A stretch of DNA of 64,000 bases from Symbiodinium natans. Lineage: Eukaryota; Sar; Dinophyceae; Suessiales; Symbiodiniaceae. The position numbers and the translations under genes are program-made. Under the pieces are notes generated by a model. That model saw only the letters and a program-made list of their open reading frames with translations, had not been told where the DNA came from and made no database searches. Below are positions 1-64,000 of the stretch, in pieces. Within the stretch, counting starts at the first letter, position 1, and every line of letters starts with the position of its first letter. The stretch is from the NCBI GenBank assembly GCA_905221605.1, contig CAJNDS010002838.1, forward strand, positions 1-64,000. The letters are read 5' to 3'.

Positions 1-1980
1 CACAGGGCGGGCTTTCTCGTGATGGGTTTTCATTTCAACGTCGAGCCAGTCTGGGGAGTACATGTGCTTCGGCCTCAGATGTTCAGGTTACCTCCTTGCC
101 AGCAGCTAATCAAGACGTCAAGCTTTCTGGGTGCGCGACTTGTTGATGCCTCGTGAGTAGTACCTTGTGAATCAACACTGATAAAGCATACAGAAATACA
201 GAACATTTCTGTGTGACAGCCAGATCCCGTCAAAAGTGCTGTGTGCAACCGTCAGCGTAAGCTGCTGGCTCATCCGCATGCCACTTGAAGCTGCCCGCGC
301 AGATGTTCTTCCTGTCGAGTTTCCACCTGACTGCTGATGTTGTCGTCGTTTCCCACATCCACCAGTCTGCCTACTTGCCCTAGCGGCACGGTGACTGCTG
401 AGAAGCACCCCTTACACAGGATACCTCACGCGCAACGCCAATATTTGGGCAGTCTGTGACAGTTGAAAGTAAAGGATCAGGCGTCCGTGATACGACGGGG
501 GGCATATAGCTTCGCCAATGATAAACACGCGGGCTTGCACTGGAAGCACCGCCACAACAGGTTCTTGTAATGCTTCGAACTGCACTCACACCCACGTTAC
601 AAGCATTGCCCAGGCGGCTTTGAGCATCAAAGGCTCCACTGGGAGCGTGCCACAGATGCAACTGCTTCTTACATGAGAACTGTCCCTGCATCTTAGCCCA
701 GTCCTCTGAGGTCATGGCTCATCCATGATGGCTGGCTTGGGTATGAGGGACCTAGTGCAACCTCGCACCACAAAGGTGTACAAAGGCCAAGCTTCGAATG
801 TTCCTGTGAGCAGCTCTCTTCAGCTACAGGACTTGGTTTGTTCCAGGCAGTTCCACAGCACAACACAAGCTGCAATTACGGACTTTAGGAAATGGCCCGC
901 CGACGCCAGTCACACCAACATGCCTCAACCCCTCCTTTTCCTAAACAAGAGCGAGCGTAGCGACCGCAATTCAGCAACCATAAACTCCCCAACAAACTCA
1001 AAAACGTGTGGACCCCATGGACCTCCAGGGCGGAGAGCGTCAGAAGGATGGAGCTAGGAGCCAAAATCCGCAAGAAAAAAGGCAGGTCATCATGAGCTCG
1101 GATGCTAACTATAGGACTGTAGGTCACCAAAACAGCGTTCGTTGTTTGGAAATTCAAGCAGATAGCATTTTGCTCATGGGGGCTGGGGGAAGCCTGTCCG
1201 TCGGCATAGCTACCCCTTCGTATGCTCCAGCCACAGACAGTGATTAGCTCACAAACCTTCTGCATTCATGGCCAAGGAAACATCAGACCTTACACATTTC
1301 TAACCTGCAACTCGCACGCAGAAGCCTGTGCCGGCTACGGATTTCCATTCGGTACCTGTGTCATCTGGATGCAGCCTGTGGCAAAGGCCCCCTTGATTGC
1401 CTGGTGTGCGCCGATGGTGTACTCGTGTGTGGTTCATGATAGTGTCATAGTTCTATATAATGTAGCAATGTAGCACAACAGGAAGCAAGCAGACTCGCAT
1501 TCGCTTTGCGGCAGGTGTTTGGCAGCCATTTTCAGTTCTGGCAGCTTGTCTGATTTCATGGGTTGGAGACTACAGTCATCGGTTCTGATGGGGTCAGACC
1601 AGTCGCCATTCCCTTGCGTTGAACTGCGCGGCAAGGTCTGAACCCTTGAACGCATCCCCGGTATTCGGGGATGACATCTACAGGAAAGAAGCCCTCCTGA
1701 AGCTGGCCGTCTAGAGGATCACCTAAAGTACCTAAAGCGTATGGAATTGCACACGAGGTCTGCTAGTCTGCTCGAAGTGGGGCAGAGCTGAAGCACATCC
1801 AGGTCTCCCAGATCGCCTTTCACGGAGGACTGAAGCTCATGTCAGGCGAGTCGAAGCTGGCACGGGCAGCCTGCGCTGCAACAGGCAAGCTTTAACCCAT
1901 GCAGCCACTCCATGTGAGGAGCATCGAGAAGCTCCTTCCCATCACATGCCCCACACTGTTTGGAAGCGCCCGTTCTTCCA
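1..1980. other. No supported gene
   Basis: I read all six frames and found no protein family, no convincing exon and no RNA gene here. Short open frames exist on both strands but overlap one another and show no family motifs. It may be the intergenic or 3' region downstream of the ankyrin gene, which is transcribed towards it. Confidence 0.4.
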
Positions 1981-1999
1981 AGATCTTCCAAGCACAAGC

Positions 2000-2002
<3 letters not shown>

Positions 2003-2064
<62 letters not shown>
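2003..2064. repeat. (CA)n microsatellite
   Basis: An uninterrupted CA dinucleotide run of about 31 units. The frames crossing it encode only Thr-His or Cys-Val repeats and are not genes. Confidence 0.95.
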
Positions 2065-2066
<2 letters not shown>

Positions 2067-2364
2067 CTGCCTCATGCTTCGGGCAGAGATAACTTGGACT
2101 CGTTGCCCGCCGGCGGTGACTGCAAGGGCTCAGGAACACCAATGAGGCATAACCCTCCTTAAGGCCATCTCTGCTGCTTTCCTTCCAACAACACCTCCAC
2201 AAGCTACCCAAACTATCGGACTCATTGCCGTCTGCTTGCTCTGGCCTTGTCAGCGTCCGTCAGCGGCATGGCGGCTGTTGCAGCTGCAGCACGGGCGTAG
2301 TCCTGACAAATGTTCGCTGTGTTGGCGCGCCACGCGCTGTCCACCACAGCGTCGCAACAACTTT

Positions 2365-5300
2365 TTAGGAAACTTCTGTAAATTGCTGCATGAGCTCCTC
2401 CATGAGACTGCGGAGGGCAGGATTTGCACCTGCAGTCAGAAATGAAGTTCTGCTTGGAGCGAACATGTGCCGAAAACTCAACGCATGGGAGCTTGCCTCT
2501 GCGTGCAAGCGCCAGAGCCGTAGGAATTCCCCGGGCCATGTCACCAGCATTAGGGTCGGCACCCATGCTGAGGAGGACCTTCTGTAAAGAACTCGGACAC
2601 TCTGATGATCTCTGATGGGCTCAAAGCGTGGCCTCGCAAAGCTCCAGGTTACCAGCACGTGTGGCGATCAACAGTGGCGTCCTGTCAGATTTAGGGGAAA
2701 TCCTAGTCATGCGCCACCTATGGCTTCTTATGGCTTCAGAGCCCACAAAGGCGTCCTGCGTTGCCCATCCAACGTGTCGAACGGGCTGCCGGCGTCAAGG
2801 AGGAAGCGGACAACTTGGATACAACCTTCCTTGCTCCAGGTATCATAAGAACGCTCGCGCACAATGCACACTGCAAGCGGTCATACGCAGCCAGCCACGC
2901 AAGAGAAACGTCAACATCGTTCAACAAATAGTTGCTTCGTGACATCGCAGAACAAAAACCGAAAAAAAAACAAAAAAAAAAAACGAATCATCCCCCGCAT
3001 TGCCCCGGCCTCACAAGCCACGTGGATGGGCAACTTCTTCAGCTGGTCCATGCCCTCCAATTCCGCGCCTTCTTTCGGGGGTGACTGCTGCTAGAAATCG
3101 CTAGAAGTCTCCACACGAGTGTATGTAAACGGTAACAACAATCAGAACAACAAAACCACTCAAAAAGGAGTAAGCCATGCGTCGTAGTTTACGACACATG
3201 AACTCCGTGCGCTGACAGGGAAACGGCGCAGTCCCGGCCTGCCCGGATCAGAGCCTGGCAGGTGGCCTCCGAGCCCGAGGCGGCAGCGCAGTGCAGTGCC
3301 GTGCGCTTCTCCTATCTGAGATGGAAGGCGCACAACAAAAGCACGCATGAAATGAACAAGTGGAAGAAAAAGAATGAACACGCAATACTGAATTATCATA
3401 GGGATGGGTGCTGAGAATTCCATGAAGAATGAGGACTCTAAAACCAGCTCACGCAGTTGACGCCTTGTCGACTGAATGGGCATAAGCGCCACATTCCAGA
3501 AGTGCCTGCCCCCAAGGCTTCAAAGGTTGGCAGAAGCACAACATCTCAATGAAGCACCCGGGTCAAATATAAATGGTGTAAGCCTCGGCAATCGGCATAC
3601 AGGGTTCGATGTGTTTCGATGCTGGTGTCGCCTGTCCTCGCTAATGATCTAAGTGCGGGCATGCCCTGTCTCTCGTTTCCCTTAGTATGATAACCGCCCA
3701 AGCTCTCGAAAAAGCCCTCGATCGACGATATTCACAGCGCCTCTGTGGCGGAGACATGGCCACCATGACTCGCAAAATGCCTCAGGCGCTTTTTCTGGCC
3801 GATTCTGGGCCAAGCCAAGAACACATGCGACAGTGAGTGGTTCGTTCTATGACGTTCTATGCAACTCTTTAGATGCTTTCTCCTCTGTGCGGCTTGCAAT
3901 CCAGAGAGGATCACTGTGTTCAACACATGTCAACACCAAACTGAGTCAAACAAAAAAATCTAAGTCTAAGCCAATGCCAACCTGGGTGGGTGACAGCGGC
4001 GTCCATCCATCTGAAGCTTCGACATTGGCAAAAGTTGGATCCTGGCTGACTCTGTAACAGCGACGCAACGGTAGCAGCCACGCGCCCTATCTCGTGCAAG
4101 GTACCTGGTTGACGGCTCGAAGACCGACATGTCACAAGACGTAACGTTCAAGCCAGATTATAACTTGCCGCAAACTCCGGGCAAGCCTTCAACTCATGAG
4201 CAGCTAGCCGTCCTGGGAGATGAGCAGACGCAAAGCTTCGTCCCGGCCACGCAAGGCTGCCTCAAAAACAATCCAACCTACTCACTAATTACTTTTGCCG
4301 CGTTTGCCCACAAATAGCTCTGAGCTGAGTGTTCTGGTATGTTCAGTCCATATTTCTACTCTTATGGCCAAGTGGCGGTGTGAACCGGAAGCAACCCGCC
4401 ATCATCTCTGAGCTTGGCATTTGCCCCATACTCCTGGCGAGTCACAGCATTTCCATTCATCACTGGTCTTCAGAAGCCGCTGCCAATTCGCACGCCACCT
4501 TCGGATGATATCACTTTTTCAGAAACAGCCTCTTCTCGATGCGGGAGGTATGCCAGGGCCAGGTGGGCGGATGCTAATGCGGATGGAACATCCACAGGCT
4601 GGCAAATCTCCCATCCCGGCGCCACAAGCATAATTACGGTTCATCCGCCCCAGGCCTGAGGTGCTTGGGGGGCGCGCCACCTCCAAACCTCCTGTGGCCC
4701 GCAATGGACCCCTACCTCGTATGTACACTGCGCACTGTACCAGTGCGCCTACGGTCTTTAGAACCCCCTGTACCCCTTATACCCCTGCTAGACCCTCCTG
4801 ATGATTGAATGGCTTCCTGCAAGACCCCTTCACAACCCTCAGTCTTGCAACCCCCATCCCGTCATGGCTCTGTGCAAACTCACACGACAAAACTCATTTC
4901 CATGACCGGGCGCTGCATGGACCCCTGCTATGAAAGCCGATGGACATCAAAGTCACCTCCCGAAGCCCGCTTTCTGGCCTCTGTCTTCTATCATCATCTC
5001 GTTATTCTTTCTCTTGATTTGTTTGTGCATCATGCTCGGTCCGATGTGAGTGCAACTTCCACTTCCTCTAACCCTCTGAATCGCATGACATCCTGACAGA
5101 AATGAGTGAGCGCATGGCTGTTTTGCATGACATCTATGGACGGACGTATTTGGAACCTCCTATAAGGGCCCTTGTGGCCCGCCGGAATGCCATAAGGCTC
5201 TGCATGACCATCTGCACGGGGTGAGGCCGAGGCGATGCGCGCGAGTGCAACAAGAGTATCACCTGACAAATGAACTCTGCCACAGCAGGAATCAACCCCC

Positions 5301-5797
5301 GCTCCAGCAGCGCAAGGAGGCAGTCCACAGCACCGACGTGTGCTGCACGGTGCAGCGGCGTCTGGCGCAGTGCATCGCGCTTGTCTGCGTCAGCTCCTGG
5401 CCAAGATGTCGCGGAGAAAGTGAAGAAATGAGGAGCCGAATGGCGCTGAGAGATGCTCTCAAAAATGGTCAGGCTAACAGGCTGGGAGGAGTACTGACAA
5501 GGAGCTGAAACTCATCCAAACCCATGCTCTGTTCCCTGATGGCAGCCCACACGTGACGTGACACAATATGACGCAGGTGGTCCAGCTGCCAGAAGATCCA
5601 CCACAATGTTTGCATAGTTGCCATCACACGCTGCGTGAAGCGAGGTCTGCTGCGCGGAGTTTGTTCTTTCCTCGGAGACAGCGTCCTAAAGTGACAGAGG
5701 TACATTGCCTGTTCAGCTAGTCCACTCATGACAGCTTCAGCTGCAACCCAGTGACTATATCTGCGCCCCGCTGATGGACCAGCATCTGAACCATGTC
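2365..5797 (-). CDS. Ankyrin-repeat protein, multi-exon, partial 5' end
   Basis: Successive minus-strand exons each encode part of an ankyrin repeat, a helix-turn-helix protein-interaction module. Exons I can place: 5797-5741 (DMVQMLVHQRGADIV), about 5662-5570 (TSLHAACDGNYANIVVDLL), 5396-5263 (QTPLHRAAHVGAVDCLLALL), 4041-3982 (DPTFANVEASDGWTPLS), about 3315-3196 (RTALHCAAASGSEATCQALI), 2829-2756 (CIQVVRFLLDAGSPFDTLDG), 2681-2633 (TPLLIATRAGNLELCE), 2581-2485 (KVLLSMGADPNAGD) and 2429-2365 (ANPALRSLMEELMQQF, stop). The junctions 2756/2681 (GA donor) and 2633/2581 (GC donor) keep phase and rebuild a standard repeat. Seven or more repeats are visible; binding partner and location cannot be told. 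The N-terminus is not found; ankyrin-like sequence at 7.65-8.0 kb may belong to it. Confident of family, less of the exact exon ends. Confidence 0.8.
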
Positions 5798-5799
5798 CT

Positions 5800-7650
5800 G
5801 CAACAGAACTCAAAAGTGAGGATGTTCCATCACCCCTCATTCAGTGCAGCGCGAAGCAAAACATGGCCCAGACCCTGCCCACGACCACGTTTGACCCGTT
5901 ATTTCTGAAGTACTGGCAAAGTGACGGGCAACGTAACCAACTAAAACCTTGTGCAAGCACAGCAATGGTAGCAATAGTAACAGACGCTGCAGCAATGCAC
6001 GGCACTTCTTTTCGTGCTACGAGTACTGGCCTGGTGGCCACGCATGGCCGCAACGTGCAGCAGGGAGCCCTGACATTGGCAAGGGACGTCTGTGTCTGTC
6101 TTCAATACTTCAGTATCCCCCCCCCTCCCCCCACGGCATATGCACAATGACTCATGGACTCAACTGATATGATCGCGCAGACTCCCGCTCTTCATTCTCA
6201 TGCCCACTGCCAGTGCCGAAGCGCGGCATTGCCAGGAAACGTCAATTCTCTCTGCATCCCTATGCAATGCCTCAGCATTGTTTCGGACATTGTTTGGAGA
6301 GCAGCCTTAACGCCTCCACTTTAAGCAAGCGGCGCAAGTTTTTCTTGTTATCTGCCACTACTTTCCTCATGAAGTCATCAGGCTCGCGACCCCTCGCGAA
6401 ACACATCAGGCACAGCGTGCAGCCACTGCATTTCGAGAACGGCAATGGTCCCAGCATGTCTTGCTTCCAAGCAGATGCCGGGGGAGGACATCGATCTCAG
6501 CACGACTCTGAGCCCAACTCGGACACTTCACGCGCCAAGGCCCGTGAAGTGTCCGCAAGGCGCCTGGTCGAAGAGGACTGGCATGTTGACAGCTTCAGGC
6601 CTGGCATCGCAGAGGATGGCGGGCACAACTTGAGCGAGAGCAAAAGGAACTGTTGCCCAATTACTTCCAGTTGCTACTTTGTTTTGCTACTTAACTCTTG
6701 CGAGCCCCCGTGCCAGGACAGCGAACAACACATGGCACCTGTCGAGCAGGTAGGAATCCAAGTTCAGCAGGTCCTTCCGGGACTTTTCAGATTTCATGCA
6801 AAAGCCTTTTGATGTCCTCCGCTTTGGCTCTAAACACCCTCTGAAGTCGCAAGCCGAGGCTCCTTCTTAGCACCCAGCTGACGAAGTGCGTCACGTGTGC
6901 GCGCAGCCCGCTGTGTTTCCTATCGCAGGCTATCGAAGGCCGCAGAAAATCGCAGCGCACAAAACGCAAATCACCGGCTGGAACAAGCCTTCGTCTCACT
7001 CTCGAAGCCACGAATCTGGTTCATAGGCCGGGTGCATGGCAAATCAAACCTTGCAAAAGCGAAGGGCGCTGCAACAAAAACTCCAGGTGTTGCGGCTTTT
7101 GCTCGCACATTGACATCCTTCTTGCAGCTCAAGGTCTCTGCCATTCTCTGCGCCTGTTTCGGCTGCCACATGATAGCCGCTGCACCTCTTTTTACCCTGC
7201 TATCTTCCGCCTCCCTTGAGCCTAATGGCTGCCATTCAAGTGGCTCGCCGCGCAAGTTTTTTGATCGAGTTAAAGCCTCTTACAACCATTTCATGATCAA
7301 CTGCGCTGTACGACATGCGCGTGAACCGTGACAGTGTTTGAGAATGACGTCGGGCATCAGTACGTCATGTTGCACCCTTAACATGGCTCAAGACCGCCTC
7401 TAATGACTCTAATGGCTCTGATGCACTTGGGTGGACCGCGTCAATGCACTGAACTAGTCGAAAGCATTGTTGCCTTACCTTTTCAGATTCGAATCCTTGA
7501 CATGGTCGTCGTGGCCCTAAACCTTCAACCTTAAACCCTAAACCCACGGGGTGTGATCACCAGCACCATCATGATGACGATGCTCATGATGGACTTTGAC
7601 GAGTTGTCAACCCTTTTGCGATATACTGGCTGTTAGCAATGACAGGCAGC
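5800..7650. other. No confident gene between ankyrin exons and 7.65 kb
   Basis: No recognisable exon. It may be intron of the ankyrin gene. A degenerate telomere-like patch follows at 7.5 kb. Confidence 0.35.
7512..7546. repeat. Degenerate interstitial telomere-like repeat (CCCTAAA)
   Basis: CCCTAAA-type units occur closely spaced (ccctaaac, cttaaaccctaaaccca). TTTAGGG is the plant-type telomere repeat also reported in dinoflagellates; this short copy is interior. Confidence 0.45.
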
Positions 7651-7653
7651 TGA

Positions 7654-7995
7654 TTACTTGAAGCAGGCATGCATGTCAAACAGGAGCACATGTTGGTGCT
7701 TTCTGCCATTTGCGATGCGGTCGCAAGCTTGACTCTCCGAATGCTCACCCTGTAGCTCCTTCACAAAGCTCGTACTGGACGACACAACCAACAGATATGC
7801 CCTGAGAATAAGCCTTTGGCTCTGTTGCAGCAGGTGCTGTGGAATTCCCAGAAACCCTGCCACTGCACCCCAAAGTCCTGTGTCACCTTTGGTGTCATCA
7901 TCATCAGCATCTGCCAGGGCATGCCTGCAAGCAAAGGCTCTACCTGCACAACCTCGTGAGCATCATTGAGACAGCCAGAGCGCAATCTTGGGTCC
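7654..7995 (-). CDS. Possible ankyrin-like exon(s), unassigned
   Basis: On the minus strand one frame reads NDAHEVVQVEPLLAG and, shifted by one frame and immediately after, ADADDDDTKGDTGLWGAVAG followed by FLGIPQHLLQQ. Together they resemble the end of one ankyrin repeat and the start of the next (the 'L-L-x-x-G-A-D-x-x' join). The change of frame without room for an intron means either decay or that only one of the two frames is coding. The reading runs on to a stop at 7654. It lies upstream of the ankyrin gene on the same strand and may be part of it. Confidence 0.35.
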
Positions 7996-8179
7996 CTCAT
8001 GCACTTGCATTGAAGAAGCTGAACCTGCTGGAAAAGATCTTGCATACCTGCACTGCACCAAAGATGTCCAAGGTGCTTCAAGTCATGCAGTGACGGCAAG
8101 CGCAAGTAGCTCTGTACCTTACATGCCATAAACACAAGAACGACTGCGAAAGCCGGGCAGGCAATCACGAGGTGGAGCA

Positions 8180-10440
8180 CACGCTGCCACTACGGCAGCA
8201 TGTTATACTGCTATAAGGCGAAAGGACGACAATGAGCCCAGTTTCGTCTTCCACGGTCTCGTCCGTCTCAGTAAAGTAGCAGCCGATGTTCTCATTCACC
8301 TGCAGGCCGTCAAGGCCACGACACAAGCAACAACCACGTCAAAGAAGCATGAGGCCAGTTTCCCAATGAGCCTGCATGGTGTGCTCCATCCCAGGAACGT
8401 AGAAGCTGCAAGGAGGGTCGTGTTTGTATATCTCAGCAGGCAGGTCAGAAGGTCAGTCTGGACAAATGACCCCAACATCCCATGCAAACGCCGAGGTTGG
8501 CACCAGCCAAGACCGCAAGCAGTGTATAGGGTTTGCCGTGAACCTGGAGTCCAAACGGAGCATGAAATTCGTACTTCAAGAAGTGCCAAGTCAGCTTCTT
8601 AGCTTGGTAAATCCCATCACCCTGAGACTTCAGGCTCGTAACTAAGCGCAGACTGCAAATCACAAGCCATCAATAACATCAATAATATTCAATAATGCAA
8701 CCCAGCGTTACCGAATGGGCCTGTAAAGTCCCTTTAATAACTCTTCAGTTGAGAGGCCAGCTGCATGGCTCTTCTGCCGCCACCTCCTTGAAGGTCCTTG
8801 GCGCTCACCCCAAGCCGGCCGAGTCTTCCGAGCCCCCAATAAAAGACCTTCTGCCAACTACAGTGACTCCGTGACTCCGTGACTCCGTGACAGCCAGGAA
8901 GCTTAGCATCTGTCCGGTAGATCTTCTCGTTGTCACTTCGCAAAACGATACACGGCACTAAAAACCAAAGGACCATTGTATGGACAGCCTCGGGTTGCGC
9001 GTGGCAGTCCGAGAGCATCATGCTGGCAAGCACTGCATTCGCCCAGGTGCGTTGCGTTGCTAAGTAGGCAAGGCGCACAATGCAAGAGGAACGATGCGAT
9101 GCACACACCGAACAGAGGATATGGCTCCAGGCCTGTGTGTGGGAAGGGATTGCAGATGCTTGGAAATCATTTCGACGCAGGCCGCCCCAAACGGATGGCC
9201 AACATCAACAGTTGAAAGATGATAGACGCTCAACATGCCATGTTCTCCAACTTAACTTCGGCACGCAAGTCAGAACAGTACTGTATCTACTATATCATAC
9301 ATGTTCCATCGAAATGCCAGGTCAAGTGGCAGTGAAAAGCATCCTTGGTGCAGTTGCCTTTGAAGATCAAGCAGACAAGCCTTGGCATGGGTGTTACATA
9401 CTCACTTAACGCAGATTGGCATTCGCAAACTTGATCGACTCCCAAGCCATGCTCGAGCTTCTTCTTAGTTCCTACACAGGGTGTTTTTGATGAAGACCTA
9501 GGACAGGCGATGTATTATGCTCCTGCCGGGGTGCAGAATGCCACAAGCTGGTGCCAGAAGAACCTGGCTCCATGATCCCAAAGCAGACAATGCAACTCTT
9601 GCTGCCGGTACTTGTAGGTACTGATAGGCTGCTAGGCCTGCGCGCAGAAGTCCACATTCATGGATTGGAAAACAATGCGTGGCACCACACGCAGGACCCT
9701 GTAATGGTCGTAAGCCTGGGGCAAGCTGCCAACTCCGGGCTGCGGTTGTCTACATGTGCACCGATTTCGATGCCTCAAACCATCTGACCATAAGCTGCCG
9801 GCATATATGTAAGCATGGCTTCCGGCCAGAAGTGCAAACACCCAGTGCGTATAGCCACCAGGAAAGAAAAACCTTGGAGCACAACTCCTGGTCGCAACTC
9901 AAACTCGACATACTTCAGCCATGTTTGTAATCAGAAACGCGCGCATCAACTGGGGCATGTGCACCAGGACAGCCAGGAATACGTTCACCAAGCAGTCCTC
10001 AAGAAAAACTGCCCAAAGTGCAAGTCTTCTGACTTTCTTGATGTGCTTGGCGATTGTTAAGGTGCTGGGACTGCCTACAATGCTGGGTCGATTGGGTTCT
10101 TTGGGGGATGCAGGCCCTGCAAAGCAGGGTGACTGCCTTGTTGGCTTTCCACCTCCTTCGTGGACCAGTTTGGTCATCCTGAAATAGCTTCTCGTCGATC
10201 ACTCAGCTTTAAACTGCTTTAAACAGTTTAGAAACCAGTCTCCCCAGCGCTGACCCCAGTTCGGAAATCCAAAAGGAGTTTCTGAGCCCAAGCGTCCGCA
10301 TAGCGACCGAGTTCCAAGTCCAGGGCCGCCAGCCAGCCCCTGCTCTCCCAGGACTTGAGCTCTGGGTGACTCCTCACCAGCAGCCTCGTTGGAGCACATC
10401 TAAATCAGAGATAGGCCATCTCTGGCTTTCTAAGACTCTG
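8180..10440. other. Region with several open frames, nothing recognised
   Basis: Minus-strand readings such as GIYQAKKLTWHFLKYEF near 8.6 kb, a hydrophobic stretch near 8.35 kb and VLASMMLSDCHAQPEAVH near 8.99 kb look protein-like, but no family is evident, and competing frames are equally open. A 10-bp unit (actccgtgac) is repeated three times near 8870. Confidence 0.3.
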
Positions 10441-10713
10441 CTGCTAGAAGAGGCGCTGTGATCTCTCTCTTCGGGCGAGGCACATGAAGAGCCGTGAGAA
10501 TGAGAAGATCACGGCCAGTGGCTCGGCGAGGAAAGGAACCAGAAAAGTACACGGGAACCTCAAAACGTTTGCAGACAAACTTGCAGAGATAAAGAAGCCC
10601 GGACCACTGACGCTTCGCTCGTGGTCCACCAACTCAGACCATTCTTTTCGTCAGGGAATTGCGGAGTATGTGAGAATGTGCGACAATACGGGGTTTCCGG
10701 CTCGGCTTAGGGC

Positions 10714-10994
10714 TCAGATGGCACATCGCGCATCTCCAGGCTCGACTGCCCTAGAGCCCAGGAAGCCGGTCTGCAGTTCAAGCCGCGCATACTCGTAGAG
10801 CTGCTGACCCATGGAGCGCTGCAGGGCATAGCCTGGAATCAAGTAGTCTAGTGAGCAGTCAGAAGCAGTCATACGTGGTCTAATTGCCATTGGAGGCTTC
10901 TTCAAGCGAAAGGTGATGCATTCCAGGGAGCTCTCGAAGCGTTCCAAGAAGCTCTCCACCTTTACCAGCAGACGTCCATCTTCCTCGAAGACTT
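10714..10994 (-). CDS. C-terminal exon of an unrecognised protein
   Basis: A minus-strand exon opens after an AG acceptor at 10995-10996 and runs to a TGA at 10714. The product is soluble and charged: VFEEDGRLLVKVESFLERF near its start, LKKPPMAIRPRM in the middle, QLYEYARLELQTGFLG near the end. I recognise no domain. It lies just downstream of the stop of the GDAP2-like gene on the same strand, so it is probably the 3' end of the next gene in the array. No reliable upstream exon was found between 11.0 and 11.4 kb. A further hydrophobic minus-strand reading (LVPFLAEPLAVIFSFSRLF, 10.63-10.44 kb) could be an alternative or additional terminal exon. Confidence 0.5.
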
Positions 10995-11412
10995 CTGGGT
11001 TGCAGGACAATCACAATCGGACAATCGGACTATCGGACTATCGGACAACGTGCATCTTTCAGAAGCTGCTACCAAGGCCAAGCCGCAGTTCGGAAGTCCA
11101 GTCCGATCATGATCCTTGCTCCGCGATTGACTAGATAATACTAGATACAACTGGACACACTGTCACGGGATTCTGTAGGGCGTACTCACCATTGTTCTTT
11201 GCCGGTGCCTGCTGTTCTTCTGTCGGGGGCTCGGTGAGACAGACGTGCAGCTGCACCAAGCAACAGACTAACCAGCTGGAGATGAAACTCATGTGTGGTG
11301 TGGCAGACAGCAAGTGGCATCACATTCAGCACACCGCATGCCATCGCTCAACTATTGTGGCTTCTGCACCGGCCCGCACCGGCTCCCGTCCGACTGCCGA
11401 GGAGCGTAGCGA

Positions 11413-14400
11413 TTACTGCTGCTCACTCCACCGAACAAACTCGGGCAAATACAGCTGGTCGAGGCTAAGCACGGATGCAAGATCAGCTACACACTCCAAA
11501 TAAAGGCTGTCGTGCCAAACGCTGGCGGCTTCGTCACTTACTGCACGGCCAAGGGCAAAAGCAGCCCTGAACCAGAGCCCAGGATGCAACACCAAGAGCT
11601 GTGCCATCGATCTTCGGTACTTAGCGTTGATAACGGCGAGCATCTCCTGCAAGACCTCTAGCACGGTTGTGTCCATTCCATCCACCTCGCTGTTCACGTA
11701 AAGGAGGATGAACCGATCAGTTTGAACAGCCTCCAGCTCTTTGACAAAAAGCGGCACAGTTCTCTCATCGAGAACCCCAAGAGGTGGGAGGCGTGCTCCC
11801 AGGAGAACGACGACGTGGCGGCCAAAGTGGTCTGGGCCGCCATTGTAGACGAAGCGCTTCGGCTCACTTTCAGCTGGGATTTCCCTGGCTCTCCGCAGAT
11901 AGCGGAAGCAAATGTGCCTTGCTTCTTCGACTGTTTCCGCATTGATCATAGTTCCCTCCAGACGCTGCATCGCCGCAAAATCGGCATCTTCGCGAGCATG
12001 CAGGAAGGACCGATCCTCGTCGCCGAAGACGAGATCACTATCCTCCACATCGTCTTGCCGGTCTGAGATGACATGGTTCGAGACTCGAATACGTCGCTCT
12101 TCCATGCTTACCTCGCCCCATTCATTCCAGCAGCTGTCAGGAAGCACGGCTGCTGCATGCCTCGCCTCGAACTCATTTCGCGGAAAATACAACGGCAAGA
12201 GACTTTCGTACAACTCCAGCTCGCCAGCTGTTCCAGCCACCAAAACGGCACTGTCCACTGAGGCACGCAGCTTCTCCAAGCACCTGCGAAGAGTCCTCAG
12301 GCCAACATGAGCCTGTTCCTCCATTGGGTACCCTTGGCTATACCAATAGCACGGAACCGCCACGGTTCTGTGACCAGATTCCACAAGGAGCTGCATGGAC
12401 TCACGGTAGCAGGCATTCAGCGTGTTCTGGGCGGCCACAAGGTACTTGTCCTGGCAGCTTTCGACTCTTTAAGGCTCGAGCTTGAGATGTTCAGTTAAAA
12501 CGATGAGAGCCTGGAGAAAGATGAAGAAGATCACCGGAAGGAGCCCCAAAGCAAAATCGTCAAGCTTTGCGGTTCGCAGGGTTCGGATGTCGGGGTTACC
12601 GCGCGGCTTTGGTTCCTTGATGTATTTATTCTTCTTCTTATCTTCTTCTTCTTCACAGCCGAGACGGCCCCCAGGTCTCTCCTCTTCTTCTTCTTCTTCT
12701 TCTTGTTCTTCTTCTTCTTCTGCTTCTTCTTCTTCTGCTGCTTCTTCTGCTTCTTCTTATTCTGCTGTAGGGCTTGAAGGGCGCACGCATCCCCGCGAAC
12801 TAGGCCGAGCGGTCTCTCTCTGTGTCTTTGTGTCTGCCAGTGTGCCTGCTTGCCACCCTGCATGTTTGTGTTTGCGCATGTACATCCTCGACTTGTAGCT
12901 GAGGTTTGCTAGGCACGAGCTAAGCTTGTGGCTTCAACACTAAATACAGCCTCAGCAGCGGGCACGTGTAGCGGTGGTGCTGTGCATACCCTTTGGTACT
13001 CTTCCAATTTCCAATTTGCCATGAATTGGTTTCTGACTCGATGCCAACATAGGCTCCTTGTACTTCGGCCCGACAGTGAGGAGAAGGCGCTGGCATGGCA
13101 AATTGTACGCCTTGCAGCTTCGAGCCTGGCAGGAGGGGCAAATTGAGAAAACTTCCATACAACTACAGCAACGACAGTGTACCGATTGATGCCCCTTTCA
13201 GAAAACCCACTCGTGAACTTCCGTATCTCTTGCTCAAGTCCGGCCTCCCCACTCCGGCACCCCTCCATGTGGCGGAGCTCTTCACGAAGGTCCTCTCGTG
13301 CGTAACAGGATCACCGCCTGATTCTATACCTCAACCTAAACCATCCTGACCTATTTCTTCCAAGACCATCCTGGGGCTGTCGTGAATGGTGACCAAGGGG
13401 CCCCCCTCTCGCTTTTCAATCGAAAAGCATCCGTATAGATGTCAAAAGATAATCCTCGTCATATTCGTTGCTACGTGACTATCGAATGGAAGACAAGGCA
13501 AGCAACAAGTAAAAAAGAAAACAATGCCTTGGGATTACGGCAGAATTCGTGCGAGCAATCCCTGTGCTACGTAGGAGTTTCCCAGGAGGTCCCTGCCACC
13601 GAAATGCAGCACACGGCCGAAGACAGTGCTGCAACCCGGCATGTAACCTGCCGCCACGGGTGCCAGCAAAGCATCGACCTTCCAGGCAGTCAAAAAACCG
13701 CACATCTTCTTTCCGGGGAGACCGTTTGCCCCTTACCAATGGAGGGTGAGGGCGGGGGTGGGCCGGGGGGGGGCGAGTAGCTAGGGCCGGCCCCTGCAAC
13801 TTGAGGGGCGGAGGACTCCAGGGCTCAGGGTTTCTTTGAGGGCTACATTGCTACATAGGCGTTGGGATTTTAAAAGGGTTCAGGTTTGGGCTTAAAGCTT
13901 GGGCTTCCGGCTCAGGAGCAAAGCAAGGGAATATCCAATTTTAGGGGGCGTGTTCTTTGTATGGATAGCTGAGGCTTTGAAAACTTCGGATCTGCGGTCT
14001 GCTCAAGGTCTTTGATGTAGGGCCGAGGCCTTGAGCATCTATAGGCTTCATGGTGTCTTTGACACAACAATCACAAAAAGCAACACGATTCGGAAGGGCT
14101 CTCTCTCTCTCTCTCTGCCGCGCCATCCCGGAAGGGTTACGACTTGCAATTGTAGGGATCACCGCCCAGAGGTGCATTCTCTCATAGGAAAGCCAGAGTT
14201 GGAACGGCCGCAATTTTGAATTTGTCAACCTTGATGGCGCGCCAGCCACTTTGGAGGTTTGCGCACGCGCGTGCACGCACGGGCGGGCAAGGAGTCTGCC
14301 TTGCCTTCGTGCAGGGGCTCACGGACATTATATGCATGTGTGAAGATGTATACGTGCTCTCATAGGTTCTTGTGCTCCGCTTTTCACTGCTGAGGCGCTG

Positions 14401-14746
14401 AGGGGAGGAAGGGGGGAGGGGGGGCAGGTGTCGTTAAGATTGTGGTGTGTAGCAACAACCCGGCAAGGACATGACTCCGAGAGGCATAAAGACGACATCA
14501 TGACGTTCATAACGCATCACGTCTCATGCAGTTTACCATGCTTCACCCATGAACGCAAACTTAGACCTTCTGCAGCTTTGTACGAAATCCCTCCAACCTC
14601 CAGGCTGCACATGTCGCCTTGCCAGAGGAAAAGCTTCGAGTTGATGTCCGGCTCCACTGCAAAAGGGCCTCTGCCGGGAAAAAACGAGCGAAGGGCTGAG
14701 TCGTAAGGATGCCGACTCTTGATATGGCAAGACTTCCCCAGGGCAC
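11413..14746 (-). CDS. GDAP2-like protein: macro domain followed by CRAL-TRIO (Sec14) domain
   Basis: Four exons match the GDAP2 architecture in order: 14746-14598 (PDINSKLFLWQGDMCSLE, start of the macro domain), 13292-13230 (DLREELRHMEGCRSGEAGLE), 13110-13057 (AYNLPCQRLLLTVGPKYK, the 'H/L-T-V-G-P' strand) and 12450-11413 (DKYLVAAQNTLNACYRE, then the LPLYFPR linker, a short acidic insert and a CRAL-TRIO lobe, then TAA). The last exon gives 345 residues. Introns 13230/13110 and 13057/12450 both have GA donors and stay in phase. Macro domains bind ADP-ribose-type ligands and CRAL-TRIO domains bind lipids; GDAP2 itself is poorly understood, so the role here is open. The exon carrying the ligand loop (family I-V-N-x-T-N-E) should lie in 13293-14597 but I could not find it, nor the initiator ATG. 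The family histidine of the IIHTVGP strand is Leu here, which may weaken ligand binding. Confidence 0.8.
12629..12765. repeat. (TTC)n-rich low-complexity tract in GDAP2-like intron
   Basis: Imperfect TTC/TGC trinucleotide run giving Ser-rich, Phe-rich or Lys-rich frames depending on reading. It lies between the third and fourth GDAP2-like exons, so it is intronic. Confidence 0.85.
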
Positions 14747-15220
14747 CTGCTTAAACACCACAAACATTACAATCCTTATAGTATGAGCCCGAAAAATATT
14801 TAGTTATGGTCGGAAACCCCGATATCCCCGCTATGACATAAAAGACTTGACCGAGCATCGGTGCCAGGTCGGCGTGTCATCGAGACCCCAGGCACCCCAG
14901 GATGTCAGCGCAGCAAGGGGTGTGGCTATGGGGGCCGGTGGCACCAGGTCAGAGGGGCCCGGCAGCTCATCCTCTTCCCCTGCAGCCAAGGAAACAGTTT
15001 AAAGTATGGTAGACTGGCAGATGCAGAGTGATCTACAGATGCTGGGCCTCTCTACATCCATGTATGTGCCGGGGCCACATGCATGCAGGATCCTGAGGCC
15101 CCATGCCGAGGCCTGCCATCCAAGATATGGGATCAGACTCGGCGGTCGCTTGGACTACAGCATTGGCCTGGCGACAGCAAGTTCTGTTGGTCGCAGGCCG
15201 TACCCGACGAGAGCCGATCG

Positions 15221-15351
15221 CTACAGTACACTGCTGTCTCTGGCCTGGCGCGCCAGCTCGTCGGCTGCTGCACCAATTGCCAGCGTCGACTGCCGCACCA
15301 CCGCGCTCGCCGCACTGGCAACGGAGTCCATGGCGCGTGCTGACAGTGATG
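15221..15351 (-). CDS. Possible Ala-rich terminal exon, unknown
   Basis: After an acceptor (ttaccttag) the minus strand reads SLSARAMDSVASAASAVV, then STLAIGAAADELARQARDS, and stops at 15221. The composition is that of an amphipathic helix and it looks coding, but no family is evident. It sits just upstream of the GDAP2-like gene on the same strand. A possible companion exon at 15780-15672 carries an N-terminal Met and a hydrophobic segment (QMLVLLVCAGGVLAVL). Confidence 0.35.
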
Positions 15352-16228
15352 CTAAGGTAAAGTGTGAGGTGTGACTTTGGGCTGGGGTGCACAAGACATG
15401 CTGACATCTAACGGCGAGCTGCCTTATGCGCCAGCTGGGCCGGTTTTTAATCTGCCGACGAGATCGCATGAAGCCATCCACTTATGCTGGTAGATTGGGT
15501 GGCATAGCGGCGGCAAGGTCGGCAAGCTTGCAAGATCAGCTTTGGCTTGGATGTGCGAACTGGCAGTTTTGGCATGTTTGAGCCAGATTGCTCCACTTGG
15601 TGGCAGGACGCCAAACAAGTCTGCAATGAATGAAAGCGGCACTCCTGCAACCCAGGAGGTTCAGCCGCACCGCGCAGGTGTGCATAGCACTGCCAAGACA
15701 CCGCCAGCACAGACAAGGAGAACCAACATTTGCGGCCGAAGCTCTGAGATGCCATATAATACGTCGTCCATAAGTCGAGGCCAACATTTACGACCTGAGA
15801 TGTATGCTTCTTTGCAACACGAAGTTACGCAGCCAACGGCGCGATTACTATTATAATCAGCCCAGGTGGCAATTGCCAGCAAGTAGAGGACCATGTAGCA
15901 ATTCTCTCTTGTCTCCTTGTATTCCTGGCAGCACCCGCCCGCTCAACCACCGCACTGGAGCGAACAAAAATGATCTTACTGGATCGCGACCACTTCGCTA
16001 GTTGAATCAGCTTGGTGTCTCCCAGGACCTACGAAGAACATTCAGGATACTGTAAGGAACCACTTTCGTCGAACCAGTGTACATTGAGCCAAAGCTTGCA
16101 AGTATGTCCAAGAATCAAAGCCAATAGTGTCTGCCACACGGCTGCACATCTCAGCCATCATGAGGTTGCCCACACAAACAATCAGCGAGAAGGCGATTGT
16201 GTACACCTGACGCATCTTATTTCAAGGG

Positions 16229-16316
16229 TGAAGGATCAAAAAAAAATAAATAAGCATCAAAAAAAAATAACCCCAAGGGATCAAAAAAAAATAAATAAGC
16301 ATCAAAAAAAAATAAC
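16229..16316. repeat. A-rich 19-nt-type repeats, left arm of an inverted repeat
   Basis: Four tandem blocks alternate gatcaaaaaaaaataaataa and gcatcaaaaaaaaataa. The reverse complement of the same blocks occurs at 18535-18625, bracketing the low-complexity island. Confidence 0.85.
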
Positions 16317-16323
16317 TTGGAGC

Positions 16324-16545
16324 GGGGGGGGGGGGGGTTTGGGGGGGGTTGGGGGGGGTTGGGGGGGGGTTGGGGGGTTGGGGGGGTTGGGGGGGGTTGG
16401 GGGGTGGGGGGGTTGGGGGTTGGGGGGGGTTTTGGGGGGTTGGGTGGGGGGGGGGTGGGGGGGGGGGGTGGGGGGGGTGGTGGTGGGGGGGGGGGGGGGC
16501 TGCGCAGCCCCCCCCCCCCCATTTGCAAACACAATGCTCGCACGA
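16324..16545. repeat. G-tract array ending in a G/C hairpin
   Basis: About 170 bases of G runs separated by TT or T, then a perfect palindrome (runs of G, CTGCGCAG, runs of C) centred near 16504, followed by atttgcaaacacaatgctcg. The G runs could form quadruplexes. The hairpin-plus-tail recurs near 22.5 kb. Confidence 0.9.
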
Positions 16546-16557
16546 TGGGTAGTAGTG

Positions 16558-17144
16558 GGTGGTGGTAGTGGTTGGAAAACCTTCTATTTTCTCGATCTTT
16601 TAATAGGAAAACCTCTATTTCTTCGTATTCCCACAGAAACCTCTATTTTCTTCACGTTTTCATAGGAAACCTCTATCATCTCTATGTTTCCATCGGAAAA
16701 CCTCTATTTGCATGTATTTTAAGACAAACTTAAACTTTTTAGTATCCCAATGGCTTCAACAAGATTCATAAAGCACGCTTTGCAGTGGCACAGCTTGATA
16801 AAAACGCGGCGGGGTTGGGGTTGGCGCAGCCCCCCCCCCCACCCCCCCCCCACTTGGCTTTGCAGCACGCTTTGCACAGCTTAAAAAAAACAGCGGGGGG
16901 GGTTGGGGGGGGCGCAGCCCCCACATGCGTAGAAGTGGTGGTAGTGGTTGGAAAACCTTCTAGTTTCTCGATCTTTCAATGGGAAAACCTCTATTTCTTC
17001 ATACTCCCACAAGAAAACGTCTACTGTCTTCACGTTTTCATGAGAAATCCTCTATTATCTCTATGTTTCCATCGGAAAAACTCTACTTCTACATGTTTTA
17101 AGCAAAAAACTTCCATTTTCTTTGCATTCCAATGGCTTCAAAGA
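16558..17144. repeat. Two direct copies of a ~210-bp repeat with ggaaaacctctatt subunits
   Basis: Copy 1 (about 16558-16765) and copy 2 (about 16934-17144) share the start gtggtagtggttggaaaacc and the end ccaatggcttcaa. Each is built of five or six roughly 30-bp units beginning ggaaaacctctattt. They are separated by G/C runs and a cagcacgctttgca segment. Confidence 0.85.
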
Positions 17145-18290
17145 ACAATATATAATACATACTACATAATATATAAAATATACTATATAATGAATAATAA
17201 ATAATAAATTAATTAATAATAAATAATATTATATATTTTATATATTGTATATTATGTATACAGTATATATTATATATTATATACTTTATATTATGCATTA
17301 TATGCAGTATATAATATGCAATATACAATACATGATATGCAATATATGACATATAATATACAATATGCGATATATAAATATATATTTATTTATTTATTTA
17401 TGTTTATTTATTTATTCATATTTATATTTACTTATTTATATACATACACATATCATATAATGTACGACAACATGAAATATAAATATAAATAGAAATATAA
17501 ATATAAATAATAATAATATATATAATCCCTATATATGTTAAACTATATATATATAATCTCAGGGTAAATATATATATACACATGATATAACTGATAATCT
17601 AAATATAATATATATATGCTATTTAGTAGAATAACAGATATATATAATATATAATATATATATATAATGTAATATATAGAATTATAACAATATATATATG
17701 TAAATATGTAAATATACTAAACTATACGAATCTAACATATATATATATAATATTAATTATAATAATATTATTATATATATGATATAGGATAGATGAAATA
17801 GAATATGAATAACAAATACATAGTACATACGACATAATAAATATATGATACATAATACATAATACATAACACATAATACATAATACAGAATACATAATAT
17901 AAAACATATAATATATAAATTCATACATAGTACATAAAACATAAAACATAATATAGAATTCATAATACATAATTAATACATAATACATAATACATAATAC
18001 AGAATATATACATAATACATAATACATAATACATAATACATAATAATATATAATATATAATATATATATATATAATATATAATGTATAACGTACAATGTA
18101 TAATGTATAGTATATAATAGGTAATGTGTAATGTAATGTGTATTATGTAATATGTATATATATATATATATATGCGCATACATACATACATATATATACA
18201 CACACGTTGACCTTCACTATCGTGTGTATATAATATATATTTATATTTATTGATTTTTACTTATTTGTCTAATTTATTCATTTATTTATA
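17145..18290. repeat. AT-rich simple-sequence block (~1.1 kb)
   Basis: Almost entirely A and T: TATA-, ATAAT- and ATACATA-type units of changing period, with no credible coding. The base composition differs sharply from the rest of the window. Confidence 0.95.
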
Positions 18291-18330
18291 CGCATAGGAC
18301 CCGCAGGACCAGGCGGACAGACAAGCAGAC

Positions 18331-18520
18331 CAGAGGACCAGAGGACCAGGGGACCACAAGACCAGGGGACCACGGGACCAGAGGACCACGGGACCAGAGG
18401 ACCACGGGACCAGAGGACCACGGGACCAGAGGACCACGGGACCAGAGGACCACGGGACCAGAGGACCACGGGACCAGAAGACCACGGGACCAGAGGACCA
18501 CGGGACCAGAGGACCACGCA
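18331..18520. repeat. 16-bp minisatellite (agaggaccacgggacc)
   Basis: About eleven copies of a 16-bp unit with a few substitutions. Since 48 bases are 16 codons, all minus frames stay open, giving false Trp/Ser/Gly/Pro ORFs. Confidence 0.95.
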
Positions 18521-18534
18521 GGTGGGCCGGATGG

Positions 18535-18625
18535 CTTATTTTTTTTTTTTGATGCCTATTATTTTTTTATTGATCCCTATTATTTTTCTTTTTGATGCTT
18601 ATTATTTTTTTTTTGATGCCTATGC
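18535..18625. repeat. T-rich repeats, right arm of the inverted repeat
   Basis: Blocks of tttttttgatgcctattatt are the reverse complement of the A-rich blocks at 16229-16316. Confidence 0.85.
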
Positions 18626-18629
18626 CTTA

Positions 18630-20950
18630 TTTCAAGAAGTCCCTGTGTTGAGCCAACTGACGTGTCAAATCTGCAGCCATGCGTCCATGCCAGGCTGCTG
18701 GCCACCCTCGTAGTTAAACTTCAGGATAGACCAAGCCTCAAGTCAGCACATGTCTTCAAGGCACAAATTTTGCATGAACACATAAGCACATAGTGTTTAT
18801 TTAGCAGAGGAGCATATGGAGCATAGAACACTCCGAGGTACAGTGCCAGGCCCAAAAGCACCATGACGATGCCCCTTCCCAGCCTTCGCTTTCGGCAGTT
18901 GTTGCTGAGATGGTTAATTACTTGGCAACTAACCTTCCTTCATCAGAAAAGGTAACCTGTGCCTCGCCCTTCGCTCAAGTGAACAAAAGAACTCTCCTAA
19001 CATCTCCTAGGGGACAACTTTGCAACAATCAGTTGCCTGGTGAGGTATGACGGTAGAAGCAAATCATGCAAGTTCCACATGAGGCGTTGGGTGGGGAATA
19101 GCTTGGGTCATGGCCGCTCCAGCTTGCCAGTGAAGCCGCTGGTATTCATGTTCTTCCAATTCACCTGGGCCAGCATGACCACAGACAATTAAGCGCGAGA
19201 ATACCTCGTAGCCTCCGCATCAAAGCAACAGTTCACTACAGGGTAGGACCATAGAACTGCACAGCAAAAAGGGCCCCGCGACTACTAGAGCCAAATCATC
19301 ACAAGAGAGGCAGGCTTAAAGTTTGCAACCCCGTGGGGCACTGAGGGAAAATATTCCCGATGAGTTTTAAGTGCTTGCGACGCTGCATGCATGTCTGCTG
19401 TGGGCGCATGTTGGTAAACGTAGGTGAGATCGTCAGATCTCTCATTGCGATCTGCCGCTTCTCTGGGAGCCCAACGCCATGAGGCTCACGGATGGTGGCG
19501 GAGACATCGATCCAGGCATCCCGAAAGCACAGGCCCGAGGACAAAGCCCGAACCGCCTGGAAGCAGCTCCGGGCACACATGTATTCTTGAATAGATAGAG
19601 GCTCTTGGATTGTTTTCGATTCTTGCGGCATCCGCATGCAGCAACAGCCTCATTTTCGTGCTGGCCTCGTAGTAACATGCCCTGGTGTTTTGGGGGGTTT
19701 GCTTGCAGTGCGTAGATGCCGCATGCTCAAACCTGACAATACGTATGTCCTGCTTGATCAGGGACGATGCTCTCTTAAAGCTTTGACTGGTGCTGACGGC
19801 GGCGGCATTCTAGTGATTCTGGTGGTAGATATCCGCCACCTCATCACGGGCGCGCTCTGTCTCGAAGACAGCAAAGGCCGTGGAACAACACCTGTCAGAC
19901 TTCAGCAGCTGTTCAGCAGCTATGTCAAGAAATGCAATCTCGTTTGCCACTGCGCCTCAGAGATGTCAGGACATCATGGAGATCCTCAGCGGCCCAGAAG
20001 AAACGGCTTCATGCTGCTGCAAGGATGCTTTCACCGGCATCAGGGCGAGATGCAACAAGGACTATATAAGGCGACTGCCTCTTCTGACAGCTCTTGGTCA
20101 CCGTCCTGCTCTTTATTATTTAATCAAGGCGGGTTTCGAGTATTGCTCCCGCTAGGCGAAATAGTTTCAGTTTGGTATTCGGCGAGGGGCAGTGATTGTC
20201 TCACAGTCGGAATTTCCGACGTCATTTCTGAAAGTGGACTGTATTGCACCGGATGCTACTCCAGCATTTTGCCGTTCCTGATGAGGCGGGGCGACTTTCA
20301 AAAGTCCGTGTCATGCTTGGATCACACACAGCCAAGAACAATTTTATCGATTCGGGACACGGCGCTTGCCGCTGCAACAGGCGCATCTCGGTTCAGTTGC
20401 ATGGAGCCTTGCCCGAATACGACCGCAACGTGTTTTTTTCATGATGTCCTCACGACACGTGGGCACTCGATGCGTCTCGTGATCTTGCTTGTGGAGATCA
20501 CAGAGGGGCCATCCATCGCAGCACGCAACGAAGAGTTTGATCCACTCCCAAGCCCTTTCTTTCGAACACTTTTATTGGCCTCCGCCTGACGGCCTGAAGG
20601 CTAGTTGCTCTCTAATTTCTTTTTCACTTCTGTGAATAATTCACGATTTCTCACTGAGCCGGCTCCAGCATCGAAAAGCCACACCCTGACTCCCTTGACT
20701 CGGTGTGAGTGATGGAATTTCGTTTCGGAGGCCATGCGGGCCGTGCAGCGGTGCAGCCTTGCCGAGGGGAGGCTTGTTGGCGGGAGAGGTCACGGTCGCG
20801 ATCCGACATTCATGCAGGCCCCTTGTCCTTCGAGCTAGTACGACCTAGATGGTTTTGATTCCGCTGCAGAAAACCACATTTCGTTCAGACTGACTGCTTG
20901 AGCCCGCGTCGAAGATAAATGGTCTGTGAGAACAACTTCTGACAGACCAC
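18630..20950. other. No confident gene; one long plus-strand open frame
   Basis: A 317-codon plus-strand frame (19636-20589) is open, but its translation lacks any recognisable motif, a second plus frame overlaps it for 90 codons, and no other plus-strand gene is supported in the window. I treat it as probably chance. Confidence 0.3.
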
Positions 20951-20955
20951 ACCGG

Positions 20956-21893
20956 CTATCCTGTTCTCTCATTCAAGCTGGACGACTGACTTGAACTGAC
21001 GTGCAATTGGTCTGGCCGGCTACAAATCTTGCGGCTTTCCTCCGCAAGGATCATTTGCTCGATCCGAAATAAAGTCTTCTGGAACGAGCTCATGTCCTGC
21101 AATGGCCAGTAACGTGCTTCAGCACTATAAGACGTCGACACCAACATGAGCCGTAAACTTCTGTGTCCGTCCTGCGGCGAACTCCCTGCTTGGCTTCTTC
21201 TGGCGGAACCTCTCTCATGCACATATATCTTTTGCAGCATTCTTCGAGGTTCTATAGGCCCCAAACCCCTTAGCCTTAGTCATAGAGTCTATAGAGGTTT
21301 GGAGATGTTTGGACCTCTTGCATCCGGTCAACCCACAGCATGGTCAGAACAAGTCCAGCAGCAGGCTGCCTTGCCGATGCCGCCCATCTAAAGTTTTCTG
21401 GAGCTGTATGCGGACCGCATCCTGCGACTACACGCCGAGGTGCTGACATCATGGTGCTGAGTGTTAACACCGAAGACATTTCGGCTCGGTGCCTGGTGTT
21501 CGCAGTAGTCCCAGCAAACAGAAACGTCCACCACCGTGTGTCCAGTTGCGAGCTGCAAGCTCTCCTGACCAAAAAAGCATCATGTCAGAAAGTGTCAAGG
21601 CACCTCGATTTCGTGCATGTCGGTACGCGCTTGCGTGGCGATGCTGCGCCGCAGGTACCGGGGTGAAATGGATTTGGACTCCTACAGAAAGGCAGCCATG
21701 CTTGCTGCAAGCGGCTCTCCTTGAGTTCCTCCTCAATGCGGACAGATCCTTCCAGCCAAGGAAGGCCAGACAGTCTGAGCGCATAGTCTTTCATGGTGTC
21801 CTCGGTGTGTTTATGCACCTCTTTTTTTGTGCAAGGATTGGGGAAAGAAGGCTGTCGACGACTCGAAGCTGCAGAGAGAGCACGAGAGACCAA
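20956..21893 (-). CDS. Cluster of putative exons of an unknown protein
   Basis: Three minus-strand readings look coding and follow each other: 21893-21585 (MKDYALRLSGLPWLEGSV then RIEEELKESRLQQAWLPF), 21572-21276 (TMMSAPRRVVAGCG) and 21264-20956 (LQDMSSFQKTLFRIEQMILA then EESRKICSRP). They are helical and charged. No family is recognised and splice ends are not resolved, so one gene or several cannot be decided. Confidence 0.35.
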
Positions 21894-22403
21894 TCACTTG
21901 TAACTTGTAACACTTGTATAAGCAGACGGTACCTGATTTTGCACGTCGATGTCGAAGCTGAGACAAGCCGAATCACTCCTGAATCCATTGCTTCAATGCG
22001 GCATTGCGATCATCGAGAAGCTGCCAGAACTGTAGCTGGCGAGCAGAAAAGATGACACTGCCTGCAACGATCTGCGCACACACACACACACACCTTGATG
22101 GGAAACCCGTCAATTCATCTTGCACGTTTAAATCCGTTGGTTATGGAAGGTGGGGCCCGAAAGGCACTCAGCCACACGGCTTCAAGGCGCAGTCAAGGGG
22201 TTCAGCCAAAATGGATCCAAGAAACTAAGGTTCTGCAAAACCGTGCAAACAAATTGCTCCATGTAAACGTAAGCTTGCTCGGCTTAGCTTAGCAGGTGGG
22301 GTGGGGCGGAGGTGGGCAGGCCCCGACCTTGCAGACGAAAAAGGGGGATGTGTGGGGATGTGGGGGGGGGTGGGGTGGGCTTGGAAGGGATGCCGATGAA
22401 TTC

Positions 22404-22880
22404 GCAGCAAGTCCTCTCGATAGCATGATGTTCTAAAAAGCGAGCTTGCCTGGCTGAAAAGCGAGGAGGGGTTTGGGGCGGGGGGGGGGGGGGGGGGATG
22501 CTGCATCCCCACCCCCCCACCCCCATTTGCAAAAACTATGCTCGTAGCTCGTAGCTCCGAAAGATGCAGAAAGTACTTGCAGCAAGTCCTCTCGACGGCG
22601 TGATGTTCTTGGGGGCGAAGCCCCAAGCCACTTGCAAAACAATGCTGATGCAGGGTCTCTGCAGCAAGTCCCTCGATGGCGCGGAGGCACAATGTTCTTA
22701 AACGCGACTTGCCAGGCTTCAACACAATTGGAAGGATGCAGGCCAAGTCCGTTCTGAAAGTACAGGTGCGCTTGCCTGGCTTGAGAAGGCGAGGTGGGGG
22801 GGGGGGGGGGGTTAGGATGAGGGGCGCAGGGACCAGCGGTGCATCCTCCCGCGTTTCCAAACGCAATGCTCACAGACGGC
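22404..22880. repeat. Tandem units of a hairpin-bearing repeat
   Basis: The motif gcagcaagtcctctcga begins units at 22404 and 22579, and a variant begins at 22661. Units carry tgatgttct, gcttgcctggct, a G/C hairpin (GGGGATGCTGCATCCCC near 22495; GGGGGCGAAGCCCC near 22605) and a tail resembling atttgcaaaaactatgctcg. A last G run lies at 22797-22811. The hairpin and tail match the element at 16485-16545. Confidence 0.8.
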
Positions 22881-23237
22881 TTCGAGCCTCTCATAGGGTT
22901 TCGTCGAGTATGTGCAGCATTTGCTTACGCTGGCCCGGCTTGAAGAGGGGGGTGTTACTGTTGCGGGCCTTCCTTTGGTCCTTCCGGTGAATCCCTCCCT
23001 CCCTCCTTCCATCTGTACCTTACGAAGTTGATGCGGAAAAGTCCCTTTGATCCAGCAAAATTTTGTTTGGTCCTGAAGAAATTTTTCCCGAACGCGTAGC
23101 AGAAGAGTTCCCATTGTAAAGGTTGGGGTTCCCAGGGTGTGCAGGAGGTGATCAAAGCCCACGAAGCGTTTGTGAAGCGCCTGCAAGCGTCCACAAATCG
23201 TCCGCGTCGCGCATTAGCGCCATCCTCGCATCTGACG

Positions 23238-23423
23238 TCACGTTGTGCTTTTCGCGCGTACGGGGAGGCACCGGGGGTGCGGGATCTTCGTAACTGTCGT
23301 CACTTTTGGAGTTTGGTTGCGCATTCGCGCCATTGACCCCAGATGCAGATCCGGGGGCATGCGATCCTTGAGACGCTCCTCCATATCAGTGTCCGCAATG
23401 GCAAGCAGAACATCCATGCGCAA
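23238..23423 (-). CDS. Putative exon, unknown
   Basis: One minus frame reads MDVLLAIADTDMEERLKDRM followed by PPDLHLGSMARMRNQ, a composition typical of protein. No domain is recognised and neither splice end is certain. Confidence 0.3.
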   Translation of the reverse strand: MRMDVLLAIADTDMEERLKDRMPPDLHLGSMARMRNQTPKVTTVTKIPHPRCLPVRAKSTT

Positions 23424-24378
23424 ACTCGTTTCAGTCAGGAGATTGCATTGAAATGATGATCATGATTGTAAAGAGAGGAGAGAGGACAGAGGATGACGGA
23501 CAGCCATAACAAGAGGAAGAAGAGCACAAAGAAACAAATGGAGATGATAGATGAGAAAGTAAAGAGGAAGACAGATATGTCTTCAGACACAGTAGCTCGG
23601 AGGTGCGCTTGCGTGTGTTATGTTCGCGGTTTACGTATGCATCCCGCCTAGAACGGAAAAGACGTAGACGAAGCCCAGAAACCACGTCTTGACCCACATG
23701 AGCCTGAGCGGCCACGGCTGACCAGTGGTTGGAATGCAAGAGCAGATGAACAAAACTAGACCCTATGATTTCCGGGCAGCAATGTTCGAACTTGGTCAGG
23801 GTCATGATAAGGATTGCAAAGCTCATTCTGCATCTACATGCCTATGTCTCCAATCAGCTTCCTCTGCCGAATGTTCCTTCATTCAAGGCCTCCTGGCTAG
23901 CTCTTACATTGTATTGATGCTGTAACTTTCAAGTGCCAGATTCTTTTGGGCGTATCCCTCACAAATGTCATCTACACCCCGGCCCTAGGTCCTGCTGTCA
24001 CACTACAGAGCTGTGAGCAACACACCAGGTGGGATTTGCTTTAGGCAACACCCTCATGACGTACATTCCGAGCCTTATTCATGCTGCTTGGGTGCATTGC
24101 CACCAATCCTTCGTGATGTAGCAGTACGAGACTTACGTCGGTGGTCTATGCAGGCAGATTGCATCCCATTAGAAACCAGCCTCCGTTGTGTAGCGCGGCC
24201 CCATGCAACCAGTATGCAGTTTCGGAATGCCTCAGGTGTTGTGCAACACTGGCGCGCACCCACATCCATGCCACTGTCATTATGTATCCGGGATGACACC
24301 AACCAAGCACACCCCACTTTTTCTGCTTGACCATCTGAAGTGCCTCGGAAGCAAGATCTGGCAAAGTACAGTAGATCA

Positions 24379-25782
24379 TTAGATATTTCGCACAGGCTCA
24401 AGAGAGCCGTACGCCTGAGACTTCGTCTTCTGCTCAGGATCCAATAGTACATCGGGTTCATGCTCGTCGTCTGTCGCGAAGAGCGACAGCAGTGATGTAC
24501 TGCTGGGCTTGTCATCGGGATGACAACTTCCTGCCACTGCAGGCAGACATCGGGCGCTGATGAACAATAGCAGCCCAGCTGATAGCTGCACCACCAGCGG
24601 CAAGTGTAGGGATGCTTTGAGCGAGTGTGTTTTGTCAGAGAGCTTTCCAGTGAGCACTGGGGACATGGCAGTGGCAAAGCCCGTACAAAGAGTCTGAGTC
24701 GAGACCGCCAAACTGATCTGCGAGGAAGGAAAAATCTTTGCGACAAGCACTGTCAAGCAGACATTGCTCAAGGTAAACGAGGACATGTAAGCAGCTGCCA
24801 AGACAACAATGACGACGGCGCTGTGGATCCGAAGATCCAAACATATCACGCATGCCCAACTCGATGCCACAATCCCCAGGGCAGGTGCCAATAGCTCAAC
24901 GTTCTTGGTGTAGCTATCAAATGCCTTTGTGGCTTTGGCGCCGATGCTGCTGCCAAGGAAGGCGCCCAGCATGGCTGCACATGCGCATTCAAGGCCAGCT
25001 GCTTGGACATTTTGACCGTCGAACCGCTGCAAGAAGGTGGGGAACCAATCGGCTGCCGAGCTTTCGGCAAAAACGCTCATACTGCCAACTGCCGCGGCCG
25101 TCAAAAAATGCAGGTTGGAAAACATTGACCTGTATTTCGCCCAAAGCGAGGAAGTCTCCTCGTCCACAACGCTATCCACAGTATCGTTAACGCCCTGCTT
25201 GGGCTCTCTGATGAACTGCAGTGCCAAGCCAGCAATGAGGCAGGGCACTCCGACAGCAAGCACTGCTAGTCGCCAGCCAGCTGCCTCCGCGATCACCGCC
25301 GCCATTGCATAGCTAAACGCTCCGCCCAGCAAAAAACTCAGTTGGTAGAACGCGATGACGTAACTTCGATCTTGAGTCGGGTAGTAATCCACCAGCACAG
25401 ACGGGAAAGTAATGATGGCGATAGAGTATCCTCCTCCAACAAAGACCCGAAGCAAGCACAGATGTCCAATGCTTGGCACGCTGGCTATCAAGCAGGTTGC
25501 AACGGATACCACTGCAGACGATATGGTTAGAATCAGCCGCCGATTGAGACCTTTTCGGCTCAGGAAAAGGCTGGATAAGGCTGCAGCTACTAGTGAGGAG
25601 ACTTGTGTGGCGGACACTGGCAGAGCTGTTTGTGCGTCCGTGCACCGAAGCTCGGCCTGGATCTGGGCTTTCAGCGGACTGAGCACATTCAGAGATGCCG
25701 AGAGCAAGGAACCTGCGAAGAGAATCGATAGCAACGCTCGCCTTGCACCAGCCTGGCGATACCCAACGACCCTCTGTTCCAT
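24379..25782 (-). CDS. MFS transporter, about 12 membrane spans
   Basis: A single uninterrupted frame from ATG at 25782 gives 467 residues with about twelve hydrophobic segments split by a central soluble loop near residues 200-225. MFS signs include LSRKGLNRR after the second span (loop 2-3) and LLRVFVGGGYSIAIITFPSV in the fourth span. The overall look is of the major facilitator superfamily, perhaps Spinster- or phthalate/hexuronate-like; the substrate cannot be read from sequence. The frame is open upstream to 25869 but without another ATG, and a 14-base C run lies just before the chosen ATG with a tttctag acceptor upstream that could serve trans-splicing. No introns are present, in contrast with most genes here, which could mean a retrogene. 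Confidence 0.85.
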   Translation of the reverse strand: MEQRVVGYRQAGARRALLSILFAGSLLSASLNVLSPLKAQIQAELRCTDAQTALPVSATQVSSLVAAALSSLFLSRKGLNRRLILTISSAVVSVATCLIASVPSIGHLCLLRVFVGGGYSIAIITFPSVLVDYYPTQDRSYVIAFYQLSFLLGGAFSYAMAAVIAEAAGWRLAVLAVGVPCLIAGLALQFIREPKQGVNDTVDSVVDEETSSLWAKYRSMFSNLHFLTAAAVGSMSVFAESSAADWFPTFLQRFDGQNVQAAGLECACAAMLGAFLGSSIGAKATKAFDSYTKNVELLAPALGIVASSWACVICLDLRIHSAVVIVVLAAAYMSSFTLSNVCLTVLVAKIFPSSQISLAVSTQTLCTGFATAMSPVLTGKLSDKTHSLKASLHLPLVVQLSAGLLLFISARCLPAVAGSCHPDDKPSSTSLLSLFATDDEHEPDVLLDPEQKTKSQAYGSLEPVRNI

Positions 25783-25989
25783 TGGGAATTGGGGGGGGGG
25801 GGGGTGATCTAGAAAGGTTCGGTGAACGAAAGAACTTGCAGCCACATGGCTGCTGGAAGGGCGTCGCAATAGATGATCTCATGCACGACTCATGCATGCC
25901 ACTAGGCATTAGTATTGCAGCATGCCACTTTGACTACCTTGCCGTAAGCCTGACCTGCTGGAGATGAACATCGTCAATCTCCTGATTAG

Positions 25990-28900
25990 CGGTCATGCTA
26001 CTTGCGACTTCCATTTTGCGGACATGATGCTGTCCCAAACTTTTTAGTACCAAGGACCAGCAAGTCATAGTCCACGAAAAGCGCCAGGAGCATCCAGCCT
26101 ATGCTCAAGCCAGTCACTGAGCGCGCCAGCACGCAACAATATCTTGTTGGGAACGCTGGCTCACATTGAGCAGAACACTTGCAGCAACTACAGCTGCCCA
26201 GGCGATGATCGCCGCCTGCACCCAGACACACAGGGCGGACTGGCTTGGGTTCAGGTTCGGTCGTCTCCGCTTCTCTTATTTCGCCCATTTTCTCCTGCTC
26301 CCTGTTGAGGCTTCAACTCTCGCACTTGCGACTCCAGCGGCCCATTCCCGTTTTGATTTCGGGCTTTTCAATTCCCTTATGCTACCTCACTCACAGGGCA
26401 GTTTTCTTTGCGTGCTCACATCTCGGACAATCCAGATAAAGGGTTCAGGTCACTAGACCCAGGAGCCATGCGTACTCCTCGGATACACATGCTGCCCGTG
26501 GTTCTGCCAGCACGTTGCCTGGAAGCGGAAGTGCAGCGCCAGGCCAGGGCCACCCACGATGCGAGTGCAAAGATTCGTAGACAGAGGGTAGAGGCGGCCT
26601 CAAGGGATGCATCAAAGGACTTAAGACACCAAGTATAGATCTTCGGTTAGCAGCCACCCGATGAATCTGTCTGTCCGGAAGGGCTCTTGCCGGTGTTCCT
26701 ATGTTTTGTCACGGAGGTGGACTTCACAACTGAACGAATTACCTGAATTCATGAATGAAAGGACATCTCGTCAGTAAGCTCCCCATCCTTTCTGAACATT
26801 TCTGAATATTTAATTCATCCTAAGCCTTTGTATAATTCACACGCTTAGATTGTTCAAGTAGTGGAATCAAGTTGGCTGAGCTCCTTACGCTTTGGGTTGC
26901 AACCCAAATAACCTCTTGAAAACAAACTCCAGAGTATTGATCCGCCGCATTCGTTCAAATTCAGGAAACCAGACCTGGCAATCTTCCATCGGCTTCAAAA
27001 ACCAACTAAACGGCGTAAACCGATGTGCTTAACCCATCAACTTGCCTCTGGCTCCGTGCACGATTAGCATGCTTTGTTTTAGTGGACACCACTTCGCTGA
27101 CTTGCCTGGCATTTCAGAGCAATTTAACAAACTCAGAGTTGCTGAGCTTCTTCTACTTCAACGTGATTCTCAGGCCCCCTACCGCTATGGGGCTCTCAGA
27201 TTAATGGCTTGGATCCTGGAAGATCTGGTATCCTGGATCGCCTGTCATCTGCTTGGATCCTTTTGGAAAAACTAAGCACTTTGGCAAAGCCAGCCGTTTT
27301 GAGTCTTTTCTCTCTGAGCACTGTAAACGCAGGCTCGTTGGGTGTTACCACTTCAAAATAGTTTAACGTTTGCACATGCACACACACAATCATATGCATG
27401 CACGCAGGTTGTCGCCGAAGACCAAGCAAGCCAAGCGACGACCCGTTCCATCAAGCTTCGGTGTCCGAAACTTCTGCTTGGAGCGGTATTCCAGGGCATC
27501 CTCCACCAAAACAAAAAGGGATGCAAAAGGCGCCATGGCTAAGCGATAGTGATAGGGTGAACTTAGTGTACTTGTGAGACTTGTGGGCCAGAGGGTGGTC
27601 AAGTTCGGCAGCCGCAGTCGCAGTCCTCGAGCCCATCAGCGTTTGTCACTGGACGCCGGAGCAAGTCGACCAAGATCCTTCGGGACGCCAAAGAGTCAAA
27701 AAGGGCCCTCAAACACCGCAGGGAATCTCTGCTGAGATTTGCCACGCGATTGCCACGTGCAGGCACGCACACAGCTCGTATCGGCTTCCAAGCGTCACAA
27801 GAATCAGAATGACCACGGCCTTTGTGAGCGTTCAGGGCCAATGGCAGAATCGTCACGTTCAGCACGCAACGTATGCAACCCTGCAAGTCTGGTCCGAGGT
27901 GCCACGAGCACCGCCGCGATCACATATAGGGCCCAAGCATACTTGCGAGCACATTTCCTGCACATCAGCACCATGTCATGCGATAACCTTGCAACATCTT
28001 GTAGCCAAAAAAGAGATGTGTCTCTGGTTACCCTCAAGGGCGCCAAGCCGCCGGTCTCGGGTAAGATAGAAGAAGCTTCCGCACTCCACGCACGCGTCCT
28101 GAGTGTACCAAAATACGACGGGGTTGTCCACTTGATTTCACTTGAGTCACTTGCAGATTCTCCTGGACACCTGGTGCGATGGTAATGCCGTAATGCCTGC
28201 TGACCTCACCAAGTGTGACGAAAACTGCCGAGCCAGGTTGCAGTGCCATCTTGACTCGGCACCTCACTCAGGACAGGCGAGAGGCTAGCGGCTCCAGTTG
28301 ACTTCGCTACGGCAAGCGGGGACACTCGCATGCGGACGCACAGTAAACCAGAAGCATGCATTCCGCGCCTCGCACCCGTCAACTACTGCTCCACGGCATG
28401 AGCCAATATCGGAATCCCCAACGGGTGCCTGGCAAAAGGTACCACATAGCTCCCTCTTCCAACTGTTCGTTGAACAGCTGACTCTGGACATGAACCCCCT
28501 TACAAACTCCTGCACTGCCTGACTCGAACGGCCCCACAAAGCGATCTCGCTCGAACCCGGTTTGAGTCTTTGTCAGCTCCAAGCCCTCACTAGCTCGCTC
28601 TGCGCGGCAGCCCCCGCCCCTGCCTTTGGATTGTATTTTTTGCAGGAACCCTTGGGCACACACATGGAATGGCAAAAGTCCTGCAGCAATGCTCGAGACC
28701 AAGGCAGAACGCCTTTACTATAAATCTTTAGGTGCAAAAACCCTCCCGCCCTCGCAGTGACAGGAGTGCGCTCCCTCAGAGGGTCCCGTGTTCTAACGAC
28801 TTCTTTCAGAGGAGCCATCCCGAGTCCTTCATCAATTCGCTGCTAGGGTCGACATGCATTGGGCAGCTAGAGGGGCATCTGGCATCCAAGGCGAAGGAGG

Positions 28901-31040
28901 CCTGGCATCCGAGCACGCTTCGTATCGCTTCATGAAAAGACGGGAAGACAAACTGGATGCTACAAAGAGGCCGAGTCTCGTCCGCTACTAAGGCATCAAA
29001 GGCACATTGAGTTTCATCAGCTCGCCGCAGGGCAAGTGAGTGATACTGCCTCGAAAAGACGGTGGAGGTGCAGTGGTGGAGAAAACCACCCACACACACA
29101 CACACACACACGCGCGCGCGCGCACACACACGTGCACATGCGCCCCCGCGCACGCGCTCACCCACACCCTCGCGAACGGGCACCCCCGCACCCCCCTACC
29201 CCCGTACCCGCACGAGCTCGCACAATAACACGAGCGCACTCGCAACAAATCAGATTCCTCTCCTGCCCCGCCTTCAGGTGCGAGGTTGCTGGCGTTCCTG
29301 TGGGGGGCCACCGAAAACATTCTCGGCGTTCGAAACTGCGCTTCTCGCAACTCACAACAGCAATTACACACCTAAGACGCTGAAACTCCACTTCCCTGCC
29401 GACGGGCCGCCGGTGTCTTCCACTGGGGTGTTTCTCCAGCTCCAACATGTCATGCGGCCCCTTCAAGGCCTGGGAGTCGGAATTGACAGCCCTAAGAACT
29501 ATAATGATAATGAGAATCAGAATTCTTCCATACTAATCATGGTTAAATACTGGACTAGTAATACCAATAATTGTTCTCTTCCTGCCTGCAGTCAGCTCCC
29601 CTCGCTATCGCTGTCTGGTTCTACATGGGTTCTACTGCACCCTATCCATCAACCTGAGGTCGACCAACGCCCGGCACAAGTCCTGAAAATCTCGATTTCA
29701 GGTTTGGTGCTGACTCCAGGAGCTCCCCAACTCTGTTCAGCCTGAGCACACATGAGGCACGGCCAGCGATCTGTCTTTGTAGCGGGTGTTTACGGTTCTG
29801 TGCTCCGGCAATCCCAAGACAGATGCGGCCTCCTGGCACGCTGTGGGGCGCAGAAGAACAGAAAGATCGCGTCCCAGCCAAGGCACACACTGCGCTGCAA
29901 CAACACGCCGCCTTGCGCCACAAATGATTTCCAGCCTCGATGTCCCCAATCCATGAGCACAAGTGTATTTGGAGCACTTTTGTGTGATCTAGGTGCAGCT
30001 GAAGAGCTCTCACCGCTGGTTTCTGCCACGCAGACGTCCTCTTTCGGGGTTGTTTCTGCCAGTGCCTGATTCTCCATACTTCGCCGTACATGAGCTGCAT
30101 CGGAAACAATCTCTTACACTGCTTCCTGCCGCAATATGACACTACAGATGCCGCCGCGACCTCCAGAACTACCACTCCGACACCATGTGCCCAGCATGTC
30201 GGCGCACAAAACTAGTATGCCAGCATTCCTGGACCAGTTGACAGAACACCGAATGCCCTGCACCGAGGTGCCAAAGCAGAAAGAACAACTAGTATCCTCA
30301 TGTCTGGCATGAAGGAGCGGTTGAAGTCCTTGGATGGAAGGCGCAAATGGAACCATCATCCACCTCCCATGGCACTTGAAGCAGCCTTTCAAACGCTCAA
30401 ATCTGATAGCCATGCTGCCCGGCGCCCATTGAGCGCGGCAGGAAGAAGCCTTCGCGTTGAGCTCACTGTTGGCCATTAACATGCCAAAGCTTTGAGCACT
30501 GACACATCACAAGACTCACAATAAATACTCCATAATACTCCCCTTCGGCCTTGTAAGGTTGTTTTGCCAAAGTGGGGACCACAGAGGCACCCTGTTGAGC
30601 CCAAATTGGCCGCTTGTGGGTGCAGCAGCGTCAGGATCGTCTGCTTGCTGCTTCTCATGCTTCAGGTTTAGGGCCAGATTAGGGCTTGGAATTTAGGGTA
30701 ACTTGGGGGGTGCTGCAGTCTGAAGATACCCTCTGGCACATCTTCGCTAGGCCCGGTCAGCAAGTGTAAAATGTGAATCCATCAATGCTCCATAAAGCGC
30801 AGGCGTTCTCACAAAGAAAGGGCGATTTTCCCCATGCCTTGTGATGACATGCAAGGACGCTCGGCATATTCCGTCATCTGATGGTTGCCCTCTTGTTGAA
30901 CTGTTGAACCCAGAATACGAGTACATGCAAAATATTCTGCGAAGATGTTCATTGCTTGCACCATTCTGTGCAGGGCGGGAATTTTCCAGACATGCCTGTC
31001 GGATCGCTTCATACATGGTGGGTAATTTTGGTTCAAAACT
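25990..31040. other. Region with weak exon-like readings only
   Basis: Between Sm-D2 and the MFS gene several minus-strand stretches look protein-like (WVQAAIIAWAAVVAASVLL near 26.2 kb; MALQPGSAVFVTLGEVSRHY at 28.25 kb; NSELNAKASSCRAQWAPGSM at 30.47 kb) but none is recognised or joined by splice sites I trust. (CA)n with CG runs lies at 29088-29135, and TTTAGGG-like units near 30665-30700. Confidence 0.3.
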
Positions 31041-31047
31041 TCCCAGC

Positions 31048-34000
31048 TCACTTCGGATTTCGAAGCACAAGAATGACCTCATGGCACGAACGCATTGCCG
31101 CTGATACCGAGGGGCTGTGCGGCAACCAGTCAGGCGTCACTTCTGGCCCCGGAGCCAAAGCAGGAAACTACTGGAGCAGGATGGTAGTATATGATGCTCA
31201 CATGATGCTGGCTGCATAGCCTGTGCTGATCACCACCGCGATTGCACACTATTGTACCAACTTGCGCAATTCCAGTCTCAGGCCGAGTGTCCGAATCGCC
31301 ACGCAGAAACATCTTGCTAATGAAGCCTGGGTAGCAGTGGTCGTGCAGGAAGCTGGAGATAGTGAGGCATAACAAGCAAGGGCTTCAACGGTCCAACGGT
31401 GATCAATGGTGGGGCTTTGTTCACTTCCTGATCTCCTGATCTGCATCTTTGCCAGCAAGGCACGATCTTTGTTGACCGGCTTGGCCTTCTTCTTGCCCCC
31501 ATGCCTTGCTTGGAAACACATGCTGCAGACACAAAGACATGACACTAAAACAAACATACGTGCGTCAGAGCACACAGCGGGAACGGGGGGGTGTCAGTGC
31601 AAAAACTCACTGCCCTATCGCATGTCCATTGTCAGTCATCGACGATGCATGGGCATTGGAGCATGCCCATTTTCAACTCTTCTGTTGCAAGTGCAGGACT
31701 TTTGCTAGGCCCTGTATGGCCCTGTCCTCGTGATCGATACTCTCCATCCAACACCTCTGTACCAAAGTGATTCCCTTGAAACCTTTTGAAAGCTTCAGCA
31801 GCCCAAACTTAACCGGCGGTGCCGGGAACATAGTCTGAAGTTCGTTCATCTGCAGCTGAGCGACGGCGTCTCAGTCCACATCTCCCTGGCGCAAAAAGGC
31901 AGCCGCCCATTCTTCATCTGCTTTGTTGCATCACCGTCCCGAGTCCCGAGGACAGAAATCACAAGATCCCCTTCCCCCTGCCTCACATTCTCCAGGACCA
32001 TGTTTGAGTGCCGGTCGAACGCCTTCACTCGGGCCAAAATCTTCCGATTGTTGCGGCAGTTGATGAGCACCTGAACTGCAATGCGCTGGGGTGCCTGCCG
32101 ACAACTGTCAATCCCTGTCCTGGCTTAGGAGTCCCGACGCCGCTCAAACTTTCTCGCTCCCAGGCGCCTGCGAATTGTCCTTGACACACTTCTGCAAGAC
32201 AGACCTGAGTCGCATGAATCGCATGAATTGATATGAATTGCATGTGGCCTCATTCTGAGTGAAGTACGCTGCAATCGTTTACAGAGACACTCCCACTGAC
32301 TCCCACAAGCTGCCATGCCTCATGTGACACATGTGTGCATAGCTTTTTCGCTTCAGAGCCCATCGAAGAGATCCGCCATTTCAGCAGCTTCCTCGTTCAA
32401 GTCTTCGTTCACAATTTCAAGGCCCGTGTGGCAGTACCCTGCACAGTCCTCCACCTCGATGGCTACATCTTCCAGGGGCAAGAACTCCCGCAGAAGCCGC
32501 AGCGTGGCGGGGGCGATTCGGGACTCGACCGCCTGCCTGCAGTTAACCAAACCAAACTCATCTAAACCTGACAACATTCGTGGCTTCAAGGTTCCCAAAA
32601 CTGTTGGACCCACAATATCTCTCACAATGATCCCAGCAGTTACAATTAAAGTAGCACGCGCGTGCAGGTCCGAACCCATGCAGGGGCCTGGACGTTCGTG
32701 AGAAAGGATTACAAAATGACTAAATCTTTGGTTAGTTTCCAGTTGACAAAGAAAAGTGTTGCTGGTATGGGGCTGGTGCTGTTTACGCAAGCACCAGAAA
32801 TCACAAGCATGTGGTAACTTCAAATGATAGATGGTGAACCTCCGACATAACACGCAGAGCCATGCTTGCTTAGTGCTTACGGACATCGGGCTAGGTTGGG
32901 CGCGATCGGTCCCAGTCCGGATGCCTTGTAAGCAGAGTTTGCATCGCAATCAGGAGTACTCTTAAGGTTGAGGTTGGTGCTCCTGTGCTCCCCAACCGAA
33001 GCACTGAATCAGCCAAGTTTGGCCGGAGGGAACCCGCGCAAGGCAACGTGCATGCCCCTTTCGAACCACAGGTACTACCAACCAGGCGCTATACATTTGA
33101 GACTCTTCTGGGCTTAACTTTCAGCACCACAATGTACCACAGCAGTTGCCACTTGCAGAAGAAACCCCCATATGAGATGACAACTTAAAAACAGAGGCGT
33201 CCGGGAGGTCCGGGGGGGCCTCTCTGCGCTGTGCAGGTCCAGGGCCGCCTCGAGCGCCTCGGAGGCCTCGAAGGCATCCCGCAAGGACTGCGCCAGGAGG
33301 TCGCTGTACCAAACCTGCCACGACTCGCTCCGTGCTCCCCCCCCCACGCTATATTGAAAACACACATCCAATATGCCGCAAAGTTATAAAAAGGAATTGG
33401 GGCCCCCATAAGCACCGTGCACAGGCATCTCTGCCTTGCAAAAGGCTCTAAGCTCAGGGGGCTGCTGTCGGAGTATGCGAACCACCTTGACAACTTGCTC
33501 GTCGTAGGACGCAGAGGCCCGCAGCGGGGCAGGAAAAGGGATCTGCGCCTCACCCTCGAACCACAGATTGATGCCTGGCAGCGTGCACGCTGATGGGGAA
33601 TTCTGAGCTCATGAGACCATGTGCTGCAAAGATCTGGGTCGGCGGCAAACACGGCCAGCAGCTCCATGGAAGGGCCGCACACGATGCAGTGTCGTGCATG
33701 ACGAAAAAGCAACAAGGCGTCTATCCAGCGGCGGCACGCACGAGTCCGCAAAAGGGAATGGGAATATTTCCACTTCCCCTCCATCACCCTCCGTCCAGTC
33801 CGGGTTGAGGTATAACAAAACGGTCAAAACCCGCCGCGCATCAGAGCTTGCAGGCAGGTCGAAGTGGCAGGGAAACGCCCCACCAGAGCCAGAGTTGACC
33901 TGCACCTTGGCCTGCTCGAGCCGATCAAGCTGCAACCTGGTTTTTGTTCCACTTGGTTCCACTGATATGGGTTATTTAGGGGTTGCCGTAGAAGCTACAA

Positions 34001-37000
34001 ACAATTTCCAAATCAGCCCGGGTGACCAGGAGCTGGTCGCAAGGTTGAACATCTTGCGCAGCTGCATCTCCTACAGGGTTATTTGTCGAATGGGTTGAAC
34101 TCTTGGCATAGCTGGGCACATTGGAGAGTGGGTGTCTAGCAAACTTGTTCTTTTCCGTGATGCTATTGCTTCTGTAGCCTTTTCGTGTAGCATTCTGTCA
34201 AACAAAACCTTTGCCTGGTAAAAGCACATTTTATCTCGAAAAAATCTTTTCGCCTAGAAAAATTACACAATTTACCTGGGGAAACTTAACATCAACAAAC
34301 ATCAGCATTGTTCTCTGAATATTTAATATCGTGCTGGGACATTCCACATAGAGATTTGCCCTATGCTGGCATATCGGCCTGTGAGGTGGGTGTCCCAATG
34401 GCTATCCTTCGCTACCCGGTGCTAACGAACCCTACACTGTCGGACATGAATTCAAGTCTTGATTATTATTCTGCTCCATGTGCGCATTCGTCTCCATCTT
34501 ACCTTTTTCCAAACATGGCTTGAACAAAGGCATGTCGCTTGGGGGGGTTGCCAATATATATATATATATATACATATATATATGGTATATATATATACAT
34601 GTATATGCCAAGCCTGTCCGAGTCCAGGCCTTGCGTGCAAGGCGTTGGGTTGGACTAAGCTTTTCAGCAAGTCTGCGGAAGTGAGTCTCACGTGCAGATG
34701 GACACGTGCGACATGATTTCCGCGCTGAAAAGTTTAAGGGTACGACAGGCTTCAAGGGCCGCGGCCGCTTGTTCAAGATTCAGCTCTCGCCATGAGTTCT
34801 CAAACCCGATCTCGGCGACTTGCTCCCTCCGTTCTTCTTTGGGCGTCCTGGGCCAGCAGCGCCGACAGCACCGGGCATTTCTCCAGCACCTCGGGGCACT
34901 GCACAAGGCCATCGACGATCACGTCAGCCTCGTAGACATGGGGCTTCCTGAGCTTTGACACAATAAGCTGGTCAGTGGCCGTGGTCTCTGCTAGGATGAC
35001 GGTTGAGTCGGTTACATGTGTTGGGGGCGGGCAGGGGCGTGTCGGAACAGCCGGGTCGGGGAACGGGGCAGGCTGGTGCTGGAAACGCTGGAGGCCGAGC
35101 CGGGAATGCATCGAGCACGCGTGTTGGAAATGAGCCTCCCAAAACTGCAACTTCGACCTTAGACTCCTGAGGTCCTTTCCATGGGTTAGGGGGCATGTTA
35201 GGAGTGTAAAGAAGGAGCCCTTCGGACCCCTTTTTTTGCCACCCGTCTAGCCAAAGCTCCACGGGGCAACTACGGGGCAACTGCTGCTGGAGAATGCTTT
35301 AAGAATATTTTTGGGTTCAGGATTTCGGGCTTGGGGGTACCTCAGGGGTCTAAGGTCGAATTCCTGCAGAAAAGGCATGCGTACGTTGCAGTTGGGGAGG
35401 GCCCCCGGTCACCTCGCACCTCGGGCAGGGCGTGTTGCGAACACGCCCGCGCCCAACACAACCCTGCGCAACCAACACGACTAACATCCGTCTCTGCTAC
35501 GATAAAGTGCAAACAAACAAATTACTGGTGAGAGGACGTGCGAGTACATGCAGGCAAATACAGAGGCAGACCATAGCAAGCCCAGAGCCGCGAAACACCC
35601 AGACGGTTGCACCCTTCAGCTAATTCCACATGATATCTGGCAGATAGACGACCGACAAGCAGACAGGATGCATTCCTCAATGTATGTTTCCTTGCACTGG
35701 CGGCCTCTCAAGGTCTGATGGCTTTAAGCTATGCACGCCTCCATCATTGCATGTCGCTTCCTGAGACGAGTCGAGCTGCTTCTGCACTATGCCCCCGCGG
35801 TGGCCATCAGAAGTTCCTCACAGAAGCTCATCACTGGACAAGAAGGGTTACTACTACCCGACTTGACTAGTGGCAGCTACTTGATTGGCAAACCCCTCTT
35901 GCTTAGAGATACCGCGCAAGGGCATGAATCTGCCCTCAAGTGCCAAAAAGCACGACCAATGAGAACCGAACCGTTTTCCCTGCCCCATACTTTTGAGACC
36001 CTTGCAGGTTTCCAGCAACTGTTTGGTTAAGCTTAGGATGCAAGTTACGAAAACCGTTGAACTGTCGAAGGAAAGCCGGCACCGAAACATGGAAGCCCTT
36101 CCATCATCAAATATCGAAGAAGCAGGGATTTGGTGTAAAATGAGCCAGTTCCTTCCCATTGCATAAACAGGCACTGCATAAGCGTGCACTGGAGACTGCC
36201 AAGCTTCTGACGGCCAGCTTGTTTCCGCTTTGTGTTAGCAAGCCTTGCTCGAAGCAGTCCTAGCGCCATGGGAGCCGAATCACACACACCAAAGGCCCTA
36301 AACGCCTAAATGTGGTTTGTGGTAGCTGGTAGGCTCGTAGGGCGAAAATGAGAGCAAGATCCCGCCATATCCCGCAGCAACGCCAAGAACCTTCTCAAAA
36401 CTTGTCAAAACACAAAGGCTCCAAGATCTCTCGGCGCACGTCCGCTGCAGTCTCTGCCGCCCTTGACGGTTTTACTTCTTAAGACTCTTCAACTCTTCCT
36501 TTTAGTTTCCATCGACTTGCGCTGCAGGGTGTTATAGCTCATTGCGTGTACTGGCCTATTGGATTTTAAATCCAAGCCGAAGCCCAAGGCTGCAGAGCCC
36601 AGGCACACCGCGTCATCACGCATCCACGTGCCACGCTCTTCCAACGCTGCAGCCGCTGCGCAGCCAACATGTGCCCACATATCTGACATGTCCTACCGGT
36701 CGTATCGGTTCTATCTGAAGGGCCCTCACCATCTGCAAGGGCCTCGCATATTGTGCAGTGTTTGTGGCAAGCTCTCATCCTTCTTGGTTCTAACTCATCA
36801 CCCAATTCCAAGCACCTCCAGAAGCTGCAGTGTATATGGCAAGTCTGTAGAGCTCGCAGGGAGAGGTTTGAGCTGTGAGGTTTGAGCTGTGGCTGATGGC
36901 TCGATTCTGATGCACCAGTTGGAAAGAAGGGGAGCTCAGCAAACGTCTCTCCGACTCGAAAGCTGCAACTCACTTCTCTTTTTGTTCCACCGGTCAGGCC

Positions 37001-40000
37001 TGCAGAACATCTCTTTGCAGGGTCATACAGTCATACAGAAATACGTATATAAGATATACTATGTGGTTTCCCCTATGCCGGCTCCCGGCTCATCTTGGCT
37101 CATCTGGCTCGCGGCATGGCGCCACTCAGTTCCGCACCCGCGTTCTGATTCGGTTGTCTGCAGGGTCCTCAGTGACTCCGTGCTCTGAAAGCTGAGGTGC
37201 AGATGCGAAAGGGCGTCCATGTCTTTGACCAAGCAAATTAAATTGAGATAACGTATTCACAGCAAACAACAAACAACAAAGAGAGAGAGAGAGGGGCGAG
37301 AGCGCCGGAGAGTGGATGAATGCACAAGGAGCTTGGAGAGCGAGAGACTGAAGTAAGCGAGTTAAGATGAAGAAAGAAAAGAGAGAGAGAGAGAGGGAGA
37401 GAGATGAACTGGTGAGATGAAAGGGTGCGTTGTGACTGCGTTTGCACAGCAAATGCCTGAGTGAGGCGAGCACGCGTGCAACTCCCTTGAACTATCTTGA
37501 ACTGCTTCCCCCCCCCCCAATGGGTCACTTGGCGGTCCTTCAGCGACAGGTGACACACGCCGGCCTTGTCGCGGAGGGTGGGGATGGATGGTTCGGCTTC
37601 TGGATGCTTCTGGTCTATAAGAAGTGGCACCCGGGGCGTGCTACGGAGAGAAATTTGCAGGAACTATTTGCATGCTTCTTGCAGCTGAAAGGCAAGTAAG
37701 AGCTCCAGAATGGTGAGGAGGTTGTGCTGCCACTCCGGTGGCAAGCAATGGGTGACCCCACCAACTTGAACCAGGCCAATCAAGCCTTGCCGACCATGTA
37801 TGGTGATTCACCGACATGAGCTCAAATCGACGTTGACTTGCCTTGCTAGGTTTGGAATGTGCGCCCTGCTCTGGGCCAAGTAGCACATGGTCATGCGAAG
37901 CAGGTCGCTGCTCATGCGGACCTTTTGTCAGCATGGAGTTCAACATCGGCCCTTGCTCGAAACTTTGTGCTTTCATGAAACCCCCGGCCTGCTCAAACTG
38001 GACCCTGTCGATGCTCCAGACCTTTTCCTCGATCACTGCCATGCCCCAGAAGGTATACATCATACATCCCAAGCTTCCTGCAATCCTGAGCTCGTGGTGG
38101 AGGAGTCGTGGATTGAGGTCTTTTTTCCACCTTAACCTCCAAGCCTAGCACAGCTGCATCCTTGCATCGCTAGCTCAAAGCGCACTATGCAATAGCCACA
38201 TGTTGCGAAGCCTTCATGCCACAAGCAAGAAGTTAACATCCACAGGCGGGATAACCTTCTTCCCGTGGACATCTGGCAGTCGTCCTCTACCCTGCATGCC
38301 GCACGACAGGCGACGCTTTGAAAGTCCGAGCACTATTGGAGCTGAGGCACAGCCCTCCTTTGTATACAGGAGTCACAGCAATCACCGCCCCTGCTGCGAA
38401 TAGGTTGAACATCGCCGCCGGCATCACGCCGTGGATTGCTATCTGGGCTATCTCGCCGGTCTCCTTTGTATCGACTTTCTGTGTTCTAAATAGTCAGTAT
38501 GCGGATATGGAAGCCTGGAGCATTGCGCACACAGGCCCAGGCCCCTTGTTTGCAAACTAGGCTCAGATGCTTTGGAGAACGTCCCCAGGAATGCCCTCGG
38601 TTAGCTCGACACAGACAGCTGCAGCATGAAGGCACCAAACGGATCCGAGGGGCACGACCAAAGGCATGCTGACCGCATCCGACAGGTAGTGTACTGCAAC
38701 CACCGCTGCACCAGCAGCCGGGGTCAAGTCCACGAGCTTCAGTGCCAGATCCTTGCTGCCAAAGCATTCCACCGAACAAGCTGCGGTTGGGTACTCTACC
38801 AGGACTCTACCAAACCTGGATCAGACTTGACAGCCCCTGTCTCGGCTCCGTTTTTTGCCACCTGCCTAGCTGACACTTTGGACGCGCTGCAGGGCACTGG
38901 GAAACCGTTACTCTGGTCGTGCGTTAAGTTCAACAGCAAAGCTTGCTTGCGCACTCCTCACGGCAACCGTCCTGCTGGTCTGTCAACAGAAAAGCACTCG
39001 CAAACCCTGACTGGGCTCATCCACAGGGTAGGTACTATGACCAACATATTCAAAAACTTTGGCAGTGGAGGGGCCCCAACAAAGCCAAAGGTGTCAAGGT
39101 TGAGCGCGATGACCTCACGCAGCGCGCCGCACCTCAGGCCAGGCTCATGGCGGCATCCAAGCTTAGCCAGAGCCCCCGCAACAAACTCCACTCATTAGAG
39201 CTCTTCAAGCCCTCTCAACCTAAACTGCCTCAGCTCAACCTCTCGCCAAATACAATTTCAGCAAGGCTCGCCATGGCGGCCGCAGCCAAGCGCATGGGCG
39301 TGCGCGGCTGCTTGTCAGGTAGACGCTTGGCAATACCTTGTTGACCGGCTGTCGGTAGGGTTGAAAGCTTGAGGAAATCATGAGGCAAAGGCTTGGAACA
39401 AGACCTTGCAACAGCCTCACTGTCACGATATCCGAAACCTCGACTCGGAGAGTTTGGTTGAGTTTGATTGCCGCCGGGTGGCTGTAGGAGAAAGCTACCA
39501 TACCACCCGCAGCCATGCTGTGAAGCATCCTATGCATCAGGGGCTCCGATCACAAACAGTCGCTTTCGCTGGATGGCCAGCTCGTATACAGCCAAGATCA
39601 GCCAAGAAGCAAGGCACCGCCGGTGTAGGCCTGTGGAAACATGAAGAGACCCTGCCGCGGAAGTTGCAAAAGTGCAGAGAACACGGCCTTGGACAAAGCC
39701 ACTCCAGTGGGCCAAATGACTGGATCAACCTGGCGAAGGACGGGAAAGGTATGCATTGGATCAGCATCAACATATTGATGAACACGCAAACATGCTTGGC
39801 CATCCCACAAAAGCGAAGTCGGAGACACCATGTGCGCATGCGCGTGTGTGCGCACGAGGTTTGGTCGGCGGGCGGCGGCCCCGATGCAGAAACCCAACTA
39901 TCCTCAAACACCAGAACCCAACAATCCTTAAACCTGAGGCAAGTGGCTGTATTCAAGAAAGCACCAGTGAGAACGATCATGGGAAAATCCAGCCAGTGGT

Positions 40001-40669
40001 CTTGAAAGGTGGCTAAGTCCAATGGTCCATGGCGCCCTTGCCTATTCATCTTATACGCCTCGCATCTGGACATCTTTTGCGGGTCCAAGTCGACTGGAAT
40101 CACACCGGTTTCTGAATGCGGCAACTCGAGCGGCCATTCGTCCAACCCATCGCCATGGCTGGAATTCGGAATCGCTGCGGCCAAGCAATCGTGCAATCCA
40201 TCCAAGATATCCAGGCCGGTCACCACGAACGGAGCCAAAGGCCGACGCGCTGTTGGCCACACCGAATCGAGGATGTCCCGGACTCTGTGCACTCGATCGG
40301 CGGAGTCGATTGCAGCCATGCCGGCAAGCTGAGCTTTCTTCACGTCACTTCTTGGGTTAAAGACACAAACAGTTGCGTTGAGTGTTGAAGCTTGTGGCTG
40401 AAATCGATGGACATGCGCGCCACAAGTGGCAACTGGTGTTCCTCCTGCAGAATTGAAAAGTTTCAGGCTGTGGCTGCCTCTTGCGAGTGACGGCATGCTT
40501 GATCCGATGTTTCCAGGCAACGACAAAGGTTCCACTCAGATTGCTCTCCCACGCGCAGTGCGACTCAGAACTGACTCAGCACAGCAGGGTGTCCAGCCGA
40601 GTTCTGAGGCAAGGACAATGGCCCAACATCAAAGTTATCCTTCTCTTCCACCTTGGCCTCTTCAGCCAT
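31048..40669 (-). CDS. Spliceosomal Sm-D2 protein, seven exons
   Basis: Seven exons rebuild a complete 101-residue Sm-D2, a core subunit of the Sm ring on U1, U2, U4 and U5 snRNAs. Exons: 40669-40617 ([17 protein letters not shown]), 32204-32168 ([12 protein letters not shown]), 32070-31982 ([20 protein letters not shown], then HSNMVLENV), 31885-31865 (EMWTETP), 31504-31464 ([13 protein letters not shown]), 31326-31292 ([11 protein letters not shown]) and 31077-31048 (VILVLRNPK, stop). All phases match. Donors in order are GT, GC, GC, GT, GT, GA; every acceptor is AG. The RVKAFDRH and FLRGDS motifs are the Sm1 and Sm2 signatures. The first intron is 8,412 bases and contains other same-strand exons. 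The start Met is the only one in frame. Very sure of identity; the placement of exon 1 is inferred from perfect phase and family match. Confidence 0.9.
32353..33936 (-). CDS. 2-oxoglutarate/Fe(II)-dependent oxygenase, C-terminal part
   Basis: Four exons in consistent phase: 33936-33653, 33574-33423, 33314-33223 and 32536-32353 (stop). The first has the double-stranded beta-helix core: [16 protein letters not shown] supplies the His-x-Asp iron ligands, [20 protein letters not shown] follows, and TLHRVRPF supplies the distal His; an Arg of the 2OG-binding type is created at the 33653/33574 join ([10 protein letters not shown]). The tail is acidic ([27 protein letters not shown]). Donors are GT, GT and GA. 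It resembles prolyl-4-hydroxylase-type enzymes, but the substrate is unknown. It lies wholly inside the first intron of Sm-D2 on the same strand. The N-terminus is missing; exons at 35.0-34.7 kb are candidates. Confidence 0.75.
34560..34603. repeat. (TA)n-rich microsatellite
   Basis: Run of tatata with occasional c or g, giving Ile/Tyr-repeat frames. Confidence 0.8.
34691..34992 (-). CDS. Putative exon with an apparent frameshift, unknown
   Basis: One minus frame reads [20 protein letters not shown] then [14 protein letters not shown], and directly after it, one base out of frame, comes [18 protein letters not shown] then [18 protein letters not shown] to a stop at 34691. Both halves look like real protein, but no intron fits between them. 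It could be a decayed or mis-sequenced exon, possibly the N-terminal part of the neighbouring oxygenase gene. Confidence 0.4.
35100..38280. other. No confident gene; intronic or intergenic
   Basis: Inside the long Sm-D2 intron. (GA)n tracts lie at 37279-37400. Readings here are ambiguous between frames. Confidence 0.35.
38300..39191 (-). CDS. Exons of an unrecognised membrane protein
   Basis: Three strongly protein-like minus-strand pieces: about 39191-39030 ([20 protein letters not shown] then [20 protein letters not shown]), about 38744-38563 ([20 protein letters not shown] then [18 protein letters not shown]) and about 38429-38300 ([18 protein letters not shown] then [19 protein letters not shown]). 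At least three hydrophobic segments are visible. The third piece follows an acceptor aaag. I do not recognise the family. All lie within the first Sm-D2 intron, upstream of the oxygenase, and could be one gene. A further piece ([12 protein letters not shown]) near 39.27 kb may belong. Confidence 0.5.
39537..40535 (-). CDS. Long open frame, possible exon, unknown
   Basis: A 332-codon minus frame just after Sm-D2 exon 1. The upstream two thirds look coding ([54 protein letters not shown]); the last third is Cys/Phe-rich and looks like intron. No domain recognised. A competing frame at 40260-40051 is also open. Confidence 0.4.
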   Translation of the reverse strand: MEPLSLPGNIGSSMPSLARGSHSLKLFNSAGGTPVATCGAHVHRFQPQASTLNATVCVFNPRSDVKKAQLAGMAAIDSADRVHRVRDILDSVWPTARRPLAPFVVTGLDILDGLHDCLAAAIPNSSHGDGLDEWPLELPHSETGVIPVDLDPQKMSRCEAYKMNRQGRHGPLDLATFQDHWLDFPMIVLTGAFLNTATCLRFKDCWVLVFEDSWVSASGPPPADQTSCAHTRMRTWCLRLRFCGMAKHVCVFINMLMLIQCIPFPSFARLIQSFGPLEWLCPRPCSLHFCNFRGRVSSCFHRPTPAVPCFLADLGCIRAGHPAKATVCDRSP

Positions 40670-41182
40670 GTCCTCGGCTCCCAGTTGCCAAGGCCAAGTC
40701 CAGAAGCCCAAAACAAGAAATAGCCAAGCAGAACCTTCGTGAAAAGAGCGGCTCTTAAGATCTCAACAACAACGCTAAACAGGCATGGCACGATGTGGAG
40801 CTGCGCGATCCTGCGCGCTTTTGTGAGGCAAAATGCCGCGAATCGGCTTGAGCCCAGCAGCATACACTACCATGTCATCATGTCACCATGTCTCTGGTCT
40901 AGCAAAGCGGGGCTCAATCCTTACCAACAGCTAGCGACTTTGAAAAGCCCACTGACAAAAGCTTCCCCCAGTTCCCCTATAGGCTTGGCTGCCACACTAC
41001 GTCTGATCTGAGGCGCTTCGTCCGGCACGCAGCTAAGCTCCCAAAATGAACTCAAGCAATTTGCACCCACGACAGCTGAATTTTCGCAGGCAAGACATGG
41101 CAGCTCCAGCCGGCAGAGGCTTCAGATGCTGCCTCAGGCTTCAGGTTGGGTGTCAACTGTCAACACAGAGTCTGCACTCAAC

Positions 41183-42484
41183 TTATGATGCTGCTGCGAA
41201 TGCCGCCGCTTCTACTTGATTAGCGGCAGATTCCGCAGAATCGGAAGCTGGAAAGTATGGAACTTGGAAACTGAGTGGTCGATAAAGATGATGACAACTC
41301 GCCCGCCGAGAATACACCCTTGCGCTCAAGCGGCTTGGGTAAAGCATCACGCGGCATGGGGCGCCGAATGCCTGTCAGAAATTTCATTGCGGTACTGAAC
41401 TCAACTTCTACGTGAAACAATTCCACGTACACGACTGCAGGGGCATCACAATGATTCATTTCATCTGCTGCGACACACACACACACATGCTATTTGACAC
41501 GGCACAGACGGCACAGAGGAGCACGGGCAGTCACAGAAACTTTTCCCCAGCCTTTGGAGGGATGTTCTTCACAAACTTCGCACGCACAACGCCCGAGTTG
41601 CCGTGAGAGCGGCGAATCTGTCGAGGCAACCGTTTTTTCAGGGGATCTCTGCTGCACGAAGCAAGAGCTTCATTACCGGCCACAACACGAAGCTCAAGGT
41701 CTCGTCCTTGCAGCTCTGTTCTAGAATGGCTGTCGCAATGGCTTCACTTGGGTTTAGTGTAGTCGGCCTTGAAACTGTTGCGCATGCTTTACCAAAAGCA
41801 CTGGAGCACGCAGACAAGAACTGCGCCTTGCCCCACATCACTCGGAACTTGCTGTGCTTCACCTCCTTCTTCGCCTAGCTCTGCCAGATGCCGCGAGCAC
41901 TCGATCTATGGCGCGAATGTATTGGCGTGCCCAAGCTATGTACATACTGAGGCCTTGTAGACATAAGCCACACGCTTGCCGATGTAGAACTGCGTGTCTT
42001 CCTGGCGGGATCTGGCTCCGATTGTGGTCTACTTCTACTACACATGCCCAGACGTGCCGATAACAAGGAGCCAGTGCACACCTTGGTTCGAACGCCATCA
42101 ATCTTGAGAAGGGTGCAGCTGGCGTAGCAGTTGGACTTGCTACGCTTGTAACCTGGCAATGACTCAGGTCCTCTAGACGACGCCCCACGAGCATCAAGAC
42201 GAAATCATTCTTCTTTACGACTATATATCACGTAAAATCGGATTTGTCTTGTTGGACTGCCCAGTGCACCAACTTTTTGACCTCTTACATCATCAGGCTT
42301 GCAGCAATTGTCGCGCCTTTGACAGCCGTGATGGTAAGAAAGAATGACGAGCTCGATGTGTCGCCCAAATTGAAAAGAAAAACGAAAGGAAAAAGAATGT
42401 TCCGAATGCTACACAGAAGCCCAGGATCAGGCCCTTGGCATACAGCCGTACCGGCTGCTTCGTCTTCTTGATGAACTTCTTGGC
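41183..42484 (-). CDS. 60S ribosomal protein eL33 (L35Ae), six exons, first exon missing
   Basis: Exons: 42484-42421 (KKFIKKTKQPVRLYAKGLIL), 42152-42082 (YKRSKSNCYASCTLLKIDGV), 42001-41948 (TQFYIGKRVAYVYKAS), 41874-41827 (KEVKHSKFRVMWGK), 41617-41552 (RRSHGNSGVVRAKFVKNIPP) and 41371-41183 (AFGAPCRVMLYPSRL, then onward). Together they cover eL33, a protein of the large ribosomal subunit, including the invariant HGNSG and the RVMLYPSR terminus. Donors are GC, GT, GT, GC, GC; all phases agree. After YPSRL, where the family normally ends, the frame stays open for about 47 residues to TAA, so either a C-terminal extension or an unrecognised last intron exists. A candidate N-terminal reading (EGEAKPAGK) near 42.59 kb has no in-frame ATG. 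Confidence 0.9.
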
Positions 42485-42915
42485 CTGCAACACTCTGCAA
42501 GTCAGCTTCCCAGTCACCGTTATCAAGTCAAGTCAAGCTATGTGGCCCTGGCAAGCCCGGATGCATTCTCGGCCTTTCCCGCTGGCTTTGCTTCACCTTC
42601 AACATGATCGCAAGTGACATGTTTATCAAGTGCCCTGCAGGCCCCGGTCTCAACAAACGTGCCTGCCATGACGCCTACTTCGCGAGGCGAATTGCGTCCG
42701 CTTATGTCCGAGCCATAAGGCACCGAGAAGCACGGGACACCATTAGCACCAGTATTATGAAGAATTGGGAAGACAACCACTTGCAAGTCACGTTGGCAAG
42801 GCCGAGGCATCTGTCTATTTGTCCTCTAAACGGGCACGAACGGACAGACAAGCGACACTGCAGCCCTGCTAGCAATGCTAGCAAGTAAGCGCAGAATTGT
42901 TGTCTGGGCATTATC

Positions 42916-43127
42916 CTATTCAAAATAGTCAACAAATAGCCAGTCGAGGAGAATAGGAGAACGATTCAGAATCCAACGCATCCAAATTTCATTCAAAGGC
43001 TTCAATCCTCCTCTGACTGGGATGGCGCGTGCCACAGCGTATGCCGGGCCATCAGTCAATCCACAAAGGGCGTCTCCTGCCCCAGGCCCCAGCCCCACCC
43101 GAGCAACAGGCAGAGTCTCAACGTCTT
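42916..43127 (-). CDS. Terminal exon, unknown (possibly the end of the PIP kinase gene)
   Basis: After an acceptor (ttgctttgcatcag) the frame reads DVETLPVARVGLGPGAGD, GLTDGPAYAVARAIPVRGGL and KPLNEIWMRWILNRSPILLD to a stop at 42916. Protein-like, with no recognised domain. It follows the PIP kinase C-terminal exons on the same strand, but the phase with the preceding exon does not obviously match, so assignment is open. Confidence 0.45.
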
Positions 43128-43196
43128 CTGATGCAAAGCAAGGTGTACGTCCGACCAGCCTGATCGCACATGGCATGCACTTTCTCAATCTGCCTC

Positions 43197-46100
43197 TCAC
43201 CTTGGCATAAGTGCCCAGCAGAAGAAACAACCTCCCCGGGCTTCTGATTGAGCAAAGACATGACATTGATCAGACATGTGTGACACTGTTTCTAGTAACC
43301 TAAAGAATTCCCTGTGTGCCGTCGGAGGGCAATAGAAGTCCGGAGGCACACGACTGCTTGCTGTCCCATTCCCACATGTTATGACTTCCATGCCAACGTA
43401 CTGCATCTTTGGGTACCTCGTGGGATTGCATTGAGTGCGACTTGCGAATCACGACAAAGTGACTGACTTTTGAAGCAGAAGGCACGACATCCACTAAGGC
43501 AAGCGGCGCGCTGAATGGCACAAGCATGTCTATCAGGCCCATGGTGTACCTTAATTAAGCAACAGCATGCGGACACTTGCCACACCAGATCACACCAATG
43601 TTGAGGTTTCTAAGAAGACAAGCAAGCAATAAGCGACCTGCAAAGTTACGCGCAGACACAAACCGCCCGTTCGACATAGACGTAGAATTGCTAACCAGGC
43701 CTTGCTGGAAGACATCCCCGCCACGCGGCACCATAGATGCATCTCGCCGCGTGAGGGTGCCATCATTAGGCAGCCAGTTGGTCGGAGTAGACGGAATTGA
43801 TGGAGAGGGGTCTGTTGCAAGCAGGAGCGAGGTAGTGCCTCTGCAGACCAGGTGGCATGTTCCGTCTCCGACTGGACATGGGCAACCCTGGCAACAGCAA
43901 GCTGAAGCAAGCAAACGTAGTGATTGCCAGGCCTTGCCATGTCCATGTGTGTCGCGGACGGCCAGGACGGACGTGGACCTTCCCCAGTTTGTCTTCGTCA
44001 CTTCTTTTTGGGGATGGTCGTGTGCAACAATGACTTTCTCCCAGGGTCCTCGGGGCTATGTCCCGGCACCTCTGTCCTCGCGACGTGCAAATCTTTGCAT
44101 GTTCAAGGGCTCAGAGGGACTCAGAGGGACTCAGTGGGCAACTTGGACGGGACATATGCTGCAACATGAAAGACTATCTCCTGCCATCTGCAGGCACCAG
44201 CCCTCCCGGCAGTGTTCGTGTCCGACGTGAGGGCGGGCTCGGCAGGCCCGGCAGGCCACGGCGAAACGAAAACCTCTGTCGCTGCTTGATCTCCCGGAGC
44301 CTCACCTTACCAGCCAAGCTTATCACCCGCTGACCCAAACAGCATTCACATGCTCACAGCCCAAGTCGCTCCGCACTCATGGCGTCTTTGCTGGAAGGCC
44401 CCATTGGTTCTGTCATGAATCCTTGGCAAACGGCAGGGCTTGACAAACAGCACAGGTGGCATCAGCCCTCCGGTTTTGGCAATATCTACTTGTCAGCTCC
44501 TGACCCAGCTTGAAACTCAATCACCCCCACAAAGCGTGACCAATGCGTTCGTGGCACTGCAGAAGCAACGAAAAATCCATAATCCGAAACTCCTTTCAAG
44601 TTTGAACTGCTCACCAGCGCAACTGCCCTCCGTGGATTTTAACAGTTGGGTGACTGCAAACAAAGAGGGGCATGGTTAGTCCGCTTCTGCCTGGACCGCT
44701 GGCCTGATGATCTCGCTGTTCAGCGAGCGAAGGATTTTAAAAAAAGGGAGCGTGTGGATGCGCAAACTCCTGCAGCAGCTCGACGTCAGCCTGGTGGACT
44801 TCGGCTACCTGAGGCTGAAGGCGACAAAGCATTAGGTGCCTTGATGTCCCCCTTAATCAGAACTCCTTTAAGGGATTCTACCGTTCTACCAGATACCAGC
44901 CTCCCGACTTCCCGAATTCTTTAGAACTTTAGAGTCTCAAGAACCCACCATGATCCCCTCGTAGGCCAGCCTCGGCTCCGATGGCGCGCGGAAGGTCCAG
45001 GGAAGGCCCCATTTCCTTCCAAGGGAGCTCGGACAGCGTGGCCGTGTCAACGACCCTCCCCGCCCACAAACAAAAACAGGGTCCTCATCGAAATTCACGT
45101 CCTTTCCAACGGAGTCGTGCGGGTCCGAGATGCGGTTTCGGGTGCTCCCCTTGATGTCGTACCTGACACACAGGCCAAAAAAGTGCCTAGCAGCTGAAGA
45201 CAGGCGAAGGCAACACACTAAACGGAACTTCGACATGGTCATGTCCACAGCAAATGGAGCAATGGAGGCTACTGCCAAGCAGAAGACTTTACATAGTGGC
45301 TTGTTGCAGACGTGAAGCGTGTGCGAGATTCCAAGGGAGTGCCTTGCAGGTCTAGACCGAATGCGTGAGCCGATTCTTGCCACCAATGTACAAAATCTTT
45401 ACAGTGCCAATTCGCTTCCAGGGTCAGTTCGGTCTATCGCTCAAGGCTCTCGAAATTCAGCTTGGCGGCGTTGTCACCGAGCGCATCACAAAAAAAAGAC
45501 GAGGCGGATGCCCCTGCATGCTGACCTAAGTTGGTTGCTCGGATTGCTTGGGCCGGATGCAGATGCCCCGGTACCGGCACGGAAGCCCCACCCCCTCATC
45601 CCAGTATATCCCAGAATCTGTACGAAAAGCATGTCGACAAAGGCTGGTGGCTGACGCGCCGTGTCATGCCGTGTAAAATGCAGGCTGAAGTCTAGCGTTA
45701 AAAACAAGCCTCACAAGCCTGCAGCAAAGAAAACGACTCCATCCCAGACGCGCGGTAGAGGCCAAGGTATCGTCCAAGGATAGAGCGAGGCTCCTCTTTT
45801 AGCCTGATGCGCCCACCAGCTGTAGCAGGCAAAGTGACTGCACAAAGCACCAAGCCCTCGAGGCAACCCTGGGCAGCCTTTGCAAGTACCGCGGCAGCAT
45901 CTGAATCAACGTCTGCGCCTGAGGCACAAGCACAGCAAGACTGCGACAATCTCCGGTTCTCGAATGAGTACGAGGATGCAAAAGTGGTGCCAGTGGTGTA
46001 GCACCGTGTAGCCTCCAGCTCGGAGGTGCTCTTCAGCAAATACCTGGGCTGAAAAGCATGCGTGCGCTTGTGCCACATGCACAGGAAATTACTGCATTGT

Positions 46101-46549
46101 TCCGCTGTCTGCAGGGCACTGGAGCCCCGGGTTGTGGCTACGTAAAGCTGCCAAGCAGCTGGTGATCGTATGTGAAAAAGAAGAGCTCGCCGCTCTTGGA
46201 ATTGGTGCCAAACCTGTTCAACTCTGCTACGCGGGCGGAGCACGCTCTCTTGCAGTCTTCTCCGCTTGACTGAAAAGCGTTGGACGAATTGCATGCGAGC
46301 AGCTCAATAAATTCGAAGTCCGTCCGGCAAACAGAGAGGAAGTAGGCTTCACTCGAGATGCCGGAACAGCCTTGGCTCACAAATCGCTTCGAATGGGCTG
46401 CGAGCCTCTACGAGCAACTATCTTGCAGAGCACCCTGAGTTCTGTCCCTACTACGACTACGATGCCAAGCTCGAGTTCTGCAGAGCAGCGCCGGACCTCG
46501 GAGAACAGCCTCGGCGCAAACTCCTCCACTTGGAAGGGATTTTCCAAGC
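43197..46549 (-). CDS. Phosphatidylinositol-phosphate kinase (PIPK family)
   Basis: Exons spell out the PIPK catalytic core in order: 46549-46490 (NPFQVEEFAPRLFSEVRR), 46370-about 46143 (SEAYFLSVCRTDFEFIELL, NSKSGELFFFTYDHQLL, the glycine-loop region), about 45912-45752 (TLIQMLPRYLQRL; EEPRSILGRYLGLYR), 45162-about 45080 (YDIKGSTRNR, the family KGS motif, then GKDVNFDE), 44808-44770 (VAEVHQADVELLQ), 44592-44541 (EFRIMDFSLLLQCHERIG, the MDYSLL motif), a Ser/Pro-rich linker near 43.83-43.66 kb, 43549-43417 (YTMGLIDMLVPFSAPLALVD) and 43353-43197 (VPPDFYCPP, REFFRLL). Such enzymes phosphorylate phosphoinositides at membranes. Some exons (around 45.7-45.2 and 45.0-44.85 kb) and the N-terminus are unresolved. 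Introns use GC (46490, 45752) and GA (44770) donors. Confidence 0.85.
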
Positions 46550-46959
46550 CTGTCCGCGCTAAGAACTGAAATCCAGAAGGTGTACACACATGCCCATGTT
46601 TGTCATTCTGCGCGTCTCTGTGCGTGCATGAGTGTGTGTGTTTGCTATAGATTCTTGCGCATGGCGGATAGGCCCAGGCTACTTACGAGGGCTTCAATCC
46701 CGCTGCCCCCTTCCAGAACCAATAGTATGCATTACTAGTGCTACACTTCTGCACATGCGTAAGCGTGGCATCGTCGGGCACGGCTCACAAGGAAGAAGAA
46801 TGACGAAGTACGGCTCTAGTTCTGCAGTGCACGGTGCATGTTTGCGTGCCCGTGTGCTCGTTTGGAGGAGGGAGAGGTGGAAGTCGGGGCAGGTTGGGGC
46901 AGGAGAGCGGCTGCCTGACCCGTTTTGGCTTTGTCCTTCCAATGCAGAAGTGCGGGGTT

Positions 46960-47275
46960 GGACTTGGTTCATCTTGATCCATGAATTCTCCGACGAGGCA
47001 CAGGTCTGCGGGCTGTATGCAGAACCACCGGGTGGCACAGGGAATACGCGGACATGGTCCCGAGTGCAGTCGGAGTAGCTCAGCCTGAAGTTCACCCGGG
47101 CTCTGAGCGCAACCCGCTGCTGCAAAGTAAAGGGGATGCGTATGATGCAGTTCCGCTCTCGGCTGTTCCCCAGATCCCTTGAAGTTCACAGGGCCGCTGC
47201 CGCTCAGGAGCATGGGCAGCCGCGTCTCGAAGGCTTCTTGGCATTTCTCCTTGCCCCCAGCAGCCTGCGTGGCCC
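46960..47275 (-). CDS. Putative exons upstream of PIP kinase, unknown
   Basis: Minus-strand readings AAGGKEKCQEAFETRLPMLL then SGSGPVNFK (about 47265-47180) and, after an acceptor cag, RVALRARVNFRLSYSDCTRD then HVRVFPVPPGGSAYSP (about 47122-46980) look coding. They could be the N-terminal region of the PIP kinase or a separate gene. No domain recognised. Confidence 0.4.
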
Positions 47276-47627
47276 ACATGGCGACCAAGTCGGAGCAAAC
47301 CTCAGTCGATCAAGATTGCTTAGCTTTACGAACAATCAGGAGGTCGTGGCTCCTTGCTGTCTTGGCTCGCAGTAAATGCAGGTGATATAAGCCCAAGTGG
47401 CAACACTCACGTGAATTCCGATCATTGCCATGATGGAGAAGGACTTGGCAACGAAAGCACAGCGGTGGATTGCAACTTGTTGCAACCCTTTGTGGACATG
47501 CAGCAAATGATGTCTGCAAAGTGCAGGAAGTGTGGATGCCTGCTGCGATTACATGATAAACTGCCGGGGCAAACTCATCTGGCAATGAAATCGGTGATAT
47601 CGGGCCCCTGACATAGTTGTGGTGATC

Positions 47628-47990
47628 CTTGCTGACGATTCTGTCGTCGTCGTCACGCTCTCTTCCTGACAGCAGCTCGGCAATGTCAGTTTCTAGCAGG
47701 ATGCCATCAGACCCACACAGTCTACTACCTGCCGCAAATTCAGCTGCATGCTCCAGGCCTCGAATTTCATCGAGGATGGACTCGCTTGGGAAATCGTGCC
47801 TCGAAAGCCGCCAGCATTAGAACTAGCAGAAGTCTTAGTCAGGGATGAGAAACGTAGTACTAGTCACTGTAGTCCTCTCCAAACTGAATTGCATCCGTCT
47901 TGATGCCGAGGCACGGCAGCCACTCGCGTGTGTCGTCGAAATTCCCCAGGCCCTCTGGCGAAACTTGGTACTCCTCCGGGCAAAAACACC
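47628..47990 (-). CDS. Two exons of an unknown soluble protein
   Basis: Exon 47990-47875 (CFCPEEYQVSPEGLGNFDDT then REWLPCLGIKTDAIQFGE) and exon 47780-47628 (SILDEIRGLEHAAEFAAGSR, CGSDGILLETDIAELLSGRE, RDDDDRIVSK) join in phase through a GA-AG intron. An upstream piece (about 48120-48000, NVARSQQLDGRSMINHVARM) may precede them. The product is acidic, and no family is recognised. A hydrophobic reading (AFVAKSFSIMAMIGIH followed by gtgagt) near 47.45 kb could be a further exon. Confidence 0.5.
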
Positions 47991-48640
47991 CTGAAAAGCT
48001 GTGCACAAGCCCGAAGTTTAGTATCCACATTCTCGCCACATGGTTTATCATGCTTCTCCCATCCAGTTGCTGTGACCTCGCCACATTTTCGGGCCCATCG
48101 GAAAGAACCAGCCATCTTCTAAAATTGCGCTCACAACCCAAGCCCTGACTAAGGACCCCAAACCCTTCGTTGCTGGGCCGGCCAGCTCCTCCCACGCAGC
48201 TTCCAGGCCGGCCACTAATCTGCAGCAGCCATCCTTGGCTGCTATTTGTGGGCTAGTGCGGGATGGTTGTTTTTGCCACCTGCTCTGGCTGGACGAACCC
48301 CCCTACACCAAGTAATTCACAAGTAGCACAAGGCTCCAGAAGTGTCCCCCCCTGTCGGATGTCACGAATGTCCCTTCGGAAGTGTCTAATTCCACCCCTC
48401 AGGAGTGCTGTCAAGCGGCCATGACCTGGCGGCCTCGAGATATGTGGGCTTATGGGATGAGTATCTGCATTCTGCAAAAGGACGCGGCACCGTTTGCGAC
48501 AGCAACAACGGTAGTATTCGGAAATCGATCTTTGGTGAGGCTGAGAGAGGCACTTGCGAGCTCCTGCGCTTGGATTTTAATCAGCCCAAAAACTTCAGAG
48601 GCTTGCCAGCTCAAAGATGCTCAAAGCCTCCCCCAAGTGC

Positions 48641-48663
48641 CCCCCCCCCCCCCCCCCCCCCCC
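48641..48663. repeat. Poly-C tract
   Basis: 23 consecutive C, isolated and not flanked by the hairpin tail seen elsewhere. Confidence 0.9.
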
Positions 48664-48689
48664 GTGATCTGGGCTAAAAACTGTATGGA

Positions 48690-49100
48690 GTTCAGGTTCG
48701 ATAAAGTTTCTTTTTTTAAGGCTTTGACTGTCTCTCTGGCGTTGCTCGTGCTTTAACCGCTTACATTCGGACAAACCAGGCGAGGAACGGGTGTAAGTGT
48801 AAGTGTTCAGGAATGCCAGGATGGCATGGCAAAAGTTCACGTTAGATCTTCCGAAGCTGCCGAGCAGCGGGTATCCCGACGCGGCATGAATGCGGACATG
48901 CTGCCTGCCTGAACAGCTCAGCATAGACACAGTGTCAGGCTCACATTTTGGAGGCGCTGTGTCCCTAAACTTCGACTCTTCCGAAACTCTGCCTCGACCG
49001 GTCTAGCATGTGCGGAGCCCAACCTCACCTCATCGAGCGATGAGTGCAGGTCGCTCCAGTCTTCAGCTCGAGCAAGGTCTAAGGCCCACAGGTCCAGCAA
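48690..49100 (-). CDS. Putative exons, unknown
   Basis: Exon 49100-49029 reads LLDLWALDLARAEDWSDLHS followed by SLDE and a gtgagg donor; a further reading about 48890-48700 (GYPLLGSFGRSNVNFCHAIL then AFLNTYTYTRSSPGLSECK) is protein-like. Same strand as neighbours; no family recognised. Confidence 0.4.
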
Positions 49101-49465
49101 CTCCTAACCGCGCAGGAGACTTGCATGACGAGGCATTGGGCATGAACGTGTCGTGGTGAGAGGTCCAAACGTTACGCGCATCGGAAGGTAGGCTGCTTCG
49201 GACAATGCTGTCTACTTAGTCTACTTCAGATACTCCTAAATTGCACGCTGGCTCACTAGCATGTCGTCCTGCTTGCGGTTTTTCTCATGGAGGAACAATG
49301 CAAAGTCTGCCTGGGCAAGCTGGGACAAGTCGTATGATGCAGTGCTATACACTATACATCCTGGCATCTTCCTGGCATCCCCTGGTGGTTGCTGCGGGCA
49401 CTAGATTTTGGGAGCATCTGCCTCGGCGTCTTCAAGCTTCGGCTTCAGCTACAGTACTACACTTA

Positions 49466-50319
49466 CTACACCTCGGCTGCAGGTCTTGGAGTGCGGCTCA
49501 CTGCACCTACCTTCCCAGTAGAATGCTTCTTGAGGCGGCGCTTCGATCGCGGTCGGTCCTCCACCAGAGCTCCCTTTCGCTTCTCGCGGTCCAAGTTCCG
49601 CTTCAACCAGGTCCGGACTGCTTGCCGCGTCCGAGCAGCATACAGCACTTCGCCAGACCGATCCAAAACCCGAAACATTGACCGCCCGTCGCTGCTGCCG
49701 CTGCTGCGGCCAAGCCTCGATGGTGAAGGTGGGATGGTAATGCCGGCTGGGGAACTCGGAAAGGCTGTCGTGGCCAGCTCTGTAACATCAGGGCTGCCAA
49801 GGCCACGGCTTTTCATCGGCGCTGGCCAGGGATCAAGTTCACAAAACAGGTTGCACACACTGCTCCTGCAGCAACGACAGCAGCACGCCTCCTCGTCGCC
49901 CACACCATCCCCAAGTGACTGCGGCCTGTCACTGTCGACCAGAACCCACCACGCCAGCATCCCAAGAATAAAGGTCCCTGCGCAGATGATGACGAACACA
50001 CCCACAACTCCCACGCATTGGATGTGGTAGGTGAAAGATCGCCCGTACAGCACCAGACTGTACACAGCCAGACCAAGTGCTGTTGCCTTGATGGTGCGCC
50101 CGAAGCATCCCATTCTGGCACCAAGCCACTCGAACCAGCTCAGCTTGCATGCGCAGAAGAGGCAGCCACCGAAATCCACCATCATGTACATGCTTATGCA
50201 GAGCACAACCAAGGACCAAAAAGCATCCAGGCTCTCTGCTGTTGGACAAGTAGGTAAAGCTTTCGGCTTGCCAAGAGTTCGCACTGCGAGGAGGAAGCCC
50301 AGACTCAAGAGCCGAATGC
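49466..50319 (-). CDS. Four-span membrane protein, last exon, unknown
   Basis: One long exon after an acceptor (gcgcctag) ends in TAG at 49466, giving about 284 residues. Four hydrophobic segments are visible (LLSLGFLLAV; FWSLVVLCISMYMMV; ATALGLAVYSLVLYG; GVFVIICAGTFILGMLAWWV), then a Cys-rich stretch (CCCRCCRSSVC), a Ser/Pro-rich linker and a basic tail (AVRTWLKRNLDREKRKG; RSKRRLKK). The Cys cluster next to the membrane could be acylated (inference). No family is recognised and the N-terminus lies upstream. Confidence 0.6.
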
Positions 50320-50699
50320 CTAGGCGCGAGCCACCAACAGAAGCAGGGAACAAGGCAGAACAACAATGTCAAGAACACCACAAACACCTGCCTTCCAACT
50401 GCCTAGGACCTACACATCCAGATATTTGCCATACAGCATCGCACCGGGGGACCCCATATTGCGCAGTGCTCCTCACCCTGCGATGCCGATGCCACGGTGC
50501 GGCGCGAGGAGATCGCCATAGCGGGGCAGCTACGTACGGCGGAGCTGGCATTCTCAGGGTCACAGGCTTAGAATGGCTTATGACGTTTTATGACGACTCT
50601 TGCACAGTCACCGAATCCTGGATCCCCCTACATCTCCCCAAAATCAACAGATCTTTGTGGCTTGGGTACTTGGTTTGCGAGCATGGCTCAGCATGACCG

Positions 50700-51205
50700 G
50701 CTCAGGTTTCAGAACGGATGACGTCAACTCACGAAGGGCCCGGCCAGGAGCCGGCCATCCCTAGCGAGGCGCTGCGGGAGGTCGGAGTCTGCGGCCTGGT
50801 GTGGGCGGATTGTTTGGGACATCAGGTGGAGCCATGATTGAGCAATTGAGCACTGACAGTGACTGACGGTGCACCATGACCTCCGCTCCGCGTCTCGATG
50901 TCAACTGGGCTATTCAATAGGCTATTCAGATCTTTTCAGCTTCCATGCATCAGGTCGAGCTCACCCGCCAGATTTTGCGGCTGCGCGAATTGTGCATACA
51001 AGTGGACTGTGCGCCAGCAGATGTTGACTGGACATATACATACCATGAAAACAGAAACGGGCGACGACTGTGATCTCAGAATCTCAGCCGTGGGTGTGCG
51101 CCTTCGAACTTTCTCTCAGGCAACCGCTGAAACAGGAAGCACACCAGCAAAATGTAGGCTGTCTCCTCTGCGCAAGAAGACCTTCAAATTGCCTGCAATC
51201 GTCAG
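50700..51205. other. Intergenic, nothing seen
   Basis: Between the stop of the first EF-hand gene and the membrane-protein exon. A few open frames but no motif or exon signals I trust. Confidence 0.3.
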
Positions 51206-51211
51206 CGAACT

Positions 51212-52044
51212 TTACAACACTGTGCAGCACTGGTTTTCCTGCTTCTTCTTCTCCACAAAAGCAAACCAAAGCGACGTGGCCCTTGCAATCTCCATCTTGT
51301 TGAGCTCGCCATCACCCATTACGTCCGCTTCCTGTTGAAGCTCAAGGAATCAAACTGAGCAAGCTTAAAAGCTTCACGAGTTTCACACCGAAAGGCACTG
51401 AGGTCTACTATGCCTATTCAATTCTTGCCACATGTCTGGGACCCTTTGGCGCCAAAAAGACTGAAACGTCAAATCTTAGGTTCGGGGCATTCTTTTTTTG
51501 GGGGGAGAGACGGGTGAATTATGAACTCCTTCATGACCCAGTCCGCTTCTGCATCTTCTACTTCCATCCCTCCGTTGAGGTCGGTGAGGTACTGCTTGAG
51601 CTCTTCCTTGGAAAGCTTGCCTGTCTTGGAGACATCATACTTTTCAAGCTTGGACTCGAACAACTGGCGATGTTCCGTGAAGGTGTGCCAGCAAGAGAGA
51701 AGCTCCTCCAATTCCGACACCTCGATGGAGTCATCTCCAGCCTTGTCATAACACTTGAGGAGGAAGTCAACTTGATCTTCGCTGGGAGGCGTCCCAGGTG
51801 GCGTGGAGGAGTCAGTGTCCGTCAGGAGCTTCACGACTTGGCCTCGTTCTAGCTTACCGGTCTTGTTCGTGTCGTATGCCTTGATGATCTTGTTGAGCTT
51901 GACCTTGCGCTGATATTCGCGCCAAGCGGCTTCCTGACGCTTCTGCTCTGCGGCGGATACTGGTGTTGGACGGTAGCCATGGTTGTGTTTCTGTTTGCTG
52001 GCTCGCCTGGCAGCTAGAATGGCAGCAACGTTGCCCACAGGCAT
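51212..52044 (-). CDS. EF-hand calcium-binding protein, paralogue 1, with CaaX box
   Basis: Two exons, 52044-51529 and 51331-51212, give 211 residues. Start chosen at MPVG because paralogue 2 aligns from its own MSVG. EF loops: residues 58-69 (DTNKTGKLERGQ, non-standard position 12), 100-111 (DKAGDDSIEVSE), 137-148 (DVSKTGKLSKEE, standard) and 175-186 (DVMGDGELNKME). The N-terminal 50 residues are basic and helical (AAILAARRASKQK; WREYQRKVKLNKI). The C-terminus ends CCTVL, so the last four (CTVL) form a CaaX prenylation signal of the geranylgeranyl type, suggesting a membrane-attached Ca2+ sensor (inference). The 197-bp intron falls in the fourth EF hand after residue 172 and is GA-AG. Paralogue 2 lies 2 kb upstream on the same strand without this intron. 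Confidence 0.9.
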
Positions 52045-52259
52045 GGCTCTGTTCGAGGCTGTGGATGGAGCCCCGGACGCAGCTGGCACACAGTTGTGTA
52101 GCAAGCTCTACCGAAAACAAACGGTGCTCTTGCTACACGCTCATAATGGCTTTGCTCATCCTGTGACAAATAAAGATACCTCCAAGTCCCCAAACCTCTG
52201 TTACGCACTTGATCGCACTTGAGCCGAAGGCCGAGGAAAGAGAACTGACGAACACGCTC

Positions 52260-53020
52260 GGCCCTTATGGCCCTCATGGGCCTTCCCTACTTGTAGACGC
52301 ATAGATTGTGTAGACACCGAACGGGCACAGCAATGGCCTCCGAGACCTGCTCCAGCTGCCGGACCGAGTTAACCTCTCGTCTCGAAGCAAGAAAAGAAGG
52401 AAGCACTCTCTCTCTCTCTTACAAAAGGAAGCGTTGGTTCATTGGATTTGCTCCCTTTTTCTGGGGGCTGCAATGGTCGCAATGGCCTGCAGGGAGTGTG
52501 GACGGGTCCAAACTTTAGTCCAAACGAAGTCAGCCGAGACACCACCTGAGCCGAGGTGTCATGGGACAGGCAGACGCCCATCGTTAGCCGCAGCCGGGCG
52601 ACATGAGGCCCACGATGCTGCACAGGGCCAGCACTTGGTATTGTGGTATATTGTGGTTTCATGGCAGGGGCTTTCTCGACCTTTACATTGAGTTCAGCTT
52701 TTTGTCTTCCTGGGCGTCTTCAAGATTGGCGGAGGCGCGGTTGGGGGTACAAGAATTTCGAATGAAGCTGCAATTCGTTAGCCTCGCACTTCGCCGGCCT
52801 TCAGTTCCAGTAGTTTGTTCAGTCCGGACTTCTCTCCTAGACTAGACTCTAGACTGACTAAACTGCGCAGAAGACAGCTCTACCGTCAAGCGGACAAAAG
52901 CTTGGACTCTTGAAACTTATTGACCATCGAGCTTTTCAGCGGGGAAACCCAAATCGGGACTGTGGGCGCCAAACTCTCCCCCCCCCCTCTCTTCAGATTC
53001 CCGACATGGCACTTGATCTC
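52260..53020. other. Intergenic, nothing seen
   Basis: Upstream of EF-hand paralogue 1. No motif or reliable exon. A C run (52979-52987) is the only feature. Confidence 0.3.
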
Positions 53021-53227
53021 ATGATCTAGGTTGCTTGGTCCGGAAATGCATCTGTCCCGAAGATTAAAATTTCCTTTCGCTGAACCTTAGCGCTCCTCAT
53101 CACGCACTTCTGAACTTGAAACCTTGTGAGTGCAGAGTTCAGTTTAGGGTTGAGTGCAAGACTCAGTCCAAGGCTGAGCTGAGGATTAAGGTCAGGACTG
53201 AAAGGTCCTGAGTAGAGGACTACGTGA

Positions 53228-53945
53228 CTGCAGTCGCTGCGGACTCTAGACTTGCACGAGACTGTCCAGGAACCTTCGCTAGTCCTGCGCATCTTGTTGC
53301 CACAAACACGGACTTCCTGAAGAGCAAGCCGGCGCTTTGCATCAAGACTCTCGACAAACCGAATTTCCTTGTTCACGGATCTGTCGTGGACGCTGACATG
53401 TCATGGAAATGTATTTTATGCGAATTCCTTTCAAGGATGTTTAGATCAAAACCCAGATATCGGACAGAACAGGCCAAGGAGGGCCTCGATGACCCTCAGA
53501 CAAAGTTGCAAACAAGAACACAAGGAAGCTGCGAAGGAGCTACCTTTCGCAACGATTGCTTCTGCAACGAGCTCTGCTTCCTGCCTGATTCAGCAGTCTG
53601 CAGTTTTGCGACGGGTTGACTAGCAGAAACTTTTCGGGCGCCTGTTGATTCAGAAACGATCGAACAGAACGCAAAGCTGCAAGCTCGCTCTGGACGATCT
53701 GCAGGCCGAAAAGATTCTGGCGTACAGAGCCAGTGAGGCAAGCCAAAAGTTGCTTCATCCGGCTAGAACAGGCTCCGAGACAATCGCAAACTGACTGCCT
53801 TGGAATGCCAAGCTTTCACATCGGGTCTGACACAGTTGCTTCAGACTTTTGACAACAGAGCTAAAGATAGCTGAAGTGCCATGTCGCCTAACTGCTGCAT
53901 CTGCTTCAAAGTGTACTATGTCCTGGCCTGTGCTTGTTGACAAAC
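53228..53945 (-). CDS. Putative exons between the EF-hand genes, unknown
   Basis: Three minus-strand readings look coding: about 53930-53770 (QDIVHFEADAAVRRHGTSAI then FSSVVKSLKQLCQTRCESLA), 53758-53600 (MKQLLACLTGSVRQNLFGLQ then IVQSELAALRSVRSFLNQQA) and 53376-53228 (EIRFVESLDAKRRLALQEVR then VCGNKMRRTSEGSW). They are in different frames and would need splicing; acceptors are not certain. No domain recognised, and no EF hand, so this is a separate gene between the two paralogues. Confidence 0.4.
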
Positions 53946-54056
53946 CTTGTACAATGCCCCTGGAAGGTCTTCTGAGTTATCTTACAAGCGTGCTAACGAC
54001 GACGACATGGATGTGGCCGAGGGCCTTAAAACTTCTATGGAGGTACTCAAGACATC

Positions 54057-54867
54057 TCAAGACGTGGTGCAACACTGGCTCTGAGGTTTCTTGCCAACGT
54101 AGCCATACCACAGCGCTGTTGCTAGCTCAAGCTCCATCTTGTTGAGTCCACCGTCACGGATGACGTCAGAGGTTGTCATGACCCAGTCCACATCGGTTTG
54201 CTGTACATCGTGGCCACCGTTAAGCTCAGTGAGATAAGCCTTCAGCTCTTCTTTTGAGAGCTTCCCAGTCTTTGAGAGATCATACTTCGCCAACTTCTCG
54301 TCAAAGATGCGCCGCTTTTCGCTAAACGTGTACCAGCAAGACAGAAGCTCCTCCAACTCCTTCGTCCTAATGGAACCGTCTTCCTTCACCTCACAGAGCT
54401 TCAGTAGGAACTCCACCTGTTCCTCGGCTCGGGACAATCCACAAGAACAGACCTGTGGTTTCATGTTCACCGGCCAGGCAGTTTGCATTAACACCTTAGG
54501 CCCTACAACCCAGGCGGCTTAGGTGCGAAACGGATATATTGAGAATATGATCAGGAAGAGAGATAAAGCGTGGCTGCCCTGAAGCATTCTGGTGAGCTTC
54601 CTCAGTCGGAGGAACCCCTGGAGGTGTTGAGGAGTCTGTGTCAGTTAACAGCAGCACTAACTGGGCCCGTTCCAGGCTGCCCTTCCCATGCACGTCATAG
54701 TCCTTGATCGTAAAGTGCAGCCGTGCCTTTCGCTGTAACTCGCGGACCGATGCTTCGTGCCGGTCGTAGCCGTACGTGTACTGAGTTGATCGGTAACCGA
54801 ACATGCCAGTCGAGGCGGACGTGGAAGCACATCCGCGGCGGGCGGCCAGAACAGCCCCCACAGACAT
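54057..54867 (-). CDS. EF-hand calcium-binding protein, paralogue 2, with CaaX box
   Basis: Exons 54867-54601 and 54422-54057 give 210 residues that align along their whole length with paralogue 1. EF loops read DVHGKGSLERAQ, EVKEDGSIRTKE, DLSKTGKLSKEE and DVIRDGGLNKME. The only intron (178 bp, GA-AG) falls after residue 89, between the first two EF hands; paralogue 1 is uninterrupted there, and this gene is uninterrupted where paralogue 1 has its intron. The C-terminus ends CCTTS, last four CTTS, a farnesyl-type CaaX box. Start MSVG chosen by homology; the frame is open further upstream to 55017. Confidence 0.9.
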
Positions 54868-55499
54868 GGCGTCCCGAACGTTGTCGTATCTTAGGCAATT
54901 GCGTTGATGAGTCGTACCGGGTCGTACCGCCGGCTTCAGTTCTTGGTAGGGTAGCTGGTACTGCCGCTTGCCGCTAAGAAACCTTGGCTTGAACCAGACA
55001 GCTTCGGGCAGATCCAAGTCCCCCGCACCAGAACTTCACCAGTCAACCCAACAACGCACTGATCCCGATTGTGAGACCTTCAAGCCCTGCAAGATCCTAA
55101 TGGTCCGGCTCAAGTCGGATGCTCTTCTGTGTCTGTGACAACGGCATGGTTCTAAGGCAGTGTTTTCCATCTTTCTGCCGACCCCGGCAAGGCCCGTTTG
55201 AGGAGGGCAAACCCACAGACTTGCCGGTTTTTTTTCTGGATATGCTGGGACCATTCACCCCATAAGTATCGTGTGTTTGGAAGGCTTTTCCAGGCAGTTC
55301 CTTCGTAAAATGAACCAGGATAGGCAAGGGACCCCACAGTACGATTGGTGGTTTTGTTTGTTGTTTCGTTTCTTGCGGTGTCGTTGTTTTTCTGAGTTCT
55401 CATCTTCCCTTGGCTTTTATCATGTGCGGACCAAGACGCACCACGGATGTCTGTTGCGCTGCTTGCGTCCATGGTCATGGTTGCGTTTGCGTTGTTCTG

Positions 55500-56400
55500 C
55501 CTGTGTTGATGCGGTTGTTGTGTTGCTCTGTTGCTACGTCAATCTGCACGTGGCCGGCTGCGGGCAGCAGCCCCTGCCTTGGTGATGCTTCTCTTTGACT
55601 GCAATGCGCGAGCAACCTGCAATGATACATTCGCAGTGGCAAGTCTGCCTGTTGAGTCTCGCCCTGCTCAATGTCTAGGATTTCCTGAAGCCCTCCTAGC
55701 CAATTCAAAAGTGGCGGCCAAAAGCCCGAGGGCATGTCATTATCATGTCAATGACCAGGTGGGAGCCTTGCCTCCTGTAACAGGACAGCACTGAGTCCTT
55801 CAGCGTAATAAGCGCTTGGGTTTGATGATGCCATGGCAGTGGTCGCTGAGGTGCTAGCACAGTCGAGGCACTAATTGATCTACAGTCGCCGATAGAGCAG
55901 CTAGACCAAAGCAACCACGTCACTGGCTGGTGCAGCAAATTGCACGGAAAGCCACTCAGATCGCTCAAAGCGGACCTGTGGTTTGCTCAGCCATGGGGCA
56001 AGATGGTCCATTTCTGGGCTACTTGGGGTGCCCATGTCTTAGCGGCTGATCTGCAGATGTTTTTTGCTATACTTCCGACTTGGCCCGTGGCCTCCTTGCA
56101 CAGCATGCCAGAGTGCCTCTCCACAGCGCAGACTTCAACCACTTCGCCTGCAACCTGACCAGCACAGCCATCTTGCTCCAAGCACAAGGATTGGTGCAAC
56201 CACAACCAGTTCCTCGCATTGGGCCATGTATGCCAGGACACCCCATTCACTTCGAGAGAAAACACCCCCGCGTTAACATCGAGATCACGGAAACGAAGCG
56301 ATGATGTCGGCACCAACTTCGCCTCGGCTTGCACCGTCAGTGCAAAAGTGCTGCCGCAACCTGTCTGTGCTGCATCGCCTGAACCTAGACATGGATAGGA
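55500..56400 (-). CDS. Putative exons, unknown
   Basis: Readings about 56370-56090 (LRFRDLDVNAGVFSLEVNGV, SWHTWPNARNWLWLHQSLCL, VAGEVVEVCAVERHSGML) and 55735-55580 (GFWPPLLNWLGGLQEILDIE, QADLPLRMYHCRLLAHCSQ) look coding on the minus strand. Family unknown; joins not resolved. Confidence 0.35.
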
Positions 56401-56949
56401 TAAACGCAGCATGTTTAAAGGCTGTTTAGTGCAAGAGGGCATACGCCAGCCAGGCGACCCTCTCGCCGATCAATGCCCAACCCGAGCCGTAGATGAGCGG
56501 CACAAGCAACGCATAACCTGACGGCATGAAACAGACACTAGCAACACAGAGGTGAGAAACCAGCACATGGGCACAATTGCCTGGAGCGATTAGTTTCACG
56601 TTGTGTTGTTAACTTGGGCAGCCTTGGTGCAAGCTCGGCCTGCAGTTCAAATTTCTGGACATGCACGAAATGGCCCTGACTGACATTAAAAGGAGTCGAG
56701 GTTTGGCTGCCTTTGCGAAAGTAGGTAGTTTGCTGAATGCTTTCAAGCAGCTATGTCCTTCATATCCTCCCAAAACACTGAAGACGGATGAGGGCGTTGC
56801 GGCATCAAGCCACGTGAGCTTCCCACTATACCAGTCATAGACCTGCAGCTGGAACCAGAGTAAGTCACCGCCATGTCACGTCAACCATCGCCAATGCAAC
56901 ATCTTTCTGAGCGATACTTGCACAATGCTGAGCGCAAACCAGGTTGCTA

Positions 56950-58010
56950 CGTAGTCTCTCTCTTCGAGTCCTCAAGTCTGCGACATGCCCGATTCGGGAG
57001 GACCTTCTTGCAAGACACCCGTCCTGTCCGCATTACATCCCGCACGTGCAGAAGGCCCGGCTGATCCATGAACAAATAGAAGATTTTGAATGGGCGCACG
57101 GCCGAGCCGTAGCCTGAGAGTTCCTCCGAGGGACGATGTGTGGCTGTGGCTGGCAGAGCGCATCGCGGGATGAATTGCGACAAGCATGTGCTATGCGGCT
57201 AGGAATCGGAATACGTGAAGTAGTTGTGGCATCCAGCCTCGGCCCGTTTGCCACTTGTGGAGCAAACTGTTCTTTGGCTTTTGCGCTTAAGATGCTGTGA
57301 CTCTTCTTGGGCCCCAGACTGGGTCGACACCTAGGCAATCATGGCGCTATCACAAGATATCACAAGGTCATCTTGGTTTGCATTTGGAGCAATGTGAGCA
57401 TGTTCTCAAGGGCCTGCGTCGAAGCAGGACTCGAGAGGCATCACCGGACGATCCGGTTTCAACACCTTCAAGGGCTCAGATGTTGGTTCCATTTTTTGGG
57501 CGGTGCTCTCTTTTTGCCGCTTTTTTGCCGCTACTTCCGTCCATGGCCAAGATTTGCATATTGGAACGCAGCTGCACCTTACCATCAGCCCGGCAGGTGG
57601 ACATAACCCGAGTGGCGTTCAAAAGGTAGATGCCATCCTTAGAAAAGTCATTCGCGCAAATGCACACTGAGCCTTTACACAAAAACCAAATAGGCCGCGC
57701 TGCCGGGCTCTCTGCATCTACCACATGCAAGATGATTGTGCATGCTGCAGGACTCTGCCATCTGCAGGACTCTGCCATCTGCCAGCAAGGCTCCATTGGT
57801 CCCACACTCGCACCTGCGCGACTTTTCGGCAAGGCCGGGTGGCAAAGACAGCAGCATGCTTATGGTTGTGACACAGCCCCTGGCCTGACAATACTGCCAT
57901 TAGTGCAGCACGATTTGGAGCTGTTTCAGGGCCAACCACCTGGACAAAATTCGATTCTCCGAGAGAATGGATAACTGGATAACTCATACCTCTTTGATAG
58001 CACATCCCCA
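56950..58010 (-). CDS. Putative exons, unknown
   Basis: Readings about 58010-57880 (SNFVQVVGPETAPNRAALMA), 57690-57510 (FLCKGSVCICANDFSKDGIY then LLNATRVMSTCRADGKVQLR) and 57150-57020 (GYGSAVRPFKIFYLFMDQPG then LLHVRDVMRTGRVSCK) are protein-like on the minus strand. They may belong to one gene. No recognised domain. Confidence 0.35.
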
Positions 58011-58426
58011 GCAATTCCGAGCCTGGCCACCGACTTGTGGAAGATTGCCTAAGTCTCACTCGGATTAGCGCGGCTGGTCAAACTAAGCCGATAGGACGAT
58101 AGGCCTCGCGCAAAGGTCATACAGCAACAGGCCACAGGATAGCCATGCTTTGCCTACGCCTTAAGTGGGGCCGAGCAGCTCGAGTAAAAGCCTCAGCTGA
58201 GCAAACTTCGCGGCCCACCAGAATTGCTTGAATCTGGTCCATCGCGTGTAAACTTGATTTCAAGGAGCCGTCCTTGAATGGCAGAATTCCAATGGCCCAG
58301 TAGAACATGGACCTTACCAAGGGCTCCGCGACAGGCAGCGTAGCAGCTTGGGCTTGCCTTTAGAACTTGCATGCCCCATAAACGAACTCAAGTCCTACAA
58401 CCCAAATTGCCAAATTACCAAGGGCT

Positions 58427-58689
58427 TCAGAAGCAGAATTCTGGGAGAGAGTTGAGCTGCGGGGAGGTTCTGTCTGCCGAGGCCAGGCCTTCCACAAGCC
58501 TCTTCAAACCCAGCCCAGAGTCATAAGCCGATGTGGATGCTAATTCTGACTCCGGATTTGGTGGGGATGTAGTTTTTGAAGAAAGGCCGAGGTAGTCAGT
58601 CCGGAAGATGGCAGGAAAATATGCCGATTCAATGAATTGAAAGCCCGCTACAGAACAATCAAGACAACCTGCCGTTGCAAGGGGAAAAT
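58427..58689 (-). CDS. C-terminal exon, unknown
   Basis: After an acceptor (cttctgttgcag) the frame reads DFPLATAGCLDCSVAGFQFI, ESAYFPAIFRTDYLGL and a Ser-rich tail ending in a stop at 58427. No family recognised. The surrounding DNA (58.7-60.4 kb) looks poorer in G and C than the rest of the array. Confidence 0.45.
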
Positions 58690-59499
58690 CTGCAACAGAA
58701 GCACCAAGACAAGTCTGAAAAGAAGCTTTAGAGAAGAAAAAAGCGGCATTTGACACAAATCTTCAGAAAAGTGCACTCTTTAAGTTGCTGATGTTTGTTG
58801 AAATTATACTGGTTGAACAGATGCTCATTGTAAACTGAACTGTCCATGGCGAAACACTTGAATTTACATATACAAGCATTGCACAGCTTTGGCTTAAGGG
58901 AAACGTTGAAGACAAAGACACACCAATAAAACGATTGCAAGCAATGTACAAAGCATCCGGTGCAGTTGCCATTTGCTGTAGAGACTACCACATGGCAGCA
59001 TAAATAATCCAGAACCTTTCATTGCATGACAAGAAGCATGATGCAAAAGCGAAGCTAGCATCCACAAAATTTGAAAACCGTTTTGTATTAATTAACGGCT
59101 TATGCTTCGAGTAGACTTCGCGATTGACATTCCCGAATGCTATCGAGGAGCCACTAGATCTCTTCATGTATACACAGAGCTTTGTTCTTGCTGTGTTTTG
59201 ATCATGTTGATGATGGTGCTTTCGCATGTGGCTTTAGTAGCTGCCACAACTTTCGGACATGGTGGAAGGAAACTTAAGGTAATTTGCTGTCATTATTCTT
59301 GTCACCGAATTTTTCACAGACTACAGGGAACCGTGCTGTTGATAAGCCACACGTTCTCCTACTACAGTTCGCACTGAGAAGGAGCCACGAAAGCTGGCTG
59401 GCCTGTTTTCTCTCGTGCGTGCTGTCTGTAAGGCTGAAGGCTTAGGGTCAGTGCTGTGGAGGAAACTCACGCGTGTGACAAGGCCGGGGTGAATGTTGT

Positions 59500-59665
59500 C
59501 CCTGGATGTGGCTGGCGATGCACTCCCAACTGTACAAGACACGTCATCCGTCGCTGTCAGACTCCCCGCCCCCACTGCACCCTGACTGTTGATAAAACTG
59601 ATTAAACCACCTGATTTGGCCCACCAGGAAGATCTTTCCAGCCTTCGTGACAGCTGATGCTTGCT
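59500..59665 (-). CDS. Putative exon, unknown
   Basis: Minus reading KHQLSRRLERSSWWAKSGGL followed by ISFINSQGAVGAGSLTATDD and SCTVGSASPATSRDNIHPG. Protein-like; no family. Confidence 0.35.
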
Positions 59666-59797
59666 TTTGATGGGCGAAGAACACGAAAACAACACAACAT
59701 CAAACAAGAATGTGATTACCCTGCAAGAAAAATCGTAAGCAACGCAAGAAAGTAAGAGAAGCAATTCCATCACCAATGGCGGACTAGTGAAACGTTG

Positions 59798-60037
59798 CTA
59801 TGTGTGTACAACACTTTTTGTTTGATGTTCATTGCCGGAATGTAACTTATAGTCTTCTAGTGCTCCGAATCTGTCAACATTGGTTCCATTGCTGACCATC
59901 CAAAATCCAGCAACAAGTTTGGTTTGATTTGTTGTGGTCTCGTGATCGCGCAGTTCCATGAAAGAAGGCTCAGAAAATCGCAAGTCGCTCAAAGTAAAAG
60001 ACCAAGTCGAAGCCATAAAGAACAGCAAGACAACCTC
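59798..60037 (-). CDS. C-terminal exon, unknown
   Basis: After an acceptor (gggtgcacag) an 80-codon frame begins with a hydrophobic stretch (EVVLLFFMASTWSFTLSDLR), continues FSEPSFMELRDHETTTNQTK and FWMVSNGTNVDRFGALEDYK, and ends at TAG. The hydrophobic start could be a membrane segment. No family recognised. Confidence 0.45.
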   Translation of the reverse strand, partial: EVVLLFFMASTWSFTLSDLRFSEPSFMELRDHETTTNQTKLVAGFWMVSNGTNVDRFGALEDYKLHSGNEHQTKSVVHT

Positions 60038-60079
60038 CTGTGCACCCTGTATCTGATACGGAGGTCTGCGCAACAACGA

Positions 60080-60308
60080 TTATCGACCAGGTAGATTTGT
60101 TCCCATGCCATTCATCGCACAAGAACGAGCAGCTGCCAATAACGATGAGTGCCATATGACAATCAACTTTTTGACCAAGTATGAACCGACATTGACCAGG
60201 TACCGGGGCAGTTCTTTACATGTCTCTCCTGAAGAGTCTGCGCGGACACTTGGAGTGTTCACTTTTCTGACAATTCTGAATCCTGAAGGCTCCAGCCATG
60301 CAACAGCC
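60080..60308 (-). CDS. Putative exon, unknown
   Basis: After a textbook acceptor (ttctatgttcccacag) the frame reads AVAWLEPSGFRIVRKVNTPS then VRADSSGETCKELPRYLVNV. It precedes the exon at 60037 and may be joined to it. No family recognised; the opposite strand is also open. Confidence 0.4.
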
Positions 60309-60451
60309 CTGTGGGAACATAGAAAACCAAAATTTGGCAACCCGGCGCATCGGAAACATTAACACAAATTAAAACAACAAAAAAACCGCAACCTCATATG
60401 CAACAAGTCTGCGTAGCACCGATGGCCCATTGCTTGTCGCGTTTGATGTAG

Positions 60452-61200
60452 TCATCTGCAAGATTCAGCCGCTTCAGCATCTACACGCTCAGCAACTGAC
60501 TCGGACTCAACTGGCCAATGCAAGAACCTGCCTGTTGCCCTTGCATTGGTTACCGCCGGATATGCAGAAGCAGAAAGGACGTCGTATGGATACGGCATGC
60601 AGTACCTTGGAAACTCTGCAGGTCTCCAACCACAAGGCACGCGACCTTTCATGAGGGCTCCTGCCAGGGCACTGGACCGTGCGACCGCTGCTCTCTGCTC
60701 CTGCTGCCATTCCATGGAGCCAAAGATCTCCCATGGAGATGTTGGTCTGAAGAGCCTACAAGCAGACTGGCCGCACTTGCTGGGCATCATGCTTATCATA
60801 CTTCACACTCCCATTTCCCAACTCCAGCTGCGCAGAAAAGATCTCCACTAGAAAGCAAAGACTGCTAGTTACTGCTAGTTGTCATTCTCTCAGAGGTAGC
60901 TGCGGGTGCCTCGACATTGTCGTACTCCGTGCCTCAGTTCGGGAATTGTCAGAGGCTGAATCGCACGTTGTGCACAAATGGGAGTTCCACAGCAAGTCCG
61001 GCGCAACAATGACTCAGGGAGCAGCACATCCAGTCCTGCTCGTACATGGTCAGTCCCCAACCTTCTTGCTGGGTAAAGAACCACCTGCACCAGCATGGGC
61101 GTCTGCATCCGATTCTGGACTGACTGAACTGGTGCGCCTGAAAAAAGCTTCTGGGTCCTCGGGGACCGCCGCTTTTGGAGATTTGTACCACTTGAAGGGC
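60452..61200. other. Both strands open, coding strand undecided
   Basis: Plus and minus readings both look protein-like (minus: CGWRPAEFPRYCMPYPYDVL; plus: YAEAERTSYGYGMQYLGNSA). Given the array orientation minus is favoured, but I cannot support either. Confidence 0.25.
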
Positions 61201-61335
61201 TCATGCCTGGGCTCCCGAAGAGTGCAGATAGGAGCATTTTCTTCGAGAGTTGAACTCTCTCAGCTTTGTCAAAGATGCTTCACGTAATCCGAATTGGGGG
61301 ACCACTGGCGGTTGTGCATCCTCGGCGAACAGGCA

Positions 61336-61632
61336 CTACTCAGCCCCTGGAAGCACAGCAGGAGCAATCAGGGCTAAGTGCACATAAGCCATCAGCCAAG
61401 AAACACCATTGGCACACCAAGCCTGCAAATGGTAAAATGTGAAGTCGCATGTTGGGAATGTGAATGCCAAGACTACTTTGGAGTATCCGCAGCTGCGCAA
61501 CTCCTCTGACAGCAAGGACTTTGCGCAACGTTGACGCCAAGCAGCTTGGACTGAATGTATGTCATGCCATGCGGAAACACGGAGGGAAGCGCCGTCCTGC
61601 AACACAACTTGAAAGAGCATGACAGCGTCCAC
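61336..61632 (-). CDS. C-terminal exon, unknown
   Basis: The frame reads DAVMLFQVVLQDGASLRVSA, WHDIHSVQAAWRQRCAKSLL, YSKVVLAFTFPTCDFTFYHL and ends with a hydrophobic stretch and stop at 61336. Looks coding; no family recognised. Confidence 0.4.
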   Translation of the reverse strand: MDAVMLFQVVLQDGASLRVSAWHDIHSVQAAWRQRCAKSLLSEELRSCGYSKVVLAFTFPTCDFTFYHLQAWCANGVSWLMAYVHLALIAPAVLPGAE

Positions 61633-61929
61633 AGATTTCCAGAAGCGTAGCCTTCACGGAATCTCCGCCAAAGGTGCGGCAAGGGGTGACTCAGAGGCTC
61701 AGGCCAGTTCACCACTGCTCCCCCGCCGCCGCCAGGATCAACTTTGCCATCTTTAGGGTAGAACCACGAATCGAACCTTTCTGGCTCATGCTTTTGACTT
61801 GTGCGACTCTTCGCAGTGTCAACACTTTCTCACCCAGCGAAGCTATGGGCTTCAGTGACTCAGTCCGGAAGCAGATGTTTCAAGCAAGGCTCTGCCAATG
61901 TCTGAAAGGGATTCCCAAAGAGTCATGGT

Positions 61930-62065
61930 ACGCCTGCACCAAGCACATAAGCCGGCATGGCGGGAGAAAAGATTCGGTTGGGTTCACATGGCGCACGGGC
62001 CTTCACTTTGGGCAGCACCTCCTCGTAGGTCTCATTGCTTCCAGTAGCATAATGGTAGTACCCTT
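61930..62065 (-). CDS. Putative exon, unknown
   Basis: Minus reading ADPQGYYHYATGSNETYEEV then LPKVKARAPCEPNRIFSPAM. Convincing amino-acid pattern. Upstream frames (62.07-62.25 kb) change, so an intron or frameshift lies there. Family not recognised. Confidence 0.4.
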
Positions 62066-62688
62066 GCGGGTCAGCGAGACACTTTTGAAGCAAACACAAG
62101 CATCCTGCCCTGTGCCATGCCCTGGGCCCGGACCACCGTTGTCGGTCCAAAATCCAATGCTTCCAACCACATCGTCCCCTGCGATTTGGAGATGCAGCGT
62201 TCCACGACATGAGCGGCTTCTGTCACATGTCCCGTGAGATGCAGATGGCAGAGAGATGGAACACATGATGAGCAGGGGTTGCGGGCTACCGTGACTCTCA
62301 GCACACTGATCCCTTAAGCGAGTCCAGGCTGTACAACGTTCCACTCCGGCTTCAGGCTTACTGCCTTTTTTGCTGTCAAGCCCAGGCTTATGCCGTCTCA
62401 CGCCAAGTTGCTGTACATGTCTGCCCGCTGCTTGCCGGTGAATCTCAGCATCAGGTCGCCCCATGCCATCATGCCTGCAGAGCGGACAAGCTCCTAGCGG
62501 ACATCACTCCGACATCACTCCGGCACCGTCAAGGATCCCGAAGGCTGCAGAGAGGATGAATGTCTGCTTCCAGCCAGAAGGGATGAAGGAAACTGTGCCC
62601 TTCCTCGGTGGAGAGCGGCACTTCACTCGTCACATTCTCTTGCAAGCCTATTTGCAAGTGGAAGGGGTCGAAAGAGGCAGGGTCTGCC

Positions 62689-63840
62689 TCACTGGTGCGG
62701 ATTTTGGGGACTCCGGTTGATGCTGTGCGTCACTCCCGCTCCGACCATCCCGTCGCCGGCCTCAGCAAGAAGCAACGGGCACAACAACTGTGCGAAGGAA
62801 GATGCTCCGAGACTGCCGATTTCCACACCGATTGCTGCAGGTTGCAGGCAAGGCTCGAACATGTGCTGTGCCTCAGGGACGGTCGGGCCCAGCGCCACCG
62901 GGGCTGACCACTCTCACAGACTCTCACAGCCCTGCCTTGGGCGTGGCAAGCGGGGCGAAGACAGTCATGGGCCGCGAGGAAGCTGTGGCATTGTAGAGGA
63001 CCAGAGGCGCCCCACCCTGGTGAGTAGGAGCGAAGCTGGCCAGCTTACCTCGCAAGTCCAAGTTTTCCCCCGTACTTTTCTTCGGCAATTTCTCTGCACA
63101 GCCCCACTTCAAGTGCAGTGATGCAGTCTAGCTTCAGTGTCGCATGCTTGGGAAGACGCCGTGGTAAGCAAAGCAATCAAGATCACCAGCACGGGCATTG
63201 CTCTTGAAGCTTGGGAACAGGGTAGCTGGTGCCTGGGCACACGTGGTGGTCACAGCGAGCCGAAGGAGAGTTTCAGTGTCGAGGATGTCTCAGGGGAGCA
63301 CCACCAGCTTGGTACCCCATGGTGCAGCTTCCAAGTGCAAATCCTTTGGGAAGAACTGCCTTGGAAAATGCGACTACCATTTCGTGGGTGTCATGAAACC
63401 GTGGACAAGGCTTCCTGAAACTAGCATCTCGAACCTTCGCTTTGCAGAACAGATGGAATGGCAACGAAGCTTTCACTTGCGCGACCGGGATGCTCAAAAA
63501 CGAGACAGCTGGGATCCACGTCGTATGCTCGGATTGATGTGTGCCTCGGCGCAGTAGTCCGTGTAGAAGTCGGACCCAACATGATGTTTGAAAGTGCATG
63601 TCTCCATTCACTCCGAGATGCATGAGGGGATCCTTGTCGCCAGGACGGCCCCACATCATTGTCTCTGACGTGTAGCCTTGAACACACTACTGATGCGACA
63701 AGGCCCACGACTCAACCAGCAGCCCTTGACTGCCTCCCAGAGCATCACTCCCAACAGCGCGGGCTTGCGAGAGTAGCGTGAGGCCAGCATGGCTGGACCA
63801 CTGACCAACACGCACCTGAAGGGAAGGGGCAAAGCATGCA
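62689..63840 (-). CDS. Exons of an unknown protein, possibly a secreted or carbohydrate-active type
   Basis: Minus-strand pieces in order: about 63830-63690 (QVRVGQWSSHAGLTLLSQAR then AVGSDALGGSQGLLVESWAL), 63112-62924 (KWGCAEKLPKKSTGENLDLR, QGGAPLVLYNATASSRPMTV then FAPLATPKAG) and 62890-62689 (PEAQHMFEPCLQPAAIGVEI then GSLGASSFAQLLCPLLLAEA). The pattern of a 'P-L-V-L-Y' strand, an 'F-A-P-L' strand and an 'I-G-x-x-L' strand recalls a large algal/oomycete family related to glycoside hydrolases, but this is only a resemblance. The gene may continue beyond the window end. Confidence 0.4.
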
Positions 63841-64000
63841 GAGCTCAAATTCCGAAAGGCAGACAAACTTCTACCAACTCTCACCACGGGTGGCCTCGCC
63901 GCTCTCCAACCACGGCAAGCCATCCAAAGTCACTACAAAGCCTTAGCAGTTTGCGCAGGAGTGTTGCCGGCGCAATGCAAGGCTGCATACCTATGACATG

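Follow-up and report, generated by a model that had tools for sequence, protein, structure and literature searches.

An Sm-D2 gene of Symbiodinium natans with an 8.4-kb first intron that looks to hold a same-strand oxygenase gene

Introduction

On a contig of the dinoflagellate Symbiodinium natans (GenBank assembly GCA_905221605.1, CAJNDS010002838.1), what appears to be the first exon of an Sm-D2 gene lies more than 8 kb from the second, and a sequence-only reading placed other genes of the same strand, an oxygenase and a membrane protein, between them. This raises three questions: whether the two parts form one gene, what the intervening block encodes, and how a splicing gene could be expressed across it. 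Here we address these questions by analysis of the window, i.e., the whole stretch of 64,000 nucleotides from position 1 of this contig, to which all coordinates refer unless stated otherwise.

Results

Splicing of seven exons on the minus strand of the window (40669-40617 and 32204-31048, Table 1) gives an intact protein of 101 amino acids with its stop codon at 31048; the splice donors are GT, GC, or GA, and the acceptors are AG. The best PDB match of this protein is SmD2 (E 7.5e-45), and Pfam detects an LSM domain (PF01423, E 2e-17). Among 17 matched sequences, it scores 154 bits to SmD2 (1b34_B) versus 34 bits to the best LSm3; by these comparisons, the protein is Sm-D2 and not another Sm/LSm protein, and a putative member of the Sm ring of the spliceosomal snRNPs. 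As the sequence-only reading had proposed, exon 1 (40669-40617), which ends in phase 2, continues in frame into exon 2 (32204-32168), and the first intron, estimated there at about 8.4 kb, measures 8412 bp. That reading had also seen no competing first exon, and our search of the window in all six frames of both strands bears this out: the peptide of exon 1 reaches a score of 88 at 40669 and no more than 30 at any other place, which rules out an alternative first exon near exon 2. A protein search of the whole genome found no further first exon on this contig, although the same search missed the intron-split first exon of the second Sm-D2 gene described below.

Table 1. Positions of the features discussed, in window coordinates. 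The training set for the codon scores included four segments from this window and, in part, related oxygenases.
Feature	Position	Strand	Remarks
Sm-D2 exon 1	40617..40669	-	17 residues + 2 nt; GT donor; kept in paralogue
Sm-D2 intron 1	32205..40616	-	8412 bp; GT...AG; phase 2; position and phase as in paralogue
Sm-D2 exon 2	32168..32204	-	GC donor
Sm-D2 exon 3	31982..32070	-	GC donor
Sm-D2 exon 4	31865..31885	-	GT donor
Sm-D2 exon 5	31464..31504	-	GT donor
Sm-D2 exon 6	31292..31326	-	GA donor
Sm-D2 exon 7, including stop codon	31048..31077	-	
Oxygenase exon A (KPHVYEAD...)	34845..34987	-	GC donor; 5' boundary inferred; codon score 11.3 (34824-35000)
Oxygenase exon B (FPCHFD, LHRV)	33647..33929	-	GC donor; codon score only 5.7
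Oxygenase exon C (INLWFEG)	33435..33574	-	GC donor; codon score 7.4
Oxygenase exon D	33228..33314	-	GC donor; codon score 12.1 (33222-33326); aligned to paralogue
Oxygenase exon E, including stop codon	32353..32532	-	codon score 13.1 (32356-32562)
Coding-like segment in a 332-aa ORF	40047..40331	-	codon score 11.5
Proposed membrane-protein exons, two short ORFs	38287..38820	-	unsupported
Dispersed repeat pieces	34992..35489	-	other copies in genome
Dispersed repeat pieces, partly AT-rich palindromic	34252..34614	-	other copies in genome

Contig C2455 of the same genome carries another Sm-D2 gene, which is absent from the sequence-only reading. Its product is identical to the window protein at 100 of 101 residues, and its frame continues for 12 residues beyond the end of that protein. 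Codon by codon, 52 are identical, 48 differ synonymously, and 1 nonsynonymously (NG86: dN 0.004, dS 3.1, the latter saturated); for the 17 codons of exon 1, these counts are 7, 9, and 1. The counterpart of the giant intron sits at exactly the same position and in the same phase (2), but it is only 264 bp long (C2455:247394-247131). The window gene has six introns and the C2455 gene has seven, two positions of which, including that of intron 1, are common to both, whereas the other five C2455 positions are missing from the window gene. The same exon 1 followed by the same phase-2 intron in C2455 indicates that the distant exon 1 of the window is real and long conserved. This conservation may, however, all be older than the expansion of the intron and is therefore no proof that the gene works with one of 8.4 kb. 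The argument that a housekeeping gene must ignore the end signals of inner genes is weakened, since the compact C2455 gene encodes practically the same Sm-D2.

With a second gene present, the window gene could be a dying copy that was recently split: after insertion of a block into intron 1, exon 1 would now be joined to exons 2-7 inefficiently, with C2455 supplying the protein. The length of the intron also fits this view, as 8.4 kb far exceeds the mean intron lengths of 388-658 bp given for four Symbiodiniaceae genomes in a passage of PMC7245778. Against it, the frames, donors, and acceptors are intact on both sides of intron 1 and the exons show no visible decay; we therefore consider a dying copy unlikely.

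Within intron 1 and on the same strand, five phase-matched exons (34987-32353) join without an internal stop into a second protein, of 276 amino acids. The spliced product matches PF13640 (E 7.9e-15, 56 bits versus a cut-off of 27) and a prolyl 4-hydroxylase of solved structure (6iuq, E 3.6e-25), and it is 36% identical over 233 columns to a paralogue encoded by a single ORF on contig C2377. Oxygenases of the 2OG-Fe(II) type hold iron and 2-oxoglutarate by a His-x-Asp motif, a distal His, and an Arg or Lys; the HFD, LHRV, and R of the inner protein line up with both 6iuq and the C2377 paralogue. Exon E lies outside the aligned part of the paralogue and was assigned by its phase, open frame, and codon score. 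The identification of the inner gene as a 2OG-Fe(II) oxygenase of the prolyl-4-hydroxylase type is thus well supported at the level of predicted protein. The oxygenase exons extend farther upstream than originally noted, to 34987, and their stop codon, also within the intron, is followed by a gap of 148 nt before Sm-D2 exon 2. The 5' end of the gene was not located: four attempts to find an N-terminal exon gave nothing above background, a search that a short divergent exon would escape, so the gene could be an incomplete copy. One candidate picked by eye (36689-36561) was not among the 15 best segments window-wide. Thus, an oxygenase gene appears to lie largely or entirely within intron 1 of Sm-D2.

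It is also conceivable that the intron is simply long and contains relics, i.e., an oxygenase copy that has lost its N-terminal part and ORFs that arose by chance, with nothing inside it expressed. The fruitless search for an N-terminal exon agrees with this, as do the dispersed repeats adjoining exon A, the background codon scores of two of the five exons (5.7 and 7.4), and the lack of relatives for the remaining inner ORFs tested. However, the five exons are free of frame errors and internal stops, the His-x-Asp, His, and Arg align to the solved relative, and three of the five exons reach codon scores of 11-13 (with training partly on related oxygenases). Relics alone are, in our view, quite unlikely.

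The inner genes of the sequence-only reading thus survive for the oxygenase and not for the membrane protein, whose exons at 39.2-38.3 kb have no Pfam match and codon scores (6.5-6.7) comparable to those of the reversed-sequence control; those at 38.8-38.3 kb, the only ones searched in this way, have no second copy in the genome. Nearer to Sm-D2 exon 1, a coding-like ORF around 40331-40047 is plausible. This segment matches nothing in Pfam or the PDB and has no further copy elsewhere in the genome, and its protein has no assigned family; it may represent another gene within the intron, or else an exon of the oxygenase gene upstream of exon A. Throughout the window, 12 of the 13 segments with codon scores of at least 10 are on the minus strand, so the surroundings resemble a one-way gene array. 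An Rfam search gave no matches at gathering scores, and a promoter and terminator scan of 32100-32500, built for bacterial sites, is uninformative on this DNA.

As to the origin of the block, no second copy was seen among the 40 of 780 first-look candidates that were scored. Apart from the window itself, the 65 other listed matches to the 8.4-kb block are short repeat pieces, and a surviving source from which it was duplicated or transposed was not found among them. Nor was there a mark of retrocopying: the 21 nt of what we take to be the dinoflagellate spliced leader had no match with up to 3 mismatches, and its last 15 nt had 5 matches against 3.1 expected by chance.

An assembly artefact would have set an unrelated block between Sm-D2 exons 1 and 2. 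The dispersed repeats within the block might mislead an assembler, and transcripts were among the data used to scaffold the S. natans assembly, according to a passage of PMC8045281. However, the window has no N, and exon 1 and exons 2-7 keep their order and orientation. Insertion of the block requires two wrong joins; for one false join at a repeat to suffice, two more Sm-D2 loci would have to exist, and outside this contig only C2455 gave Sm-D2-like matches. The repeats, of about 0.5 and 0.4 kb, are also short relative to the PacBio subreads, 5 kb or longer, described for S. natans in the same passage (PMC8045281). We judge an artefact very improbable. Joining in trans of exon 1 and exons 2-7 from separate precursor RNAs, which has as its one support the spliced-leader trans-splicing known from dinoflagellates (a passage of PMC11453091), is hardly credible, as its C2455 counterpart is an ordinary short intron and the two halves of the window gene follow each other in order on the same strand.

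Discussion

The sequence-only reading called such an arrangement very unusual, which is too strong: in Polarella glacialis, also a Suessiales dinoflagellate, 6.5-8.4% of genes are nested in introns of multi-exon genes (PMC7245778). The passage in question also describes many one-way gene clusters, to which we liken the surroundings of the present locus, and a nest host that is putatively an alanine-tRNA ligase, a housekeeping gene like Sm-D2. It does not give the strand of the nested genes, which here is the same as that of the host, and its pipeline allowed intron-nested genes only in introns of more than 10,000 bp, by which an 8.4-kb case would be missed. Unlike the Polarella hosts, the window host is a spliceosomal gene with a compact twin. 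A literature search revealed, by title, no second study of nested genes in dinoflagellates. The nested arrangement is therefore neat but not new in kind, as intron-nested genes are already common in a related dinoflagellate.

A more distant comparison is with human nested genes and intronic L1 elements, a mammalian and non-homologous case; to our knowledge, mammals lack spliced-leader trans-splicing. In humans, about 63% of nested genes are oriented opposite to their host, so that roughly one in three shares its strand, and inner units can disturb the RNA of the host through exonization, retention of introns, and cryptic polyadenylation, as stated in a passage of PMC3192792.

We think it likely that the Sm-D2 gene of the window, the genome's other one being on C2455, is functional, that its ancient first intron has come to enclose a same-strand oxygenase gene, perhaps together with a second gene of no assigned family, and that Sm-D2 is cis-spliced across the block. 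Most probably, the locus is an unremarkable dinoflagellate case of gene nesting, with competition between the splicing of Sm-D2 and the processing of the gene inside it. For Sm-D2 mRNA, exon 1 would be spliced to exon 2 over the whole block, and the oxygenase gene would be removed with the intron. Oxygenase mRNA would arise from separate transcripts, its 5' end provided by a promoter of its own or by spliced-leader trans-splicing and its 3' end formed, most simply, within the 148-nt gap that follows its stop codon. On any one precursor RNA, the two outcomes would be mutually exclusive. That both RNAs are made, and in this manner, we infer from the gene structures. Polycistronic expression appears to be rare in dinoflagellates, according to a passage of PMC11453091, which speaks against an inner RNA cut from one long shared transcript.

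Since Sm-D2 belongs to the splicing machinery, one could also imagine that the locus acts as a sensor. Scarcity of Sm proteins would slow splicing of the 8.4-kb intron, the oxygenase would be processed and the Sm-D2 precursor truncated, and the balance of the two mRNAs would report or tune splicing capacity, with the compact twin giving a constant base level of Sm-D2. We regard this as highly improbable.

For genome annotation, the locus is a warning, as a rule that limits nested genes to introns above 10 kb, like the one used for Polarella, would miss the nest or split Sm-D2. For dinoflagellate biology, the Sm-D2/oxygenase locus offers a clean, checkable case of apparent same-strand nesting, in which the C2455 twin, whose intron at this position has 264 bp, can serve as an internal control for the effect of the inner gene on splicing of its host.

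Structure of the Sm-D2 gene

The window is the first 64 kb of the 263.7-kb contig C2526, in a genome assembly of 759 Mb and 2543 contigs. The sequence-only reading had joined the first exon of the minus-strand Sm-D2 gene to a second exon more than 8 kb away, and our analysis confirmed this join exactly. All six introns end in an AG acceptor, and their donors are, in order, GT, GC, GC, GT, GT, and GA. This mix of donors, like the one-way gene order, is in keeping with a dinoflagellate genome. Among PDB entries, the 101-aa product matched SmD2 chains at up to 154 bits, versus 34 bits for the best LSm3. That reading saw no second first exon near exon 2, and the whole window contains no rival: the first-exon peptide scores 88 at 40669, and the runner-up scores 30.

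There are no N positions in the window. Intron 1 (32205-40616) matched the rest of the genome only piecewise, within 35489-34992 and 34614-34252 (scoring covered 40 of the 780 initial candidates), and the sole match elsewhere to the stretch 30000-32400 was 45 bp of a second Sm-D2 gene on contig C2455. Misassembly of the intron is judged unlikely: it would take either two wrong joins that both happened to fall between exons of the same gene, or one wrong join fusing two further Sm-D2 loci.

Exons of the Sm-D2 gene and of the oxygenase gene within its first intron
Feature	Position	Strand	Codon score
Sm-D2 exon 1	40669-40617	minus	
Sm-D2 exon 2	32204-32168	minus	
Sm-D2 exon 3	32070-31982	minus	
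Sm-D2 exon 4	31885-31865	minus	
Sm-D2 exon 5	31504-31464	minus	
Sm-D2 exon 6	31326-31292	minus	
Sm-D2 exon 7	31077-31048	minus	
Oxygenase exon A	34987-34845	minus	in 11-13 range
Oxygenase exon B	33929-33647	minus	5.7 (background)
Oxygenase exon C	33574-33435	minus	7.4 (background)
Oxygenase exon D	33314-33228	minus	in 11-13 range
Oxygenase exon E	32532-32353	minus	13.1

Candidate inner genes of intron 1

Within intron 1, the five exons of a 2OG-Fe(II) prolyl-4-hydroxylase-type oxygenase gene join in phase to give 276 aa and a stop, with a GC donor in all four introns and with boundaries picked by hand to suit phase and homology. The product matched PF13640 (E 7.9e-15), the solved prolyl 4-hydroxylase 6iuq (E 3.6e-25, residues 14-221), and a single 328-aa ORF on contig C2377 (36% over 233 columns); the iron-binding and 2-oxoglutarate residues align with those of 6iuq. 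Exon E falls outside the 6iuq and C2377 alignments and was assigned by phase, open frame, and codon score. In the C2377 relative, some 60 residues precede KPHIYEAD; a matching oxygenase exon was looked for and not found. The 5′ end of the oxygenase gene may lie in 35-40.6 kb, in which case the gene would be fully nested, or may have been lost. Directly after exon A, an open minus-strand frame (34691-34849) looks helical-repeat-like by eye; a genome search with it returned no further copy at E ≤ 10.

A 332-aa ORF (40535-39537) includes a segment (40331-40047) with a codon score of 11.5; in the reversed-sequence control, one segment reaches 10 over 128 kb (both strands). For this ORF, Pfam gave nothing at E ≤ 10 and the PDB no match, and the genome showed no second copy (one hit, E 0.3). 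The short ORFs at 39.2-38.3 kb, previously read as membrane-protein exons, are unsupported: they scored 6.5-6.7, the reversed control has 42 segments at 6 or above, and neither a Pfam relative nor, for the ORFs at 38.8-38.3 kb, a second genomic copy was found. Judged by sequence, we count in intron 1 one supported inner gene, the oxygenase, one plausible candidate, and one unsupported, the membrane protein.

A second Sm-D2 gene and the age of intron 1

A genome-wide search with a provisional Sm-D2 protein returned six matches. C2526 and C2455 accounted for two each (exons 1 and 3 on C2526), and the remaining two, both weak, fell on C2061 and C1773; other short exons, including the first exon of the C2455 gene, were missed. 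The C2455 gene lies on the minus strand (247675-245854); its last exon was assigned by eye, and its frame extends 12 residues beyond the end of the window protein. Of the 101 shared codons, 52 are unchanged, 48 differ synonymously, and 1 differs nonsynonymously (NG86: dN 0.004; dS 3.1, saturated); for the 17 codons of exon 1, the corresponding counts are 7, 9, and 1. Such codon comparisons indicate that the duplication is old and that selection has kept both copies, the distant exon 1 of the window copy included.

The two genes (six introns in the window copy, seven on C2455) have two intron positions in common, one following nt 53 in phase 2 and the other following nt 90 in phase 0. Five positions are unique to the C2455 copy (245854-247675) and four to the window copy. 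The predicted structures indicate strong intron turnover between two copies that encode nearly identical protein. The intron after nt 53 is the giant one, 8412 bp in the window versus 264 bp in the paralogue. Since its position is common to both genes, the intron predates the duplication, and either the great length is peculiar to the window copy or the shortness to the C2455 copy.

Surroundings of the locus

Under a codon model trained on 1777 codons from outside the window, mostly those of related oxygenases and the C2455 Sm-D2 gene, the window has 14 minus-strand and 4 plus-strand segments with scores of at least 8, and three of the latter sit opposite minus-strand segments. Immediately upstream of Sm-D2 exon 1 is a ribosomal protein eL33 gene (41300-42500, minus, several short exons), which in a hand-joined reading matched Ribosomal_L35Ae (PF01247, E 8.7e-34). 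Given this strand bias and the minus-strand neighbour, Sm-D2 appears to be part of a one-way gene array. Elsewhere in the window, two similar-looking minus-strand EF-hand segments (PF13499; 51526-51954 and 54093-54428) are perhaps neighbouring duplicated calcium-binding genes, and an MFS transporter segment (PF07690, E 4.8e-12) lies at 25159-25398, minus. The stretch 17100-18300 is extremely AT-rich and of low complexity (GC 0.164 in 17001-18000), and short gaccacgggaccaga-type repeats run on from it to about 18520.

Proposed expression and relation to known nested genes

We propose that splicing of Sm-D2 exon 1 to exon 2 would take out the whole intron, and that oxygenase mRNA would derive from precursor molecules with other processing. 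Its 3′ end would fall within the 148 nt that separate the oxygenase stop codon from Sm-D2 exon 2; otherwise, the transcript would continue into the Sm-D2 exons. A 22-nt leader may be added to dinoflagellate mRNAs by trans-splicing (PMC11453091), and such a leader would supply the 5′ end of the inner gene; an own promoter is equally likely, because polycistronic expression, according to the same source, appears rare in dinoflagellates (PMC11453091). Effects of nested genes on their hosts described for human cells are exonization, intron retention, and cryptic polyadenylation (PMC3192792). By analogy, we expect Sm-D2 mRNA to be partly lost, a loss that the compact twin would make tolerable.

In two isolates of Polarella glacialis, 4898 and 3359 nested genes (8.4% and 6.5%) were reported by a pipeline that permitted inner genes only in introns >10,000 bp, and a putative alanine-tRNA ligase host gene held 15 nested genes in three introns, with full-length transcript support (PMC7245778). 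The word "nested" is absent from the main text of the S. natans paper (PMC8045281). The Sm-D2/oxygenase nesting is a further case of an already known arrangement, and its worth lies in the twin gene, which serves as a natural control.
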